Assembly: GCA_022651385.1 (NCBI GenBank)
Contig: JALCQR010000006.1
Location: forward strand, 1-64,000
Length of the DNA stretch: 64,000 nucleotides
DNA from: Clostridia bacterium
GTDB lineage: Bacteria > Bacillota > Clostridia > Lachnospirales > Anaerotignaceae
Reading direction: 5' to 3'
In this document: one piece after another, positions 1 through 64,000 of the stretch
How positions within the stretch are numbered: the first letter of the stretch is position 1
Layout of the letters: every line of letters begins with the position of its first letter
Position numbers and translations under genes: made by a program
Notes under the pieces: generated by a model
Database searches by the model: none
What the model was told of the DNA's origin: nothing
Seen by the model: only the letters and a program-made list of their open reading frames with translations

Positions 1-1
1 G

Positions 2-55
2 CCTCCATTGTTATTTTGTGTGTCTTGGCGGACTCACTCATTATAACAATGGAGG
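2..55. repeat. Long imperfect palindrome (hairpin)
   Basis: A perfect 13-bp inverted repeat (CCTCCATTGTTAT at 2-14, its complement at 43-55) encloses a second short stem (GTGTGTC at 18-24 with GACTCAC at 31-37, one mismatch). There is no T-tract after either arm, so it does not look like a simple terminator. It may be the end of a mobile element or a small structured RNA that begins left of the window. Confidence 0.5.
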
Positions 56-84
56 TTATTTTCTTGAAGCTAAAGCATCCTTGT

Positions 85-105
85 ACCTCCCGCATAGCGG
101 GAGGT
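85..105. other. GC-rich 9-bp hairpin with ATA loop
   Basis: ACCTCCCGC and GCGGGAGGT pair perfectly around a three-base loop in otherwise AT-rich DNA. It is followed by TTTAATC rather than a run of T. Hairpins like this occur at IS200/IS605-type ends and as terminators of genes reading rightward; the gene that would use it lies outside the window. Confidence 0.5.
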
Positions 106-127
106 TTAATCATACTAAAGCGTACAA

Positions 128-163
128 CAAAAAACTGTAATGTTTTTATCATTACAGTTTTCA
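128..163 (-). terminator. Terminator of spoIVA
   Basis: On the minus strand an ACTGTAATG/CATTACAGT stem is followed by TTTTTTG, about 30 bases after the spoIVA stop codon. Confidence 0.8.
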
Positions 164-195
164 ATATTAACATAATATAATTATGGTTTACCATT

Positions 196-1677
196 TTACA
201 GCAATATACAAATTAATCCGCCGTTGCCCTCATTAATAATTTTTTCAAGAGTTGCCCTGAGTTTTTCCTGAGCATCCTGAGGCATTGCGTAAAGCCTGCT
301 GTTTATTCCTTCTGTACACAATGAATCAAGTGTTCTGCCGAATAAATTAAGCTGCCATACTTTTTCCGGTGACGACTCGTAATCATTTTTGAGGTTTGAC
401 ATAAATTCTTTTGTCTGCTCCTCACTGCCTATAATCGGGCTCACTTCGGAATCAACGTCGGTCTTAATTATGTGGAAAGACTTGCCTTTTGCTTTAAGTT
501 TAACACCGTACCGCTGTCCCTGTTTATACATCTGCGGAGTTTGAAGCTCAATATCCTCTTTATCAGGAAATACTATTCCATATCCCTTGCTTTCTGCGTC
601 AGACATAGCTTTCTCAATTCTGCTGTATGTATTTCTCTTGGCCGACAGTTCCTTAAGAAGCGACATAAGCTCGTAATCGTCTTTAATCTCACTTCCAGAT
701 GTTTCACTCACTACTTTATAAAATAGCCCGTCATCAAGGGCGGTGTCTATCCAAGCACTGCCTGTACCCATATCAATTTTTTCGGTATAGGCTTTCTTAA
801 TATTTGGATTTGAAACAAGAGTGTCGCAGCATGCCTTTATATCGCTTACTTTATTTGCTTTATTTACTATATCTTTAAGCGCTGATACAAGACTTGCTTT
901 TATATCATTGTCATAATCAAGAGTGTCAATCCATTTTGGAAAATCAATATTAATTTCTCTGATAGGAAATTCTTCAAGAATAATTTCCATTATTTTTGAA
1001 ATATCTTCCGTTTTAAGCTGAGCACAGTTTACAGCCATTACCGGCACATCATAAGTATTTTTAATTTCGTCTTTAAGCTCTTCAGTTTCAGCATCATAAG
1101 GGTGAACAGAATTTAAAAGCACAATAAAAGGCTTTCCTATATCCTTTAGTTCCGTAATCACTCTTTTTTCAGCCGGAACATAGCTTTCTCTCGGAATTTC
1201 CGTAATGCTTCCGTCGGTTGTAACCACAATTCCTATTGTTGAATGTTCTTTTATTACTTTTTCGGTCCCCATCTCGGCAGCTTCCTCAAAAGGCATTGGT
1301 GAACTGCTCCAAGGAGTATTTACCATCCTCGGCTCATCACCGTTCATATGTCCTTCTGCCCCGTTTACAACATAGCCGACGCAATCAATTAATCTTACAT
1401 TAAGGTCGGCATTGTTGTCGCCCACTGTAATTTTAACCGGCTCATTCGGTATAAATTTTGGTTCAGTTGTCATTATGGTTTTTCCCGACGCACTTTGCGG
1501 AAGTTCGTCTTTTGCACGTATCCTTGAATTTTCGTCTTTAATATTTGGCAAAACAAGAGTATCCATAAAACGTTTTATAAAAGTTGATTTGCCAGTACGT
1601 ACAGCGCCAATAACGCCTATGTAAATATTTCCGTCCGTTCTCTTTGCCATATCTTCATATATGTCATACCCGGTCAT
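196..1677 (-). CDS. spoIVA: Stage IV sporulation protein A (spore coat basement ATPase)
   Basis: SpoIVA is the ATPase that polymerises on the outer forespore surface and forms the platform on which coat proteins assemble; cortex formation also depends on it. The 493-residue length matches the family (about 492). A Walker A motif GAVRTGKST lies at residues 24-32, close to the GPVRTGKST form of Bacillus, and the C-terminus ends in the hydrophobic GGLICILL typical of the family. The ATG is preceded by AGGGAGGAAG. The gene stands alone between its own terminator and a promoter resembling the sigma-E class, which fits mother-cell expression. Family membership is clear from the whole sequence; coat function is inferred from the family. 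It is the strongest sign in the window that the organism makes endospores. Confidence 0.96.
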   Translation of the reverse strand: MTGYDIYEDMAKRTDGNIYIGVIGAVRTGKSTFIKRFMDTLVLPNIKDENSRIRAKDELPQSASGKTIMTTEPKFIPNEPVKITVGDNNADLNVRLIDCVGYVVNGAEGHMNGDEPRMVNTPWSSSPMPFEEAAEMGTEKVIKEHSTIGIVVTTDGSITEIPRESYVPAEKRVITELKDIGKPFIVLLNSVHPYDAETEELKDEIKNTYDVPVMAVNCAQLKTEDISKIMEIILEEFPIREINIDFPKWIDTLDYDNDIKASLVSALKDIVNKANKVSDIKACCDTLVSNPNIKKAYTEKIDMGTGSAWIDTALDDGLFYKVVSETSGSEIKDDYELMSLLKELSAKRNTYSRIEKAMSDAESKGYGIVFPDKEDIELQTPQMYKQGQRYGVKLKAKGKSFHIIKTDVDSEVSPIIGSEEQTKEFMSNLKNDYESSPEKVWQLNLFGRTLDSLCTEGINSRLYAMPQDAQEKLRATLEKIINEGNGGLICILL

Positions 1678-1714
1678 GCTTCTTCCTCCCTTAATTCAAT
1701 GTCTCTTATAGAAA

Positions 1715-1743
1715 AATATATGCTTGAAATCGAAACGATATAC
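1715..1743 (-). promoter_or_regulatory. Putative sigma-E-type promoter of spoIVA
   Basis: On the minus strand GTATATC (1743-1737) and CATATATT (1722-1715) are 14 nt apart. The -10 differs by one base from the sigma-E consensus CATACA-T and the spacing fits. No sigma-A promoter of similar quality is seen upstream of the gene. Confidence 0.55.
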
Positions 1744-1825
1744 ACTGTCTTATATATGTGTAAAGGAAGGAAAAAATAACTTTTGCAGTAGAATTCTAAT
1801 TACTTGAACTATTTTAATCATTAAA

Positions 1826-1863
1826 AAAAACGACTGAAATAAACTGTTCCAGCCGCTGTTTGT
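1826..1863 (-). terminator. Terminator of the methyltransferase-opp operon
   Basis: Directly after the oppF stop, the minus strand reads CGGCTG...CAGTCG (6 bp, one G-T pair) followed by eight T. Confidence 0.7.
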
Positions 1864-2739
1864 TTACATATATACAAAATGTTGGGGGCATACTTCTTTT
1901 AATATGCCGTTATCATTTAATTCTTTCTCATTATAATCAATAAATTTGCTGTTTCTGATTTTTGGGTCCGGAACAGGTATTGCCGACAAAAGAGACTTTG
2001 TATACGGGTGCAAAGGATTTTCAAACAAAACCTCAGTTGGCGCTGTTTCAACAATTCTGCCTTTAACCATAACAGCAACTCTGTTGCATAAAAACCTGAC
2101 AATAGAAAGATCATGAGCTATAAATATAAAAGAAAATCCGTATTCTCTTTGCAGTTTCTGAAAAAGATTTATTATCTGTGCCTGTATTGAAATATCAAGA
2201 GAAGCTATAGGCTCATCGGCAATTATTAGCTCGGGGCTTAAAGCAATGCTTCTTGCTATGGCAACCCTCTGTCTCTGACCTCCGGAAATTTCTCCGGGAT
2301 ATTTTTGTCTGAAGCTTACATCAAGTCCTACCTGACGCAAAAGCTCATCAATTTGCTTTTCACTCTTAGTTTTGTCATACATATTATTTGCCTTTAAAGG
2401 TTCTCTTATTATTTTTTCAATCGTCATCCTTGGGTTTAAAGCAGATGAGGAATCCTGAAAAATAATCTGCATATTTTTATGTATGTCATCTTTGTTTTTC
2501 CTGTATATTTTTCTGTCTGAAATCATATTTCCCTTAAAATATATTTCTCCAGAAGTTAAGCTGTATAAGCCCATTATGCTTTTTGCTACAGTCGACTTGC
2601 CGCATCCGCTTTCACCTACAAGACCGAAAATCTCACCTTTTTTCACATCAAAACTTATGCCGTTTACTGCATTTATTGTTAAACCGCTGTTTATTTTAAA
2701 GTGCTGAACAAGATTATGTACGCTTAAAATATCATTCAT
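1864..2739 (-). CDS. oppF: Oligopeptide/nickel-type ABC importer ATP-binding protein (OppF-like)
   Basis: This is the second nucleotide-binding subunit of a dipeptide/oligopeptide/nickel-class importer; it pairs with the OppD-like protein upstream and hydrolyses ATP at the cytoplasmic face. Walker A GESGCGKST lies at residues 42-50, the signature ISGGQ near 151-155 and Walker B LIIADEP near 171-177. A C-terminal HPYTKSLLSA segment is the oligo_HPY motif of OppD/OppF proteins. I start it at the ATG at 2739 because a GGAGGTG site sits 6 nt upstream; a longer in-frame extension would run back through that site. It overlaps oppD by 8 nt, so translation is probably coupled. The substrate cannot be read from this subunit. 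Confidence 0.9.
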   Translation of the reverse strand: MNDILSVHNLVQHFKINSGLTINAVNGISFDVKKGEIFGLVGESGCGKSTVAKSIMGLYSLTSGEIYFKGNMISDRKIYRKNKDDIHKNMQIIFQDSSSALNPRMTIEKIIREPLKANNMYDKTKSEKQIDELLRQVGLDVSFRQKYPGEISGGQRQRVAIARSIALSPELIIADEPIASLDISIQAQIINLFQKLQREYGFSFIFIAHDLSIVRFLCNRVAVMVKGRIVETAPTEVLFENPLHPYTKSLLSAIPVPDPKIRNSKFIDYNEKELNDNGILKEVCPQHFVYM

Positions 2740-3748
2740 GGCATTCACCTCCGAAAAATTTGGGCGGTTTAATTTTCGGAGCCCTCTTGTCAAGCAGCCA
2801 TGTAGCTGCCTTGTGTGTATCAGTTATATCAAATATAGGCGGTTCTTTCTCATAATCAATATCAAGTGCATATTTATTTCGCGTTGCAAACACGTCGCCT
2901 TTAGGCAAGTTCATCATTACAGGAGGCATTCCGGGAATACATTTTAAAGGTTCTCCCTTTTTTGCAAAGTACGGAAGTGATGAAAGGAGTCCCCAAGTAT
3001 ATGGGTGTCTCGGGTCATAAAATATTTCTTCTGTTTTTCCTACTTCCACAATTTTGCCGGCATACATTACCGCAATTCTGTCGGCAATTCTTGCTACAAC
3101 TCCAAAATCATGGGTTATAAAAACTATGGAAATTCTTGTTTCATCTCTAATTTTTAAAAGAATGTCGAGTATTTTTGCCTGAACCGTTACATCAAGAGCA
3201 GTAGTTGGCTCATCCGCAAATAAAATTTCCGGTTTTGAAGCAAGTGCAATAGCAAGCACACATCTTTGTCTCATTCCGCCTGAAAAAAAATGCGGCTGCA
3301 TTGCAAATCTTTTCTCCGGTGAGTCAATGCCTACCATATCAAGCATTTCTATTGCCTGCTTTTTGGCTTCATTATATTTTATATTGCTGTGTTTAAGAAT
3401 AGATTCCGTAATCTGTTTGCCTATAGGTATTGTTGGATTAAGCGTTGTCATTGGGTCCTGAAACACCATTGACATCACACTTCCCCTAAGCCCCCGCATT
3501 TTTGATTCGCTGTAAGGCACGATGTCTTTTCCGTTAAGCAAAATTTCTCCGTTTTTAATCTTTGCGTTTTTGGGAAGCAGTCTCAAAACTGTTTTGCTGA
3601 GCACCGTTTTTCCGCAGCCCGACTCACCAACGATACCTAATATTTCGCCTTTTCCAAGCTGCAAATTAATATTTCTCAGCGCTTCTATCTCACCCGAAGG
3701 CGTATAAAAACTTAAAGAAAGATTTTTAATTTCAAGAATGTTTTCCAT
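2732..3748 (-). CDS. oppD: Oligopeptide/nickel-type ABC importer ATP-binding protein (OppD-like)
   Basis: First ATPase subunit of the importer. Walker A GESGCGKT is at residues 41-48, the signature FSGGMRQR at 155-162 and Walker B ILFADEP at 175-181. The C-terminal HPYTWGLLSSLP segment belongs to the oligo_HPY region found only in peptide/nickel-class ATPases. At 338 residues it has the usual length. It follows the binding protein gene by 25 nt and overlaps oppF by 8 nt. A C-terminal cysteine (the residue order ends GGECHE) is noted without further meaning. Confidence 0.92.
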   Translation of the reverse strand: MENILEIKNLSLSFYTPSGEIEALRNINLQLGKGEILGIVGESGCGKTVLSKTVLRLLPKNAKIKNGEILLNGKDIVPYSESKMRGLRGSVMSMVFQDPMTTLNPTIPIGKQITESILKHSNIKYNEAKKQAIEMLDMVGIDSPEKRFAMQPHFFSGGMRQRCVLAIALASKPEILFADEPTTALDVTVQAKILDILLKIRDETRISIVFITHDFGVVARIADRIAVMYAGKIVEVGKTEEIFYDPRHPYTWGLLSSLPYFAKKGEPLKCIPGMPPVMMNLPKGDVFATRNKYALDIDYEKEPPIFDITDTHKAATWLLDKRAPKIKPPKFFGGECHE

Positions 3749-3773
3749 AACTGCTTCCCCCGAAACGATAATT

Positions 3774-5396
3774 TTATCTGTTTAATGTCCAGTCTTCAAT
3801 ATTCCACATAACACCTCTGGCATGATGTCCGAGAACTCTTGTTGTGTCAAGTCCGCTCAGGCCTTTAATACTTACATAGTTGCCGTCAAGAAATGCTATA
3901 AGCACAATACCTGGATTTTCTGCATATACTTTTTCAAACTGATGATAAAGTTCTTTTCTCTCATCGGGATTTTCAGTATGGCGTGCCTTTTCCAAAAGTT
4001 CGTCAACCTTACTGTTTGAATAATGCATAAGATTTTCACTGGCATCGGTTACAAAGTTAGAATAACACATATCTGGATCAAACTGTGCCGCATAGCCGGA
4101 AAGGAAACCGTTATAGCCTGCATCCCAGTCAAATTTGCTTACAAGCACAACTTCCATATCAACTCCGGCTTTTTTAAGCTGGCTTGCACATACATTTGCT
4201 ATATCAACACGTTCTTCCTCGTAATCACGTACCTGAATAGTGAAATGGAACTTTTGTCCGTTTCTTTCATATATGCCGTCGGAACCTTTTTTCCACCCGA
4301 GCTTATCCATTTCTTCGGCAAACTTATTCAAATCATAACTATAAATATCCGCATCTTTATTTCCGCCGTAGGCATTAAGCTGTATAGGGCTGTATGCAGC
4401 AACCCCTCTGCCGGCAAGTACACTTTTTACAACAGAGTCTTTATCAATAGCATAATTTAAAACACCGATTGAATCCGCATTTTGTTTCCAAAAATCCGTG
4501 CTGCAATCCATTGAAATTCCTCTGTAATCAGCCGTCTTAAAATCTATATTTTTGAAATTGTCATTGTTTCTGAATGAATCTGCATATTTTGCGTTAAGCC
4601 ATGCGAGATCGGCTTCACCCGACTGAAGCATTGTGGCTTTAGTGCTTTCAACCGCAACAGTTTTATATATTATTCTTTCAATGTTAGGTACTTTTCCGTA
4701 ATAATCCTTGTTTGCTTCAAGAATTATCATTCCTCCTGCAGTATCCCACTTTACAAATTTATATCTTCCTGTTCCCACAGGAGCCTGATTAAACGGCATA
4801 GTATTTATGTCTTGGCCTTCTGTAAGATGTTTTGGAAGTATTCCTATTGTAAAATACCCAAGCATTGCGGCATTATATTGTTTAAGTTTAATAACTACTG
4901 TTTTCTCATCAGGAGCCGTAACGCTTTCAATATCCTTATAATTGCTTGTTATGCTTGCTGAAAGTGTTTTATCTTTAAAAAGTACGTCATATGTATAAAC
5001 TACGTCATCAGCTGTAAAAGGTGTACCGTCATGCCATTTTACACCATCTCTCAGTTTAAATGTGTAAGTAAGCGTCGGGTCGTCATATGTGTAGCTTTCA
5101 GCTAAATCACATATTGGAGTACCGTCTCCGTCATATTTCATAAGCCCCGAAAAAATAATGTCGGTTATTTCATCATGAGTGTTTAATATAGGATTAATTG
5201 TACTTTCGGATTCACCGGCATAAACAAGTGTATTTGATAAATCGGACAAATCTAATGTTTTATCGGTTGTTCCGGATGACACAGATGATGATGGTGCCGA
5301 TGTTGTTGCAGATGATGATGTGCTTTGGCCGCAGCCTGTAAACCCAATGCAGACTGCAAGCAATGCAGCTATCGACATTATTTTTTTCATTTTCAT
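3774..5396 (-). CDS. Extracellular solute-binding lipoprotein of an Opp/Nik-type importer
   Basis: A cluster C (SBP_bac_5) binding protein anchored by lipid outside the membrane; it captures the ligand and delivers it to the OppB/OppC channel. A type II signal peptide ends in the lipobox FTGC near residue 22, followed by a Ser/Thr-rich linker of about 25 residues. The conserved RDGVKWHDGTPFTADDVVYTY block typical of OppA/DppA/NikA proteins lies near 118-138. The C-terminus contains a His-His pair (524-525) just before a VMWNIEDW segment. Two adjacent histidines near the end would suit a metal-chelate ligand, but that is an inference; peptides remain possible. It lies between oppC and oppD, 17 and 25 nt away. 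Confidence 0.9.
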   Translation of the reverse strand: MKMKKIMSIAALLAVCIGFTGCGQSTSSSATTSAPSSSVSSGTTDKTLDLSDLSNTLVYAGESESTINPILNTHDEITDIIFSGLMKYDGDGTPICDLAESYTYDDPTLTYTFKLRDGVKWHDGTPFTADDVVYTYDVLFKDKTLSASITSNYKDIESVTAPDEKTVVIKLKQYNAAMLGYFTIGILPKHLTEGQDINTMPFNQAPVGTGRYKFVKWDTAGGMIILEANKDYYGKVPNIERIIYKTVAVESTKATMLQSGEADLAWLNAKYADSFRNNDNFKNIDFKTADYRGISMDCSTDFWKQNADSIGVLNYAIDKDSVVKSVLAGRGVAAYSPIQLNAYGGNKDADIYSYDLNKFAEEMDKLGWKKGSDGIYERNGQKFHFTIQVRDYEEERVDIANVCASQLKKAGVDMEVVLVSKFDWDAGYNGFLSGYAAQFDPDMCYSNFVTDASENLMHYSNSKVDELLEKARHTENPDERKELYHQFEKVYAENPGIVLIAFLDGNYVSIKGLSGLDTTRVLGHHARGVMWNIEDWTLNR

Positions 5397-5413
5397 AAAT
5401 ATCCCCTCCTAAA

Positions 5414-6313
5414 TCATAAATTGCTGTGTTTTCTGTTAGTTTCTTTTCTGAAAAAGCTGCCGATGTTTGTAATACAGTTAAGAGTAACCATTAAAAACAG
5501 CCCCGGAATAATTATTACCCACCATGTATTGAGTAAAAGTGCTTTGTTGGCAAGAGAAAGCATACTTCCCCATGAAATAACGTCAACAGGCAGGCCAAGA
5601 CCGAGAAAGCTCAATGTAGACTCCATTGCAATGCTCGAGCTTATGCTTGAAACAATTACAAACATTATTGATGAAACAAAATTCGGTATCAAATGAAAAA
5701 TCATTATGCTGAAAAACCCTACTCCCATTGTTTTGGCAGACAAAACATAATCGCTGTTTCTTATCTGTCTTACCTCACTTCTTACAATTCTCGCAAGAGC
5801 AAACCAGCCTGATATACCTATAACAAAAGATATTTTAAAAATATTCTCCTCACCCATAACGGACATTATAAGAATAACAAGCAAAATACTCGGTATGCTG
5901 TTTCCTATCTCGGCGGTTCTCATCATTATTGCGTCCACTTTTTCGCCGGATACGCCGCTTATACAGCCGTATGTAATTCCGATTACTGATATAATAACCA
6001 TGCTCATTAAACCAATGGCAATTGACACTCTGCCGCCGTACCATATCATTGAAAAAATATCTCTGCCAAGAGAATCCGTGCCGAAATAAAACTCGGAATT
6101 CGGCGCCGTATTCAAATTTTGCAGGTAAAATTCCGTTGGGTTATGATTTCCTACTTTTTCGGCAAATACACATCCAAATATTATTACAGCAAGTATTATT
6201 GCAGAAATAATAGGCTTGCCTTTAAGTTTTTTACAAAACGGAATTTTCTTTACACAAGGCACATATGTTTTGTATTCCGTTCCTACAAGTTTGAAAGAGT
6301 TTATCTCTGCCAT
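5414..6313 (-). CDS. oppC: ABC importer permease (OppC-like)
   Basis: Second transmembrane subunit of the importer: 299 residues, with a cytoplasmic N-terminus of about 30 residues before the first membrane segment (near 36-52) and five more hydrophobic segments. The binding_protein_dep_transp EAA region is visible around residues 190-215 (VRSEVRQIRNSDYVLSAKTM), where it contacts the ATPases. The FGTDSLGRDIFS stretch near 80 is the conserved GTD.LGRD motif of OppC/DppC/NikC. It overlaps oppB by 13 nt. Confidence 0.92.
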   Translation of the reverse strand: MAEINSFKLVGTEYKTYVPCVKKIPFCKKLKGKPIISAIILAVIIFGCVFAEKVGNHNPTEFYLQNLNTAPNSEFYFGTDSLGRDIFSMIWYGGRVSIAIGLMSMVIISVIGITYGCISGVSGEKVDAIMMRTAEIGNSIPSILLVILIMSVMGEENIFKISFVIGISGWFALARIVRSEVRQIRNSDYVLSAKTMGVGFFSIMIFHLIPNFVSSIMFVIVSSISSSIAMESTLSFLGLGLPVDVISWGSMLSLANKALLLNTWWVIIIPGLFLMVTLNCITNIGSFFRKETNRKHSNL

Positions 6314-7296
6314 GCCGATACCTCCGAATCTTTCATTCTCGGGTCTATAATTTCGTTTATGGTTTTGGCAATTATACTGCTAAATATAACAAGAAAACCG
6401 GTTATAAGCACCAAAATCATAAGCAGATTATAATCGTGATATTTTGCGCTCTCTACAGACAATGAGCCAAGGCCGGGATAATTAAAAACAGACTCTGCAA
6501 TATACGTTCCGCTTAAGACATGCGGTATTGAAATTGCCATAATGCTTATTATTGTAGGGGCTACATTTCTCAAACAGTGGTGAAAAATGATTTCTCTTTT
6601 GTTTAAGCCCTTAGATTTTGCAAGCAAGACATAGTCTTTCCTTATTTCGTCCAAAAGCTTATTTCTTATCATGTATGCATAATACCACAAATGGCTGAGT
6701 ATCATTACAATCAAAGGCAATATCATATGTCTTATTCTGTTTAAAACATCTCCTGATTTTCCGATATCATATGCCCCGCTGCTCGGAAGTACTTTCAAAT
6801 TTATGCTGAAAATCAAAACAAGCACAACTCCAAGCCAAAAAGCCGGTATGTAATATGCTGCCGTTCCTATTTTGCATACAGCCCTGTCAAACAGGCTATC
6901 CTCATTTGCTGCACAAGCAATTGCAAGCCCTGTTGCAAGAGCAAAAACCAATACATATGCAGTGCTGCCTAAAATAAGTGTGTTTCCTATAAGCGGCGAA
7001 ACGACCTTCATAGCAGGCATTTTATATTTTAATGAAAGCCCGAAGTCTCCGCCGAGAGCATTTCCAAACCATTTTATATATTGAATATAAATAGGAGCGT
7101 CAAGACCAAGACGTACTCTTGCAGCATGAAGCTCTGCGGAAGTCATTGATTCCGTGGCATCTCCGTAAAACGACTGAAGCGGGTCACCAGGAGCAAGCCT
7201 TGCAAAATAAAATACAACAACCGACAGTACAAACATGGCCAGCACAAAGCCAAGAAGTCTTATTATAATGTCTTTTATAAGAGTACGATTTTTCAA
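6301..7296 (-). CDS. oppB: ABC importer permease (OppB-like), TTG start
   Basis: First transmembrane subunit of the importer. It has the OppB/DppB/NikB layout: an N-terminal membrane helix, a periplasmic loop with ARLGLDAPIYIQYIKW near residues 70-85, then five helices and the EAA region LDEIRKDYVLLAKSKGL. I place the start at the TTG at 7296, where AGAGGTG precedes it by 6 nt. An ATG 42 nt further upstream would overlap the methyltransferase gene by 28 nt and has no good ribosome site. The resulting 331 residues suit the family. The gene follows the methyltransferase stop by 14 nt, so the two are one transcript. Confidence 0.88.
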   Translation of the reverse strand: MKNRTLIKDIIIRLLGFVLAMFVLSVVVFYFARLAPGDPLQSFYGDATESMTSAELHAARVRLGLDAPIYIQYIKWFGNALGGDFGLSLKYKMPAMKVVSPLIGNTLILGSTAYVLVFALATGLAIACAANEDSLFDRAVCKIGTAAYYIPAFWLGVVLVLIFSINLKVLPSSGAYDIGKSGDVLNRIRHMILPLIVMILSHLWYYAYMIRNKLLDEIRKDYVLLAKSKGLNKREIIFHHCLRNVAPTIISIMAISIPHVLSGTYIAESVFNYPGLGSLSVESAKYHDYNLLMILVLITGFLVIFSSIIAKTINEIIDPRMKDSEVSAWQR

Positions 7297-7310
7297 CTTT
7301 TTCACCTCTG

Positions 7311-7952
7311 TTACTTTTCGCAATACACGCAAAACCATGGATTAAGCGGAGCACTGCTCATTTTTGCAGGCAAGTGTATTATTTTTACGTCTTTAAATCC
7401 CGATTTTTCAAATATTTTAATAAAATCCTTTTCTTCTGCAAATTTCAAAGGCAGATTTTCTTCAAAATCTTCCCCGTAACACCAATTTTTGTTGCTATCG
7501 TTGTCTTCTGCAAGACGCATGAAACTCAGCACTTTTCCGTTTGTTTTAAGCACACTATACCAATCCTTGAAAGTGTTTTCCGGCTCTGTAAGCGTCCAAA
7601 GCAGCCGGCAGTTCACTATTGCATTAAACGAAGACTCTTTAAAAGGGAGCTCTTTTCCGTCAAACAATAAAAATTTGCATCCCAATTTCATTTTTTCAGA
7701 TTTTTCTTTTGCGATTTTAAGCATTTTTTCGGAAATATCAACCCCCGTTGACTTATATCCCATCTCAGATAACATTATTGCAAGAAAACCAGTTCCCGTC
7801 CCAATATCAAGTATGCTCATTTCCTTGTTATCACCTAAAAGCATTTTAAGATTTTGCTTCCACAATTTCAAATCTTCAGTATTGTGCATATCATCAAATT
7901 CAGGTGATATTTTGTCCCAAGTATCTGCTATTAGTTTTATTTCACTGTCCAA
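7311..7952 (-). CDS. Class I SAM-dependent methyltransferase, first gene of the opp operon
   Basis: A 213-residue small-molecule-type methyltransferase. Motif I ILDIGTGTGFLAI lies at residues 47-59, followed by the acidic GVDIS after strand 2 and the methyltransf_11/25 pattern LPFKESSFNAIVN near 100. No nucleic-acid-binding domain is present, so a metabolite substrate is likely. The start is a TTG with AGGGGGCGG 7 nt upstream. It is the promoter-proximal gene of an operon whose other five genes form a complete Opp/Nik-type importer. That position suggests it makes or modifies the transported ligand, for example a metallophore or an imported small molecule; this is inference only. It is preceded by a structured leader. 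Confidence 0.85.
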   Translation of the reverse strand: MDSEIKLIADTWDKISPEFDDMHNTEDLKLWKQNLKMLLGDNKEMSILDIGTGTGFLAIMLSEMGYKSTGVDISEKMLKIAKEKSEKMKLGCKFLLFDGKELPFKESSFNAIVNCRLLWTLTEPENTFKDWYSVLKTNGKVLSFMRLAEDNDSNKNWCYGEDFEENLPLKFAEEKDFIKIFEKSGFKDVKIIHLPAKMSSAPLNPWFCVYCEK

Positions 7953-8079
7953 ATTTCCGCCCCCTAAACATAAAAAAATACCACAAAAGAAATCCGGCTA
8001 CTGCCGAACATACCTCCATGGTATATAAGTAATCCAATAAACCTATTATTACTCTATCCTGCTTCATGCAGAATTCACA
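7953..8079 (-). promoter_or_regulatory. Structured 5' leader, candidate riboswitch or attenuator
   Basis: About 127 nt separate the expected transcription start from the TTG start codon. Three local stems are visible on the minus strand: CTGC/GCAG, AGTAAT/ATTACT with an inner AATA/TATT, and the terminator-like fold described separately. I do not recognise a known aptamer class with confidence. There is no T-box GGNACC element and no TPP, cobalamin, SAM or ZTP consensus. Confidence 0.45.
7972..8024 (-). terminator. Terminator-like hairpin in the leader of the methyltransferase-opp operon (possible attenuator)
   Basis: On the minus strand ATACCA (8024-8019) pairs with TGGTAT (7983-7978), enclosing a CGGC-AGTA-GCCG hairpin, and is followed at once by a run of T ending 16 nt before the ribosome site. 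ATACC can instead pair with GGTAT at 8014-8010, so two mutually exclusive folds are visible. Confidence 0.55.
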
Positions 8080-8085
8080 GCTAAT

Positions 8086-8114
8086 ATATTACCATATGCT
8101 TTTTTAAAAGTCAA
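8086..8114 (-). promoter_or_regulatory. Sigma-A promoter of the methyltransferase-opp operon
   Basis: TTGACT (8114-8109), 17 nt, TAATAT (8091-8086) on the minus strand. The match to the sigma-A consensus is strong and no other promoter of this quality lies between it and the gene. Confidence 0.8.
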
Positions 8115-8156
8115 AGAAAAATTCAAAAATTGTCGCAAATCACGTATTTTTTTAAC

Positions 8157-8185
8157 TTGCAGATATTCACATAAATTATTATACT
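8157..8185 (+). promoter_or_regulatory. Sigma-A promoter of the DUF4317 gene
   Basis: TTGCAG (8157-8162), 17 nt, TATACT (8180-8185), about 35 nt before the GAGAGG ribosome site of the gene at 8226. It is back-to-back with the opp operon promoter. Confidence 0.7.
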
Positions 8186-8225
8186 TACAGTATGTACAAT
8201 ATTAAAATTTGAGAGGTAAAAACAA

Positions 8226-9464
8226 ATGAACAAAAAAGATATACTGGAATTAAAACGCCGTTTAAAAAAGAATGAATGTACGTTTACAAGAATGTGCGGG
8301 TGTTACGTTGACGCAAATAAAAATATAAGACTTAATTTTGGAGAATCTTTTCTTACGCTTGATGACGATGAGTTCTACAAGTATCTTGAAATAGCTAAAA
8401 AAGTCCTGTCAGGTACAATAGGAAATAATATTCTTGAGCTCAAATTTTTACATAATTATGAATATGCAGGAAGCAAACAGCAATTTTTATTGGGATTAAG
8501 AGACAGCGCCCTTAAAAACGATGAGTTGTTAAACAGGTTTTATGAACTTGTTATAGAAAATTATCATTACGATAAAAACTATCTTATTTTGGTTTTCCAT
8601 GACGCCTATGACGTAATAATAAAAACACATGACAACATGAAATTAGACGAGTCCGAGGAAGTTTATGATTATATACTTTGTGCCATATGTCCAGTTGAGC
8701 TTACGAAACCCGGGCTTATATACCGTGAAGATGAAAACCGAATAGCACCGCGTATAAGGGATTGGGCAGTAAGTATGCCAGAAATAGGTTTTGTGTTCCC
8801 TGCTTTTTCGGACAGAAGCAGCGATGTAAATTCCGTAATGTATTATACTAAAAATGCAAAAGATACCCATCCGGAATTTATGGAATCGGTGCTTGGGTGT
8901 GAAGTAATACGAACTGCTGCAGAAGAAAAAGAAAAATTCAGTTCAATAATTAAGGAAGCTGTAGGTGACAATACCGAGCAGGGCGACCACATTTTTATGA
9001 AGATACAAAAAGACCTAAATTATATGGTTGAAGAAAACGATGTAATAAACAACGGTGACAGCGAACAAATGGCGCTTACGGAAAATACCATAAACGATAT
9101 TATGTCGGAAAACAATATTCCCGAAGATGTAAAAGACAGAATAGTTAAATCATATGGCGAAGAATTTGGAGATACTCCTCCAGCAGCAAAAAATTTAATT
9201 GACTCAAAAGCCATTAAAGTCAATGCTCAAAAGGAAAAAACAGTTGAGCTTGAAAATCAGGTAAGAACTTTAAAAGAAAAATTAGAGCAACCCCCAGAAA
9301 AAGATATTAAAATAAATGAATCAAATGTCGATATACTTCTTAATGTATCTGCCGAAAAAGCCGAAAAAATTGAGTTTCAAGAAATAGACGGAAAGAAATA
9401 TCTTATAATACCTATTGATGACGGAGAATCAGCCAAAATAAACGGTATTGATAAACAGCTGTAA
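8226..9464 (+). CDS. DUF4317 domain-containing protein
   Basis: A 412-residue protein of unknown function that matches what I know of the DUF4317 family of Clostridia: an N-terminus MNKKDILELKRRLKK followed by an FTRMCGCYVD segment. It has no signal peptide or membrane segment, so it is probably cytoplasmic. Residues about 325-355 are rich in Glu, Lys and Leu and could form a short coiled coil (VELENQVRTLKEKLEQ). The C-terminal 50 residues resemble a small beta domain. The ATG is preceded by GAGAGGTAAAAACA. It is monocistronic, with its own promoter and terminator, and divergent from the opp operon. No role can be assigned. Confidence 0.85.
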   Translation: MNKKDILELKRRLKKNECTFTRMCGCYVDANKNIRLNFGESFLTLDDDEFYKYLEIAKKVLSGTIGNNILELKFLHNYEYAGSKQQFLLGLRDSALKNDELLNRFYELVIENYHYDKNYLILVFHDAYDVIIKTHDNMKLDESEEVYDYILCAICPVELTKPGLIYREDENRIAPRIRDWAVSMPEIGFVFPAFSDRSSDVNSVMYYTKNAKDTHPEFMESVLGCEVIRTAAEEKEKFSSIIKEAVGDNTEQGDHIFMKIQKDLNYMVEENDVINNGDSEQMALTENTINDIMSENNIPEDVKDRIVKSYGEEFGDTPPAAKNLIDSKAIKVNAQKEKTVELENQVRTLKEKLEQPPEKDIKINESNVDILLNVSAEKAEKIEFQEIDGKKYLIIPIDDGESAKINGIDKQL

Positions 9465-9474
9465 ATACATAAAT

Positions 9475-9515
9475 TTAGGTGCCCTTTTAATTTAAAAGAG
9501 CACCTAATTATTTTT
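9475..9515. terminator. Bidirectional terminator
   Basis: TTAGGTGC and GCACCTAA form an 8-bp stem with an AT-rich inner stem (CTTTTAA/TTAAAAG) and a T-tract. It serves the convergent genes ending at 9464 and 9514. Confidence 0.85.
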
Positions 9516-10443
9516 ACTGTGATGAAGCTGCTTCATCTGAGTCAGTACCAAAAAGCACGTTATTTATAAAACCTTCGGTAGAGTCATCAGTAACTACAGT
9601 AAGTTTTTTCCCATTACTGCAAATAACAATATTTCCTGACTTATCGGTTCTGTATACTGTAGCCCCATTTTGTGCTATACGTGCAATGGTCTTGTCGCTT
9701 GGCAGATTATATTCATTGTCGGCGCCGACTTCAATTACGGCAATAGACGGTGTAACTTTGTCAAGAAATTCCTCGCATGATGAAGTATTAGAACCGTGGT
9801 GCCCCACTTTCAAAACATCGGCATTAAGGTCACAGCCGGCATTTATTAAGTCTTTTTCCGCATCCGACTGCATATCGCCTGTAAAAAGAAATTTATTTTC
9901 TCCGTATGTCATCATAACCACAACTGACATATCGTTGCAGTCATCATATTTTTTTAATGGCCCCAGCACTTCAAAATGCGCGTCGCCTTCATCAAAAGTA
10001 TATCCCGGCTGTGGTATAATCTCGTTTATTTTGTTTTCTTCTATGGAATAAAGAAAATTAGTATAAATTAAGCTGTCATAATCACAGTCCGGCCGCATTA
10101 TATTATCTACTTTAAAAGTTTCAAATATATCTTTCATACAACCTATATGGTCTGTATGGGGATGAGTCGTTATAGCCATGTTAATTTCCTTAACACCCTT
10201 GTCTTTAAGGTATTTAATCAGGGTATCCCTGCAGCTTGGAGGTCCGGAATCTATTAGCACGTTTTCCCCCGTTGGCAGTTTTATAAGTTCACTGTCACCC
10301 TGCCCGACGGAAATAAAATGCACCTGAAGTTGGTCATCTGATATTTTGTTTTGTCCAATGTCTTTTGCCGAACAGCCTGAAAAAACAAGCGACATTACTA
10401 ATACAAGCAAAAGAACAATACTGTTTTTAACCTTTTTCATCAT
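9514..10443 (-). CDS. Secreted ComEC/Rec2-like metallo-beta-lactamase-fold lipoprotein
   Basis: A 309-residue metallo-hydrolase exported as a lipoprotein: the lipobox FSGC ends at Cys24 after a hydrophobic segment. The metal-binding motif HPHTDH occupies residues 94-99; GQGDSELI near 48-55, FTGDMQSDAEKDL and LKVGHHGSN follow in the order seen in the C-terminal domain of the competence protein ComEC. The membrane channel of ComEC is absent, so this is the free-standing form common in Firmicutes. A phosphodiesterase or nuclease-like role outside the membrane is plausible but unproven. Its ATG overlaps the plsC stop (ATGATGA). It is the last gene of the recD2-comF-patatin-plsC run. Confidence 0.85.
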   Translation of the reverse strand: MMKKVKNSIVLLLVLVMSLVFSGCSAKDIGQNKISDDQLQVHFISVGQGDSELIKLPTGENVLIDSGPPSCRDTLIKYLKDKGVKEINMAITTHPHTDHIGCMKDIFETFKVDNIMRPDCDYDSLIYTNFLYSIEENKINEIIPQPGYTFDEGDAHFEVLGPLKKYDDCNDMSVVVMMTYGENKFLFTGDMQSDAEKDLINAGCDLNADVLKVGHHGSNTSSCEEFLDKVTPSIAVIEVGADNEYNLPSDKTIARIAQNGATVYRTDKSGNIVICSNGKKLTVVTDDSTEGFINNVLFGTDSDEAASSQ

Positions 10444-11159
10444 TTATTATTAAACGGCTTTGCTACAATACTTCGTACATAAGTATGCAAAGTATCCTTT
10501 TCCTCCTTTGTCAATTTATCGGTGTATATAGGTTCGTGAATATACAAATCAATATCGCATGGCCTAATTTTAAAATTATTATCCTCCAGAGCATAGCTTG
10601 TTCCCATTATTGTTAAAGGAACAATAGGAACATTGGTTTTTGTTGCCAGCTTAAAACTCCCTGCTTTAAAATCAAGCATTTTCCCGTCGGTGCTTCTTGT
10701 GCCCTCAGGAAAAATAAGAAGTGACTTTCCCTTTTTTATAAGGGCTATGCCCGCAATTATGGTTTTAACCTGCTGTTTCATATTTGACCTGTCTATAAAA
10801 AGGCAATTTATAAGTCTCATCCAATCTCTTAAAAGAGGTATTTTCTCAAGTTCAACTTTTGCTATAAATCCAAATGGCTTGTCTATTTCAGCCATCAAAA
10901 CAAGAAAATCAAGATTACTTAGGTGATTGCTTATAAACACGACATTGCCGTTTGGCAGATTTTCCCTGTTGTGTACATTAACTCTGCATCCAGTATCTTT
11001 CATTCTCGCTACAGCCCATTTTTTTACGTAATGATATATAAAGTCGTCAGTCACTGCATCCCCATAAGTTTCACGCATTCTTTTAATCCTGCCAATCTGA
11101 GGAATTACAACAATCAGACTTAATACAAGTTTGCCGTAAAATTTTAAATTTCTAAACAT
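10440..11159 (-). CDS. plsC: 1-acyl-sn-glycerol-3-phosphate acyltransferase
   Basis: Transfers an acyl chain to lysophosphatidic acid, giving phosphatidic acid for membrane lipid synthesis. The HX4D catalytic motif (NHLSNLD, His79 to Asp84) and the substrate-binding FPEGTRS (150-156) are intact, and the N-terminus has a membrane-associating segment at about 10-22. Length 239 is normal. It overlaps the downstream metallo-hydrolase by 4 nt and follows the patatin gene by 14 nt, so two lipid enzymes are adjacent. Confidence 0.93.
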   Translation of the reverse strand: MFRNLKFYGKLVLSLIVVIPQIGRIKRMRETYGDAVTDDFIYHYVKKWAVARMKDTGCRVNVHNRENLPNGNVVFISNHLSNLDFLVLMAEIDKPFGFIAKVELEKIPLLRDWMRLINCLFIDRSNMKQQVKTIIAGIALIKKGKSLLIFPEGTRSTDGKMLDFKAGSFKLATKTNVPIVPLTIMGTSYALEDNNFKIRPCDIDLYIHEPIYTDKLTKEEKDTLHTYVRSIVAKPFNNK

Positions 11160-11173
11160 TTTTTACCTCCTTT

Positions 11174-12022
11174 TTAACTGTTAAGATAGCTGTATAAATC
11201 GCTTTTCAGTTTAAGAGCGTCATTATATCCCTCTTTATAGAGAGACTCAAGCTTTGTTCTGTCTTTTTCAAGACGGCCTATTGTTACTGGTTTTCCAGGT
11301 CTTATAACAAAAATCTTACCCATTTTTTCTTCATCTTCGATGTATTGAAGCTGTTCATTATATCTTAAATAGCGGTTACCAATTTTTTCTATAAGTTTTG
11401 GGTACTTTCTGAATTTGAACTGTATAAAACCCATAAAATCCTGCGGTAGCTTCCTGTAACTTATATCTCTTGTCAAAATAACAACATTCTTTTTATGTCC
11501 ATCATTTTGAGATTTACGTAAAGGTATAGCGTCCGTTATTCCTCCGTCAAGATATTCTTTACCATCTATGTTTACAACTTTAGCAAAAAAAGGCAGTGAT
11601 GCTGAAGCTCTTACTTTAATTATATCTTTTTTTATATCTTTTATAAGAAAATATTCAGGCTCACAATTTTTTATTTCTGTTGCAACTACATAAAAATTGC
11701 CTTTATATTTTTTAAATTCCTCATAATCATAAGGATATAGCTTGCCGGGTATATCCTCATATATCATTTTTACCCCGAAGTAATTGCCAGTTGTTATCCA
11801 GCTGAAAAGTCCGGCATAATTTTTGTCTTTGAGATAATCTACATTAACTCTAAAGGCTCTGTTTCTTTGTTTTGAAAGATAGCTGCAGCAGTGGCATGCT
11901 CCGGCAGATACCGTATAGCATGAAGAAAACTCTATGTTTTCATCCAGAAAAAAATCCAAAACTCCTGTTGTATAAGCACCTCTCATACCGCCGCCTTCAA
12001 GTATAAGTGAAGCATCAATCAT
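11174..12022 (-). CDS. Patatin-like phospholipase family protein
   Basis: A predicted lipid acyl hydrolase of the RssA/YchK type. The oxyanion-hole motif GGGMRG lies at residues 10-15, the nucleophile Ser39 in TVSAGA, and the dyad aspartate Asp159 in YLDGGITDAIP. The start chosen is the ATG at 12022, which has AAGGGGG upstream; an in-frame extension of 41 residues back into comF lacks family similarity. The 282-residue length fits. It is cytoplasmic, as no signal peptide is seen. It lies between comF and plsC, and might release fatty acids or lysolipids that the acyltransferase re-uses (inference). Confidence 0.9.
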   Translation of the reverse strand: MIDASLILEGGGMRGAYTTGVLDFFLDENIEFSSCYTVSAGACHCCSYLSKQRNRAFRVNVDYLKDKNYAGLFSWITTGNYFGVKMIYEDIPGKLYPYDYEEFKKYKGNFYVVATEIKNCEPEYFLIKDIKKDIIKVRASASLPFFAKVVNIDGKEYLDGGITDAIPLRKSQNDGHKKNVVILTRDISYRKLPQDFMGFIQFKFRKYPKLIEKIGNRYLRYNEQLQYIEDEEKMGKIFVIRPGKPVTIGRLEKDRTKLESLYKEGYNDALKLKSDLYSYLNS

Positions 12023-12038
12023 ATCTATCCCCCTTTTC

Positions 12039-12737
12039 TTATGTAGAAATCGAAAACGCCAAAAAGTCAACTCTGTTTGCTCCGGCCTTTTTGAGCGTAA
12101 GAGCACATTCGTTAAGTGTTGCTCCTGTAGTAAAAATATCTTCAATAAGCAAAATGTTTTTATCTTTTACATCTTCCTTAACCACAAAAGCGCCTTTAAT
12201 ATTTTTAATTCTTTTACCGGCATTTCTGATTTTAAATTGCGCAACCGTGTCTCTTTGTCTTTTTAAGGCTTCGGACATTTTAATGCCTGAAATATTACTA
12301 ATGTATTCAGCCATTACGGCAGTCTGATTAAATCCGCGTTCCAGCATTCTTTCTTTGCTTATGGGAATCGGAACAAGCAGCTCAATTCCGTCGTATACAT
12401 TTTCCTGCAAAGCAAAGTCATGCATAAACTGAGCAATGTATTTTCCAAGCGGTTTCATTCTGCTGAATTTAAAAGCCTCAATAAGCGGCTTTACAGTTTC
12501 GTATTTAAAAACGGCATACCCCAAATCAAACATTATTTCCTCGCCGTGAAACGTAAGTTTATCAAAATGAAGCGGAACGTTATCAATAAATTTCAGTTTT
12601 TTAAGACAACTGTCACATATAAGCTGCTTGCTTTTGCCTATGCCTGTAAGTTTTTGACAAATAAGGCATCTTGGAGGATATACAAATTCAATAAAATTTT
12701 CAAATAATACTTTTGTTTTACTGACATATGAATTCAT
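12039..12737 (-). CDS. comF: ComF family protein (zinc-finger phosphoribosyltransferase fold)
   Basis: ComF proteins take part in natural DNA uptake or DNA repair. The N-terminus has four cysteines in a zinc-binding pattern (Cys24, Cys27, Cys41, Cys44) and the C-terminus has the PRPP-binding loop LLIEDIFTTGAT of phosphoribosyltransferases. At 232 residues it is of normal length. It overlaps the end of recD2 by 20 nt, a linkage that suits DNA processing. A GAGAGG site lies 13 nt before the chosen ATG, rather far, so the start is only probable. Confidence 0.9.
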   Translation of the reverse strand: MNSYVSKTKVLFENFIEFVYPPRCLICQKLTGIGKSKQLICDSCLKKLKFIDNVPLHFDKLTFHGEEIMFDLGYAVFKYETVKPLIEAFKFSRMKPLGKYIAQFMHDFALQENVYDGIELLVPIPISKERMLERGFNQTAVMAEYISNISGIKMSEALKRQRDTVAQFKIRNAGKRIKNIKGAFVVKEDVKDKNILLIEDIFTTGATLNECALTLKKAGANRVDFLAFSIST

Positions 12738-14955
12738 AAATGTTTTTTATCCTCTCGTCTAAACTTGAGTACCTGTTTACTTCACGGTTATTGTCAACCA
12801 TTTTGTTCATAGTATCCTGAACTCCCACTATAACCGCAAGCTTTTTTGCTCTTGTAACGGCAGTATAAAGCAGGTTTCTTGTAAGCAGCATTGGAGGACC
12901 GCTTATTAAAGGCAATATAACTACCGGATACTCACTACCCTGTGATTTGTGTATGGTAACGGCATACGCAAGATCAAGCTCATCAAGCTGTATATAATCA
13001 TATTCAACTGTTTTGCTGTCATCAAATATTACTGTCACAATTTCATTTACATCATCTATTTTCTGCACTATGCCGCAGTCGCCGTTAAATACTCCAAGGC
13101 CTTCATCTTTAATACTTCCGCGTTTGCTGTAAACTTTCCATGAAATATTATAATTGTTTTTAATCTGCATTACTTTGTCGCCCTGACGCAGTATAAAGTT
13201 TTTAAATGTTTTTTCTGTTTTATTATTTGAAGGCGGGTTAAGAGTATCTTGGAGCTCTTTATTAAGCTCGTAAACTCCGAGCTGTCCCTTTCTCATGGGA
13301 GTAAGCACCTGCATATCAGTAAAAGAGTCGCAGCCTGAAAAAGCAGGAAGCCTTTTAACTATCAGATCTTTAACCGTTCTCAGCGCGTCATTGGCATTTG
13401 AACGTTTAACAAAGAAAAAATCAGAGCCTTTTTCGTTTACAACCGGGTAAAGCCCTTTGTTTATTCTATGGGCATTCATAATTATAGCACTTTCCTGTGC
13501 CTGGCGAAATACTTCCGTAAGACGCACAACCTTTATCACACCGCTTTTTATTATATCTTTAAGCACATTGCCGGCACCAACGGAAGGAAGCTGGTCAACG
13601 TCCCCTACAAGTATAAGTTTTGTACCGGGACGCACAGCTTTTAAAAGATTGCTCATTAAAAGTATATCTACCATTGATGTCTCATCAATTATAAGGACAT
13701 CGCAGTCTATGGGATCATCCTCATTTTTGTCGAAAGTTTGCCGTCTGCTGTCTTCGTTTATATATGTAATTCCAAGTATTCTGTGTATCGTCTGAGCATC
13801 ACGGCCTGTAGCCTCCGTCATTCTTTTGGCAGCTCTGCCTGTTGGAGCCGCAAGTATGACTTTCTTTTCCTCATCTTCCAGCAGACTTAAAATTACATTT
13901 ATTATAGTAGTTTTTCCTGTACCCGGTCCTCCTGTAATTACAAGCACACCTTGAGTAAGAGCCTCCTTAACGGCCTGAAACTGTTTTTCTGCAAGAACTA
14001 TTTCTTTCTTTTTACTATTAATTTCTATTTTTTCAAGTATATCTTTAGTATCATCAACATTTGCATTTTCATATAACTCAAGAAGCTTTTTTGCTGTATA
14101 AACTTCAGCATAATAATACGAATTTAGATAAACATTAATTTTGTCGTCCTTTTTTTCCTGCCATATTTGGTGGTCTATCTGAAGCTCAAGTATAGCATTT
14201 TCGGTCATTTCATCCCCAACATGCAGCAAAGACGATGTTTTTTCTATTAATTCTTTCTGAGGCAGGTACACATGTCCGTCTGATACCGCCTGATTAAGTA
14301 CATATTTTATTCCTGCTTTAACTCTGTAAGGTGAATCCAGACTGATACCTGATGAAGCTGCAATTTTATCGGCCATTTTAAAACCCACGCCAAATATGTC
14401 ATCGGCAAGCCTATAAGGATTGGTTTCAATAATATTTTGAGTTTTGTCTTTATATTTTTTATAAATTTTCATTGCAAAATTAGGCGTTATACCAAATTTC
14501 TGCAAAAACAGCATTGCCTTTCTCATCTCATGCTGCTGTGCAAAGACCCTGCTTATTTTCATAGCTTTGTCATAGGATATTCCCTTAACTTCAACAAGAC
14601 GCTCGGGTTTTTCCTCAATAACGTAAAAAGTTGCTTCTCCAAAACGGTCTACAATTCTTTTTGCCATTTTTTTACCTACCCCGCGAATAATTCCCGAGGA
14701 AAGATATTTAATAATACCGTCTTCGGTAGTCGGTATAGTACGTTCATAAAAATCGACCTGAAACTGTTTGCCATATGTACTGTGCATAGTCCAGTTTCCG
14801 GTAAGCTCAACGGCTTCGCCTCTATGTATATCAGGCACAGTGCCGACACATACACATTCATCATCATCAGTATCTATAGAAAAAACAGTATATCCATTCT
14901 CACTGTTTTGATAAATTATATCTTCAACTGCACCCTTTAGCACTACCTGTTCCAC
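12718..14955 (-). CDS. recD2: RecD2-type 5'-3' DNA helicase
   Basis: An SF1B helicase of the RecBC-independent RecD2 (RecD/TraA) type, acting in DNA repair and replication-fork processing. It has helix-hairpin-helix repeats in the N-terminal region (SSGIIRGVGKKMAKRIVDRF near 86-105), Walker A GGPGTGKTT near residue 343, Walker B DETSM and the C-terminal motif VTIHKSQGSEYP. Length 745 is typical. The start is GTG at 14955 with AAGGAG 10 nt upstream. It is the first gene of a five-gene run ending at 9514. Confidence 0.94.
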   Translation of the reverse strand: MEQVVLKGAVEDIIYQNSENGYTVFSIDTDDDECVCVGTVPDIHRGEAVELTGNWTMHSTYGKQFQVDFYERTIPTTEDGIIKYLSSGIIRGVGKKMAKRIVDRFGEATFYVIEEKPERLVEVKGISYDKAMKISRVFAQQHEMRKAMLFLQKFGITPNFAMKIYKKYKDKTQNIIETNPYRLADDIFGVGFKMADKIAASSGISLDSPYRVKAGIKYVLNQAVSDGHVYLPQKELIEKTSSLLHVGDEMTENAILELQIDHQIWQEKKDDKINVYLNSYYYAEVYTAKKLLELYENANVDDTKDILEKIEINSKKKEIVLAEKQFQAVKEALTQGVLVITGGPGTGKTTIINVILSLLEDEEKKVILAAPTGRAAKRMTEATGRDAQTIHRILGITYINEDSRRQTFDKNEDDPIDCDVLIIDETSMVDILLMSNLLKAVRPGTKLILVGDVDQLPSVGAGNVLKDIIKSGVIKVVRLTEVFRQAQESAIIMNAHRINKGLYPVVNEKGSDFFFVKRSNANDALRTVKDLIVKRLPAFSGCDSFTDMQVLTPMRKGQLGVYELNKELQDTLNPPSNNKTEKTFKNFILRQGDKVMQIKNNYNISWKVYSKRGSIKDEGLGVFNGDCGIVQKIDDVNEIVTVIFDDSKTVEYDYIQLDELDLAYAVTIHKSQGSEYPVVILPLISGPPMLLTRNLLYTAVTRAKKLAVIVGVQDTMNKMVDNNREVNRYSSLDERIKNIYEFICQ

Positions 14956-15020
14956 AGTTTCACATCTCCTTCAAAGAATATATTACCATGATAACAGAAA
15001 ATATTAAAGACAAACACTAA

Positions 15021-15051
15021 AAAAACGCCTGTATTTTTCAGACGTTTTAAA
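15021..15051 (-). terminator. Terminator of bioY-bioB
   Basis: On the minus strand AAACGTCTG pairs with CAGGCGTTT (one G-T) and is followed by seven T, about 40 nt after the bioB stop. Confidence 0.8.
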
Positions 15052-15091
15052 ATATATTTAACTTAATATTATATTTTCATTTGCATAATAA

Positions 15092-16054
15092 TTAATTCAT
15101 TTGATAACCGCAATTTTTAACTATTTCAAAATCTTTTTCAATAGAGATTCCGCATGTTGTGAGCATATCTCCGGTTATGGCTGCATTTGCCCCGGATTTA
15201 AAACATTTTTCGCCATAATCAGAAAGTTTGCTTCTTCCTCCTGCCATTCTTATAAAGCTATCCGGAACCAAAAACCTGAAAACAGCAACAGTTCTGAGTA
15301 TTTCTTCTTCAGTAAGCGGTTTATTGTTTTCACACGGAGTTCCGCTTATAGGCTCAAGTATATTGACCGGAATACTTTTTATGCCCAATTCTCGTATATT
15401 TATAACCATGTCTATCCTGTCTTCTATGCTTTCTCCAAGCCCAATTATTCCGCCGCAGCATATATTAAGCCCGGCTTTCTGAGCAGCTTTTATTGCTGTT
15501 ATTTTATCATTTCGGGTATGTGTTGAGCACATGGTTTTGAAAAAAGACTCCGAACTTTCAAGATTATTATGTATCCCTGTTACACCTGAATCTTTAAGCC
15601 TGCAAAATTGATTATAATTCATAAGACCGCCGGATACACATATTTTCATGTTGATTTTTGATTTTATAAACTTAACAGCTTCACATACACTATCAACTTC
15701 TTCGTCATTTAACGCTCTTCCTGATGTAACAATAGCAAACCTCTTTACACCCTTTTCAAAATTATACTTGGCTCTATCAAAAATTTTTTCTTTGCTTAAT
15801 AAAGAATAGCCTTCTTTTGCATACTTGGATTTATAAAATGCAGACTGTGCGCAAAATTTACAGTTTTCGCTGCAATTACCACTTTTTGCGTTTATTAACG
15901 AACACATATCAAATTTATTGCAGTATTCGTTTTTAAGCTGATTTGCAGCACTCAGCAATTCATCCAAGTCTTCTTTATAAAGACTTAATGCATCACTTTT
16001 TAAAATGCTTTCCCCATTTTGTATTTTTAACATACATTCTTTAATAACTGACAT
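15092..16054 (-). CDS. bioB: Biotin synthase
   Basis: Radical SAM enzyme that inserts sulfur into dethiobiotin, giving biotin. The [4Fe-4S] ligands lie in CSENCKFC (Cys61, Cys65, Cys68). The conserved YNHNLE-type region appears here as GIHNNLESSE, and RMAGGRS follows near the end, with Arg for the second [2Fe-2S] cluster. The 320-residue length is normal. It follows bioY by 10 nt and shares its operator. No bioA, bioD or bioF lies in the window, so the pair would suit a cell that imports biotin or dethiobiotin and finishes synthesis itself. Confidence 0.95.
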   Translation of the reverse strand: MSVIKECMLKIQNGESILKSDALSLYKEDLDELLSAANQLKNEYCNKFDMCSLINAKSGNCSENCKFCAQSAFYKSKYAKEGYSLLSKEKIFDRAKYNFEKGVKRFAIVTSGRALNDEEVDSVCEAVKFIKSKINMKICVSGGLMNYNQFCRLKDSGVTGIHNNLESSESFFKTMCSTHTRNDKITAIKAAQKAGLNICCGGIIGLGESIEDRIDMVINIRELGIKSIPVNILEPISGTPCENNKPLTEEEILRTVAVFRFLVPDSFIRMAGGRSKLSDYGEKCFKSGANAAITGDMLTTCGISIEKDFEIVKNCGYQMN

Positions 16055-16064
16055 ATTTCCCTCC

Positions 16065-16616
16065 TCATAATATACCGGCTTTTATAATTTGTTTTTTTAT
16101 ATAGCTGCCTAAAAACACCGCTATAAGTATCTTTACCAAATCTCCTAAAATAAACGGCAGTACGCATATTGCAAGTGCATATATAATTCCGCATTTTGCA
16201 ATGAAAACAAACCATGCTGTGCCGAAAGCATAAGCAATTATTGTACCAATTATCATTCCAATTATGACTATACTTTTTTTGCCTTTAGAAATATTTATAA
16301 AAAAACCGCTTATAAGTGCCATAAATATAAACCCAATTATATATCCTCCGGTAGGACCCATTAGCTTGGCCATTCCCCCGCTGTATCCGGAAAAAACCGG
16401 AAGGCCGAATATTCCTATAAGCATATACAATATATAGCTCACCGTACCGTATTTTGTGCCTATAAGCATTACGGCAAAATATATAACCAAGTTTGTAAAT
16501 GATATGGGTACTGCCCCAATAGGTATGCTTAATGGTCCAAGTATGCACATTACTGCTGCCATCATTGCCATTAATGTCATATTATAAATTTTTGTCCTGT
16601 TTTTTATCTTTTCCAT
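16065..16616 (-). CDS. bioY: Biotin transporter BioY (ECF substrate-binding subunit)
   Basis: Six-helix S-component that captures biotin and works alone or with a shared ECF module (EcfA/A'/T, not in this window). The family segment GTKYGTVSYILYMLIGIFGLP and the GPTGGY/GYIIGFI region are present. I start it at the ATG at 16616, which has GGAGG 5 nt upstream; this gives 183 residues, the normal length. A 20-residue upstream extension would run into the promoter. It is the first gene of the bioY-bioB operon. Confidence 0.94.
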   Translation of the reverse strand: MEKIKNRTKIYNMTLMAMMAAVMCILGPLSIPIGAVPISFTNLVIYFAVMLIGTKYGTVSYILYMLIGIFGLPVFSGYSGGMAKLMGPTGGYIIGFIFMALISGFFINISKGKKSIVIIGMIIGTIIAYAFGTAWFVFIAKCGIIYALAICVLPFILGDLVKILIAVFLGSYIKKQIIKAGIL

Positions 16617-16647
16617 AATTATCCTCCTGCTTGTCGAAATTAAAATT

Positions 16648-16676
16648 ATTATATCAATTGTAAACGCAATTGTCAA
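16648..16676 (-). promoter_or_regulatory. Consensus sigma-A promoter of bioY-bioB
   Basis: TTGACA (16676-16671), 17 nt, TATAAT (16653-16648) on the minus strand: a perfect match to the vegetative consensus. Confidence 0.9.
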
Positions 16677-16701
16677 CTTGAATATACAATTTAATTTACA
16701 A
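16670..16701 (-). promoter_or_regulatory. BirA-type operator overlapping the bioY -35
   Basis: Half-sites TTGTAAAT (16701-16694) and GTTGACAA (16677-16670) form an inverted repeat with a 16-nt spacer. This matches the TTGTNAAC-N14-16-GTTNACAA pattern of Gram-positive BirA operators. The inner half-site covers the -35, so biotin-loaded BirA would block initiation. A further GTTTACAA lies just downstream. Confidence 0.7.
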
Positions 16702-16708
16702 TTAAGTC

Positions 16709-16752
16709 AAAAAAATACCGCAGGTTTCCCCACGGTTTATTTTTTTAATTCA
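16709..16752. terminator. Terminator of htrA
   Basis: An ACCG/CGGT stem with an inner G-rich/C-rich stretch, flanked by A- and T-tracts on both sides. On the minus strand it follows the htrA stop and ends in seven T. Confidence 0.65.
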
Positions 16753-16754
16753 AT

Positions 16755-18227
16755 TTATTGGTTATTGTTTGCATTTGAAGACTTTTCGGAATTGGCATTT
16801 GCATCGCCTATAGTAATTGTGATTGTAACCGACTTGTTTTCTCTTACTATATTAAGCTCTGCCTTGTCGCCGACTTTTGTCTTATTAAGATAATCAATAA
16901 GCTCCTGCATATTCATAACAGAATTTCCATTTATTGATGTAATTATATCTCCCTGTTTAAGACCGGCTTTGCTGGCAGGACTTCCGTCAAATACTTCTCT
17001 TACAAGTACACCAACAGGAAGTTTGTAAAGGTCTGAAAGCTCATTTGTAATATCTGAGCCCATTATGCCAAGATATGGTTTAGGAGATGTACCGTTTTCA
17101 AGCAGGTTTTCCATTATCTTTTTAACCGTGTTGCTCGGTATCGCATATCCCATGCCTTCTGCAACAGTTGTACTGGTTTTTGCTGTATTTATACCTATAA
17201 CTTCGCCGTCATAGTTTACAAGAGCCCCGCCTGAGTTACCAGGGTTAATAGGAGAACTTGTTTGAATTACATTAAGTTCTTTGCCGTCGAGATTAAGAGA
17301 TTTGTTAAGTACACTTACCATGCCGCCTGTAGCACTCTTGCCTTCACCAAGGGCATTGCCTATTGCAATTACGCTTTCACCTACTCTAAGTTTGTCTGAG
17401 TCTCCGAATTTTGCAACTGAATATTTTACTTTTGTATTAAAATCACTCTTTAAAGCCTTAATAACTGCCAAATCGTTTGAGGAATCTGTTCCAACAACAG
17501 AAGCATCAATGCTTTCTGTTCCCGTAACTGAAACTTTAATTGTGTTTGCGTTTTCTACAACATGGTTGTTTGTTACAATATAAACATATTTATCATCCTG
17601 ATTAAATATAACTCCCGAACCGGCTCCTTGGCTTTCATAAGGAACGTTCATTCCAAAGTAGTCGGTTGTACCGGAAACATTAATTGTTATGTTTACAACA
17701 GAAGGATAAACCTCATCAATTACATCTTCAGCTGCATTAATATCGCTTGAAGAAAGTAAAACATTTTTATTTGAAGTATTGCTGTCAACTTTGTCATTTG
17801 AAGTATTAACGTTTGTTGTTTTGTCAACTTGCTTTGTATTTCCTCCAAATACCATATTGTTTACAACAGAATATGCAGCTCCGGCTCCTGCGCCTCCGAA
17901 AAGACTGATTACCACACATACAGCAATAAATCTTCTGAATGAACCATGTTTCTTTTTACCTGACTTTATTGTTTCTTTGTAGTAAGTTTCCTTCTTTTGA
18001 GGATGTTCAGGCATTTCATTTAATTTTTCTTCTTCATTGTCATCTTTTTCGTTCTCGCAAGAATTTGAATTGTCTGAATTTTCAGAAAAATTCTGATGTA
18101 AATTTTCAGTATTATTTACATTTTCTTCAGTTACGCTTGTTTGTTCCCCCTCCTCGTTCTTGTTATAATCGTCATAAAAATGATTGCTTTTTTCCATATC
18201 GTCAAAATCGTCATTGTCCATGCTCAT
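16755..18227 (-). CDS. htrA: Membrane-anchored HtrA/DegP-type serine protease with PDZ domain
   Basis: Quality-control protease acting outside the membrane on misfolded proteins. A hydrophilic acidic N-terminus of about 95 residues precedes one membrane helix (about 99-122). The trypsin-like domain carries the triad His222 (TNNHVV), Asp252 (SNDLAVIK) and Ser332 (PGNSGGA). A single PDZ domain fills about 395-475, with the GVLVREVFDGSPASKAGLKQGDIIT pattern in part. The ATG has GGAGGG 7 nt upstream. It is monocistronic. Its promoter carries an 11-bp direct repeat suited to an OmpR/PhoB-family regulator, as CssR does for Bacillus htrA (comparison from knowledge, not shown here). Confidence 0.94.
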   Translation of the reverse strand: MSMDNDDFDDMEKSNHFYDDYNKNEEGEQTSVTEENVNNTENLHQNFSENSDNSNSCENEKDDNEEEKLNEMPEHPQKKETYYKETIKSGKKKHGSFRRFIAVCVVISLFGGAGAGAAYSVVNNMVFGGNTKQVDKTTNVNTSNDKVDSNTSNKNVLLSSSDINAAEDVIDEVYPSVVNITINVSGTTDYFGMNVPYESQGAGSGVIFNQDDKYVYIVTNNHVVENANTIKVSVTGTESIDASVVGTDSSNDLAVIKALKSDFNTKVKYSVAKFGDSDKLRVGESVIAIGNALGEGKSATGGMVSVLNKSLNLDGKELNVIQTSSPINPGNSGGALVNYDGEVIGINTAKTSTTVAEGMGYAIPSNTVKKIMENLLENGTSPKPYLGIMGSDITNELSDLYKLPVGVLVREVFDGSPASKAGLKQGDIITSINGNSVMNMQELIDYLNKTKVGDKAELNIVRENKSVTITITIGDANANSEKSSNANNNQ

Positions 18228-18267
18228 ATGTCGTCCCTCCTGATTTCATTTTCTTTTTATGTTTGTA

Positions 18268-18300
18268 ATTATAGTATCGAAATTTGAACTAAATATGAAC
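18268..18300 (-). promoter_or_regulatory. htrA promoter with 11-bp direct repeat
   Basis: On the minus strand GTTCATATTTA (18300-18290) is followed directly by GTTCAAATTTC (18289-18279), then GATAC and a -10 TATAAT (18273-18268). The -35 is poor. Repeats of this period just upstream of the -10 are typical of OmpR/PhoB-family activators. Confidence 0.5.
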
Positions 18301-18533
18301 ACCCTGTAAATAATGATTTAATATAAAAAATACCAAAAACATTCTTGACAAATTTGCTGAATTTGCATTGATTTTACCAAAGTTTGAATAAAAATGCTGA
18401 TGAATTTACAATAAAAACAAATATAAATTATGCTGGCCCGATTGGCTCGGAAATTATAAAAATTCGTTATAAGCATTAATAAATACAAAATATATTCTGC
18501 AAATTGCAGTCACATCGTCTACCCCCTACATTA
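18301..18533. other. Intergenic stretch between htrA promoter and clpC terminator
   Basis: Very AT-rich, with a short CTGCAAATTGCAG palindrome and a GGCCCGATTGG patch. No open reading frame with a ribosome site, no convincing promoter and no extended RNA fold were seen. Confidence 0.5.
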
Positions 18534-18571
18534 AAACAGCACCTGTCTATTTCAGGCAGGTGCTGTTTTTT
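18534..18571 (-). terminator. Terminator of clpC
   Basis: AACAGCACCTG and CAGGTGCTGTT pair perfectly around a short loop, directly after the clpC stop, with A/T tracts on both sides. Confidence 0.85.
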
Positions 18572-21018
18572 TAATTTGATAAAATTTTTTCAAATACTAT
18601 TTTTCCTTCGTTATCTTTTGCCTTTACGTTGTCTCCGTTTTTAAAAATGCCCTCAAGAAAACTTTCTGCAAAGCTGTCTTCAACTTTATTTTGAAGTGCT
18701 CGTCTTAAAGGCCGAGCTCCGTAAAGCGGGTCAAACCCCTCTTTTGCTATAAGACTAACCGCACTGTCGTCGAAAACAAGATTTATATTCATGTTTTCAC
18801 TTACTCTCTTTGTTATTTCTTTAGACATAAGCTTTACAATCTCTTTTATGTTTCCCTCATTAAGAGCATGGAACACTATTATATCGTCAATTCTATTTAA
18901 AAACTCAGGACGAAATACCTTTTTAACCTCATCCATAACAGCGTTTTTCATATCTTCATACTTTTTTTCACGGTCATAACTTTGAACAAAGCCAAGTTGT
19001 TTTGGCTCGGTTATATGTCTTGCTCCTACATTTGATGTCATAATAATTACTGTGTTTTTAAAATCAATAAGTCTGCCCTGGGCATCTGTTATATGGCCGT
19101 CATCAAGGACCTGAAGAAGAATATTAAAAACATCAGGAGAAGCTTTTTCAATTTCATCAAAAAGCACTACCGAATATGGTTTTCTTCTCACTTTTTCACT
19201 TAATTGGCCGCCTTCCTCATATCCTACATATCCGGGAGCGGAACCTATCATTTTGGAAACACTGTACTTTTCCATATATTCAGACATATCAATTCTTATC
19301 ATTGAGTTTTCATCGCCAAAAAGCACTTGTGCAAGAGCTTTTGACAGCTCCGTTTTACCTACGCCTGTAGGACCTAAGAAAAGGAATGAGCCTATAGGTC
19401 TGTTCGGGTCTTTAAGGCCTACACGTCCACGTCTTATAGCTTTTGATACTGCGCCTACTGCTTCGTCCTGTCCTATTACACGCTCATGCAGAAGTTTTTC
19501 CATATCAAGAAGCATTTCGCTTTCCTCTCGTTTAAGGCTTTTTACATGAATTCCTGTCCATCCTGCTATAACATCGGCTATTTCATCTCGTCCAACAACC
19601 AAATTTTCCCTGCTTGTATCCTTGCTAAAGTCTTTTTTCATATCTTCAAGACGTTTTTTGATTTCCGTTTGTTCTTTCTTAACAGCTGCAGCTTTCTCAA
19701 AATCTTCTGTTTTAACTGCTTCTTCTTTTTCTTTTTCAAGAGATGAAAGCCTTTCCTCAAGAGCCTTTACATCCTTAGGCACTGTACATGCCTCAAGGCG
19801 CATTTTTGACGCAGCCTCATCAATAAGGTCAATAGCCTTATCAGGAAGGAATCTGTCTGTTATATATCTTGCACTCATGCTTACGGCAGCCTTTAAAGCC
19901 TCGTCAGAAATTTTTACATTATGGTGTGCCTCATATTTATCGCGCAGTCCGAAAAGCATCTTTAATGCTTCTTCCTGCGATGGCTCCTCAACTTTTACAG
20001 GCTGAAATCTCCTTTCAAGGGCAGCGTCTTTTTCAATATGCTTTCTGTATTCCTCAAGCGTAGTTGCCCCTATTACCTGTATTTCGCCTCTTGACAGTGC
20101 CGGCTTAAGAATATTTGATGCGTCTATGGCACCTTCTGCGGCTCCGGCTCCTATTATTGTATGAAGCTCATCTATAAAGAGAATTATGTTTCCGTCTTTT
20201 TTGACTTCATCCATAACTGATTTTATCCTCTCCTCAAATTCTCCTCTGTATTTTGAACCGGCTACCATTGATGAAAGGTCAAGACAGATTATCTTCTTAT
20301 TTTTCAGAATCTGCGGAATATCATCGGACGCTATCTTGCTTGCAAGTCCCTCGGCAATGGCAGTTTTGCCGACTCCGGGGTCGCCTACGAGGCATGGATT
20401 ATTTTTTGTTCTTCTTGTAAGTATCTGTATGACCCGTTCAATTTCCCTGTCACGTCCGACTGTAGGGTCAAATTTATTTTCAGCTGCAAGTTTTGTAAAA
20501 TCCCTGCTGTATTTATCAAGAGTAGGCGTAGCCGATTGTGACTGAGCAGCAGAACCGTTTCCATTTTGCTGCGACTGTCCTTTTTCACTTTCACCAAGAA
20601 GTTCCATTACATCTTCATACATCCTCTGAACATTAGCGCCAAGAGATACAAGCAGTTTCACTGCTACACAGTCATTTTCTGAAAGCAGAGAAATAAGCAA
20701 GTGTTCCGTTCCCACATATCCCGTTCCCATATTCATGGCAATCTGTATGCTTTTCTCAACAATGCGTTTAACTCTCGGAGTATACCCCTGCAGAATTCCT
20801 GTTCCTGTATTTACACCTATAACTTCTTCAATTTTTTCTATAATATTTTTTCTTGTTATTCCTTGGCTTTCAATTGCTTTCGCCGAAACAGAATCTTCAA
20901 CATCGGCAAGTCCAAGAAGAATATGCTCTGTTCCTATATAATTATGGCCAAGAGAAACTGCATCCTGTCTCGCTCTCTCAATTGCTTCCTGTGCCTTATT
21001 AGTAAAGCCTCCGTTCAT
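18571..21018 (-). CDS. clpC: ATP-dependent Clp protease ATPase subunit ClpC
   Basis: Hsp100 unfoldase that feeds proteins to ClpP. Two Clp_N repeats fill the first 145 residues, the first AAA domain has Walker A GDPGVGKTA, a UVR-like coiled segment lies near 420-465 and the second AAA domain has GPTGVGKTE. An MecA/UVR-type middle region identifies it as ClpC rather than ClpB. The 815 residues are normal. It is monocistronic: the ctsR-mcsA-mcsB genes that usually precede it are absent and no CtsR heptad repeat is seen upstream. Start ATG follows AAGGAGGAAGCGTCT. Confidence 0.95.
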   Translation of the reverse strand: MNGGFTNKAQEAIERARQDAVSLGHNYIGTEHILLGLADVEDSVSAKAIESQGITRKNIIEKIEEVIGVNTGTGILQGYTPRVKRIVEKSIQIAMNMGTGYVGTEHLLISLLSENDCVAVKLLVSLGANVQRMYEDVMELLGESEKGQSQQNGNGSAAQSQSATPTLDKYSRDFTKLAAENKFDPTVGRDREIERVIQILTRRTKNNPCLVGDPGVGKTAIAEGLASKIASDDIPQILKNKKIICLDLSSMVAGSKYRGEFEERIKSVMDEVKKDGNIILFIDELHTIIGAGAAEGAIDASNILKPALSRGEIQVIGATTLEEYRKHIEKDAALERRFQPVKVEEPSQEEALKMLFGLRDKYEAHHNVKISDEALKAAVSMSARYITDRFLPDKAIDLIDEAASKMRLEACTVPKDVKALEERLSSLEKEKEEAVKTEDFEKAAAVKKEQTEIKKRLEDMKKDFSKDTSRENLVVGRDEIADVIAGWTGIHVKSLKREESEMLLDMEKLLHERVIGQDEAVGAVSKAIRRGRVGLKDPNRPIGSFLFLGPTGVGKTELSKALAQVLFGDENSMIRIDMSEYMEKYSVSKMIGSAPGYVGYEEGGQLSEKVRRKPYSVVLFDEIEKASPDVFNILLQVLDDGHITDAQGRLIDFKNTVIIMTSNVGARHITEPKQLGFVQSYDREKKYEDMKNAVMDEVKKVFRPEFLNRIDDIIVFHALNEGNIKEIVKLMSKEITKRVSENMNINLVFDDSAVSLIAKEGFDPLYGARPLRRALQNKVEDSFAESFLEGIFKNGDNVKAKDNEGKIVFEKILSN

Positions 21019-21177
21019 AGACGCTTCCTCCTTTTTATGTAGTCTAAAAACATACTATGGTTTTTTCTATTATCTCCATAACGCAGAGAAATTATCCGAT
21101 AATTTTGTTAGCCACCAGTCCTTTTGATTGCTAAGTTAATTCCAAAATTAAAAGACTTATTTTAAGCCTCTTAATTG

Positions 21178-21205
21178 ATTATAGCACATTTTTTTTATTT
21201 GTCAC
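21178..21205 (-). promoter_or_regulatory. Probable sigma-A promoter of clpC
   Basis: GTGACA (21205-21200), 16 nt, TATAAT (21183-21178) on the minus strand. The -10 is perfect and the -35 one base off. Confidence 0.55.
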
Positions 21206-21263
21206 TATTTTTGTTAAAACATTTAAAAGTTAAAATAAATTTCTTTAATTCTATTTTTGCTTT

Positions 21264-21290
21264 CTAAAAAACTTCGCAAAAGCAAGCACC
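21264..21290 (-). terminator. Weak terminator after the pseudouridine synthase gene
   Basis: On the minus strand CTTGC and GCGAAG can pair around TTTT, with one bulge, followed by TTTTTT. The stem is short. Confidence 0.35.
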
Positions 21291-21323
21291 GAAAAACAAT
21301 AACTTATTATAGCCTATGCAAAA

Positions 21324-22013
21324 TTACATACAGTCAAAAATACTTTTAAATCTTGTAAAAATTCCGCTGTCCGGCATAGATATTATACCCTCTATTCTTT
21401 CGGTATTTTCAACAGGAAACGCAATTTCATATGACCAAAGTCCAATGTTTGTAAATCCCATAAGTCTTTTAAAATCAGGGTTATATTTAGTATCGCCCCA
21501 TAACGGCAGTCCGATATTTGCAAACTGCGCTCTAATTTGGTGGTGTCTGCCTGTTTTAAGCTTAACTCTCAAAAGTGAAAGAATTCCATGCTTTATATCT
21601 TCAGCCTTATCTATTAATTCATATTTTAGTTCCGCATATTTAGCATTTTTTGTCTCAATGTCAGCAATCTTAGACATATTAGTTTTTGAATCTTTTAAAA
21701 TCCAGTTTTTTAGTACTCCCTCTTCTTCCTCAGGCACCCCGCATACAACGGCATAATACACTTTTTTAATTTTGCCGCTTTGCATTGCATCAGAAAGAAA
21801 AGCCGCCGTACTTTTGTCCTTCGCAAATAATACAAGCCCTCCCACAGGTCTGTCAAGCCTGTTAATTAAAAAGCATTGATTTTCATTATTATAGTTTTTT
21901 TCAACAAAACTCTGTAAATCGTCATCGCCTGTTTTGTCTTTTTGGCATGGCATTCCATAAGGCTTTTCTACAACTACAGCGTTTTCATCATTATATCTTT
22001 TTTTTATATCCAA
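21324..22013 (-). CDS. RluA-family pseudouridine synthase, TTG start
   Basis: Predicted to isomerise uridine in rRNA or tRNA. The catalytic aspartate lies in NRLDRPVGG (usual form HRLDxxTSG), and the GRHHQIRAQF and GLPLWGDTKY motifs of the RluA family follow. It has no S4 domain, and 229 residues is the short form. TTG at 22013 is preceded by AAAGGAG 11 nt upstream and overlaps the GH13 gene by 23 nt. The exact target base cannot be read from the sequence. Confidence 0.87.
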   Translation of the reverse strand: MDIKKRYNDENAVVVEKPYGMPCQKDKTGDDDLQSFVEKNYNNENQCFLINRLDRPVGGLVLFAKDKSTAAFLSDAMQSGKIKKVYYAVVCGVPEEEEGVLKNWILKDSKTNMSKIADIETKNAKYAELKYELIDKAEDIKHGILSLLRVKLKTGRHHQIRAQFANIGLPLWGDTKYNPDFKRLMGFTNIGLWSYEIAFPVENTERIEGIISMPDSGIFTRFKSIFDCM

Positions 22014-24045
22014 TTACCGCTCCGCTCCTTTTATTAAGCACAATTTTAATATTGCCGTTTTCCACATTAAAAATGACATCGGCTTGACTTTCATCTGTTT
22101 TAAATATAATACCTAATTTATCTTTATCAGGTATTTCCAATTTCCAAACTGGCACTATAATTTTGCACTGAAAATCATTATTATTAAATACTACAATAAA
22201 TTTCTCTTTTTTGTCAAATCTGCCATATGAAATAAATCCGGAACCGCAGTTTAAAAACATTACAGAACCATTTTTGAAAGCCAAGTGTTCTTTTCTTAAT
22301 TTTATTGCTATTTTGTGATACTTAATAAGATTCGTATCTTCTCTGCCCCAAGGATACGTACGTCTGTTGTCCGGGTCCGTCCAGCCGCATAATCCCGCTT
22401 CATCGCCGTAATAAATTGCAGGTATACCCGGCCATGTCATTTGAAATAAAACGGCTTCTTTCATTATATCTTCATTTATTCCCTCGGATGCACTTTCGCT
22501 TCCGGCATTTGCAACTCTGCCTACAGTCATGTTGGTTCTTGTAAGAAATCTTGAATGGTCATGATTTGAAAGCTGATTCATTGAGCAGATTAAAGACTGA
22601 TATGGGATTTTTGACATGTTCTTTATCATAGTATCCTCAAAAGCCTTGCCGCTGTTATAAAGCTCTCTGTTAAAGCTGTCGCTGTGTTTTTCCATACCTG
22701 TAAAGAAATATGAAACCGGCTCCATAAAAGCATCATAATTCATAACCGTATCCCATTCATCGCCCTTAAGCCATGGCGATGCATCTCCGTAATGTTCGGC
22801 TATGATTACGGCATTTTTATTTGCCTCTTTTACTCTTTTTCTGAAGTATTTCCAAAATTTATGGTTAAACTCCGCGCTTTTTCCCAGGTCTGCTCCTACA
22901 TCAATTCTCCAGCCGTCGGCACTGTACGGTTCTTTAAGCCATTTGCAGCCGACATCCATTATTTTCTCAAGAAGTTTAGGAGATGTTTCATAGCTTAGCT
23001 TAGGATGATTTGAAAAATTCCACCAGCTTTCATAGCTGCCGTTTTCAGGCCATCCGTTTTCGTTACCCCATACAAAAAAGTCCTTGTACGGGCTTTCCCT
23101 GCTCCAATATGCTCCAGTAGGATAACCGCTCTTAGCATATATTTTTTCTCTGTCAAGCCATTTATTAAAAGAACCGCAGTGATTAAAAACACCGTCAAGA
23201 ATTACTTTTATTCCCATAGCATGAGCGGCTTTTATAAATTCGGCAAAAAATTCATCGGAAGCCTTCAGGTTTTCCTCATCTGTTGTCATTTTGATATATA
23301 ATTCTGCGTTTTCGTTTGTGTGTTCTGATTTATCAAGTATATGCCCCGTTAGATTAACTGCTTTTCCTATATGAGGGTCTATATGCTCATAATCCTGAGT
23401 ATCATACTTGTGATTGCTCGGAGACACAAAAACCGGATTAAAGTATAAAACATCTATACCAAGATTTTTAATGTATTCAAGTTTATCCCAAACACCCTGT
23501 ATGTCACCGCCGTAAAAATTGCGCACGTCATCTGCCGAAGGAAATCTGTACCAGTCATTTTTAAACGATACCTGATATCCAAGATACATGTATTCCCCTG
23601 TTTTTACATCATTGCTTTTATCGCCGTTTCTGAAACGGTCAATATATACCTGGTACATTACGCACCCGTCGGCCCATGAAGGCGTATTAAAATCCCTTAT
23701 AATTTTAAAACACACACATTCGCTTCTGTAATGGCTTATACCAATTTTAGAGTAATAATAAATTTCGCCGTTTCTTAAAATTTCAAAATAATAATTAAAT
23801 TCTTTTTCAAAATTTAAAATCGTAACATAATAGTAATCAAAACCGTTTTGGGTTAATTTTTTCTCCGTTAAAATTTTTTCTTTATCTGTGACAACAAAAA
23901 CACAATCTGCGTCATTTTCAGCCGTTCTTATTTTAATTGTCACTTTGTCATCTTTTTTCGGTTTTGAAGGGCTCCTGAAATTTTCACTTTCATCGCTGAA
24001 AACAGCATCCCTGTTAAGTTCGCTGAAAAAATTATAATCATTCAA
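21991..24045 (-). CDS. Glycoside hydrolase family 13 enzyme (neopullulanase/cyclomaltodextrinase-like), TTG start
   Basis: An intracellular alpha-glucan hydrolase; no signal peptide is present. An N-terminal beta domain of about 110 residues is followed by the (beta/alpha)8 barrel. Catalytic residues are the nucleophile Asp382 (DGWRIDVGAD), the acid/base Glu417 (IIAEHYGD) and the SNHD pair near 495. The family III motif MYQVYIDRFRNGD near 130-142 and the second conserved region DGVFNHCG support neopullulanase/maltogenic specificity. I use the TTG at 24045, since a codon 15 nt further upstream lies inside the GGAGG ribosome site. It is co-transcribed with the downstream pseudouridine synthase gene. 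Confidence 0.9.
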   Translation of the reverse strand: MNDYNFFSELNRDAVFSDESENFRSPSKPKKDDKVTIKIRTAENDADCVFVVTDKEKILTEKKLTQNGFDYYYVTILNFEKEFNYYFEILRNGEIYYYSKIGISHYRSECVCFKIIRDFNTPSWADGCVMYQVYIDRFRNGDKSNDVKTGEYMYLGYQVSFKNDWYRFPSADDVRNFYGGDIQGVWDKLEYIKNLGIDVLYFNPVFVSPSNHKYDTQDYEHIDPHIGKAVNLTGHILDKSEHTNENAELYIKMTTDEENLKASDEFFAEFIKAAHAMGIKVILDGVFNHCGSFNKWLDREKIYAKSGYPTGAYWSRESPYKDFFVWGNENGWPENGSYESWWNFSNHPKLSYETSPKLLEKIMDVGCKWLKEPYSADGWRIDVGADLGKSAEFNHKFWKYFRKRVKEANKNAVIIAEHYGDASPWLKGDEWDTVMNYDAFMEPVSYFFTGMEKHSDSFNRELYNSGKAFEDTMIKNMSKIPYQSLICSMNQLSNHDHSRFLTRTNMTVGRVANAGSESASEGINEDIMKEAVLFQMTWPGIPAIYYGDEAGLCGWTDPDNRRTYPWGREDTNLIKYHKIAIKLRKEHLAFKNGSVMFLNCGSGFISYGRFDKKEKFIVVFNNNDFQCKIIVPVWKLEIPDKDKLGIIFKTDESQADVIFNVENGNIKIVLNKRSGAVIGYKKKI

Positions 24046-24074
24046 ATTTGCAACCTCCAATATATTATATATAT

Positions 24075-24107
24075 GAAAAAGGACAGCCCATATGGGCCGC
24101 CTTTTTC
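24075..24107. terminator. Bidirectional-looking terminator hairpin
   Basis: GAAAAAGG...GCCCATATGGGC...CCTTTTTC forms a long stem. It lies about 160 nt downstream of the BofC-like gene and just upstream of the GH13 gene, on the minus strand. Confidence 0.65.
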
Positions 24108-24269
24108 ACAAAGAGAAGGTATTTCTGTGGATTGCAGTAAAACTGCATCATAAAACATTTGGGAATCTCCACTTGATTATATTACCACAGAAAAACACCA
24201 TTTGTCTATACTAATATATATTTTGGCTTAATAAAAATATACAAAATTGCTACAGAAATTTATATAAAC

Positions 24270-24845
24270 TTAGCTGCTGTAATTTTCAAGAGCTCTGTTC
24301 AAAGCATCTTCTCCCTGTACCCTTATGCCTTTTTTAAGCTGTTCTTTTTCATCTTCGCTGAACCCATTTGTATCAATATCCGTTATTTCCTTAATTGAAT
24401 TTTCGTTATTGCCGTCATCATAATAAATAGTAATATATCCGTCTTTTTCACCAATTATATACCATTGGTCATCGGTGCCGCTCATTGTCTTTCGCATATC
24501 TACTTCTGCTTTAGAAAATGAAAGTATATCCCACGTTGAATAAAGCCTTTTCATGTCATTTAAAGACAAACCTATCATAAAATACGGAGGTTCTTCTTCA
24601 TTTACTTTGCTAATTCCGCTTTTAGGATAGTAATATTCATATACCATTTTTGTGGATGGAGTTATTTTTATATCATTTTGTGATACTTTTTCACTTTCGC
24701 TTTCATTTTCTTTATTATTAATTTTATTGTTATATGACACCGGATTGTTTCTTATATTTCTGAGTCCAACACCATAACCTATAAATCCGCCGGCTATGCA
24801 TATTATAAGCAATAACACAATGTATAAAGTTCTATGTTTTTCCAA
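24270..24845 (-). CDS. Membrane-anchored protein with a BofC-like C-terminal domain
   Basis: A 191-residue protein with one N-terminal membrane helix (about residues 7-25) and the rest probably outside. The C-terminal part contains the pattern W-Y-I-I-G-E-K-D-G-Y-I-T-I-Y followed by EITDI, LKKGI and a terminal LENYSS. This resembles the BofC C-terminal domain of sporulation proteins that restrain forespore signalling, though I recognise the pattern rather than a full alignment. The TTG at 24845 has AAGGATG 8 nt upstream; a GTG 9 nt earlier has no space for a ribosome site. It lies downstream of a SpoVB-like flippase gene, which supports a sporulation link. Confidence 0.6.
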   Translation of the reverse strand: MEKHRTLYIVLLLIICIAGGFIGYGVGLRNIRNNPVSYNNKINNKENESESEKVSQNDIKITPSTKMVYEYYYPKSGISKVNEEEPPYFMIGLSLNDMKRLYSTWDILSFSKAEVDMRKTMSGTDDQWYIIGEKDGYITIYYDDGNNENSIKEITDIDTNGFSEDEKEQLKKGIRVQGEDALNRALENYSS

Positions 24846-24894
24846 AAATATCACATCCTTCTACATGATATTTTTGACAGCAGTATTTTTTTTA

Positions 24895-24926
24895 TACAAA
24901 AAAGCTGCCTATATTTAAGACAGCCA
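24895..24926 (-). terminator. Terminator of the typA-flippase unit
   Basis: GCTGTC and GGCAGC pair around an AT-rich loop, then six T on the minus strand, shortly after the flippase stop. Confidence 0.7.
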
Positions 24927-24937
24927 TAATATTTTAC

Positions 24938-26554
24938 TTATAATAAATTAAATTTTTCGCAAACCATAACTATCTTTCTTCCAGCCGGAATAAGATATAT
25001 GTCATTTTTAGTAATGCCCTTTATAAAAAGCATAAATACAAAATATACAATCATTCCGACAAGTATTGAAATTACTGTAGATATGCTTGTAATATGCGTA
25101 ACCATATAACTTCCCTTATAAGTTGCCCAGCACACAGCGCCCATTATTAAAGATGCAACAAGTGGCTTAACAAATGCCGACATCATATCAGGCTTAAACT
25201 TTGTTGCATGTACAAGTGCCAAAAGGTTAAGCCCTGATGCCACAATATAACAGAAAATGGTTGATATAACGGCACCTTTTACATTTATAGAAGGTATTAT
25301 AATAAGGAAATAATTAAGCACTATTTTAACAACAGCCCCGAAAACGGCGTTTATCGCCGGTATTTGAACTTTTCCAATTCCCTGTAATGTTCCTGTAACT
25401 ATTTGGGAAAGAGCAAGGAATATGATTGATATAGAGCCTATTTTTAAAAGGCTGCCACCTTCCGGCACACTTGGAAAAAGCAGATATAAAATCTGGTCAG
25501 CAAGCACAGCCATGCCTATAGCCGCTGGTATTGATATTATCATTGAAATTTTTATTGACATATTTATCTTTCTTTGCACTGCCGCTCTGTCATTAAGCAC
25601 CATTGATGAAGCAATATTCGGAATAGACGCGGTGGCAACAGCAGTTGAAATTGCAACAGGCAAAGTGGTAAGCGTTACATATTTTCCCTGAAGCTGTCCA
25701 TATAAACTTTCGGCCTGATTAGCTGTAAAAGCTCCAGATTCAAGGAGTCTTGACATAACCATGGACATATCAACAAGATTTGTAATACTGTAAACCGCTG
25801 TTCCAATAATAATCGGTACAGCAGTCATAAGAAGTATTTTAAGAATACGCCAGTTTGATTCTATTTTATATTTTCCCGCATTTTTGCGCATACGCTTATG
25901 GATAGGCTTCCTGTTTACTCCATAAGCAAGCAAAACTATAAGAAAACCTGAAAAAGCACCTATTCCGGTACCTGCCGTACCTCCGGCAGCGCTCAAAGCC
26001 ACTGACCGGTTAATAAGAACATAAGCAAGCACTACGCTAAAAATTGCATTAAAAACCTGTTCTATAATCTGGCTTATGGCAGTAGGAACCATATTATTCA
26101 TGCCCTGAAAATACCCACGTACTACAGACATTATTCCAACGATAAATATAGTTGGGGCAAGGGTGATAAGAGTATAATATGCATCTGGTATTTTACAGAC
26201 GTAAACTGCAATACTTTTAGCAAAAAAAATCAGTAAAAGCATGAATATAAATCCAAGAGTTCCCGAAAAAGCAAGCGATACTTTAAATACCTTATGTGCA
26301 TTTTTGTATTCCCTTAATGCTATTCTTTCTGATACCATCTTGCCTATTGCAGACGGAAGACCGGCTGAAGAAAGTATAAGCAGGAAATTATAGACTTGAT
26401 ACCCAGCTGAATATATTGCATTTCCTCTGTCACCGATTATAGCCGTCATAGGCACTCTGTAGAGAAAGCCTATAAAACGCACAATTATCCCGGCCGTAGC
26501 AAGTATTGCTGCCTGTTTTAGGAAAGTACTGCCTTTTTTACTGCTCTTTTCCAT
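24938..26554 (-). CDS. Polysaccharide flippase, SpoVB/MurJ-like (MOP superfamily)
   Basis: A 538-residue integral membrane protein with about 14 hydrophobic segments. It belongs to the MVF/PST group of lipid-linked sugar flippases, which in spore formers includes SpoVB (cortex precursor export) and the MurJ-like YtgP. The N-terminal AAILATAGIIVRFIGFLYRVP stretch is the Arg-containing first helix typical of the group. Which of the two roles applies cannot be decided from sequence alone. It lies 24 nt after typA with a GAGGTG site, in the same transcript. Confidence 0.88.
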   Translation of the reverse strand: MEKSSKKGSTFLKQAAILATAGIIVRFIGFLYRVPMTAIIGDRGNAIYSAGYQVYNFLLILSSAGLPSAIGKMVSERIALREYKNAHKVFKVSLAFSGTLGFIFMLLLIFFAKSIAVYVCKIPDAYYTLITLAPTIFIVGIMSVVRGYFQGMNNMVPTAISQIIEQVFNAIFSVVLAYVLINRSVALSAAGGTAGTGIGAFSGFLIVLLAYGVNRKPIHKRMRKNAGKYKIESNWRILKILLMTAVPIIIGTAVYSITNLVDMSMVMSRLLESGAFTANQAESLYGQLQGKYVTLTTLPVAISTAVATASIPNIASSMVLNDRAAVQRKINMSIKISMIISIPAAIGMAVLADQILYLLFPSVPEGGSLLKIGSISIIFLALSQIVTGTLQGIGKVQIPAINAVFGAVVKIVLNYFLIIIPSINVKGAVISTIFCYIVASGLNLLALVHATKFKPDMMSAFVKPLVASLIMGAVCWATYKGSYMVTHITSISTVISILVGMIVYFVFMLFIKGITKNDIYLIPAGRKIVMVCEKFNLL

Positions 26555-26578
26555 AAAAACACCTCAAGTGACAAAATT

Positions 26579-28432
26579 TCACTGGTTTGCGTTCTGATCC
26601 ATTTGCTGCTGACGATTTCTTGCTTTTTTACGTAGCTGACTATCAAGCACGTTCTTTCTCATTCTAAGTGATTTAGGCGTTACTTCCACATACTCATCCT
26701 CAGCTATAAACTCAAGACACTGCTCAAGTGACATTTCAATTGGAGGAACAAGTTTTAAAGCCTCATCAGAGCCGGATGCACGCGTATTTGTAAGCTGTTT
26801 TTTCTTACATACATTTACTTCCATATCATCCTGACGCGAGTTTCTGCCGATAATCATTCCGGCATATACCTTAACGCCCGGTCCTATAAATAAATCTCCT
26901 CTATCTTGAGCGTTAAACAGTCCGTATGCGACTGATTCACCGCTTTCAAAAGCTATAAGAGAACCCTGTGAACGCTTTGATATTTCGCCTTTATATGGTT
27001 CATATCCAGAAAATACGGAATTTATTACACCATTGCCCCTTGTATCTGTAAGGAACTCGTTTTTATATCCTATAAGTCCTCTGGCCGGAATCTTAAACAC
27101 AAGCCTTGTATATCCTCCGTTTGAAGGATGCATATCCGTCATTTCGCCTTTTCTTGAGCCAAGCTTTTCAATAACATTCCCTACAAATTCTTCCGGAACA
27201 TCAATATAAACTTCTTCCATAGGCTCGCATTTTTCACCGTTAATATTTCTATAAAGCACTTCAGGCTTTGCAACTTGGAATTCATATCCTTCACGTCTCA
27301 TTGTTTCAATAAGTATCGAAAGATGAAGTTCGCCACGTCCGGATACTTTAAAAGCCTCAGTTGTTTCAGTATCTTCAACTCTAAGGCTTACATCAGTGTT
27401 TAGTTCTCTGTAAAGTCTCTCGCGAAGATGTCTGCTTGTTACAAATTTGCCTTCCTTTCCGGCAAACGGACTGTTATTTACAATAAATTTCATAGAAAGT
27501 GTAGGCTCTGAAATTTTTACAAAAGGCAGCGGCTTAGGATACTCAGGCGAACAAAGTGTATCGCCGATATGGATATCTTCTATACCGGATATAGCAACTA
27601 TAGAGCCAAAAGATGCCTCTTTTACCTCAACTCTTTTAAGTCCTTCATATACATAAAGCTTGCTTATCTTAACTTTTTCGGTTTTCTCCGGCTCATGTAT
27701 ATTAACTATTACACAATCTTCATTTACTTTTATTGTACCGTTTTCAATTTTTCCTATGCCTATTCTTCCTACATATTCGCTGTAATCAATAGTAGTTATA
27801 AGAGTTTGCATAGGAGCATCAATATCACCCTCAGGTGCTGGTATATGGTTAATTATTGCTTCAAAAAGGCATCTCATGTCTTTTCCCGGAACATTATAGT
27901 CAAGTGTTGCAACACCGTCTCTTGCAGATGCAAATACAAACGGAGAATCCAGCTGTTTTTCGTTAGCGTCAAGCTCCATAAAAAGTTCAAGTACTTCATC
28001 CACTACCTCGCCGCATCTTGCTTCAGGCCTGTCCATTTTATTGATGCATACTACTACAGGAAGATCAAGTTCAAGAGCTTTTTTAAGCACGAATCTTGTC
28101 TGAGGCATAGGGCCTTCAAATGCATCAACTACAAGTACAACACCGTTAACCATTTTAAGAACACGTTCAACCTCTCCTCCAAAATCGGCATGGCCTGGTG
28201 TGTCAACAATATTTATTTTTACTCCTTCGTAATGAACAGATGTGTTTTTAGAAAGAATAGTTATTCCTCTTTCTCTTTCTATATCGCCTGAATCCATTAC
28301 CCTGTCCTGAACCACTTGATTAGCTCTGAAAGTACCGCTTTGTTTTAAAAGTTCGTCTACAAGAGTAGTTTTGCCATGGTCAACATGGGCAATTATAGCA
28401 ACATTACGAATATCATTTCTTTTTGTTCTCAT
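26579..28432 (-). CDS. typA: Ribosome-associated GTPase TypA/BipA
   Basis: Translational GTPase that aids 50S assembly at low temperature or under stress. G1 AHVDHGKTT lies near residues 15-23, switch [14 protein letters not shown] near 77-88, NKMD near 132. The elongation-factor-like domains II, III and V and the BipA-specific C-terminus ([13 protein letters not shown]) are present. Length 617 is standard. A TTGATA, 17 nt, TAAAAT promoter lies 50 nt upstream. Confidence 0.96.
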
Positions 28433-28482
28433 TAAGTATTACTCCCAATCTTTTTTATCTTTCAAAATAATCTAACCAAAAC

Positions 28483-28511
28483 ATTTTACCATATGACATT
28501 TATATTATCAA
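28483..28511 (-). promoter_or_regulatory. Sigma-A promoter of typA
   Basis: TTGATA (28511-28506), 17 nt, TAAAAT (28488-28483) on the minus strand. Confidence 0.7.
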
Positions 28512-28605
28512 ATAATTTATAAAAAAATATTTCAAAATTTATAATAAATTGCCAAATTAATTCATGTTTATGAAATTTGTGCTCTTTTTAAACTTTATAA
28601 AACCC

Positions 28606-28640
28606 AAGAAAAAAAGACTGCCAGCTTATACTGACAGTCT
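28606..28640 (-). terminator. Terminator of the cold-shock gene
   Basis: AGACTGTCAG and CTGGCAGTCT pair around a six-base loop and are followed by TTTTTTTC on the minus strand. Confidence 0.85.
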
Positions 28641-28710
28641 CAGTTGTTTCTAATCTGTTATCTATATATCAAATGTTCTAAGAAGTACAGTTGACTATAT
28701 CGCTAATTGA

Positions 28711-28911
28711 TTATAAACGAACTACATTTGCAGCCTGTGGTCCCTTAGCACCCTGAACTACATCGAATTCTACTTGCTGACCCTCTTCAAGTGTCTTGTA
28801 GCCATCAGCCTGAATAGCTGAGAAATGTACAAATACGTCATCCTCACCTTCAACAGAAATGAACCCGAAACCTTTTTCTGCATTGAACCACTTTACTGTA
28901 CCTTTTTTCAT
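28711..28911 (-). CDS. Cold-shock-domain protein (CspA family)
   Basis: A 66-residue single-stranded nucleic-acid chaperone. RNP1 KGFGFI (13-18) and RNP2 VFVHF (26-30) are intact, and the whole protein is one cold-shock domain. It is monocistronic, with a strong promoter at 28963-28991, an AGGAGG site and a terminator. The leader is only about 45 nt, too short for the long cold-responsive leader of E. coli cspA. Confidence 0.96.
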
Positions 28912-28962
28912 TGAAAGATCCTCCTACCATATAAAAAAAAATATATATTTGAAACAATTACA

Positions 28963-28991
28963 AGAATAGCACAAATTCTAAAATGTGTCAA
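28963..28991 (-). promoter_or_regulatory. Sigma-A promoter of the cold-shock gene
   Basis: TTGACA (28991-28986), 17 nt, TATTCT (28968-28963) on the minus strand; an extended TGC precedes the -10. Confidence 0.8.
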
Positions 28992-29028
28992 CAGATTTTT
29001 TATTTTTTTATATAATTTAAACCGACTT

Positions 29029-29493
29029 TTATGCTTTGTATCTCTCATCTTTTAGCAAATTTTCACCTGAAGCGGCTTTTCTCGCCAATTCATCGCATCT
29101 TTCGTTATACAAATTGTCCGCATGGCCTTTAACCCATATGAAATTTACGCTGTGCTCTTTAAGCAAGTTATCCAGTTTAATCCATAAATCGCTGTTTGAA
29201 GCTTTTTCAGTTTTTGTTCTCATCCAATTATTCTTTTTCCATTTTTCCATCCAGCCTTTATTTATAGCATCAACAACATATTTTGAATCACTGTACAAAT
29301 TCACGCTGCAAGGCTCCTTAAGTGCAGAAAGCGCTGCAATTACCGCCAGTATTTCCATTCTGTTATTTGTTGTAAGCTCATATCCCTGAGAAAGCTCTTT
29401 TTTCCTTCCGCCATACATCAATACGGCGCCATAGCCACCGTTTCCGGGGTTTCCTGAGCAGGCCCCGTCAGTATAAATATCAACCGTTTTCAT
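29029..29493 (-). CDS. rnhA: Ribonuclease HI
   Basis: Cleaves the RNA strand of RNA-DNA hybrids. The catalytic DEDD residues are Asp9 (YTDGACSGNPG), Glu47, Asp69 (SDSKYV) and Asp134, at almost the same positions as in E. coli RNase HI. The 154-residue length matches. I use the ATG at 29493 because AAAGGAG lies 6 nt upstream; a 24-residue in-frame extension inside ispD is not part of the family. It overlaps the end of ispD by 14 nt. Confidence 0.95.
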   Translation of the reverse strand: MKTVDIYTDGACSGNPGNGGYGAVLMYGGRKKELSQGYELTTNNRMEILAVIAALSALKEPCSVNLYSDSKYVVDAINKGWMEKWKKNNWMRTKTEKASNSDLWIKLDNLLKEHSVNFIWVKGHADNLYNERCDELARKAASGENLLKDERYKA

Positions 29494-30184
29494 CTGTTTT
29501 CTCCTTTTCATATATTGCTTTGGCCAAATACATATCCTCAGGTGTTGTAATTTTAATATTTTCATAACTTCCGCGACTTATGAAAATTTTATTTCCGGCA
29601 AGCTCAGCCACTGAAGCGTCGTCTGTCACGCTGCTGTTATTACCAAGCTTTGAATAAGCTTTCACAATAAGACTGTATTTAAAAGTCTGCGGAGTCTGAA
29701 CAGCATATAATTTTGACCTGTCCGGAGTATATTCCGCAAAACCTTCCTTATTAATTTTTTTTATCGTATCTTTTACAGGAACTGCAGGCACACAAGCATC
29801 GTATTTTTTAACATCAGCGTAAATTTTCGCAATATCGCTTACTTTTACAAACGGCCTTACACCGTCATGAATAAATACGTATTCACATTTTTTGTTACAT
29901 GCCTTTAAACCATTAATCACAGAATTACAGCGCTCATTTCCGCCCTCAACTACATTTATTGACTTTTCGCTTTTTACAGAATCTAATATTTTATTGCAGT
30001 CATCAAAATGTTGTAAAGATGTTACAATTATTATTTCGTTTATAAATGTACATTTTAAAAACTTTTCAACAGTCAATAACAGTATGCTTTTTCCGTTTAT
30101 TTTGAGAAACTGTTTGTCAATATCACTTTTCATACGCTTGCCTTTTCCGGCTGCAACAATAACGGCAGAACAAAAAGCACTCAT
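29480..30184 (-). CDS. ispD: 2-C-methyl-D-erythritol 4-phosphate cytidylyltransferase
   Basis: Third step of the MEP isoprenoid pathway: couples MEP with CTP. The CTP-binding glycine loop VAAGKGKRMKSD lies near residues 9-20, and the conserved FIHDGVRPFV and PVKDTIK segments follow. The ATG at 30184 has GGAGG upstream; an upstream in-frame TTG lies inside that site. The ispF partner is not adjacent. Order yacL-ispD is as in Bacillus. Confidence 0.95.
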   Translation of the reverse strand: MSAFCSAVIVAAGKGKRMKSDIDKQFLKINGKSILLLTVEKFLKCTFINEIIIVTSLQHFDDCNKILDSVKSEKSINVVEGGNERCNSVINGLKACNKKCEYVFIHDGVRPFVKVSDIAKIYADVKKYDACVPAVPVKDTIKKINKEGFAEYTPDRSKLYAVQTPQTFKYSLIVKAYSKLGNNSSVTDDASVAELAGNKIFISRGSYENIKITTPEDMYLAKAIYEKEKTDENG

Positions 30185-30197
30185 TTTTACCTCCAAA

Positions 30198-30238
30198 ATA
30201 TCAAAAGCCTGTTTTGCGCATTACCGTAAAAACAGGCT
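30198..30238 (-). terminator. Hairpin between yacL and ispD (terminator or attenuator)
   Basis: AGCCTGTTTT and AAAACAGGCT pair perfectly (10 bp), followed by TTTGATATTTT on the minus strand. It sits between the yacL stop and the ispD ribosome site, so it may reduce read-through. Confidence 0.6.
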
Positions 30239-30243
30239 AAAGT

Positions 30244-31302
30244 TTAATCTTTTTTCTTTCCGAATATCATACGTCCTGCTGCTGTTTGAAGAACACTTGT
30301 AACAGTTACATTAATAGTCTCGCCAATAAATTTGTTTCCACCATCTACAACAATCATTGTTCCGTCATTTAGATAAGCAACTCCTTGTCCATTTTCTTTT
30401 CCGTTTTTGATTATTGTAACAGTCATTTCCTCCCCAGGGAGCACAACAGGCTTTATGGCATTAGAAAGCTCATTTATATTAAGTACCATTACACCCTGAA
30501 ACTCAGCCACCTTGTTTAAATTATAGTCGTTTGTTACAACAAAGGCATCCATTTTTTGAGCCATTTTTAAAAGTTTTGAATCAACCTCAAGGCGTTCTTT
30601 ACAGTTAAAATCCACAATTTCCACACTTACTGTAAGTTGTTTTTGTATTTCGTTAAGTATATCGAGGCCTCTCCTGCCACGATTTCTTTTAAGTGAGTCA
30701 GATGAATCGGCAATGTGGCGCAGCTCTTCAAGAACGAAATTGGGAATTATAATTTTTCCCTCTATAAATCCGGTTTTTAATAAATCAAGTATTCTTCCAT
30801 CAATTATTACACTGGTATCAAGAATTTTAGGTTTTCCGTATGTATTATTTTTACCTATTTTTGAATTTTGTATGATTCCATCAAACCCAATTTCATCTTT
30901 TTTTCTTCTGGCCACCCTATATCCGAGAAAGCCAAGCACAAGGTTTAAAATTACAACAATACAAGAACCTATAAACCCATACTTACTAATTGGAATACCA
31001 ATAAGATTAGCAATTATAAGACCGGCCATTATTCCAAAAATACTTGCAAGCAATTCTTTAAGACTCATATTTGAGAGATTTGCTTCTGCTTTTTCCATTT
31101 TGTTTAAAATAGCATCTGAAATAAAAGGGGCAAAAGTAAAGAAAAATATTATTCCCAAAACTATTCCGCCTACTATAGGAACAGAGGCAGGAATATATTG
31201 TCCAATTTTTTGGATGTTCGCATAATATACCAATCTAAACAAAAAACCAAAAGCAACACCTACAGCCAAGCTTATAATTAATTCTAAAAGTCTTTTAAGC
31301 AC
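30244..31302 (-). CDS. yacL: PIN and TRAM domain membrane protein (YacL family)
   Basis: Four N-terminal membrane helices (within about residues 1-130) are followed by a PIN-type ribonuclease fold (ILDTSVIIDGRI near 160-171, TNDYNLNKVAE near 260) and a C-terminal TRAM domain. The cellular substrate of this family is not settled. The GTG at 31302 is chosen because AAAGGAGGG lies 7 nt upstream, giving 352 residues. It follows carD but a strong terminator separates them. Confidence 0.9.
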   Translation of the reverse strand: MLKRLLELIISLAVGVAFGFLFRLVYYANIQKIGQYIPASVPIVGGIVLGIIFFFTFAPFISDAILNKMEKAEANLSNMSLKELLASIFGIMAGLIIANLIGIPISKYGFIGSCIVVILNLVLGFLGYRVARRKKDEIGFDGIIQNSKIGKNNTYGKPKILDTSVIIDGRILDLLKTGFIEGKIIIPNFVLEELRHIADSSDSLKRNRGRRGLDILNEIQKQLTVSVEIVDFNCKERLEVDSKLLKMAQKMDAFVVTNDYNLNKVAEFQGVMVLNINELSNAIKPVVLPGEEMTVTIIKNGKENGQGVAYLNDGTMIVVDGGNKFIGETINVTVTSVLQTAAGRMIFGKKKD

Positions 31303-31342
31303 AAGTTTTCCCTCCTTTCTTAATATAATATCACAAAACTTA

Positions 31343-31389
31343 AAAAAATAAATCACAAATCGAAACTTAAAAAAATTAATTTGTGATTT
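31343..31389 (-). terminator. Terminator between carD and yacL
   Basis: AAATCACAAAT and ATTTGTGATTT pair perfectly around a 17-nt AT-rich loop and are followed by a T-rich run on the minus strand. Confidence 0.75.
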
Positions 31390-31407
31390 TATTTATATTA
31401 TATAATA

Positions 31408-31887
31408 TCAGCAAAACAGCTCTTTAGCAAGATACTCTTCAGCTTTATTCTTTTCTATTTTACACGAAAATATGACTTCGCTCAACACAATCTGCCTTGC
31501 ATTGTTTAACATCTTTTTCTCGGCACCGGAAAGCCCCCTGCGCCTTTCTCTTAAACATAAGGCTCTTGCCACCTCGGCAACACCCTCAAGAGTGCCCCTT
31601 TTTATTTTCTCAAGATTTTCTTTATATCTCAGATTCCAATTACTCTGAATTACTACAGGAACTGAAGCAACTTTTTTTATTGATTCTATTACTTTTTCTT
31701 TAGGTAGTATTTTTCGTATTCCTACTCTATCCGCTTTTGAAGCACCAACTTTAATTTTTAGGTTGCCGTTCGGAATGCGGATCACATAATGCTTTATTTC
31801 AGCACCATCTACCTCTTCGATTTCTATTGCTTCAACTACTCCCGCACCATACATCGGGTATACAATCGTTTCACCAATATCAAACAT
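31408..31887 (-). CDS. carD: CarD/CdnL-family RNA polymerase-binding regulator
   Basis: Binds the RNA polymerase beta subunit and stabilises open complexes at promoters. The N-terminal Tudor-like RNAP-interaction domain is clear (FDIGETIVYPMYGAGVVEAI), and the helical DNA-contacting domain follows with SNWNLRYKENLEK. Length 159 is normal. The ATG at 31887 is preferred to a TTG one codon upstream because of spacing from AAGGAG. A TTGACA, 17 nt, TAAAAT promoter lies upstream. Confidence 0.93.
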   Translation of the reverse strand: MFDIGETIVYPMYGAGVVEAIEIEEVDGAEIKHYVIRIPNGNLKIKVGASKADRVGIRKILPKEKVIESIKKVASVPVVIQSNWNLRYKENLEKIKRGTLEGVAEVARALCLRERRRGLSGAEKKMLNNARQIVLSEVIFSCKIEKNKAEEYLAKELFC

Positions 31888-31962
31888 CAAAACGCACTCC
31901 TTTTTTCTAATTTACATTTTTTTCTTCTAATCTCTTTATATCCAGTTTAAAGCAAATTTATA

Positions 31963-31991
31963 ATTTTATCAACTCTTTTTTTAAATGTCAA
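31963..31991 (-). promoter_or_regulatory. Sigma-A promoter of carD
   Basis: TTGACA (31991-31986), 17 nt, TAAAAT (31968-31963) on the minus strand. Confidence 0.8.
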
Positions 31992-32033
31992 TACAAAATT
32001 AACAAAAAATTAATTATTTCGAGTTTAATTCTA

Positions 32034-32062
32034 TTGACACCAACTTTTAAAAATGATAAAGT
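32034..32062 (+). promoter_or_regulatory. Sigma-A promoter of degV
   Basis: TTGACA (32034-32039), 17 nt, TAAAGT (32057-32062); the carD and degV promoters are divergent. Confidence 0.7.
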
Positions 32063-32113
32063 ATGTAATGATTATAAGACATAGTTTTTAAAACAAGAAA
32101 TGGAGGTATTGAA

Positions 32114-33001
32114 ATGTCTTATTTTGAGATATTTACAGATGGTGCTGCAGACATTCCTTTGAAAACCGCTAAAAGTAAAGGCATTAATATAATTCCTTTT
32201 TACATTTCATTTGACGGCAACACGTATTTAAAAGAACTTAAAGATCTCTCGCTTGAAATATTTTACAATAAAATTTTAGATGAGGGGCTTTTTCCAAAGA
32301 CATCATTGCCTTCCGTTAATGATTATATAGATGCTTTTACACCTACGCTTAAAAACGGCAAAGATGTAATATGTTTTACTATTACACATACGTTAAGCGG
32401 TTCCGTACAGTCAGCTCGTGCAGCAGCAGATATTTTAAATGAAAAGTACAGTTCAAAAATATACGTTATCGATTCTTTTTTGGCAACTGGTGCTCAGCAG
32501 CTTTTAATATATGAAGCTATGCGTATGAGAGATTTGGGGTTGTCAGCCGAAATAGCCTTTAAGTTATGTGAGAAGTGTAAAAAAACCGGCAGAATTATGT
32601 TTATAGTTGGTTCTTTGGCTTATTTTGAAAAAGGAGGACGTATAGGAAAACTTGCCGCCCTTTCCGGCAGTATTTTAAAAATAAAGCCTCTTATTGAGTT
32701 AAAAAATGCCGAGGTAAATGTAGGCGGTGTAGCAAGAAGCCGCAAAAACGGCTTAAAGAAACTTGTTGAAATGACAAGCAAATATTTTTCAAAATATAAT
32801 GAGTTTGCGAAAGATTATACTTTTATTGCCGGCACAACAAATAACTGGAATGAAATGCCGGAATTTGAAGATATACTGTGTGAAAGCATTGTACCAAGAA
32901 GCAATCTTCTGTCTCCCTTTCAGATTGGAGCAACAATTGCAGCTCACACAGGCCCGGATACTACAGGAATATGTTTTTTAAAAAAATATGACCGTTTATA
33001 A
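32114..33001 (+). CDS. DegV family fatty-acid-binding protein (FakB-like)
   Basis: DegV/FakB proteins hold a fatty acid so that FakA can phosphorylate it for phospholipid synthesis. The N-terminal EIFTDGAADIPL, the THTLSGS loop near residue 93 and the GGVARSRKNGLKKL segment near 200 follow the family. Length 295 is normal. No fakA gene is in the window. The ATG follows TGGAGG, and the gene has its own promoter and terminator. Confidence 0.93.
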   Translation: MSYFEIFTDGAADIPLKTAKSKGINIIPFYISFDGNTYLKELKDLSLEIFYNKILDEGLFPKTSLPSVNDYIDAFTPTLKNGKDVICFTITHTLSGSVQSARAAADILNEKYSSKIYVIDSFLATGAQQLLIYEAMRMRDLGLSAEIAFKLCEKCKKTGRIMFIVGSLAYFEKGGRIGKLAALSGSILKIKPLIELKNAEVNVGGVARSRKNGLKKLVEMTSKYFSKYNEFAKDYTFIAGTTNNWNEMPEFEDILCESIVPRSNLLSPFQIGATIAAHTGPDTTGICFLKKYDRL

Positions 33002-33046
33002 AAATACCCGAACATTGAACTTACATCAATGTTCGGGTATTTTACT
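33001..33046 (+). terminator. Terminator of degV
   Basis: AAAATACCCGAACATTGA pairs with TCAATGTTCGGGTATTTT, followed by ACTTTTC. The perfect stem has A- and T-tracts on both sides, so it can also end the convergent hydrogenase operon. Confidence 0.85.
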
Positions 33047-33085
33047 TTTCCTGGCTCTATTAATTATACATAGTAGAGATTTTAT

Positions 33086-34573
33086 TTATTTATTTATATT
33101 ATAATTCCTTTCAAGATTAACACTCTCAAGATCAAATACTCTGACAGCCTGCACACTTGTCTCTTCTTTAGAAAGTTTTCCGTATTTATCAACTTCCGTA
33201 ACATCTTTAGGTCCGTGTGAAAGAGAAGCAGCGCCTCCTATACATCCGCATTTGCATGCCATGCCCTCTATCATATTAGCCGTAAGTCTGCCGAAAGAAG
33301 CAACTTTCATGGTTTTTACAACTTCACTGAGCCCGTCACATTTAATCGGCTTCATATTAGCATTTATACCCAAGTCTTTGTTGGCCTGCATAACAGCTGT
33401 GGAAACTCCGCCGCTTCTTGCAAAAATCCTGCCGAAATATGAAGCATTGTCAAGTACGCTTTCCTCACATTTGGTTAAGTCGATTTCCATAGCGTCAAGT
33501 ATTGACCTAAGCTCTTCAAAAGTCATTACATAGTCTACATCGCCTTTAAGGTCAGCCTCATTTATTTCCATTTTTTTAGCTGTACATGGCCCTATAAACA
33601 CTATTCTGGCATTGTCATCCATTTGTCTTATTATTCTGGCAAGTGCAATCATAGGCGATACAGTGCCCGAAACATGGCTCATAAGCTCCGGATAGTTCTT
33701 TTCAATATACTTTACAAAAGCCGGACAGCAAGATGTCGTCATCCATTTTCTCTCTTCAATGGTATCGGCAAACTCTCTGGCCTCATGGCATGATACAATG
33801 TCAGCCCCGAGAGCCACTTCAAGACATTCGGCAAAACCAATTTTTCTTATGCCGGTTATAACCTGTTCTATTTTTGCCTCTGTAAACTGACTTGAAATTG
33901 ACGGCGCCACAATTGCGTATACTTTATATTTTGTATTGCCCTCAGAGTCTTTTATAAGCTGAAGTATGTCAAGAATAAAGGATTTATCCACGATTGCTCC
34001 AAACGGACACTGGTAAACACATGAACCGCAGGAAACACATTTATCATAATCAATGAATGCCTTTTTTTCGTCGTCAATATATATAGCCTTGGCATTGCAT
34101 GAGCGAAGGCAAGGCCTTTGTACATCGCTTATGGCATTAAACGGGCATGCGTCATGACACTTTCCGCATTCAATACACATTTCCTGATTTATATATGCTC
34201 TTTGCCCAACAACAGAAATGGCTCCCCTTGGACATACTTCCTGGCACTTATGAGCCAAACAGCCTCTGCATGCTTCTGTTACAACAAAACGGTCTACCGG
34301 ACACTCATCACATGCCGTACGAAGTATCTGAATTACATTATTGTCTTTAAGAGGCTCAATCACAATTTTTGCTCTTTCGCCTATAATGTGTCTTTCTTTG
34401 TATATACAGCATCTTGTAATCGGCTTAGGTCCCGGAATTATTGTTTTTTCTATATCGTCAAGATGTTCGCTAACATTTTCTCCCGCAATAAAACGCCTCG
34501 CCAATTCTTTGTTGACTAAGTATTTAGTATATTGAACATTGCTTTCAAATTTGCTTTTTGAATACATTCCCAT
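33086..34573 (-). CDS. [FeFe]-hydrogenase family protein with ferredoxin domains
   Basis: A 495-residue protein with two or more ferredoxin-like [4Fe-4S] domains (CIECGKCHDACP and CVSCGSCVYQCP) and a hydrogenase H-cluster domain. The three H-cluster motifs are TTSCCPAF near residue 280, GPCTAKKME near 329 and EGMACKCGC near 436; all the cysteines expected to bind the cluster are present. The L1 motif has TSCCPA and L2 begins IGPC rather than MPC, so it departs from classical HydA1. It is the last gene of the HydS-phosphatase run. The ATG at 34573 is chosen from a GAGG site; an upstream TTG overlaps the phosphatase gene by 4 nt and is also possible. Whether it makes H2 or senses redox state is unknown. 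Confidence 0.85.
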   Translation of the reverse strand: MGMYSKSKFESNVQYTKYLVNKELARRFIAGENVSEHLDDIEKTIIPGPKPITRCCIYKERHIIGERAKIVIEPLKDNNVIQILRTACDECPVDRFVVTEACRGCLAHKCQEVCPRGAISVVGQRAYINQEMCIECGKCHDACPFNAISDVQRPCLRSCNAKAIYIDDEKKAFIDYDKCVSCGSCVYQCPFGAIVDKSFILDILQLIKDSEGNTKYKVYAIVAPSISSQFTEAKIEQVITGIRKIGFAECLEVALGADIVSCHEAREFADTIEERKWMTTSCCPAFVKYIEKNYPELMSHVSGTVSPMIALARIIRQMDDNARIVFIGPCTAKKMEINEADLKGDVDYVMTFEELRSILDAMEIDLTKCEESVLDNASYFGRIFARSGGVSTAVMQANKDLGINANMKPIKCDGLSEVVKTMKVASFGRLTANMIEGMACKCGCIGGAASLSHGPKDVTEVDKYGKLSKEETSVQAVRVFDLESVNLERNYNINK

Positions 34574-34593
34574 AATATTTTCATCCTCATTAA

Positions 34594-35760
34594 TCAAATA
34601 TAAATTATATTGACTTTTTTGCCCATATTTTCAACAACGGAAGCAAGCTCTTTTATCTGATTCATTTTAAACTGGAAATCCATAGGGTAGTTTCCTCTCT
34701 GATGAACAGGGTTAACCGCCTGCCCAACCCAAAGATTCAGATTATCACATCTTTCTATAAGCAAAGTTGCAAGCATTGCGGCAGCGTTTTTTTCCTGCAT
34801 ATTTTTTTCGGCTTTTCTGTGCATAGACACACTCATAAAGTCCTTCATAATATCAAGTGCCTTGCCTATGGTGATAACTCCTTCGGTAACCAGTTCTATT
34901 CCTTTAATTATTCCCACAGGAGGAATATCAACAGTCATTGTAGAAAGATCGACTTCCATTTCAACTCCAAGCGTTCTGGCAACAATTGAAGATGATGTGC
35001 CTCCGCAAACTACAACTTTTCCTTCTGCCTGAAGTATTTTTTTTATTATTTCATAATCTTTGTCAGGATCTTTAGGCGGCCCTGTAAAAAGATTAATTGT
35101 CTCCTGTTTTCTTATTTTAACAGCAATTGCAGTTGCGTCGTCCCCGGCTTCGTTTTCATAATATTCACGGCATTTATCAAGAACAGCGTCGACAACTTGT
35201 TTTGATTCAGCATTTTTATCTATCTCCTGCAGAAATTTACATATGTTTTTCCATTGCCACCCAAGAGCAAGACTGTGTCCTACTCCGGCATGTATCACTC
35301 CGTCGCTTACTGCCACAAGCAGGCTGTCTTTGTCAAGAGTAAAACTTGATTCATAAATCTGTTTATTATTTATCGTCTTTTTTACTTTTTTAAGCTCAAC
35401 TCTTTCGCCGTTTTTTACAACAAACACTGACGGAGAATCAAACTCGGCAATATATGCCCTTCCGTCATTAAATACTCTTATAATAGTAAAAGTGGAATAC
35501 GCAAGATGTCTTTCCCTGCAAATAGGAAGTGTGTGCACTATAGTATCAACGGTTTCTTCAATTGTAGCCCCTTCTTTAAGCATGGTAGCTGCAATTTTTG
35601 ATGTAAGTGTTGCAAGTATGTTGGCCTTAACACCGCTACCAAGACCATCGGAGAGCACAAGTATTTTGCTGTCAACAAGATTTATGTATTCCACATGGTC
35701 GCCGCACAGTTCCTCGCCGGCTTTGTTTATGCTTTTGGAAGCTGCATCTATAAAATACAC
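34594..35760 (-). CDS. PPM/SpoIIE-type serine phosphatase of the hydrogenase-sensor cluster
   Basis: A 388-residue soluble protein. Residues 1-215 have the PP2C/SpoIIE layout with metal-binding motifs LSDGLGSG (about 36-43), AVSDGV (about 151) and GDDATAIAV (about 206), so it should dephosphorylate a Ser/Thr-phosphorylated partner. The C-terminal 170 residues do not match a domain I recognise; they contain a VCGGTSSSIVA segment. It sits between two [FeFe]-hydrogenase-type genes with a 3-nt gap upstream. An anti-sigma or anti-anti-sigma target is a reasonable guess from SpoIIE and RsbU, but no such gene is adjacent. Confidence 0.85.
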   Translation of the reverse strand: MYFIDAASKSINKAGEELCGDHVEYINLVDSKILVLSDGLGSGVKANILATLTSKIAATMLKEGATIEETVDTIVHTLPICRERHLAYSTFTIIRVFNDGRAYIAEFDSPSVFVVKNGERVELKKVKKTINNKQIYESSFTLDKDSLLVAVSDGVIHAGVGHSLALGWQWKNICKFLQEIDKNAESKQVVDAVLDKCREYYENEAGDDATAIAVKIRKQETINLFTGPPKDPDKDYEIIKKILQAEGKVVVCGGTSSSIVARTLGVEMEVDLSTMTVDIPPVGIIKGIELVTEGVITIGKALDIMKDFMSVSMHRKAEKNMQEKNAAAMLATLLIERCDNLNLWVGQAVNPVHQRGNYPMDFQFKMNQIKELASVVENMGKKVNIIYI

Positions 35761-35763
35761 CTG

Positions 35764-37476
35764 TCACTCATCCTCTTCTTTCATGACAATTTCTTTAAGC
35801 CTGTTTAAAACAACCTTTGTTTCCGCTGTTGTTTCACCAAGAACACTTGCTATTTCCTGTGCAACCCTCATCTGTTTTTCAATTACGTTTTGAGCAGTAT
35901 AAACCGTGTGCATTCTAAGTTTTGATATTTCTTTTTTCTGTTTTTCCTCATCTGTTATATCACGCATGGAAACAAATATTTCTCCCCCGTCGATATAAAC
36001 AAAATTTGCAAGCACCGTAAGTTTTTGTTTTTCAATGTAAATCTTTATATTTATGTAATCTCGCTTGATATTCAATGCCTCTTTGCATATTTTGTCGTCA
36101 ATGCCAAGCTCGGTTACGTATTTTCCAACAATTTCAAATTCGTTAAAGCCAAGTTTTCTAAGTCCGACCGGATTAAGTTTAATCACATTCAAATTTTTGT
36201 CAAGCAGAAACAGTATGTCCACCGAATTTAAAAATATAACATCTCTTTGTATTTTTGCCTTCTGTTTCATATACTGCCAGCATGTTTCATATGTGTCCAT
36301 TCCTTCGTAAACAGCCTGCGCTTTTTTTCGGCATGTATCATATCCGCATCCGCCGCAGTTATATTCATCAGCTTTTGATTTTTTACCCATTTTGCGAAGA
36401 ATTTCAGTTATTTCTTTTTCTGAAGCTTTGTTTATTTTTACAGGATTTGCTCTAAATTCAAATGACGAGTCAATTTTGTCCCAGTCAATTTGCTTTCCTC
36501 TTGTACCCCAGCCATGCTCAGCAAAAGCTTTTATTTTTTGCCTGCGGCAATAAAGGCCGTTTGTATTTTTTGGTATAAAAGGACCGTTAATACAGCTTTC
36601 AATACAGGCAGATATGCCTACAAAACATTTTTCGAGAGTATTATTTTCCATGCTTTCAAAAAGCAGTTTAACATTTTCAATTCCCTGTACTCTTGCATAA
36701 TCGTAGCCGTTATTGCATACAGCTTCCCTTATAACCTGCCAGATATCTCCGGCTATTGAATAATTTTCGCCTGATTTGCCGGCAGCTCTGTCAGGGTATG
36801 TAGGCTCAAGAGTATTAATATCAATTCCGCTTGAACGCATTATACGCATAATCTCAACAAGTGTAATATGAGAGTTCATAACCGTATCATCGTTTTTTGG
36901 AAAGGTTTCATATTTTTTGCTAAGGCACGGACCTATATAAACAGTGTGGCTGTTTTTTTCCTCAGCTTTAACAGCTCGTCCCAAAAGTATCATAGGCGGT
37001 GCTACTGGCAGAAGATATTTTTCAAGCTGCGGGTGATACTTTTTTATAAAAATATATATCGCCGGACATGTGCTTGTTATAAAGTACTTTTGTCTGCCGG
37101 CATTTTCATTTATATATTTTATGTATAGCTCCTCAGCTCTTTCTGACGCGACAGCTATTTCCTGAATTGAGTCAAAGCCAAGTTTGCGCAGTCCTGTAAT
37201 AAATTTCCCCGGCTCTTTAAATATGCCAAGATATGCCGAGTCAAGACAAGCTATAGTTTTTGTACCTGAATTAATTTTATTTTTGACAGTATCAATATCG
37301 TTTGCCATGTTTCTGGCATGTCTGGGACACACTTTAAAGCAATGTCCGCATGCTATACATTTATCCTCGTCAATCTGCGCCTCATTATTTACAAAACGTA
37401 TTGCCTTAACAGGACATTCACGTACACATTTATTGCAGTTGCTGCAATTTGAAACCGTAAAATTAAAAAGTCTCAT
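35764..37476 (-). CDS. Sensory-type [FeFe]-hydrogenase with PAS domain (HydS-like)
   Basis: Domains in order: two [4Fe-4S] ferredoxin motifs (Cys11-Cys21 and Cys40-Cys50), an H-cluster domain, a CGGCGYDTC [4Fe-4S] module (Cys374, 377, 382 and Cys399), a PAS domain (about 410-515) and a coiled-coil tail. This is the architecture of group C sensory hydrogenases. The H-cluster motifs are TSTCP (134-138), GPCLSKK (182-188) and ACIESC (Cys291, Cys295). In TSTCP the first Cys of the canonical TSCCP, the proton-relay residue, is Thr while the cluster ligand Cys137 remains. A weak or non-catalytic, signalling role follows by inference. The next gene is a phosphatase. The tail lacks a kinase or GGDEF output domain. 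Confidence 0.88.
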   Translation of the reverse strand: MRLFNFTVSNCSNCNKCVRECPVKAIRFVNNEAQIDEDKCIACGHCFKVCPRHARNMANDIDTVKNKINSGTKTIACLDSAYLGIFKEPGKFITGLRKLGFDSIQEIAVASERAEELYIKYINENAGRQKYFITSTCPAIYIFIKKYHPQLEKYLLPVAPPMILLGRAVKAEEKNSHTVYIGPCLSKKYETFPKNDDTVMNSHITLVEIMRIMRSSGIDINTLEPTYPDRAAGKSGENYSIAGDIWQVIREAVCNNGYDYARVQGIENVKLLFESMENNTLEKCFVGISACIESCINGPFIPKNTNGLYCRRQKIKAFAEHGWGTRGKQIDWDKIDSSFEFRANPVKINKASEKEITEILRKMGKKSKADEYNCGGCGYDTCRKKAQAVYEGMDTYETCWQYMKQKAKIQRDVIFLNSVDILFLLDKNLNVIKLNPVGLRKLGFNEFEIVGKYVTELGIDDKICKEALNIKRDYINIKIYIEKQKLTVLANFVYIDGGEIFVSMRDITDEEKQKKEISKLRMHTVYTAQNVIEKQMRVAQEIASVLGETTAETKVVLNRLKEIVMKEEDE

Positions 37477-37722
37477 TTAATCTACTTTGCTCCTAATTGT
37501 CTCATCAAAAAATTTATCTGTAGTTTCCGGCAATACAGTGTATATCACATCATCAAATTTAACGCAAACGGCGCCTTCGCAATTCCCAAGACAAAACGCC
37601 GCCTTAACTTTAAGTTTGTCATTGTACCCGTTTGAGTTAACCAATTCGTTTAATCTGTTTATTATGTCATATGAGTTTTTAAGATGACATACGCTTCCTA
37701 TACAAACTTGTATATCTTTCAT
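37477..37722 (-). CDS. Thioredoxin-like [2Fe-2S] ferredoxin (NuoE/HydC-like)
   Basis: An 81-residue protein holding four cysteines (Cys7, Cys12, Cys44, Cys48) in the spacing of the 24-kDa NuoE [2Fe-2S] domain. It would pass electrons to or from the sensor encoded next, whose start codon immediately follows its own stop. The N-terminal helical part of full-length NuoE is missing, which is normal for these single-domain relatives. GAGGTG lies 5 nt before the ATG. Confidence 0.85.
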   Translation of the reverse strand: MKDIQVCIGSVCHLKNSYDIINRLNELVNSNGYNDKLKVKAAFCLGNCEGAVCVKFDDVIYTVLPETTDKFFDETIRSKVD

Positions 37723-37736
37723 TTTTTCACCTCACT

Positions 37737-38318
37737 TCATTTAAGGCAGCCGTCATTATATGCACGAGTTATTACATCTTCCATATATTCTCTTATTTTA
37801 TCAGGTCCTGACATTGTTATCTTGTTTCTGTTTAATACCTGTTCTTTCTTAATATTTCGATTTTTCCAAGATATACCGCCTAAGGCATCAATAAGCATTG
37901 TCGGCTGCATTCTGTCCATTATATTACAGAATTTTGCTTCTTTTGTTTTACATTCCTCAAACTCTATCCAAAGCTTTTTAAGTTTGTCACATTGGTCCTT
38001 AGGCAAAATCCTGTATAGTTTGTCGGCTGCCGCTTTTTCTCTTTCTTCCTTGCTTTTCATGCCTTCAGTATCATATGCCGGAGTGTCGCCTGCATATATT
38101 TCCACAGCGTCGTGAAGCAGCATCATTTCAAGCACTTTAAGCAAGTTATCCTTGTCAAAATATTCCGAAAGCACAACAGCCATAACGGCCGCGTGAAAAC
38201 TGTGCTCAGCATCATTTTCGTGTCTGCTCATATCAGACAATAAATTTTCACGCCAAATTTTCTTTTCCTTGTCAATTTCCGTAAGAAAACGAATTTGTTT
38301 TTTAAAACGCTCATCCAT
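37737..38318 (-). CDS. HD-domain hydrolase (YfbR/5'-nucleotidase-like)
   Basis: A 193-residue metal-dependent phosphohydrolase. The HD motif is in LLHDAVEIYAGDTP near residue 85, with upstream ligands in SRHENDAEHSF. The YfbR-type family removes phosphate from deoxyribonucleoside monophosphates, but this sequence could act on another phosphorylated substrate. The ATG at 38318 has GAGGC upstream; a 26-residue extension would be hydrophobic and out of family. It is 15 nt upstream of the [2Fe-2S] gene, so it may be the first gene of the hydrogenase-sensor transcript. Confidence 0.8.
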   Translation of the reverse strand: MDERFKKQIRFLTEIDKEKKIWRENLLSDMSRHENDAEHSFHAAVMAVVLSEYFDKDNLLKVLEMMLLHDAVEIYAGDTPAYDTEGMKSKEEREKAAADKLYRILPKDQCDKLKKLWIEFEECKTKEAKFCNIMDRMQPTMLIDALGGISWKNRNIKKEQVLNRNKITMSGPDKIREYMEDVITRAYNDGCLK

Positions 38319-38462
38319 TTTTAGCCTCTTAATTATAAATCCTATAAACGCAAACAGGCAGCTATAAGTCGCCTTAGAGTGTCCAAAAATCATCACATAA
38401 AGTTTGAAACCAAAGATGTCTTGGAAGTCCGAGGCGCAAAACAGCCGCCTATACAGACATTT

Positions 38463-39728
38463 TTAATATTTCTTTATACCTATATCATGTCTAAAATGTT
38501 TCTTTTCAAAGTTGACTTTATCAACAGCGGCATATGCTGTTTCTCTTGCATCATCAATGTCTTTTCCTAAAGCAGTTATGCCTAAAATTCTTCCGCCGTT
38601 TGTAACAAATTTTCCGTCTTTAATAGCTGTTCCGGCATGAAAAATAACAATGTTTTTATCTTTTTCTGCTTCTTCAAGACCGGTTATTTCATATCCCTTT
38701 TTATATTCTACAGGATATCCTCCGCTTGCGAGCACTACGCATACACAGGCATTGTCGTCCCATTCGATATTAATTTTATCAAGTGTCCCGTCAACACAAT
38801 GCTCCATTATATCCAAAAGGTCTGTTTTAAGACGCGGAAGTATTACCTGTGTTTCAGGGTCACCAAATCTGGCATTGTATTCTATAACCTTCATACCGTC
38901 TTTTGTAAGCATAAGTCCGAAATACAAGATTCCCACAAAAGTACGTCCCTCTTCGGCCATAGCATCAACAGTCGGCTGAAAAATCGTTTTCATGCATTCG
39001 TCATTAAGTTCTTTAGTGTAAATACGGCTTGGCGAAAATGTTCCCATACCGCCTGTATTAAGCCCTTCGTCATTATCATATGCCCTTTTATGGTCCTGAG
39101 CAGATACCATAGGCACAACAGTTTTTCCATCGCAAAACGATAGTACAGAAACTTCAGGTCCTGACAGACATTCTTCTATTACAACTTTGTTTCCGGACTT
39201 TCCGAATTTCTTGTCAACCATTATCTCGTCAAGTGCCGCAACGGCTTCATCATGACTCTGGCATATAAGCACTCCTTTGCCGAGAGCAAGGCCGTCAGCT
39301 TTTACAACAATAGGTGCAGGCTGACTTAAAACATATGCCTTCGCCTTATCATAATCATCAAATATTTCATATTTAGCAGTAGGAATACCATACTTTTTCA
39401 TAAGTTCTTTTGAAAAAGCCTTGCTTCCTTCTATAACAGCCGCATTTTTTCTCGGTCCGAACACTTTAAGTCCTTCGGCTTCAAAAGCGTCAACAATACC
39501 GGCTACAAGCGGGTCGTCCATACCGATTATTGTAAAATCTATTTTTTGCTCTTTTGCAAAAGCAATAAGTTTTTCCATTTCCATTGCGCCTATATGTACA
39601 CACTCGGCGTCTTTGCTTATTCCGGCATTTCCCGGAGCACAATAAATTTTGTCAATTTTCGGGCTTTGTTTAAGCTTCCAAACAATGGCGTGTTCTCTTC
39701 CGCCGCCTCCAACAACCAATACTTTCAT
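38463..39728 (-). CDS. purD: Phosphoribosylamine-glycine ligase
   Basis: GAR synthetase, second step of purine synthesis. The N-terminal GGGGREHAI motif is at residues 7-15, and the ATP-grasp signature GPEVSVLSFCDG and RFGDPETQ are present. Length 421 is normal. Its start is directly after the purN stop, with AGGAGG inside the end of purN. There is no purH in this purM-purN-purD run. Confidence 0.97.
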   Translation of the reverse strand: MKVLVVGGGGREHAIVWKLKQSPKIDKIYCAPGNAGISKDAECVHIGAMEMEKLIAFAKEQKIDFTIIGMDDPLVAGIVDAFEAEGLKVFGPRKNAAVIEGSKAFSKELMKKYGIPTAKYEIFDDYDKAKAYVLSQPAPIVVKADGLALGKGVLICQSHDEAVAALDEIMVDKKFGKSGNKVVIEECLSGPEVSVLSFCDGKTVVPMVSAQDHKRAYDNDEGLNTGGMGTFSPSRIYTKELNDECMKTIFQPTVDAMAEEGRTFVGILYFGLMLTKDGMKVIEYNARFGDPETQVILPRLKTDLLDIMEHCVDGTLDKINIEWDDNACVCVVLASGGYPVEYKKGYEITGLEEAEKDKNIVIFHAGTAIKDGKFVTNGGRILGITALGKDIDDARETAYAAVDKVNFEKKHFRHDIGIKKY

Positions 39729-39729
39729 T

Positions 39730-40353
39730 TTATATCCTCCTTACTTTATTTCCCGAAACAGTAATTTTCCCCTCTGATATAAGCTTTATAGCCTCTGGTA
39801 AAATTTTCCATTCAGCCTGTTCCATAACTCTTTTTTGAAGTATTTCAGGTGTGTCGTTATCCTCAACAGCCACTGCTTTTTGAAGAATTATAGGCCCGCC
39901 GTCAGTTTCGTCGTTCACAAAATGAGCAGTCGCTCCCGTTATTTTAACGCCTTTTTTAAGCACAGCTTCATGCACCTTAAGACCATAAAAACCGTCGCCG
40001 CAAAACGAAGGTATCAAAGCCGGGTGAATGTTTATTATTTTGTTTTTATACTTTTCCGTAAATTCTTTAGAAAGTACAGTCATAAATCCGGCAAGCACAA
40101 TAAGCTCAACACCGCAGCTGTCAATATGATTTTCCATGGCTTTCATATATCCGTCAAAATCAGCATAGTCATGCTTTCTTATACATACAGCGTTAATGTT
40201 ATGCTTTTTGGCTCTTTCAAGAGCATAGGCGTTTGGATTGCTGCTTATAACTGTAACAATTTCAGCCTTTGATATATATCCGCTTTCTATATTGTCAATT
40301 ATTGCCTGAAGGTTTGTACCGCCTCCCGAAACGAGAACGCCTATTTTAAGCAT
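39730..40353 (-). CDS. purN: Phosphoribosylglycinamide formyltransferase
   Basis: Transfers a formyl group from 10-formyl-THF to GAR. The GGGTNLQAI phosphate-binding loop is at residues 10-18, and the folate-site motif LAGFMTVLS, the catalytic Asn-His-Asp set ([10 protein letters not shown]...DGGPII) follow. Length 207 is normal. It overlaps purM by 13 nt. Confidence 0.96.
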
Positions 40354-41384
40354 ATTTCTGCCTCTTTTTCCGGGTTCTTTGTGATTTTGCCTATAACGTA
40401 GGCTTTTTCGCCCATTTCATCACATGCCTTAAGTATTTTACCTGTGTTTTCTTTGTCTGCCACAAGCACCATTCCGATACCCATATTAAACGTATTATAC
40501 ATACTCATTCTTTCAATGCCGCCTTTTTCTTCCATAATCTTAAATATAGGAAGTATAGGCCATGTACCTTCCTCTATAGAGATACAAAGTCCCTTTCCCT
40601 TAGGGAGACATCTTGGTGTATTTTCAATAAAACCGCCGCCTGTTATATTGCTTATGCCTTTTATTTCAGCCTTTTTTATAAGAGAAAGTATTTCTTTTAC
40701 ATAAATTTTAGTAGGAGTTAAAAGAGCCTCTCCAATAGTCATTCCAAGCTCTTTGTTATATTCTTTAGCCGTTTTTTTAATAGGTTCAAAAATTTTTCTT
40801 ACAAGAGAATATCCGTTTGAGTGTATGCCGCTTGAAGGAAGCCCTATAAGGTTGTCTCCTTCAACTATTTTTTCGCCGTTTATCATGGCCTTTCTGTCAA
40901 CTATGCCAACAGCAAAGCCTGCCATGTCATATTCGTCAATAGGATAAAACCCCGGCATTTCAGCCGTTTCACCGCCTATTAAAGCACATCCGCTTTGGCG
41001 GCAGCCGTCGGCAACACCGCTAACTATTTCAGCTATTTTTTCCGGCACATTTTTTCCGCATGCAATGTAATCAAGGAAAAACAAAGGCTGAGCGCCGTTG
41101 CAGATTATATCGTTTACACACATAGCAACACAGTCAATGCCTACCGTATTATGCTTGTCCTGAACAAATGCAAGTTTAAGTTTCGTTCCCACACCGTCTG
41201 TTCCGGAAATGAGAACCGGTTCATCCATACCTTTAAATCCGGCAACAGAAAAAAGGCCGCCGAAACCTCCTATATCAGCAAGCACTTCCGGACGGAATGT
41301 ACTTTTAACGTGCTCCCTCATAAGCTTAACAGCTTTATAGCCGGCTTCAACATCTACCCCAGCATTTTTATAATCAAGACCCAT
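40341..41384 (-). CDS. purM: Phosphoribosylformylglycinamidine cyclo-ligase
   Basis: AIR synthetase, fifth step of purine synthesis. The signature [16 protein letters not shown] near residue 58 and [10 protein letters not shown] near 138 are intact. The ATG at 41384 follows GGAGGAG and gives 347 residues; a 12-residue extension has no ribosome site. It is the first gene of purM-purN-purD. Confidence 0.97.
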
Positions 41385-41447
41385 AACGCTCCTCCTTAAA
41401 AATATGTGCAAATAGCACAAAAGTATCTATTTTATTTTAACATACTA

Positions 41448-41476
41448 TTTTTATCATAGTACCAAAAAAAAGTCAA
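41448..41476 (-). promoter_or_regulatory. Probable promoter of purM-purN-purD
   Basis: TTGACT (41476-41471), 17 nt, TAAAAA (41453-41448) on the minus strand. No PurR box or xanthine/guanine riboswitch was seen between it and the gene. Confidence 0.5.
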
Positions 41477-41510
41477 GAAAACAAAACAATAAAGGTAATA
41501 CCAATATAAT

Positions 41511-42935
41511 TTAATTTTTTTTGTCGGTTCTGTATTTCACTTCAGACGCAGATTTTTCAATGTCAACATAATCAAAAGCCGCAGTATCTATTTCTTTAAG
41601 AACAATTTTTGCGTGGAACTTGTTTTCTATTTCGTTGATATATGCCCTGTTGTTTACCGAAAGTGCCGATATTATATACTTATTAGATGACACTGTTACT
41701 TTTCTAAACAATGTGGATGAAAAAAGAGATACAATTTCTCTTAACACTTTTCCGGCAGTATATTCGGCAGAAGGCACAAACCCCCTCCCCTTACAGCAAA
41801 GACAGCTATCACTCATCTGCATCAAAAGAGGAATGCTTGTTTTTTTTCTGGTTATCTGCATAAGCCCAAGTTTTGTCATGCCAACAACCGTTGTTTTTAT
41901 CCTGTCGTGCTTTACATCATTTTCGAGACGTTTTTGTAGTATCTCCCTGTTTTCACTATACTTCATGTCTATAAAATCAATTATAATTATACCGGATAAG
42001 TTTCTCAGACGTATTTGATGAGCAATCTCATCCGCCGCTTCAAGATTTGTCTTAAGAAATGTTTCCTGAATATCTTTTTTGCCTGTAAATTTGCCGGTGT
42101 TTACATCTATTACAACGCAGGCTTCCGTTTGCTCAATTATAATAAAGCCGCCGCTTTTAAGCCATACTTTGTTCTGATACAGTTTTTCAAGCTTGCTTTC
42201 AATCCCGTAATATTCAAATAACGGTATATTTTGCTCATATAGCTTTATTTTCTCAGGATACTGTCTTATTGATTTCAGAGCCTTATCGTAATAATGCGTA
42301 TCATTAATAATCATCTCGTCTACATCTGATGTAAAGAGTTCTCTTATTGCTCTTATTACAGTATCATCATCGCTTCTTAAAAGGCATGGTGCTTTTATAA
42401 AATCTGCTTTTTCAACAGCTTCCGCGCTTAATATAAGTTCGTCAATTTCTTTTTTAAATTCCTCTCGGCTTTTTCCAAAACCCTCGGTTCTGATAATTAA
42501 TCCGAAACCATCAGGCACTATTTCCTGCATAATATTAAATATTCTGTCTCTCTCGTTCTGGTCGGTTATTTTTTTGGAAATTCCGAATCCCTTGTCATTT
42601 GGAATAAGCACAACAAAAGTGCCTGTAAATGAAATCCTGTCTGTAAGTACGGCACCCTTTTGGCCGTAAGCATCTTTTTCCACTTGAACACACATTGTGG
42701 AATTTGCTTTGATTTTCTTTTGGCCCCCAAGAGGAAGATATGCGTTTTTTTCTTCACCTATATCCACAAAACATGCCTGCATTCCTTTTAATACGCTTAC
42801 TATTCTGCCGGCATATATATTCCCTACAATACTTTTTTGCTTTTTGCTTTCGTAAAACATTTCAATTGGCTCATCATCTTGTGCAAGCACAATTCTCGTC
42901 TGGAAAAAGGACGAGTCTATAAGCAGCCGTTTCAT
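41511..42935 (-). CDS. rng: Ribonuclease E/G family endoribonuclease
   Basis: Single-strand endoribonuclease that matures rRNA and degrades mRNA. An S1 RNA-binding domain occupies about residues 35-115 (VGNIYAGRIVSVLKGMQACF), followed by the RNase H-like and DNase I-like domains. The catalytic acidic residues appear in VVIDVNTGKF and IIIDFIDM, and the Zn-link CLCCKG follows. Length 474 matches RNase G rather than RNase E. It starts on an ATGA overlap with the upstream gene. Confidence 0.92.
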   Translation of the reverse strand: MKRLLIDSSFFQTRIVLAQDDEPIEMFYESKKQKSIVGNIYAGRIVSVLKGMQACFVDIGEEKNAYLPLGGQKKIKANSTMCVQVEKDAYGQKGAVLTDRISFTGTFVVLIPNDKGFGISKKITDQNERDRIFNIMQEIVPDGFGLIIRTEGFGKSREEFKKEIDELILSAEAVEKADFIKAPCLLRSDDDTVIRAIRELFTSDVDEMIINDTHYYDKALKSIRQYPEKIKLYEQNIPLFEYYGIESKLEKLYQNKVWLKSGGFIIIEQTEACVVIDVNTGKFTGKKDIQETFLKTNLEAADEIAHQIRLRNLSGIIIIDFIDMKYSENREILQKRLENDVKHDRIKTTVVGMTKLGLMQITRKKTSIPLLMQMSDSCLCCKGRGFVPSAEYTAGKVLREIVSLFSSTLFRKVTVSSNKYIISALSVNNRAYINEIENKFHAKIVLKEIDTAAFDYVDIEKSASEVKYRTDKKN

Positions 42936-43645
42936 ATCTTTTCAACTCCGTCTATCAGTCCCACAAGACCACCGTTTTGGTCAGACATATACATGTCAAG
43001 GCGTGTATATCTGTTTTTGTTTTTATTAAATTCCAAACCTACATACTTCATAAAAGCCTCAGCAACACTTTCGGGCTTCAGGTTTTTTACGCTACCCGCA
43101 TTAACTTTTGCTTTGATTTTTCCGGCTTTATCTGATGCGTTTTCTATTTCAAGTATGTCAGGCTTAATATCTGTATCTTTCAGATTTCTTTTGGTCTTTT
43201 TAAGCACTATTATTTCGTCCTGCAACATAAATTTATCTATGTTTTCTTCTATAATTTTCGGTGTAACAGCTTCCTCAAATTTTACTTCATATGACGCCGC
43301 ACATAGGCTTGTCATTACTTTTTTTGCATTTTTACTCAGCTCTGCAACCTCAAGTATTTTAACACCTATTGGCATATTTTCATTTAATCTGGTTTTAATC
43401 TCATCAGCACTCAGCCAATTTTGAAGCTGCAAATCACCGTAATCCCCAATGCTTGTGTAGCCAAGAGAAAGCGGGCTTGCAAAATTCAGAAGCTGATGAG
43501 GATTAAATCCGTTGGAATACGCAATAGGAATGTCTGCACGTTTAATAGCACGCTGAAAAGCAACCATAAAATCAAGGTGCCCTATAAATTTAATTTCTTC
43601 GCCTTTTGTAAATTTGAATCTGTATTTAAAGTTATCGTTCGTCAA
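42932..43645 (-). CDS. TIGR03936-family radical-SAM-associated protein (DUF2344), TTG start
   Basis: A 237-residue protein with the KFTKGEEIKFIGHLDFM and SNGFNPHQLLNFASPLSLG blocks of the DUF2344/TIGR03936 family. It always accompanies a B12-binding radical SAM enzyme, as here, and function is not established. I use the TTG at 43645 because GGAGGGGGT precedes it; a longer reading lies inside that site. It overlaps the upstream gene by 14 nt and rng by 4 nt. Confidence 0.85.
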   Translation of the reverse strand: MTNDNFKYRFKFTKGEEIKFIGHLDFMVAFQRAIKRADIPIAYSNGFNPHQLLNFASPLSLGYTSIGDYGDLQLQNWLSADEIKTRLNENMPIGVKILEVAELSKNAKKVMTSLCAASYEVKFEEAVTPKIIEENIDKFMLQDEIIVLKKTKRNLKDTDIKPDILEIENASDKAGKIKAKVNAGSVKNLKPESVAEAFMKYVGLEFNKNKNRYTRLDMYMSDQNGGLVGLIDGVEKI

Positions 43646-45479
43646 AGCAGACACCCCCTCCAAAGCGTTTGGCACCGCAGTTTGAACATTTCTGACGGCA
43701 GTTTGGAGTAACCTCCGCTCTCATTGCTTTTTCTCTTTCTTCAATTAAAAACTTTTTCGAAACTCCAACCGAAATGTGGTCCCACGGAAGAACTTCGTCA
43801 TAACTACGCAGCCTGTTTGCATAAAAGCTCATGTCAATTCCTGTATCATTAAAAGCCTTCTGCCACTTTGAATAATCAAATAAGTCGGTCCAGCCGTCAT
43901 ATTTGCAGCCAAGCTGCCATGCCCTGTAAATTGCAGCCGAAATCCGTCTGTCGCCTCTTGCCATTACACCCTCAAGTGAACTCATCATTGTATTATGATA
44001 AGTAAAACGAACTTGTTTCCTTTTTATATTGTTTTTTACAAGCTGTCCCTTCCTGGAAAAATCCTCATAGGTATCCTGAGCATCCCACTGAAAAGGTGTA
44101 AACGGTTTTGGTACAAAACACGAAGCACTTGCATTTACTGTAATTGGCCGAGGCCTGTCCTCTTTAGGTATCTCAAAAAACTTTTCAACAATTTTGTCAC
44201 AAAGCTGAGCAATTCCGATAAGGTCCTCATCCGTTTCAGTAGGAAGCCCAAGCATAAAATACATTTTTACTTTAAGCCAGCCTCCTTCAAAAGCCAGTTT
44301 GCACCCGTTTAAAATATCATCTTCGGTTATGTTTTTGTTTATTACATCTCTTAACCTTTGAGTTCCGGCCTCAGCCGCAAATGTAAGAGAACTTTTCCGC
44401 ACTTCCTGAATCTTCTGCATTAGGTCAAGAGAAAACGAATCAACTCTTAGCGAAGGCAAAGATATGCTTATTTCTTTATTCTTAAACTCGTCCAAAAGTC
44501 CGCTTGCAAGCTCATGAAAACATGTATAGTCGCTTGTTGCAAGAGATATTAAAGAAATCTCATCATGTCCCGAACTTTTTACAAGGCTTTCGGCTTGTTT
44601 AAGAAGTGTCTCAAACCTTTTTTCTCTTACCGGTCGGTATACAAATCCTGCCTGACAAAAACGGCAGCCTCTTATACAGCCCCTGAAAAGCTCAACCGTA
44701 ACTCTGTCATGCACCACTTCAATAAGAGGCACAAGCTGCTTTTCAGGATAAAAAACTTTGTCCAAATCTTTTACAATAACTTTTGTTATAACTTTTCTTG
44801 CCTTTGGATTATTAGGAGTTATTGCGTCTATCTGCCCGTTTTCCTTATATGTTACATCGTAAAACTGTGGCATGTAAAGGCCGTCAAAATCAAGCATTCT
44901 TTCAAGAAATTCCTGTTTTGAGCGGCCTTCTTTCTTGTATTGCTTATAAATATCGAGTATCTTGTCATACAGCACCTCGCCCTCGCCCAAGTAAAACATA
45001 TCGACAAAATCCGCAATAGGTTCAGGGTTATAGGCACATGAGCCTCCGCATATTATTATGGGATCGTCTTCAGTTCTGTCTTTTCTGTATATTGGAATTC
45101 CTGCAAGGTCAAGCATATTTATTACATTTGTGTAGCAAAGCTCATATTGCAGTGTAAATCCCACAAAATCAAAATTTTTAATTGGCTGCTGACTTTCAAG
45201 TGCAAACAAAGGAATATTGTTTTGGCGCATTTTTTCTTCCATGTCTATCCAAGGTGCAAAACATCTTTCGCAGTACGTGTCTTCTCTCCTGTTAAGAAAA
45301 TAATATAATATCTGAAGTCCCAGATGAGACATTCCAACCTCATAAACATCCGGAAAACAAAAAGCAAAACGAATGTCAACTTTTTCAGAATCTTTTTTTA
45401 CTACGTTGATTTCGTTTCCGATATACCGGGCCGGTTTTTCCGAATCCAAAAGTATTTCATCAGGTATAGCTTTATACAT
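43632..45479 (-). CDS. B12-binding-domain radical SAM protein, TIGR03960 family
   Basis: The N-terminal 200 residues look like a cobalamin-binding fold (DFVGFTLQYELCYTNVINML). The radical SAM cluster motif CIRGCRFC lies near residue 267, and the family C-terminus with CSNCGAKRFGGG holds extra cysteines. Length 615 is normal. Substrate unknown; the stable link with TIGR03936 and rng suggests an RNA or ribosome-related modification, but this is inference. The start ATG follows GAGAGGTAAATAAT. Confidence 0.88.
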   Translation of the reverse strand: MYKAIPDEILLDSEKPARYIGNEINVVKKDSEKVDIRFAFCFPDVYEVGMSHLGLQILYYFLNRREDTYCERCFAPWIDMEEKMRQNNIPLFALESQQPIKNFDFVGFTLQYELCYTNVINMLDLAGIPIYRKDRTEDDPIIICGGSCAYNPEPIADFVDMFYLGEGEVLYDKILDIYKQYKKEGRSKQEFLERMLDFDGLYMPQFYDVTYKENGQIDAITPNNPKARKVITKVIVKDLDKVFYPEKQLVPLIEVVHDRVTVELFRGCIRGCRFCQAGFVYRPVREKRFETLLKQAESLVKSSGHDEISLISLATSDYTCFHELASGLLDEFKNKEISISLPSLRVDSFSLDLMQKIQEVRKSSLTFAAEAGTQRLRDVINKNITEDDILNGCKLAFEGGWLKVKMYFMLGLPTETDEDLIGIAQLCDKIVEKFFEIPKEDRPRPITVNASASCFVPKPFTPFQWDAQDTYEDFSRKGQLVKNNIKRKQVRFTYHNTMMSSLEGVMARGDRRISAAIYRAWQLGCKYDGWTDLFDYSKWQKAFNDTGIDMSFYANRLRSYDEVLPWDHISVGVSKKFLIEEREKAMRAEVTPNCRQKCSNCGAKRFGGGVCFDER

Positions 45480-45599
45480 TAATTATTTACCTCTCTAAAT
45501 TTATTATGGTCTTATAATAACCTAAAACATATCCAAATGCAAAAAAATTTGCTCAAAAGCGCTTTCGATAATTTGGAATTCATATAATAATGATTCTTA

Positions 45600-46496
45600 T
45601 TATTCTGCTTTTTCGGCAAGAAGCATTTTTTCAAGCTCTTTTGCAGCAATATTATGTGAACGTTCGGCATCTTTTATAAGACAAATAAAGCGTTTTGGTA
45701 TCTCTTCTGCCAAATTCAGTTTAAAAACTTTTTTATTTTTAAGAGCTTCTTTAGCAATAAATTCGGGTACAAACCCTATACCTAAATTATTTTCTACCAT
45801 GGGAATTATCTGGTCGGTGGTGGCAACCTCCATATCAGGGTCAAGCGTCAATCCATATTTTAAAAAAAGATCATTATAAAACTCATATGTTTTGGTTTCT
45901 TTCCTAAGACAAATAATCGGGTACTCATTCAAATCTTTTAAATGCAGTACTTTTTCCGTCAGATAAAATAATTCAGAACTGCATACTATTATTTCATGAA
46001 ATGATTTTAAGGGTATCTCACATAAAGGACGTACGATATCGTTTGGCGTAGTTACAACTGCAAAATCAACGATTCCATCTTTTAAGGCAGATACAGCCTG
46101 CGGCGTAGAATAATTTGAAATACATATTCTGATACCGGGATATTGATTGTGGAACTTGTTTAGCACCGGCAGCATAAATCCAAGCAAGGCAGTCTCACTT
46201 GCTCCAATGGATACAATTCCGCTTTCCAAACTTTTGTCACTTGCCAATTCTTCTTCACCTATTTGAATCTGCTCGCATGCAACAGCAATATGTGCATATA
46301 ATTTTTTGCCTTCAGGCGTAAGTTTTACACCTCTGTTATAACGCACAAAAAGCTGACAGCCTAACATACTTTCAAGATTTTTAATAGTACGTGTAACATT
46401 TGGCTGATTGCTGAGTAAGATATTTGCAGCCTGCGTAAAGCTTTTATATTTTGCTACATAATAAAATATTCGATAATAATCATAACTGATAAACAT
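45600..46496 (-). CDS. LysR-family transcriptional regulator
   Basis: A 298-residue LTTR. The N-terminal winged helix (FTQAANILLSNQPNVTRTIKNLE, residues 19-41 in part) binds DNA and the C-terminal two-lobed domain (about 90-295) would bind an effector, which I cannot name. It is divergent from a small membrane protein gene. A perfect TGACATA/TATGTCA dyad lies 24 nt upstream of its start and overlaps a TTGACA -35, so autorepression is likely. Confidence 0.93.
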   Translation of the reverse strand: MFISYDYYRIFYYVAKYKSFTQAANILLSNQPNVTRTIKNLESMLGCQLFVRYNRGVKLTPEGKKLYAHIAVACEQIQIGEEELASDKSLESGIVSIGASETALLGFMLPVLNKFHNQYPGIRICISNYSTPQAVSALKDGIVDFAVVTTPNDIVRPLCEIPLKSFHEIIVCSSELFYLTEKVLHLKDLNEYPIICLRKETKTYEFYNDLFLKYGLTLDPDMEVATTDQIIPMVENNLGIGFVPEFIAKEALKNKKVFKLNLAEEIPKRFICLIKDAERSHNIAAKELEKMLLAEKAE

Positions 46497-46519
46497 ATTC
46501 GCCTCCTGAAATGTTTTTG

Positions 46520-46538
46520 TGACATATTAACTATGTCA
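46520..46538. promoter_or_regulatory. LysR-type operator candidate
   Basis: TGACATA (46520-46526), TTAAC, TATGTCA (46532-46538): a perfect 7-bp inverted repeat with a T-N11-A core, the classic LTTR layout. It overlaps the TTGACA hexamer (46540-46535, minus strand) of the regulator gene. Confidence 0.65.
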
Positions 46539-46628
46539 AGTATATATTTTTCATATTAAAACAATTATAGTATAATCAGAAAAGGTTGAAAAATCAAAAA
46601 TATTAAGATAACAAAGAGGTAATATGTA

Positions 46629-46970
46629 ATGGTAGATTTATTAGAAGCTTTAATGATTATATGTTTTGGCCTGTCGTGGCCAATTTCCATTTACAGGTCA
46701 TATATATCCCGAACAGCAAAAGGAAAAAGTTTTTTCTTTGAGGTATTCCTTTGGATTGGCTACATATTCGGAATAGCGCGTAAAATTTTTGAATATTCCA
46801 GTACTCCTCATTCAGATTTAAGTTTCCTATTTTACATGGGTTTGTTCTTCTATTTTTTGAATATCGCAGAAATAACAATAGATATGCTTCTTTATTTTAG
46901 AAATGTAAAATTAGACAGACAGCGTGAAAACGAAGAATTGATTATTGTTGAGGAAGAAGTTACAAAATAA
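46629..46970 (+). CDS. Small three-helix membrane protein (SemiSWEET/PQ-loop-like)
   Basis: A 113-residue protein with three predicted membrane helices (about 5-20, 37-52, 66-90) and a charged C-terminal tail. The segment GLSWPISIYRSYISRTAKGKS resembles the first PQ-loop helix and following loop of SemiSWEET-like transporters, with WP in place of PQ. Function is not established. It has a TATAAT -10 about 53 nt upstream and an AGAGG ribosome site. It is the only gene on the other side of the LysR operator, so it is the natural target of that regulator. Confidence 0.7.
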   Translation: MVDLLEALMIICFGLSWPISIYRSYISRTAKGKSFFFEVFLWIGYIFGIARKIFEYSSTPHSDLSFLFYMGLFFYFLNIAEITIDMLLYFRNVKLDRQRENEELIIVEEEVTK

Positions 46971-46978
46971 ATAATTTA

Positions 46979-47016
46979 AAAATGAGGATGCTTTTAAATT
47001 AAAAGCATCCTCATTT
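46979..47016 (+). terminator. Terminator of the small membrane protein gene
   Basis: AAATGAGGATGCTTTTAA pairs with TTAAAAGCATCCTCATTT. The perfect 18-bp stem is flanked by A- and T-tracts and can work in both directions. Confidence 0.85.
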
Positions 47017-47144
47017 TATATACTTAATAATACTACGTCATCACAGCATGCTATGATAGGCGTACCGGTATATGCTATTGCGCCGAATTCTACAGGTACA
47101 GTAACACATATATCCTGTGTTATTGTAAAACATACATGAACCGC
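47016..47144 (-). pseudogene. Possible remnant of a small coat-like protein
   Basis: The minus strand encodes 42 open codons, bounded by TAG (47147-47145) and TAA, without an ATG, GTG or TTG start. The peptide includes QDICVTVPVEFGA and IACCDD, which resemble the conserved end of small clostridial proteins with a C-x-x-x-x-x-Q-x-I-C-V-x-V-P-V-x-F pattern (spore-associated, DUF3794-like). This is pattern memory, not a search. The same DNA can also fold as RNA. Confidence 0.35.
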
Positions 47145-47160
47145 CTATCCAAAGCATGTA
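47046..47160. other. Structured intergenic element
   Basis: CATGCT and ATAGGCG near 47048-47063 pair with CGCCTAT and AGCATG near 47142-47158, closing a loop of about 80 nt. Inside it CAGTAACACA and TGTGTTATTG form a 10-bp stem. This might be a small RNA or a chance fold within a decayed gene. Confidence 0.4.
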
Positions 47161-47194
47161 CAACTATTACATTAAGTTGTCCAAATACATAAAC

Positions 47195-47230
47195 TAAAAA
47201 GCCATGAACATTTTAAATCATGGCTTTTGT
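47195..47230 (-). terminator. Terminator of yajC
   Basis: AAAAGCCATG and CATGGCTTTT pair on the minus strand and end in TTTTTAG, directly after the yajC stop. Confidence 0.85.
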
Positions 47231-47242
47231 TTTTAATCATTA

Positions 47243-47719
47243 TTATTTGTCTGTTTTTGTATCTTCTTTTGTTTCAGTAATATCATTTGTATCTGTTTTT
47301 TTACTTAAGCTAAATAATCCCTTCTTTTCCGGAACCGGTTCTTCCTCAGCTTTATTTGTAAGGTTAGGCTCTTTTTTAGCATAAACTTCCTGTTTAAGAA
47401 CAGGTACTCTAACACCTTTATTAATACCAAATTCAACAATGTAACATTCTGCAGTAACGTCAACTACTTTTCCGTAAAGTCCATTTGCAAGAAGCACAGA
47501 GTCACCTGCTTTTATCGTATTCCTAACATTCTGAAGTTCCTTTTCCTTTCTTTTCTGCGGCCTGATTGAAAAGATATAAAGAACACCAAAGATAACGATA
47601 CAGTAAACTATTATCATTAGCATAGGATTCATACCGCTCTTAGTCGCACCGGATGCTGAAGATGTTGTCGCTGCACCATTTACAACTGTACCTGCGGCAA
47701 AAATGAAATTATTAAGCAT
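47243..47719 (-). CDS. yajC: Preprotein translocase subunit YajC
   Basis: Small accessory protein of the SecDF-YajC complex. After an N-terminal segment with alanine, glycine and serine comes a single membrane helix (about 32-52), then the RPQKRKEKELQNVRNTIKAGD and VLLANGLYGKVVDV motif. At 158 residues it is longer than usual because of an acidic, Thr-rich tail. Downstream of tgt as in many bacteria; secD and secF are not in the window. Confidence 0.92.
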   Translation of the reverse strand: MLNNFIFAAGTVVNGAATTSSASGATKSGMNPMLMIIVYCIVIFGVLYIFSIRPQKRKEKELQNVRNTIKAGDSVLLANGLYGKVVDVTAECYIVEFGINKGVRVPVLKQEVYAKKEPNLTNKAEEEPVPEKKGLFSLSKKTDTNDITETKEDTKTDK

Positions 47720-47876
47720 TACATTTCTCTCCTTTTATTGGTTTTGCAGAATAAAAACTAAAATTTTTTATACTTAAGTAATATTATATAAAATATATCG
47801 GTCTGCGTCAATGAATTAATGTTAAAAAATTTTAAACATAGCATAAAATGGAATGAAGTTTAACGGTTAAAATAAC

Positions 47877-49106
<1,230 letters not shown>

Positions 49107-49185
49107 TTATAAATTCAAGAAAAAACAGCATTTGTATAATTTTTATGGTATACTGATTGAAAATACTCAGGAAAACGGTGGTAAA

Positions 49186-50337
49186 ATGGGACAAATAAAT
49201 ATAATAGCTACATCGGCATTCGGTCTTGAGGCCTGTGTAAAAAGAGAAGCCATAAAGCTTGGATTTAAAAATATTCATACTTTTGACGGACGTGTTGAGT
49301 TTACAGGCAATGAAGAAGACATAATAAAAGCAAATCTCTGGATGCGGTGTGCCAGCAAAATTCTTATTAAAATAGGTGAATTTAAAGCAGTGACATTTGA
49401 TGAACTTTTTGAGGGCGCCAAGGCTCTAAATTGGGGCGACTGGATTACTGTAGACGGAAAATTTACTGTAACCGGAAAATGCGTAAAATCAATTTTAATG
49501 AGCGTTTCCGACTGTCAGGCAATAGTCAAAAAAGCAGTTGTAGAAAAGCTTAAATCAAAATACAATGTGCCTTGGTTTGACGAAACAGGTGCGGATTACA
49601 CAATACAGGTATCCATTTTAAAAGATATCGCCACTCTTACAATAGACACTTCGGGAAGCGGACTTCATAAGCGTGGATACCGTGAAATTGCTTTGGAGGC
49701 ACCTATTAAGGAAACAATGGCTGCGGCAATGGTAGAGTTAAGTTTTTGGAACAAGGACAGAATACTTTTTGACCCAATGTGCGGCTCAGGAACAATCCTT
49801 ATTGAGGCAGCAATGATAGCCCGTAACATTGCACCGGGAATAAACAGAAAATTTGCCTGTGAAGACTGGGAAAGGATTGACTCAAAGCTTTGGAAACAGG
49901 CACGTGTTGAGGCCTATAAAGCAATTGATTACAATGTTATGCCAAAACTTTACGGAAGCGATATTGACGGGGACGCAATTTCCATAGCAATTGAAAACGC
50001 AGAAAAAGCCGGTGTCGACGACTGCATACAGTTTTCAGTGTTGCCTCTGCAGAAGGCAAAGCTTATGGGTGATTACGGATGTCTTATTTCAAATCCCCCA
50101 TACGGCGAACGTTTAGGCGAGCTTAAACAGGTAGAGGACCTGTATAAAAGCCTCGGAAATCTTATGCGTACTAATTCAACTTGGTCAACATATATAATTA
50201 CAAGCATGGAATATTTTGAAAAGCTATTCGGACGTAAAGCCGACGTAAAAAGAAAGCTTTTTAATGCTCAAATCAAAGTTGACTACTACCAGTTTTACGG
50301 TCCAAGACCGCCTAAGGATTGGGGAAAAACAGAATAA
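49186..50337 (+). CDS. THUMP-domain class I rRNA/RNA methyltransferase (RlmL/YpsC family)
   Basis: A 383-residue N2-guanine-type RNA methyltransferase. A THUMP domain fills about residues 45-155, the Rossmann fold follows with FDPMCGSGTILIEAAM (about 196-211), and the catalytic motif NPPYGERLG lies near 305. The ATG at 49186 has a GGTGG site; a longer reading of 82 residues back across the tgt start has no RNA-methyltransferase similarity. The family usually modifies G2445 or an equivalent position of 23S rRNA. Confidence 0.9.
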   Translation: MGQINIIATSAFGLEACVKREAIKLGFKNIHTFDGRVEFTGNEEDIIKANLWMRCASKILIKIGEFKAVTFDELFEGAKALNWGDWITVDGKFTVTGKCVKSILMSVSDCQAIVKKAVVEKLKSKYNVPWFDETGADYTIQVSILKDIATLTIDTSGSGLHKRGYREIALEAPIKETMAAAMVELSFWNKDRILFDPMCGSGTILIEAAMIARNIAPGINRKFACEDWERIDSKLWKQARVEAYKAIDYNVMPKLYGSDIDGDAISIAIENAEKAGVDDCIQFSVLPLQKAKLMGDYGCLISNPPYGERLGELKQVEDLYKSLGNLMRTNSTWSTYIITSMEYFEKLFGRKADVKRKLFNAQIKVDYYQFYGPRPPKDWGKTE

Positions 50338-50345
50338 GCAGTATA

Positions 50346-50384
50346 AAAACCAAAGGTACCATATTATATAGTGCCTTTGGTTTT
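50346..50384. terminator. Bidirectional terminator
   Basis: AAAACCAAAGG and CCTTTGGTTTT pair perfectly with an inner GTAC/GTGC partial stem. It serves the convergent RNA methyltransferase and ribF genes. Confidence 0.85.
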
Positions 50385-51326
50385 CTTATCAGTTTCCTTA
50401 AATTCATAAGTCAGAAAATATTCTTTTGCAGCTTTTTTGTCTTTTTCTATCTGCACATAAAGTTCATTAACATCAGAAAATTTCTTTTCGGCTCTTATAG
50501 ATTTATAAAAATACGTTTTAATATTTTTTCCGTATATTTCTTTGTCAAAGTCAAACATGTTTGTTTCTACAGTTCTTTTTTTGCCGTTTACAGTTGGATT
50601 AGTGCCAATATTTGTTATACTCATGTATTCTTTTCCGTCCACAATCGTTTTGGTTGCATAAACGCCGTCTGGAGGGTATAGTTTTTTTTCGTCTGCTTCG
50701 ATATTTGCTGTTGGAAACTTGAATTTTCTGCCAAGATGTTTTCCGTTTTGTACTTTGCCGTATACAAAATACGGAACAGAAAGCAATTTGTTTGCAGCCG
50801 GAATATCCCTTGTGTTTAACGCTTCTCTTATACGTGTAGAGCTTACTCTGCTTCCATACATATCGACGGATGAAACTTCATATACATCTGCTCCAAACTC
50901 TTTGCTTATACTTTTTAAAAGTTCATAGTCGCCTCTTGCTTTGGCACCAAAACGATAATCATCGCCCACTACAAGTTTTCGGCATTTCATTTTTCCAAAA
51001 ATTATATCTCTGGCAAAAATTTCAGGTTCCATTGCAGCAAATTCTTTTGTAAACGGGTACTCAATATAAATATCTATACCCATACTTTCAAGTGTAATAG
51101 ATTTTTCCTCAGAACTCATTATGAGAGCTTTTGTTTTTCTGTTTCCGAAAAGAAACATCGGATGCGGCGTAAACGAAAACACTGCTGATTTTAAATTGTT
51201 TTCCTCGGCCAGCTTTTTTGTAAGACTTATAAGTGTCCTGTGACCGAGATGTATACCGTCAAAATTACCGAGAGTTACAGCCGTTTCCTCGGATTGCTCG
51301 ATATTTTCGTCAGTTATGTGTATCAT
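50364..51326 (-). CDS. ribF: Bifunctional riboflavin kinase/FAD synthetase
   Basis: Makes FMN and then FAD. The N-terminal nucleotidyltransferase has TLGNFDGIHLGH (residues 18-29) and SSTRIREAL, and the C-terminal flavokinase has the RKFKFPTANI motif near 200. Length 320 is normal. It is the last gene of the rimP-nusA-infB operon, a usual place for it. Confidence 0.95.
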   Translation of the reverse strand: MIHITDENIEQSEETAVTLGNFDGIHLGHRTLISLTKKLAEENNLKSAVFSFTPHPMFLFGNRKTKALIMSSEEKSITLESMGIDIYIEYPFTKEFAAMEPEIFARDIIFGKMKCRKLVVGDDYRFGAKARGDYELLKSISKEFGADVYEVSSVDMYGSRVSSTRIREALNTRDIPAANKLLSVPYFVYGKVQNGKHLGRKFKFPTANIEADEKKLYPPDGVYATKTIVDGKEYMSITNIGTNPTVNGKKRTVETNMFDFDKEIYGKNIKTYFYKSIRAEKKFSDVNELYVQIEKDKKAAKEYFLTYEFKETDKKTKGTI

Positions 51327-51341
51327 TTTTTTAAAGCCCCT

Positions 51342-52244
51342 TTACAAAAGTATCGTTACAGGTTTTATATATTTCCTGTCTTTTTCTTTATCGTTTTCAA
51401 CAATATAAATACCGTTAAGCTGATTTTTGCTGTCAAAAGCCACAACTGTTTCCCCTGCAGTTATGTTTTCATCCAAAAAATAATCGTATATTTTTCCGCC
51501 GTTATGCATAAGTTTATCGGCTTTATTTTCGGCATGTACTTTTTTATACTCAAAAAGTGCATCTTCCATTTTCATTACAGCTTGTGATATTTTCCCGTCC
51601 TCGCATAGTTTTTCAAGTTCAGAGAGCGTGATGCTGTTTTCTATTTTAAAAGCGCTGCTTCTGGTACGGCAAAGGTAAGACATATATCCGCCAAAACCAA
51701 GTATTTTGCCTATATCTTCTGAAAGTGTTCTTATATATGTTCCCTTTGAGCAGTCAACAGTTATAATTATTTTATCCGGCGGCAAAAACTTATCTATTTT
51801 TATATCATAAATTTTTACTTTTCTTGCCTTTCTTTCTACAGTCTGACCCTTTCTTGCAAGCTCATACAGCTTTTTGCCGTTTACTTTTATTGCCGAATAC
51901 ATGGGAGGAATCTGCATGTATTCACCCTTAAAAGACTCAACGGCTTTTCTTATTTTCTCTTCATCAAAATCAATATTATAACACTTTATTATATCACCGG
52001 AACTGTCCTGAGTTGTGGTTTCTGCTCCAAAAGTAATTTCAGCCTGATAAGTTTTTCCTGAATTCATTATGTAATCGGCAAGTTTTGTTGCTTTTCCCAC
52101 ACAAATAGGCAATACCCCTTCGGCGTCTGGATCAAGAGTACCGGTATGACCAACTTTTTTCTGTTTTAGAATACGTCTGACAACAGCAACTACATCATGT
52201 GACGTGTAGCCTTTTTCTTTACGTATATTTATGATACCGTTCAA
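51342..52244 (-). CDS. truB: tRNA pseudouridine-55 synthase, TTG start
   Basis: Converts U55 to pseudouridine in the T-loop of tRNAs. The catalytic aspartate is in GHTGTLDPDAEGVLP near residue 40, and the KGYTSHDVV N-terminal motif and GTYIRTL follow. The TTG at 52244 is preferred because GGAGG lies 8 nt upstream and a codon 15 nt earlier falls inside it. Length 300 is normal. It overlaps no gene; nrnA ends just upstream. Confidence 0.94.
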   Translation of the reverse strand: MNGIINIRKEKGYTSHDVVAVVRRILKQKKVGHTGTLDPDAEGVLPICVGKATKLADYIMNSGKTYQAEITFGAETTTQDSSGDIIKCYNIDFDEEKIRKAVESFKGEYMQIPPMYSAIKVNGKKLYELARKGQTVERKARKVKIYDIKIDKFLPPDKIIITVDCSKGTYIRTLSEDIGKILGFGGYMSYLCRTRSSAFKIENSITLSELEKLCEDGKISQAVMKMEDALFEYKKVHAENKADKLMHNGGKIYDYFLDENITAGETVVAFDSKNQLNGIYIVENDKEKDRKYIKPVTILL

Positions 52245-52262
52245 AACATAATCCTCCAAAAA

Positions 52263-53216
52263 TCAAAGCTGTTTTTTTACCTCATTTAACACATCTTCAA
52301 TAATTTTATCAAGCTTTCCCTCAATAGTACATCCTGATGCTTTTACATGTCCTCCGCCGCCAAATGCCATACAGGCTTTGCATACGTCAACGCTGTCGCC
52401 ACTCCTCATGCTTACTTTATATATGTCATTTTCTTTAGCATATATAAAAACAGCACATTCACATCCAGCTATGCCTTTCAGGTAGTTTATAATTTCCGAC
52501 AGCCCGTCACTTGTTGTGCCACATGATATTATATCTTTTTCGGTGGCATATGAGTATACAATTTTTCCGTCACATATTCTTTCCATATGTTCAAGAGCAA
52601 CGCCCATAATTTTGGCTTCCTCAAATTTTCTCGTATAAAATATTTTGTTATATATTTTATTGAAATCAAAACCAAAGGCCATAAGGTCGGCACATATATT
52701 AAGCGTTTCAGGTTTTGTTGACGTATGTCTTAATCCGCCGGTATCAAATATTATGCCGGTATAAAGCGCAGAAGCAATATCTTTATCAAGCGGTATCCAG
52801 TCTTTAATCAGCTTATAAACAATTTCGCTTGCAGATGTTGCATACTCGTCGGCATAATTAAGCTTTCCAAAATGAGTATTGCTCTTATGATGGTCAATAT
52901 TTACACTGTCACATTTTTCAAACACTTTTCCAAAATCCCCAAGGCGCTTTAAATCACCACAGTCCACAGAAATATAAAGGTCAGGCTCAAACCCTTCCGG
53001 AATTGTATTTGAAACAAGACCGCCGGTTGGTATTACATCGAAAGTATCAGAATATTTTTCAAGAAATATATTTACTTTTTTACCTGCTTTTTTAAGTGCC
53101 ATTCCGAGAGCGCACGAGGCACCAACAGCATCACCGTCAGGGCTTACATGAGCCGAAATAGCTATGCTGTTTTTGCCTTCTATACACTTTTTGATTTCTT
53201 CCAAAGAGTCAACCAT
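52263..53216 (-). CDS. nrnA: DHH-family oligoribonuclease/pAp phosphatase (NrnA-like)
   Basis: Degrades short RNA or DNA and dephosphorylates pAp. The DHH motif is in NIDHHKSN, preceded by the N-terminal VSPDGDAVGAS and DCGD motifs, and the DHHA1 domain ends in GGGGHVKASGCTI. The ATG at 53216 gives 317 residues and matches the usual N-terminus; an ATG 18 nt further upstream with a poor AAAGAG site is the alternative. It overlaps rbfA by 8 nt. Confidence 0.9.
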   Translation of the reverse strand: MVDSLEEIKKCIEGKNSIAISAHVSPDGDAVGASCALGMALKKAGKKVNIFLEKYSDTFDVIPTGGLVSNTIPEGFEPDLYISVDCGDLKRLGDFGKVFEKCDSVNIDHHKSNTHFGKLNYADEYATSASEIVYKLIKDWIPLDKDIASALYTGIIFDTGGLRHTSTKPETLNICADLMAFGFDFNKIYNKIFYTRKFEEAKIMGVALEHMERICDGKIVYSYATEKDIISCGTTSDGLSEIINYLKGIAGCECAVFIYAKENDIYKVSMRSGDSVDVCKACMAFGGGGHVKASGCTIEGKLDKIIEDVLNEVKKQL

Positions 53217-53583
53217 TATTTCCACTGCTTTCATGAGAAATCTCTTTAATTAATTTTTCCATTTTTATAGCGTATTCAACCGAATCGTCAAGCTTAAATA
53301 TAAGCTCAGGAGTATTTCTGAGATTTATTCTCTCGGCAAGAAGATGCCTTATAAAGCCTCCCGCATTTTTAATTCCGCTCATTACGCTTTCTTTTTCTTC
53401 GTCATTTCCAAGAACAGATATATACACTTTGCAATATTTAAGGTCCGATGTTGTCTCAACTCTTAGTACACTCGTCATACTTTTAATACGCGGGTCTTTT
53501 ACTTCGGTACGGATAATATCAGCTATTTCTTTTGTGATTTCGTCATTTACACGAATCATCCTTGTGTTTATTTTTTTTCTCAT
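53209..53583 (-). CDS. rbfA: Ribosome-binding factor A
   Basis: Small KH-like protein that aids late 30S maturation and 16S rRNA processing. The N-terminal RMIRVNDEITKEIADII and the DPRIKSMTSVLRVETTSDL motif are canonical. Length 124 is normal. It lies between infB and nrnA as in Bacillus. Confidence 0.95.
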   Translation of the reverse strand: MRKKINTRMIRVNDEITKEIADIIRTEVKDPRIKSMTSVLRVETTSDLKYCKVYISVLGNDEEKESVMSGIKNAGGFIRHLLAERINLRNTPELIFKLDDSVEYAIKMEKLIKEISHESSGNNG

Positions 53584-53596
53584 ATGTTCACAACCT

Positions 53597-56470
53597 TTAT
53601 CTTGGAATTTCCTCCATTACAAATGCTTCAAGAACATCGCCTTCCTTGATATCGTTGAATTTATTTAAAACGATACCGCAGTCATAGCCCTTATTTACTT
53701 CTTTTGCATCATCTTTAAAACGCTTAAGACTGTTTAATTCTCCTTCATATACTACAACTCCGTCACGTACAACTCTTGCTTTGCTGTTTCTTGTAAATTT
53801 ACCGTCTGTAACATAACTTCCGCATATTGTACCAACGCCGGAAGCCTTATAAAGCTGGCGTACTTCAGCATGGCCTATAACTTTTTCTTCGTATACAGGA
53901 TCAAGCATTCCTTTCATCGCAGAGCTTATATCTTCAATTGCATTGTAAATCACTCTGTAAAGACGCACATCAACTTTTTCCGTTTCGGCAAAAGTTTTTG
54001 CGGCAGGCTCCGGACGGACATTAAAGCCTATAATTATTGCATTTGAGGCACTGGCAAGCATTACGTCCGATTCAGTTATAGTCCCAACGCCGCCGTGAAT
54101 TACACGAACACGTACTTCATCATTTGAAAGTTTTTCAAGACTTTGTTTAACAGCTTCCACTGAGCCCTGAACATCTGCCTTTACCACAAGACTAAGTTCT
54201 TTAACATTTCCGTTTTGTATCTGTGTAAACAAATCATCAAGAGATACCTTTTGAGGCGTATTTTTAATAAGATCCGTTTTATTCTTTGCTATAACACTTT
54301 CAGCAACCTGTCTTGCCTGTTTTTCATTTTCCGCAACATAAAATGTATCTCCGGCAGACGGAACTTCCGAAAGACCAAGTATTTCAACAGGTGTAGAAGG
54401 TCCGGCTTTTTTTACACGTTTTCCCTTGTCGTCCATCATAGCTCTTATTTTGCCAAATGCCGCTCCCGCAACAACAGGGTCGCCTACATTAAGCGTTCCG
54501 TCCTGAACAAGAACAGTGGCTACAGGTCCGCGTCCTTTGTCAAGCTGGGCTTCAATAATTGCACCCCTTGCTTTCTTATTAGGATTTGCCTTAAGTTCTT
54601 TCATTTCAGCAGTCAGTGTTATCATTTCAAGCAGAGTGTCAATTCCTGTTTTCTTTACGGCCGATACAGGAACACATATGGCATCTCCGCCCCAATCTTC
54701 TGCCGTTATTCCATATTCAATAAGCTCCTGCTTTACTCTCTCTGGATTTGCTCCCGGCTTATCCATTTTATTTATTGCAACAATTATATCAACTCCGGCA
54801 GCTTTTGCGTGGTTTATAGCCTCAACTGTCTGAGGCATTACTCCGTCGTCGGCAGCCACAACAAGAACGGCTATATCCGTTACCTGAGCACCTCTCATAC
54901 GCATAGCTGTAAAGGCCTCGTGTCCCGGTGTATCAAGAAATGTTATAGGTTTTCCTTTAATCTGTACCGTATAAGCACCTATATGCTGAGTAATTCCTCC
55001 TGCTTCACCGCTTGTAACATGGCTGTGTCTTATAGCGTCAAGCAATGATGTCTTACCATGGTCTACATGTCCCATAACCACAACTACAGGCGGTCTCTCT
55101 TTAAGATCTTTTTCATCATCAGGTTCTTCGTTAAAAACTTGTTCAAATATGTCTTTTTCTTCCTCAAGCTCAAGCATACAATTGAATTTTTCAGCTATTT
55201 CCGACGCTGTATCAAAATCAACTGTAGAGTTTGGAGTCATAACTTTGCCTTCAAGGAAAAGCGTTTTTACAACATCTGCATTTTTCTTTCCCATTTTTTC
55301 TGCAAGCTCAGCAATAGTAAGCTCTGAAGGCACCTTTATTATTTTAAGTTCATCTTCTTCCGGTTCTGTTTTCTTAACTTCCACTGTCTGCTCCACTGAT
55401 TTATTTTTCTGATTTTTATAGTTTTTATTCTTGTTCTTGTTACTTTTGCTGTTGTTTGTATAATTAAAGTTTCCGTTTTTCACGTTGCTCTTATTCTTTT
55501 GGCTGTTATTTTTACTTTGAAATGAGTTGTTTTTGTTGCCTGTGTTACCGCTTTTATTTTGAACAGCATTGCTTCTGTAGCTATTTGTGTTGCTGTTTTT
55601 GTTTTGAGCCGAAATATTTTTGCTAGAATTGTTATTTACATTATTATTGTTTCTATTTTGAACCGCATTGTTTCTATTGGCGTTTGTATTGCTGGTATTT
55701 CTATTTTGAGCCGCATTGTTTCTATTAGTATTGGTGTTTCTATTGCTGGTGTTTGTATTTTGAGCCACATTGTTTCTATTGGTGTTTGTGTTGCTGGTGT
55801 TTCTATTTTGAGCCACATTATTTCTATTGGTGTTTGTGTTGCTGGCGTTTCTATTTTGAACCACGTTATTTCTATTGGTGTTTGTATTGCTGGTGTTTCT
55901 ATTTTGAGCCACATTGTTTCTATTGGTGTTTGTATTGCTATTGTTTTTATTTTGAACTACATTGTTTCTATTGGTGTATGTGTTGCTGGTGTTTCTATTT
56001 TGAACTACGTTATTTCTATTGGTGTTTGTATTGCTGGTGTTTTTATTTTGAGCCGAAATATTTGTATATGTCTTTGACGAATTATTTGTATTGTTCTGCT
56101 TTTGCTGGACATTATTTTTATTATATTGAATATTTCTGCTTTTTTGATTTTTATCATTCCTATTGTCTTGTCTTTTATCTTGCAGCTGAGGATTTTGATA
56201 TTCCTCGCTTTTTATACTGCTTTTGGCATTATCCGTTTTATTTGTACGCTTATTTCCACCTGTATCGGATTTATTTATCTTCTTTTCATCTGATTTGTCA
56301 GACAAGTTTTTAGATATAAAAACATTTCTGATTTTTTGTGCTGTATCCTCATCAACCGTACTTGCAGCCGCTTTAATTGTAATTCCAAGCTCCGCCGCCG
56401 ATTTTTCTATAATAACTTTTGACGCTACGTTTAGTTCCTTTGATAATTCATATATTCTGATTTTAGCCAA
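53597..56470 (-). CDS. infB: Translation initiation factor IF-2 with an expanded Asn-rich repeat region, TTG start
   Basis: Initiator-tRNA-binding GTPase. N-terminal IF2_N helix ([13 protein letters not shown]), then a disordered Asn-rich segment of about 300 residues, then a second IF2_N domain near 380-450, then the GTPase with GHVDHGKT (near 467), DTPGHEAFT and NKMD, and the C-terminal domains. Total 957 residues, long for the family; the excess is in the repeat region at 55625-56062. The TTG at 56470 is chosen because GGAGGTG precedes it by 7 nt and it yields the usual MAKIR start; a GTG 9 nt earlier lies in the ribosome site. Confidence 0.96.
55625..56062 (-). repeat. 48-bp tandem repeats within infB
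   Basis: About eight copies of a 16-residue unit of the form [16 protein letters not shown] (with VA, AA or AV variants) lie end to end, one of them extended by two residues. The DNA units are highly alike, so the array probably changes length by slippage or recombination. The reading frame is kept because 48 is a multiple of three. Confidence 0.9.
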
Positions 56471-56505
56471 AGGCTCCACCTCCTGTTTAAATGGATATCC
56501 GCTTA

Positions 56506-56817
56506 TTATTTCTCATCCAGAAGCTTTTTCAGCTGAGCGGCAAATCCATCATCAGTTACCGCTATTACTGAACGCATATCCTTTCCAATAGCCTTTCCCA
56601 ATTCTTCTTTAGTTCCCGTTTTCAATATTTCACAGCCATAAAACTTAGCTGAATTAGTAAATTTCTTCTCTGTATTTTTTGATACATCTTCCGCAAGAAT
56701 AATAAGTTTAGCCTTTTTGTCTTTAACAGCGTTTTCACATGACAATTCTCCAGAAACCAATTTGCCTGCCTTCTGACACAAACCCATCATTGACATTAAC
56801 TTATTTATTTTCTGCAT
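56506..56817 (-). CDS. ylxQ: L7Ae-family ribosomal/RNA-binding protein (YlxQ)
   Basis: A 103-residue K-turn RNA-binding protein, homologous to eukaryotic L7Ae/L30e and also called RplGA. The [13 protein letters not shown] and [12 protein letters not shown] motifs are typical. The ATG at 56817 follows AAAGGAA; a 57-residue extension runs antiparallel to the ylxR frame and has no similarity. It overlaps ylxR by 17 nt. Confidence 0.9.
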
Positions 56818-57076
56818 CGGAAAGTTCCTTTCTAAGTTTTTCATAAACATCTTGAGGCACCGGCGATTTAAAACTTCTTTCAAGCCCTTTTGATTTTTGT
56901 GCTTTTTCAAGACATTCAAGATTTGGGCAAATATACGCGCCTCTTCCCGGTTTTTTGCCTGTGAAATCCAAGCTGTATTCACCTTCATCGCTGCGAACTA
57001 TTCTGATTAATTGTCTTTTGTCCTTCATTTCCTGACATCCCGTACATTTTCTAAGAGGGATTCTTTTTGTTTTCAT
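56801..57076 (-). CDS. ylxR: YlxR family RNA-binding protein (DUF448)
   Basis: A 91-residue protein of the nusA-infB operon. It has the RKCTGCQEM zinc-finger-like motif and the KKPGRGAYIC segment of DUF448. Its role, reported as RNase P or transcription linked, is not settled. Start ATG is preceded by GGAGGGG. Confidence 0.9.
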   Translation of the reverse strand: MKTKRIPLRKCTGCQEMKDKRQLIRIVRSDEGEYSLDFTGKKPGRGAYICPNLECLEKAQKSKGLERSFKSPVPQDVYEKLRKELSDAENK

Positions 57077-57096
57077 ATCTTCCCCTCCAATCTATA

Positions 57097-58317
57097 TCAG
57101 TCATCAGAAGTATTAATATCTTCCGTTTTATCATCGTTATTTATTTCTGAATGTTCTTCGGATTCAGTTGTTTTTTCTGTTTTTAAAGTTTCAATGGATT
57201 CATTATCGGTCTGTGTATCGTCATCCGATGTATCCGCCATTGGGACATCTTCAAGAAATCCTGTTTCAGCAGCCTGAGTCTCACTTTTTATATCTATTCT
57301 CCAGCCTGTTAATTTAGCCGAAAGTCTGGCATTTTGGCCTTCACGTCCTATCGCAAGCGAAAGCTGATGGTCCGGCACAACAATTTTTGCGCTTTTTTCA
57401 GGCTCATTAAGCTTTACTGCAATTACCTTTGATGGGCTTAATGCGGATGCGATAAATTCTTTCGGATCTTCATTCCATGTAATTATATCAATTTTTTCAC
57501 CATGAAGTTCATTTACTATCACATTTACTCTGTAGCCATTCTGACCGACACATGCACCCACAGCATCTACATTCTGATTCTTTGAATACACGGCAATCTT
57601 GCTTCTTGAACCGGCCTCACGCGCAATGCTTTTTATTTCAACTGTTCCGTCATGTACTTCAGGCACTTCCTGCTCAAAAAGACGCTTTACAAGCTCAGGA
57701 TGAGTTCTCGAAACAAAAATCTGCGGTCCCTTCGTTGTCTGTTTAACCTCAAGTACATAAACTTTTATTCTGTCTCCAAAATTATATTGTTCTCCGGCAA
57801 TCTGCTCGTTTGGAAGAAGCAAAGCATCTATTCTCCCAAGCTGTACTATGACATTTCTCTTTTCATGCCTTTGTACTATTCCTGTAATAATGTCTTTTTC
57901 TTTTGTTATATACTGATTATAAAGTATGTCTCTTTCAGCTTCTCTGAATTTTTGTACAACAACCTGTTTTGCAGTCTGAGCTGATATTCTTCCAAAATTT
58001 TTAGGTGTAATTACTTCATTATAAATATCACCGACTTTGTATTTACTGTCAAGAATCTGTACCTCTAAAAGAGAAATCTGAAGTGCAGGGTCCTCAACAT
58101 GCTCAACTACTTCTTTTTGAGCATATACTGCTACATCTCCGGTTTCCCTGTTTATTTCAACCTTTATATTCTGCGATGTTCCAAAATTTTTCTTGCATGC
58201 CGATATTAATGAAGCCTCTATTGCTTCAAAAATTACTTCCTTATCTATGCCCTTTTCTTTTTCAATAAGGTTGAGAGCTTCAACAAACTCAGCCTTATCA
58301 AAACCAGTCTTTGCCAT
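57097..58317 (-). CDS. nusA: Transcription termination/antitermination protein NusA
   Basis: Binds RNA polymerase and nascent RNA at pauses and terminators. An N-terminal domain, an S1 domain near 135-200, and KH domains with VGQNGYRVN and GREGQNARLSAKL are visible. After about residue 350 comes an acidic, low-complexity tail rich in Asp, Glu and Thr, longer than in Bacillus. Length 406. The ATG follows AAAGGAGGAATGACGAAAA. Confidence 0.96.
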   Translation of the reverse strand: MAKTGFDKAEFVEALNLIEKEKGIDKEVIFEAIEASLISACKKNFGTSQNIKVEINRETGDVAVYAQKEVVEHVEDPALQISLLEVQILDSKYKVGDIYNEVITPKNFGRISAQTAKQVVVQKFREAERDILYNQYITKEKDIITGIVQRHEKRNVIVQLGRIDALLLPNEQIAGEQYNFGDRIKVYVLEVKQTTKGPQIFVSRTHPELVKRLFEQEVPEVHDGTVEIKSIAREAGSRSKIAVYSKNQNVDAVGACVGQNGYRVNVIVNELHGEKIDIITWNEDPKEFIASALSPSKVIAVKLNEPEKSAKIVVPDHQLSLAIGREGQNARLSAKLTGWRIDIKSETQAAETGFLEDVPMADTSDDDTQTDNESIETLKTEKTTESEEHSEINNDDKTEDINTSDD

Positions 58318-58334
58318 TTTTCGTCATTCCTCCT

Positions 58335-58799
58335 TTAAAAAACAACAGCCAGCCGCACAGATGCTACACTTTTTTGCTCAAATGATATCTCTCCGTCTTC
58401 ACTTAAAATTACAATATTACCATCAACGAGACCTTTTAATTCACCTTGATATTCTTTTTTATTATCTTTTGGCTTATAAAGCTTAATATCTACAAGTCTT
58501 CCGGCATATTTCTCAAAATCACTGTCTTTTTTAAGGGGTTTGTCAAGTCCAGGAGAGCTTACCTCAAATATATATGCCTGTTCAACAGGATCTTTTTCAT
58601 CAAGCACTTTTTCAGCCTTTTTGCTAAAAAGTTCACAATCATCAATAGTTATGCCGCCTTCTTTATCGAGAAAAACTCTTAAATACCAATTTTGGCCTTC
58701 CTTTACAAACTCAATATTATCTATTTCAAAATACATATCATCTGCAATAGGTTTTATGAGTTTTTCAACTATACTTACAGTATTTCCGGCATTTGCCAT
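58335..58799 (-). CDS. rimP: Ribosome maturation factor RimP
   Basis: Assists 30S assembly. The N-terminal domain IEFVKEGQNWYLRVFLDKEGGI and the core motif YIFEVSSPGLDKPLKKDSDF are diagnostic, as is the C-terminal SH3-like strand. Length 154 is normal. It is the first gene of the operon, preceded by AGAGGAG; no strong promoter was identified directly upstream. Confidence 0.95.
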   Translation of the reverse strand: MANAGNTVSIVEKLIKPIADDMYFEIDNIEFVKEGQNWYLRVFLDKEGGITIDDCELFSKKAEKVLDEKDPVEQAYIFEVSSPGLDKPLKKDSDFEKYAGRLVDIKLYKPKDNKKEYQGELKGLVDGNIVILSEDGEISFEQKSVASVRLAVVF

Positions 58800-58867
58800 G
58801 ATATCACTCCTCTGTGCTAAAAAAGATTTTTTTTGGTGAAATTATCCAATAAAACGGTGCAAATAAA

Positions 58868-58900
58868 ATAAACAAAAGAGTGAGCAGAACGCTCACTCTT
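58868..58900 (-). terminator. Terminator of purA
   Basis: AAGAGTGAGC and GCTCACTCTT pair perfectly around a five-base loop, then TTTTGTTTATTTT on the minus strand. It lies about 120 nt after the purA stop and just upstream of the rimP operon. Confidence 0.75.
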
Positions 58901-59020
58901 AACCAGTTGCAACTATTTCAACATTTGTATTGTAGCATAATTTACATGTTAATGCAACATTTTTTCTATATATGGTTATAAAATCAATAAATGCTGCAAA
59001 AGAATAAATAATCAAACAAT

Positions 59021-60292
59021 TTATCTACACATAATTTCATGTCTCTTAGGTCCGTTTGAAACAATAGAGATATGGAATCCGAGTTCCTTTTCAATAAATT
59101 CTATATAGTTCTTACAATTTTCAGGAAGATCCTCATATTTTGTAATTCCTCTTATATCTGTTTTCCAGCCCGGAAGAACCTTCAAAACAGGTTTTGCTTT
59201 TTCAAGAAGCGGTGTAACAGGAAATTCCTTTGTTTCTTTGCCGTCTATTTCATAAGCAACGCACACAGGTATTTCATCAAGATAACTTAAAGCATCAACT
59301 ACCGTGAAAGCTATATCTGTTGTGCCCTGAAGCATACATCCATAACGTGCTGCAACACAGTCAAACCATCCCATTCTTCTCGGTCTGCCTGTTGTAGCTC
59401 CAAATTCTCCTGCGTCTCCGCCATTTAAACGAAGCTGCTGAGCTTCATCATCGAATATTTCACTTACAAAAGCACCGCCTCCAACGGCAGATGAGTATGC
59501 CTTTACAACAGTATATATTTTTTCAAAAGCTGTAGGCGGTATTCCTGCGCCAACTGTACCGAATCCCGCTAATGTTGAAGATGATGTGGTCATAGGATAT
59601 ATTCCATGGTCAGGATCTTTTAAAGCTCCAAGCTGACCTTCAAGAAGTATTTCCTTTCCGTCTTTTACTGCCTGATTAAGATATTCGGCAACATTTGCCA
59701 CATATGGCTCAACTATATCTTTATAGCCAATTACCTCATTAAAAATTTCCTCCGGATTTAAAAGCGGATGATGATAAAGGTGTTCAAGAAGCACATTTTT
59801 TATCTCACATGCCCTGGTAATTCTTTCCTTAAGAATTTCAGGATAGAAAAGATCGCAAATCTGTATGCCAAGCTTTGCGTATTTATCTGAGTAAAAAGGA
59901 GCTATACCGCTTTTTGTCGAACCGAATTTCTTGTCGCTCAGTCTGCCTTCCTCAAGTGTATCAAAAAGTATATGGTAAGGCATAAGAAGCTGAACCCTGT
60001 CAGAAATCATAATTTTAGGATTAAGTCCTGTTTTTTTAATTTCGTTTAATTCTTTTATAAAGTATGGAACATTGAAAGCAACACCGTTTCCTATTATGTT
60101 TACAGTGCTTTTGTTAAAAACACCGGATGGCATTTGATGAAGAGCATGTTTTCCATAGTCATTAATGATAGTATGTCCGGCATTGCTTCCGCCTTGAAAA
60201 CGAATTACAATATCTGCATTTTCAGCAAGCATGTCCGTTATTTTGCCTTTTCCTTCGTCACCCCAGCAGGAACCTACTATTGCTTTTACCAT
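59021..60292 (-). CDS. purA: Adenylosuccinate synthetase
   Basis: First committed step from IMP to AMP, using GTP. The N-terminal GSCWGDEGKGKITD (usually GxQWGDEGKGK, here Cys in place of Gln) and the GHT, TSSSTLAGFGTVG and TTGRPRRMGWFD motifs are present. The ATG at 60292 follows GGAG; a GTG three codons upstream lies inside the ribosome site. Length 423 is normal. It is monocistronic. Confidence 0.96.
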   Translation of the reverse strand: MVKAIVGSCWGDEGKGKITDMLAENADIVIRFQGGSNAGHTIINDYGKHALHQMPSGVFNKSTVNIIGNGVAFNVPYFIKELNEIKKTGLNPKIMISDRVQLLMPYHILFDTLEEGRLSDKKFGSTKSGIAPFYSDKYAKLGIQICDLFYPEILKERITRACEIKNVLLEHLYHHPLLNPEEIFNEVIGYKDIVEPYVANVAEYLNQAVKDGKEILLEGQLGALKDPDHGIYPMTTSSSTLAGFGTVGAGIPPTAFEKIYTVVKAYSSAVGGGAFVSEIFDDEAQQLRLNGGDAGEFGATTGRPRRMGWFDCVAARYGCMLQGTTDIAFTVVDALSYLDEIPVCVAYEIDGKETKEFPVTPLLEKAKPVLKVLPGWKTDIRGITKYEDLPENCKNYIEFIEKELGFHISIVSNGPKRHEIMCR

Positions 60293-60349
60293 TTGAATCA
60301 CTCCTGTAAAATAAATAAGTTTTTAAATTAAACAACTAATTACTTATAA

Positions 60350-60378
60350 AGTATATAATTTATTATGCCATAAGTAAA
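60350..60378 (-). promoter_or_regulatory. Probable sigma-A promoter of purA
   Basis: TTTACT (60378-60373), 17 nt, TATACT (60355-60350) on the minus strand. No recognisable purine operator was seen. Confidence 0.55.
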
Positions 60379-60423
60379 ATAAATACTTTTTATACTTGCT
60401 ATAAAATTATTATATATTACATT

Positions 60424-60460
60424 CAAAAAGCCGACATCTTCATCTGAAAATATCGGCTTT
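60424..60460 (-). terminator. Terminator of purC-purF-purB
   Basis: AAAGCCGA and TCGGCTTT pair with an additional AT/AT step around a loop, followed by TTTTTG on the minus strand. Confidence 0.75.
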
Positions 60461-60463
60461 CAA

Positions 60464-61897
60464 TTATATTCTTATATCTTCTGCTTTTTCAACAATTAGA
60501 TTTTTATTTTTTTCAAGTATTGGTTTAACAATATCTGTAATAAATTCTTCAGTCTGCTGAGGCGCACGTCCCACAAAATTTTTAGCGTCCATTATAGAAT
60601 TAAGGTCGTCTATCGTAAGCCCAAACATAGGGTCTGCGGCTATTCTTTCAAGAAGGTCGTTTTTCTTGCCTTCGGTTTTAACCACTTTGCCGGCAGCCAT
60701 TGAATGCTGTCTTATTCTCTCATGAAGTTCCTGACGGTTTCCGCCTCTTTTTACAGCGTCCATCATTATGTTTTCAGTTGCCATAAAAGGAAGCTCATTG
60801 TTAAGGTGCTGCTCAATTACCTTTGGATACACAACAATTCCGTCTATAACATTTCTGTAAATAGAAAGTATGGCGTCAACGCTTAAAAACGCCTCCGGAA
60901 TACTTATTCTTTTGTTTGCAGAATCATCCAGTGTTCTTTCAAACCACTGTGTAGAAGCAGTTATTGCCGGATTTAATGAATCGGCAATAACATATCTGGC
61001 AAGTGAGCCCATTCTTTCACATCTCATGGGATTTCTCTTATAAGCCATTGCCGATGAACCTATCTGGTTTTTCTCAAAAGGCTCCTCAACTTCTTTTAGA
61101 TGCTGCAAAAGACGTACATCATTGCTGAATTTGTATGCACTTTGTGCCACACCTGCAAGTACATTAAGCATCTGAGAATCAAGCTTTCTCGGATATGTCT
61201 GGCCTGAAACTGCAAAACACTTGCCAAATCCCATTTTTTCAGCAATCATAGGGTCTATCTTTTTGACTTTTTCATGGTCTCCGTCAAAAAGCTCAAGAAA
61301 ACTTGCCTGTGTGCCTGTTGTACCTTTTGAGCCGAGAAGTTTTGCTTTAGAAAGCTGATGATCAATGTCTTCAAGGTCCATTACGAGGTCTTGTATCCAT
61401 AATGTAGCCCTTTTTCCTACAGTTGTAGGCTGTGCAGGCTGAAAATGAGTAAATCCAAGAGTAGGTAAATCTTTATATTTAACAGCGAACTTTGAAAGCT
61501 CGTTAATTACGTTTACCACTTCTTTTTTTATAAGCTTAAGTGCTTCAGTCATTATTATAATATCGGTATTGTCACCCACATAACAGCTTGTGGCTCCAAG
61601 ATGTATTATAGGCATTGCGCTTTTTGCCTGCATGCCGAATGCATAAACATGACTCATAACATCATGACGCACAATTTTTTCTCTTGCCTCAGCTACGTCA
61701 TAATTTATGTCGTCCTGATATTTTTTCATTTCATCTATTTGTTCCTGAGTGATGTTAAGGCCAAGCTCTTTTTCGGTTTCCGCAAGCGCTATCCATAGCT
61801 TTCTCCAAGTTTTGAACTTATAGTCAGGCGAGAAAAGATAGCTCATTTCCTCACTAGCATATCGTGAATTTAGGGGGTTTTCGTATTTCGACCTCAT
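60464..61897 (-). CDS. purB: Adenylosuccinate lyase
   Basis: Splits fumarate from SAICAR and from adenylosuccinate. The superfamily signature SSAMAYKRNPMR lies near residue 280, and the TTVGKRATLW and LGATSCYVGDNTD blocks are present. The ATG at 61897 is preceded by AGGAGGACATTGAAA. It overlaps the end of purF by 44 nt, so the two stops and starts are interlocked. Length 477 is normal for the larger form. Confidence 0.96.
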   Translation of the reverse strand: MRSKYENPLNSRYASEEMSYLFSPDYKFKTWRKLWIALAETEKELGLNITQEQIDEMKKYQDDINYDVAEAREKIVRHDVMSHVYAFGMQAKSAMPIIHLGATSCYVGDNTDIIIMTEALKLIKKEVVNVINELSKFAVKYKDLPTLGFTHFQPAQPTTVGKRATLWIQDLVMDLEDIDHQLSKAKLLGSKGTTGTQASFLELFDGDHEKVKKIDPMIAEKMGFGKCFAVSGQTYPRKLDSQMLNVLAGVAQSAYKFSNDVRLLQHLKEVEEPFEKNQIGSSAMAYKRNPMRCERMGSLARYVIADSLNPAITASTQWFERTLDDSANKRISIPEAFLSVDAILSIYRNVIDGIVVYPKVIEQHLNNELPFMATENIMMDAVKRGGNRQELHERIRQHSMAAGKVVKTEGKKNDLLERIAADPMFGLTIDDLNSIMDAKNFVGRAPQQTEEFITDIVKPILEKNKNLIVEKAEDIRI

Positions 61898-63350
61898 TTT
61901 CAATGTCCTCCTGTTCGTGTTTCGGTATCGGCGTAGGATAATTGCCTGAAAAGCATGCGTCACAAAATCCGATATTTTTTCCAAGTGTTAATTTTTGAAG
62001 CTTGTCAATTCCAAGATAGCCGAGGCTGTCCAGTCCGGACACTTTAGCTATCTCGTCTATGTTGTACCTGCATGCTATAAGTTTATCCCTGCTTGGTACA
62101 TCCGTTCCATAATAACACGGCCATCTGAAAGGCGGTGAACTGACACGCATATGAACTTCTTTTGCTCCGGCATTATGAAGTATTTCAACAAGACGTGCTA
62201 TAGTCGTTCCTCTTACTATGGAATCGTCTACCATAACTACTCTTTTGCCTTCCACAGCGCTTTTAAGAGCATTGAGTTTAATTTTCACTCCGTCCTCTCT
62301 TGCCGACTGTGTCGGAGCTATGAATGTACGTCCTATATATCTGTTTTTAACAAGTCCTTTTCCGTATGGTATTCCGCTTTGTTCTGCATATCCTATAGCT
62401 GCATCCATTCCGCTGTCCGGCACACCTATTACAAGGTCTGCATCAACAGGATGCTCAATTGCAAGCTGGCGTCCGGCTTCTTTTCTGGACTCATAAACAC
62501 TTATTCCCTCTATAAAGCTGTCCGGACGGGCAAAGTAAATAAGCTCAAATATACAAAGTGCTCTCTTTTTCTTTCCGCAGTGTGTTTTTATTGAGCGAAG
62601 CCCGTTTTCGTCAATTACAACTATTTCTCCCGGCTCAACATCTCTTATATATTTTGCACCTACAGCGTCAAGAGCACATGTCTCAGATGACAATATATAG
62701 CTTTTTCCTCTTTTTCCAATAACAAGAGGACGTATTCCCTGAGGGTCACGGCAACCAATAAGCTTCTTGGGACTCATTACAATAAGCGCATATGAACCTA
62801 CAACTATATCCATCATTTTGCTTACAGCATCTTCAACAGACGGATTTTTTACTCTTTCACGGGCAATAACATATGCAAGAACTTCCGAATCAATAGTTGT
62901 CTGGAAAATATAGCCTTCATTTTCAAATTTTTCTCTAAGCTCAAAAGCATTTGTAAGATTGCCGTTATGGCTGATTGTAAGGGCACCTTTAATATAACGC
63001 GAAACAAGGGGCTGTGCGTTTTGTCTAAAGCTTCCCCCTGCCGTAGAATAGCGGACATGACCTACAGCAATTTTGCCCGTAAGCTCATTTAATATATCGG
63101 AATTAAATACGCTTGATACAAGGCCCATATCCTTATATTGTTTTACAGTAGTGTCATCCGTAACCGCTATGCCGCAGCTTTCCTGACCTCTGTGCTGGAG
63201 TGAAAAAAGTCCGTAATACACTACTCTGCCGCTGTCAATATCGTCATTATTGTAAATGCCGAAAACACCGCATTCTTCTTTAAGTTCGTCTTCCTCGGAA
63301 TATGGTGCAAATTCAGTTGTATCAGTTGTGTATACTTTTTTTTCAATCAT
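61854..63350 (-). CDS. purF: Amidophosphoribosyltransferase
   Basis: First committed step of purine synthesis. A 26-residue propeptide precedes the catalytic Cys27 (EECGVFGIY). The glutaminase domain is followed by the PRPP loop [13 protein letters not shown], and the conserved [11 protein letters not shown] near the C-terminus holds cysteines of the [4Fe-4S] type seen in Bacillus. The ATG at 63350 forms an ATGA overlap with the purC stop and has GAAGGA upstream. Length 498. Confidence 0.96.
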
Positions 63351-64000
63351 TTGTTTATCCTTCTCCATACTTCCTGATAGGCTTCCTCCACATTTCCTAA
63401 ATCTCTTCTAAAACGATCTTTGTCAAGTTTTTCATTTGTCTTTACATCCCAAAGACGGCATGTATCCGGAGATATTTCATCAGCAAGAATTATTCTGCCG
63501 TCATATCTTCCAAATTCTATTTTAAAATCTATAAGTTTAATATCTTTTTCAAGGAAAAATTTCTTAAGAAGCTCGTTTATTTTAAGAGCCTGTTTTGAAA
63601 TTGAGTCTATTTCCTCTTTTGTTGCAATGCCGATAGCAAGAGCCTGAAGTGTATTTATCATAGGATCGCCGAGAGCATCATTTTTATATGAAAACTCAAG
63701 TATAGGGTTATTGAGAGCCCTGCCTTCCTCAACTCCGAACCTTTTTGAAAAGCTGCCTGCGGCAACATTTCTTACTATTACCTCAAGAGGTACAATTGAT
63801 ACTTTTTTTACTATGGTTTCTCTGTCACTTATTTCTTTTACGTAATGAGTTTCAATACCGTTTTTTTCAAGATACTGCAAAATAATATTTGTCATCTTGT
63901 TATTGATAACGCCTTTTCCAACTATTTGGCCTTTTTTGAGACCGTTAAAAGCTGTGGCATCATCTTTATAATCTACTATAAGTTTGTCTTCGTCATCTGT
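63347..64000 (-). CDS. purC: SAICAR synthetase, partial at the window edge
   Basis: Condenses CAIR with aspartate. The reading frame stays open to the window end: the last 35 codons visible include GQIVGKG and a [12 protein letters not shown] stretch that belong to the N-terminal ATP-binding part. The SAICAR signature is seen at [15 protein letters not shown] and the IIDFKIEFG-type segment is [10 protein letters not shown]. The true start lies beyond 64000. It is the upstream partner of purF and purB. Confidence 0.95.

Follow-up and report, generated by a model that had tools for sequence, protein, structure and literature searches.

The hfsABCD operon of Thermoanaerobacterium saccharolyticum carries genes for a HydS-like protein (HfsB), a serine phosphatase (HfsC) and an [FeFe]-hydrogenase (HfsD). 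HfsD has been called group B (PMC8924675), and HfsA is said to match hydrogenase large subunits in part (PMC11837493). In one study, deletion of hfsA or hfsB raised ethanol and deletion of hfsC or hfsD did not, which was read as regulation; hydrogenase activity rose on hfsB deletion alone, and part of the published deletions (hfsA) had polar effects (PMC5707799). Deletions in the hfs operon redirect fermentation to ethanol, and the same source calls Clo1313_1796-1793 of C. thermocellum slightly different from hfsABCD. A functional HfsABC hydrogenase has also been suggested for T. saccharolyticum (PMC13277313).

Ruminococcus albus has a cluster that holds a group C sensory hydrogenase, a Ser/Thr phosphatase, a ferredoxin-only hydrogenase of group A1 and an alcohol/aldehyde dehydrogenase. 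The cluster of the sensory hydrogenase and phosphatase was down 111-fold in co-culture, which the authors of that study tie to the H2 level (PMC6776011). H2 sensing by HydS is nevertheless termed putative in the literature (PMC8924675). According to one report, group B hydrogenases are the chief producers of H2 in the human gut (PMC12578642), and their control therefore matters there too.

Layout of the locus

We analysed a window of 64,000 nucleotides, meaning the whole stretch of DNA under study. ORF positions and family profiles define a leftward set of four genes that encode a [2Fe-2S] protein, HydS, a SpoIIE-type phosphatase and a group B [FeFe]-hydrogenase (HydB), with degV as direct neighbour on one side and an HD gene and purD on the other (Table 1). 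The order HydS, serine phosphatase, monomeric [FeFe]-hydrogenase is that of hfsBCD. The locus may differ from hfsABCD in the gene before HydS, which here encodes the short [2Fe-2S] protein, and it differs in that the module follows purD and the HD gene; it differs from the R. albus cluster in its neighbours and in its hydrogenase, which is group B by TIGR04105.

Table 1. Features of the locus, with positions in the window
Feature	Position	Strand	Basis
Terminator-like hairpin between hydrogenase gene and degV	33001..33043	both strands usable	18 pairs, loop 7
HfsD-like group B monomeric [FeFe]-hydrogenase (HydB)	33086..34573 (ATG start)	-	TIGR04105 555.5 bits, cut-off 450
Phosphatase C-terminal domain, residues 217-388	34594..35112	-	no Pfam or NCBIfam model over cut-off
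SpoIIE/RsbU-type PPM phosphatase domain, residues 1-216	35113..35760	-	PF07228 65 bits
HydS / HfsB-like sensory [FeFe]-hydrogenase, 570 aa	35764..37476	-	PF02906 (Fe_hyd_lg_C), Fer4, PF04060 FeS, weak PAS_9
HydS terminal helix, residues 531-567, proposed phosphatase contact	35776..35886	-	15 invariant columns in 37
PAS-like stretch of HydS, residues 421-509	35950..36216	-	PF13426 (PAS_9) E 2.5e-4, 21.7 bits, under curated cut-off 27
HydS C-terminal [4Fe-4S] motif Cx2Cx4Cx16C (C374, C377, C382, C399), between H-domain and PAS	36280..36357	-	invariant 21/21; PF04060 31 bits
Thioredoxin-like [2Fe-2S] protein, 81 aa (Cx4C...Cx3C)	37477..37722	-	PF01257 29.8 bits, cut-off 24.8
HD_3 / 5'-nucleotidase-like gene, neighbour judged outside module	37737..38318	-	PF13023 148.0 bits, YfbR-like 48.1 bits

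The first-pass annotation had described five tightly spaced genes and a hairpin beside degV. All five ORFs were found in place and match the named families in profile searches, and the hairpin is real: it can fold on both strands, with an RNA fold of about -25 kcal/mol and z-scores of -9.4 (+) and -7.0 (-). Rfam gave zero matches at the gathering threshold in positions 31000-41000. The close spacing also holds, with 14 nt between the HD and [2Fe-2S] genes, 0 before HydS and 3 nt before the phosphatase. An overlap of the phosphatase and hydrogenase genes, however, needs the TTG at 34597, where the hydrogenase ORF opens and which has no evident ribosome site; a start at ATG 34573, preceded by GAGGATG, leaves a gap of about 20 nt.

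The putative sensor and its phosphatase partner

The H-cluster cysteines of HydS (C137, C184, C291 and C295) were invariant in 21 sequences. Alignment to CpI placed T136, G182 and S289 at the positions of C299, M353 and M497, giving HydS a non-prototypical second shell. In these H-cluster ligands, the C-terminal [4Fe-4S] motif and the replaced second shell, HydS agrees with group C (M2f). TamHydS bears the same motif, and M2f enzymes are described as having it between the H-domain and the PAS domain (PMC8163306). TmHydS of Thermotoga maritima, a group C (M2f) enzyme, shares the H-domain, the C-terminal cluster and the replacement of M353 by Gly and of M497 by Ser, but has Ala at the C299 position where Thr is found here. 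HydS had been described as a PAS-bearing sensor with no output domain of its own. The lack of an output domain was confirmed; a PAS-like stretch is visible, yet its PAS_9 match is weak and falls short of the curated cut-off. Two features had escaped the first-pass annotation: the C-terminal [4Fe-4S] motif with the strongly conserved terminal helix in HydS, and a second domain in the phosphatase.

The phosphatase contains the SpoIIE catalytic domain with its metal aspartates, as judged from PF07228, from residues D21, D38, G39, D153, D207 and D208 (invariant in 27/27 phosphatases) and from alignment to SpoIIE (VIA-align with 5ucg_A, Z 24.9, 2.6 A over 213 residues). It differs from SpoIIE and RsbU in that the catalytic domain is N-terminal, an undescribed domain follows, and no STAS gene lies in the module.

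The neighbourhood comparison made the phosphatase a regular partner of HydS. It follows HydS in all 26 relatives that have HydS, one of the phosphatases being cut by a contig end and one HydS being split over two frames. Phylum-wide, it lay directly downstream in 122 of the 127 listed short HydS matches, where 'short' denotes a listed match that extends at least to model position 555 (105 genomes); the figure of 127 should be read as a minimum, as at most three candidates per genome were scored, at E <= 1e-60. Of the five exceptions, four lie at contig ends and one is a tandem HydS. By contrast, this phosphatase was found for none of the 23 listed long HydS-like proteins (same strand, downstream, within 6 kb), which end in a sigma-54-activator tail (20) or a kinase-like one (3); by eye, only two of these 23 lay on a contig with a phosphatase, more than 100 kb apart. 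The adjacency of HydS and phosphatase exceeds chance. A contig search with the phosphatase also found one named relative, Candidatus Neoanaerotignum tabaqchaliae.

Of 51 different short HydS, counted as non-identical open frames of 450 residues or more in the fetched loci, 40 carry the exact terminal-helix sequence GET[TA]AETK and the other 11 carry variants, three of them strongly diverged; it occurs in none of the 23 listed HydS-like fusions. Because the listed tailed HydS-like proteins have neither the helix nor the phosphatase, helix and phosphatase take the place of a fused output. The sequences establish the architecture, the intact metal sites, the co-conservation and the near-exclusive pairing. 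We found no published account of this pairing as against long HydS-like proteins with built-in outputs in the literature searched, and no publication there on HydS with sigma-54 outputs, although the latter may exist in print.

As for the other two genes of the module, the [2Fe-2S] gene lay upstream of HydS in 23 of 25 relative loci with room for it, and the group B hydrogenase gene, whose product has H-cluster cysteines invariant in 19 sequences, lay downstream of the phosphatase in 20 of 25 with room and was absent there in five; HydB is thus not the sole possible target. Its place as a second [FeFe]-hydrogenase in the module was borne out and was already in print for R. albus and T. saccharolyticum.

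Proposed signal path and its alternatives

We think it probable that the module is an hfsBCD-type hydrogen-responsive regulatory unit together with its target enzyme. HydS probably senses hydrogen gas: H2 would bind at the H-cluster with its sensory-type second shell, and the state of HydS would pass through the C-terminal [4Fe-4S] cluster and the PAS-like stretch to the conserved terminal helix. This helix would dock on the adjacently encoded phosphatase and switch it. The phosphatase would then dephosphorylate a protein, most likely one other than a dedicated STAS antagonist, and in consequence the group B hydrogenase would be expressed differently or change its activity. Judging from R. albus and Thermoanaerobacterium, the effect may extend to the enzymes of ethanol formation and to others of fermentation. 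HydS probably receives electrons from the [2Fe-2S] protein or passes electrons to it. A cascade from sensor to phosphatase had been proposed at first pass: the pairing on which it was built stands, and the literature on R. albus and T. saccharolyticum already contains this reading, while we infer H2 as the signal, the helix-phosphatase contact, the target and the direction of control. The question of how the H2 signal is relayed is thereby narrowed to a single sensor helix and the phosphatase with which it is closely paired.

HydS, the [2Fe-2S] protein and HydB could instead form one catalytic hydrogenase complex, with the phosphatase as its local modifier. Every Fe-S and H-cluster ligand of HydS is intact, and a functional hydrogenase has been suggested for HfsABC, but three pocket residues (C299, M353 and M497) have been exchanged, as they are in the low-activity TmHydS, HydS and phosphatase remain together in the five loci without HydB, and the gain in hydrogenase activity on hfsB deletion also speaks against it; we regard such a complex as unlikely. 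We give very little credence to a five-gene unit in which the HD hydrolase, proposed earlier as first member, converts the redox signal to a nucleotide signal. The HD gene is on the same strand, close to the [2Fe-2S] gene, and in 9 of the 24 relative loci with room it is the gene immediately upstream, yet its synteny is with purD, on which ground we reject it as a module member. A close HD gene is present in 19 family genomes: it stood at purD in 17 and at hydS genes in 10, and all 10 of these were also purD-adjacent. It was at purD in genomes without full-length HydS (three same-strand, two convergent); in two further genomes it is separated from the hydS genes by a stretch of four genes, and a GNAT gene sits between purD and HD; in three genomes purD is followed directly by the 2Fe-2S/HydS genes without HD. 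The Pfam HD_3 and YfbR-like matches of the HD gene exceed their cut-offs; it did not reach the NCBIfam equivalog PRK03826 (29.6 of 122 bits).

In a classical partner switch, the phosphatase would dephosphorylate the STAS antagonist SpoIIAA and H2 would feed sigma-F and sporulation. SpoIIE and RsbU do act on STAS proteins (PMC11418112), the genome has two SpoIIE-type phosphatases, and its sole STAS protein is SpoIIAA-like, with SpoIIAB and a sigma factor of the SigF type encoded next to it. A STAS match was present in 91 of 95 hand-picked pair-bearing genomes, but would be expected anyway if most are spore formers. However, the only STAS gene here lies ~81 kb from the module, with no dedicated STAS partner besides SpoIIAA in this genome, and the published outputs are fermentation genes. 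No STAS match was found in pair-bearing G095, G354 and G397 (one genus) and G131 (completeness 98, 77, 89 and 93%), and STAS_2 was likewise absent from the first three. With SpoIIAA as sole STAS protein and four pair-bearing genomes without STAS, a dedicated STAS target is unlikely, an absence for which we found no published account in the literature searched. The partner switch is thus weakened and, in our estimate, quite improbable.

The phosphatase C-terminal domain

The cluster itself is of the published hfsBCD kind; the points to test are the phosphatase domain and its target. This domain, the last ~170 residues, is conserved and present in 122 of 398 phylum genomes, and we found no published description of it in the literature searched. 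No known sequence family reached its cut-off; weak repeated hints came from DUF436 (5/27 phosphatases, best E 0.0016; 3/49 domain sequences, best E 4.9e-4) and TIGR01440 (4/27 phosphatases, best E 0.0016), and a search of the PDB by profile returned 3trj (E 0.007). The AF2 model had a pLDDT of 91.8. Matches by Foldseek were weak and Rossmann-like (best E 6.7e-4, probability 0.6), with methylglyoxal synthase at probability 1.0 and E 2e-3. The best 15 VIA-align matches were complex I NuoG/NDUFS1-type, formylmethanofuran dehydrogenase or Fhc, and formate dehydrogenase chains (Z 8.8-6.6, rmsd 3.0-4.5 A), which we take to share the molybdopterin-oxidoreductase fold. Since a Z near 8 is within the VIA-align background, we assigned no fold.

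The domain may set the target choice of the phosphatase and is its likely specificity element. More speculatively, and on balance doubtfully, it could dock on hydrogenases (or read a redox cofactor), so that the HydS-switched phosphatase would act post-translationally on hydrogenase complexes instead of through a sigma-factor pathway; a detached copy would then serve a similar purpose as the last gene of HydA-type (NuoE-NuoF-HydA) hydrogenase operons. The 147 domain matches include two genes each split in two, and 23 were not beside a listed HydS. Among 13 of these that were opened, 11 adjoin HydS, one phosphatase (G064) has no HydS beside it and one is cut by its contig. The other 10 comprise three that look like contig breaks or fragments, four that were left out, and three free-standing copies of the domain, each in a different genome and each after HydA-type hydrogenase genes.

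Gene layout and placement of the HD gene

We examined the minus-strand cluster that the first-pass annotation had described as five genes with small gaps or overlaps. The first four genes are indeed tightly spaced, with gaps of 14 nt (HD to 2Fe-2S), 0 nt (2Fe-2S to HydS) and 3 nt (HydS to phosphatase). The overlap between the phosphatase and the second hydrogenase requires a TTG start; if the hydrogenase begins instead at the ATG at 34573, which has the better ribosome site, the two genes are 20 nt apart. The hairpin reported beside degV was found and lies between the ends of degV and the cluster.

Features of the cluster and its flanks in the window
Feature	Position	Strand	Support or remark
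purM, purN, purD	41420-38463	minus	gene names supported
HD-domain gene	38318-37737	minus	family match over curated cut-off
thioredoxin-like 2Fe-2S protein, 81 aa	37722-37477	minus	family match over curated cut-off
HydS	37476-35764	minus	family matches over curated cut-offs except PAS_9
phosphatase	35760-34594	minus	family match over curated cut-off
second [FeFe]-hydrogenase	34573 or 34597 to 33086	minus	family match over curated cut-off
degV		plus	heads toward minus-strand cluster
hairpin, 18 pairs	33001-33043		between ends of degV and second [FeFe]-hydrogenase gene

The HD gene had been proposed as the first member of the unit, but it keeps company with purD rather than hydS. A close HD gene (at least 45% identity) was found in 19 genomes of the family, including the own genome. 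In 17 of these it sits at purD, in 15 with both genes on one strand and in 2 convergently. In two same-strand cases, L043 and L044, one GNAT gene intervenes (match scanned in L043 only) and four genes separate HD from the hydS genes. HD adjoins 2Fe-2S/HydS genes in 10 of the 19 genomes, all with HD also at purD, and the purD-adjacent cases in genomes without full-length HydS comprise three on the same strand and both convergent ones. The two genomes with HD away from purD are G023 and G007, where the contig nearly ends at HD. At three loci (L031, L033, L034) purD is directly followed by 2Fe-2S/HydS genes and HD is absent; nor does it occur at any of the 11 hydS loci that lie apart from purD and have space for it (L047-L057). 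Because HD sits at purD with or without hydS and is missing from hydS loci elsewhere, it is a neighbour of the purine genes, consistent with its nucleotidase family. The claimed unit should thus be taken as four genes; HD-hydS co-transcription is possible in the own genome. The purD-HD intergenic region (38319-38462) has a strong predicted fold (-42.6 kcal/mol, z -3.25), with no Rfam match; apart from its own copy in L001, nothing resembling it turned up in the window or the fetched loci.

HydS, its terminal helix and the phosphatase

HydS carries two N-terminal [4Fe-4S] sites and all four cysteine ligands of the H-domain, followed by a C-terminal Cx2Cx4Cx16C motif, a PAS-like stretch (PAS_9 match below the curated cut-off) and a terminal helix. 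In an alignment to the hydrogenase CpI, HydS has Thr in place of C299, Gly in place of M353 and Ser in place of M497. Thermotoga maritima HydS shares the Gly and Ser at the two methionine positions (PMC8163306), whereas its cysteine position is Ala (PMC10055695) rather than Thr. These pocket replacements, with the methionines exchanged alike, suit a sensory role and not rapid catalysis.

The annotation's pairing of HydS with a phosphatase was borne out by neighbourhood comparison. Of the 59 relatives compared with the own genome (60 genomes in all), 26 encode HydS, intact in 25 and split over two frames in 1, and the phosphatase directly follows in 26/26, once cut by a contig end. Where the loci have room, the 2Fe-2S gene lies upstream in 23/25 and the group B hydrogenase, the last gene of the cluster, downstream in 20/25. 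Among the HydS matches listed from 398 phylum genomes, 127 reach through the terminal helix, and for 122 of these a same-strand phosphatase gene lies no more than 1.5 kb downstream. The other five are four contig ends, with the phosphatase start still visible at three (L146, L147, L149), and a tandem HydS-2Fe2S-HydS-phosphatase (L145:3288-8252, genome G416), where two sensors accompany one phosphatase.

As a control, none of the 23 listed HydS-like matches ending before the helix has such a phosphatase within 6 kb downstream. All 23 of these long proteins lack the helix and bear an output within their own chain. Past the C-terminal Fe-S motif, 20 carry a GAFTGA motif and Walker A (L151-L155, L157-L161, L163-L168, L170-L173), and a Pfam scan of four identified all as sigma-54 activators; the other three (L156, L162, L169) show a histidine-kinase-like ATPase pattern. 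The activator fusion, in which one protein would switch transcription in response to H2, may be known already. In HydS the helix (residues 531-567) has 15 invariant columns among 21 aligned sequences, and its exact core motif occurs in 40 of 51 distinct short HydS from fetched loci, with variants in the other 11. Since short HydS has both helix and phosphatase and the long proteins have neither, helix and phosphatase, judged by co-occurrence, belong together and take the place of a fused output module; a contact between them is putative. A divergent HydS group (L110, L113, L119) has a MAxxMAKFLGExTAxGE-like helix and divergent phosphatases, and would offer a natural test of helix-phosphatase co-variation.

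The same arrangement is described for HfsB (PAS [FeFe]-hydrogenase), HfsC (serine phosphatase) and HfsD of T. saccharolyticum (PMC11837493, PMC5707799, PMC13277313), and one of the same kind for R. albus HydS/HydA2 (PMC6776011); the sensor-to-phosphatase reading is also in print (PMC6776011).

An additional domain in the phosphatase

The first 216 residues of the phosphatase are a PPM domain of the SpoIIE/RsbU type (VIA-align Z 24.9 to 5ucg_A, which is SpoIIE, and to 3pu9_A). Its metal residues are invariant in 27/27 sequences, so activity is expected. A second domain spans residues 217-388 (predicted structure, pLDDT 91.8), with GPP, GGT, TEG, NxxHQ and GK motifs invariant in 20 sequences; across 49 sequences of greater diversity, seven positions never vary. 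Neither Pfam nor NCBIfam has a model that scores over cut-off there, DUF436/TIGR01440 giving a weak, sub-cut-off hint, and structural comparison by VIA-align led to no fold assignment. In the literature searched, which covered few subscription papers, neither the domain nor its free-standing version was described.

A profile search with this domain gave 147 rows in 122/398 phylum genomes, of which 129 fall in open frames 375-460 aa long and so are joined to the phosphatase. Three genomes of one genus, which also carry the HydS-phosphatase pair, encode a free-standing form (156-159 aa; L101-L103) after NuoE-, NuoF- and HydA-like genes, a set from which we infer a bifurcating hydrogenase. At L101, Pfam confirmed all three, HydA scores as group A (TIGR02512 470.7, cut-off 405.95), and the free-standing protein had no match in the family-model search. 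HydA-like genes also often adjoin pairs (tblastn; e.g. L105, L107, L112, L116). Because free-standing copies follow HydA-type genes and pairs often lie beside HydA-like ones, the domain accompanies hydrogenases even without the phosphatase. A phosphatase with the domain also occurs without HydS nearby (L133:5587-6726); its genome (G064) has no full-length HydS among the matches listed, and the stretch past its SDG motif, the expected first switch helix, appears shortened.

Candidate targets of the phosphatase

STAS proteins are known substrates of SpoIIE/RsbU enzymes (PMC11418112). The own genome encodes a single STAS protein, which is SpoIIAA-like and whose gene adjoins those for SpoIIAB and a SigF-type sigma factor. 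It also has two phosphatases of the SpoIIE type (SpoIIE itself and the cluster enzyme) and a single Hanks-type kinase, which bears PASTA repeats and lies beside a PP2C gene. A STAS match was present in 91 of 95 pair-bearing genomes tested and absent from G095, G354 and G397 (one genus, likewise without STAS_2) and G131, whose completeness is 98, 77, 89 and 93%, respectively, assembly gaps being possible. Since the sole own STAS protein is SpoIIAA-like and four pair-bearing genomes have no match, a dedicated STAS partner is not a regular part of the module, and the phosphatase probably does not require a STAS target. Three points are new and can be tested: how closely helix and phosphatase are paired, the undescribed domain that also occurs detached behind HydA-type genes, and the absence of any regular STAS partner. 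The spoIVA, spoIIAA-spoIIAB-sigF and spoIIE genes (window 196-1677; L129; L132) point to a spore-forming organism.
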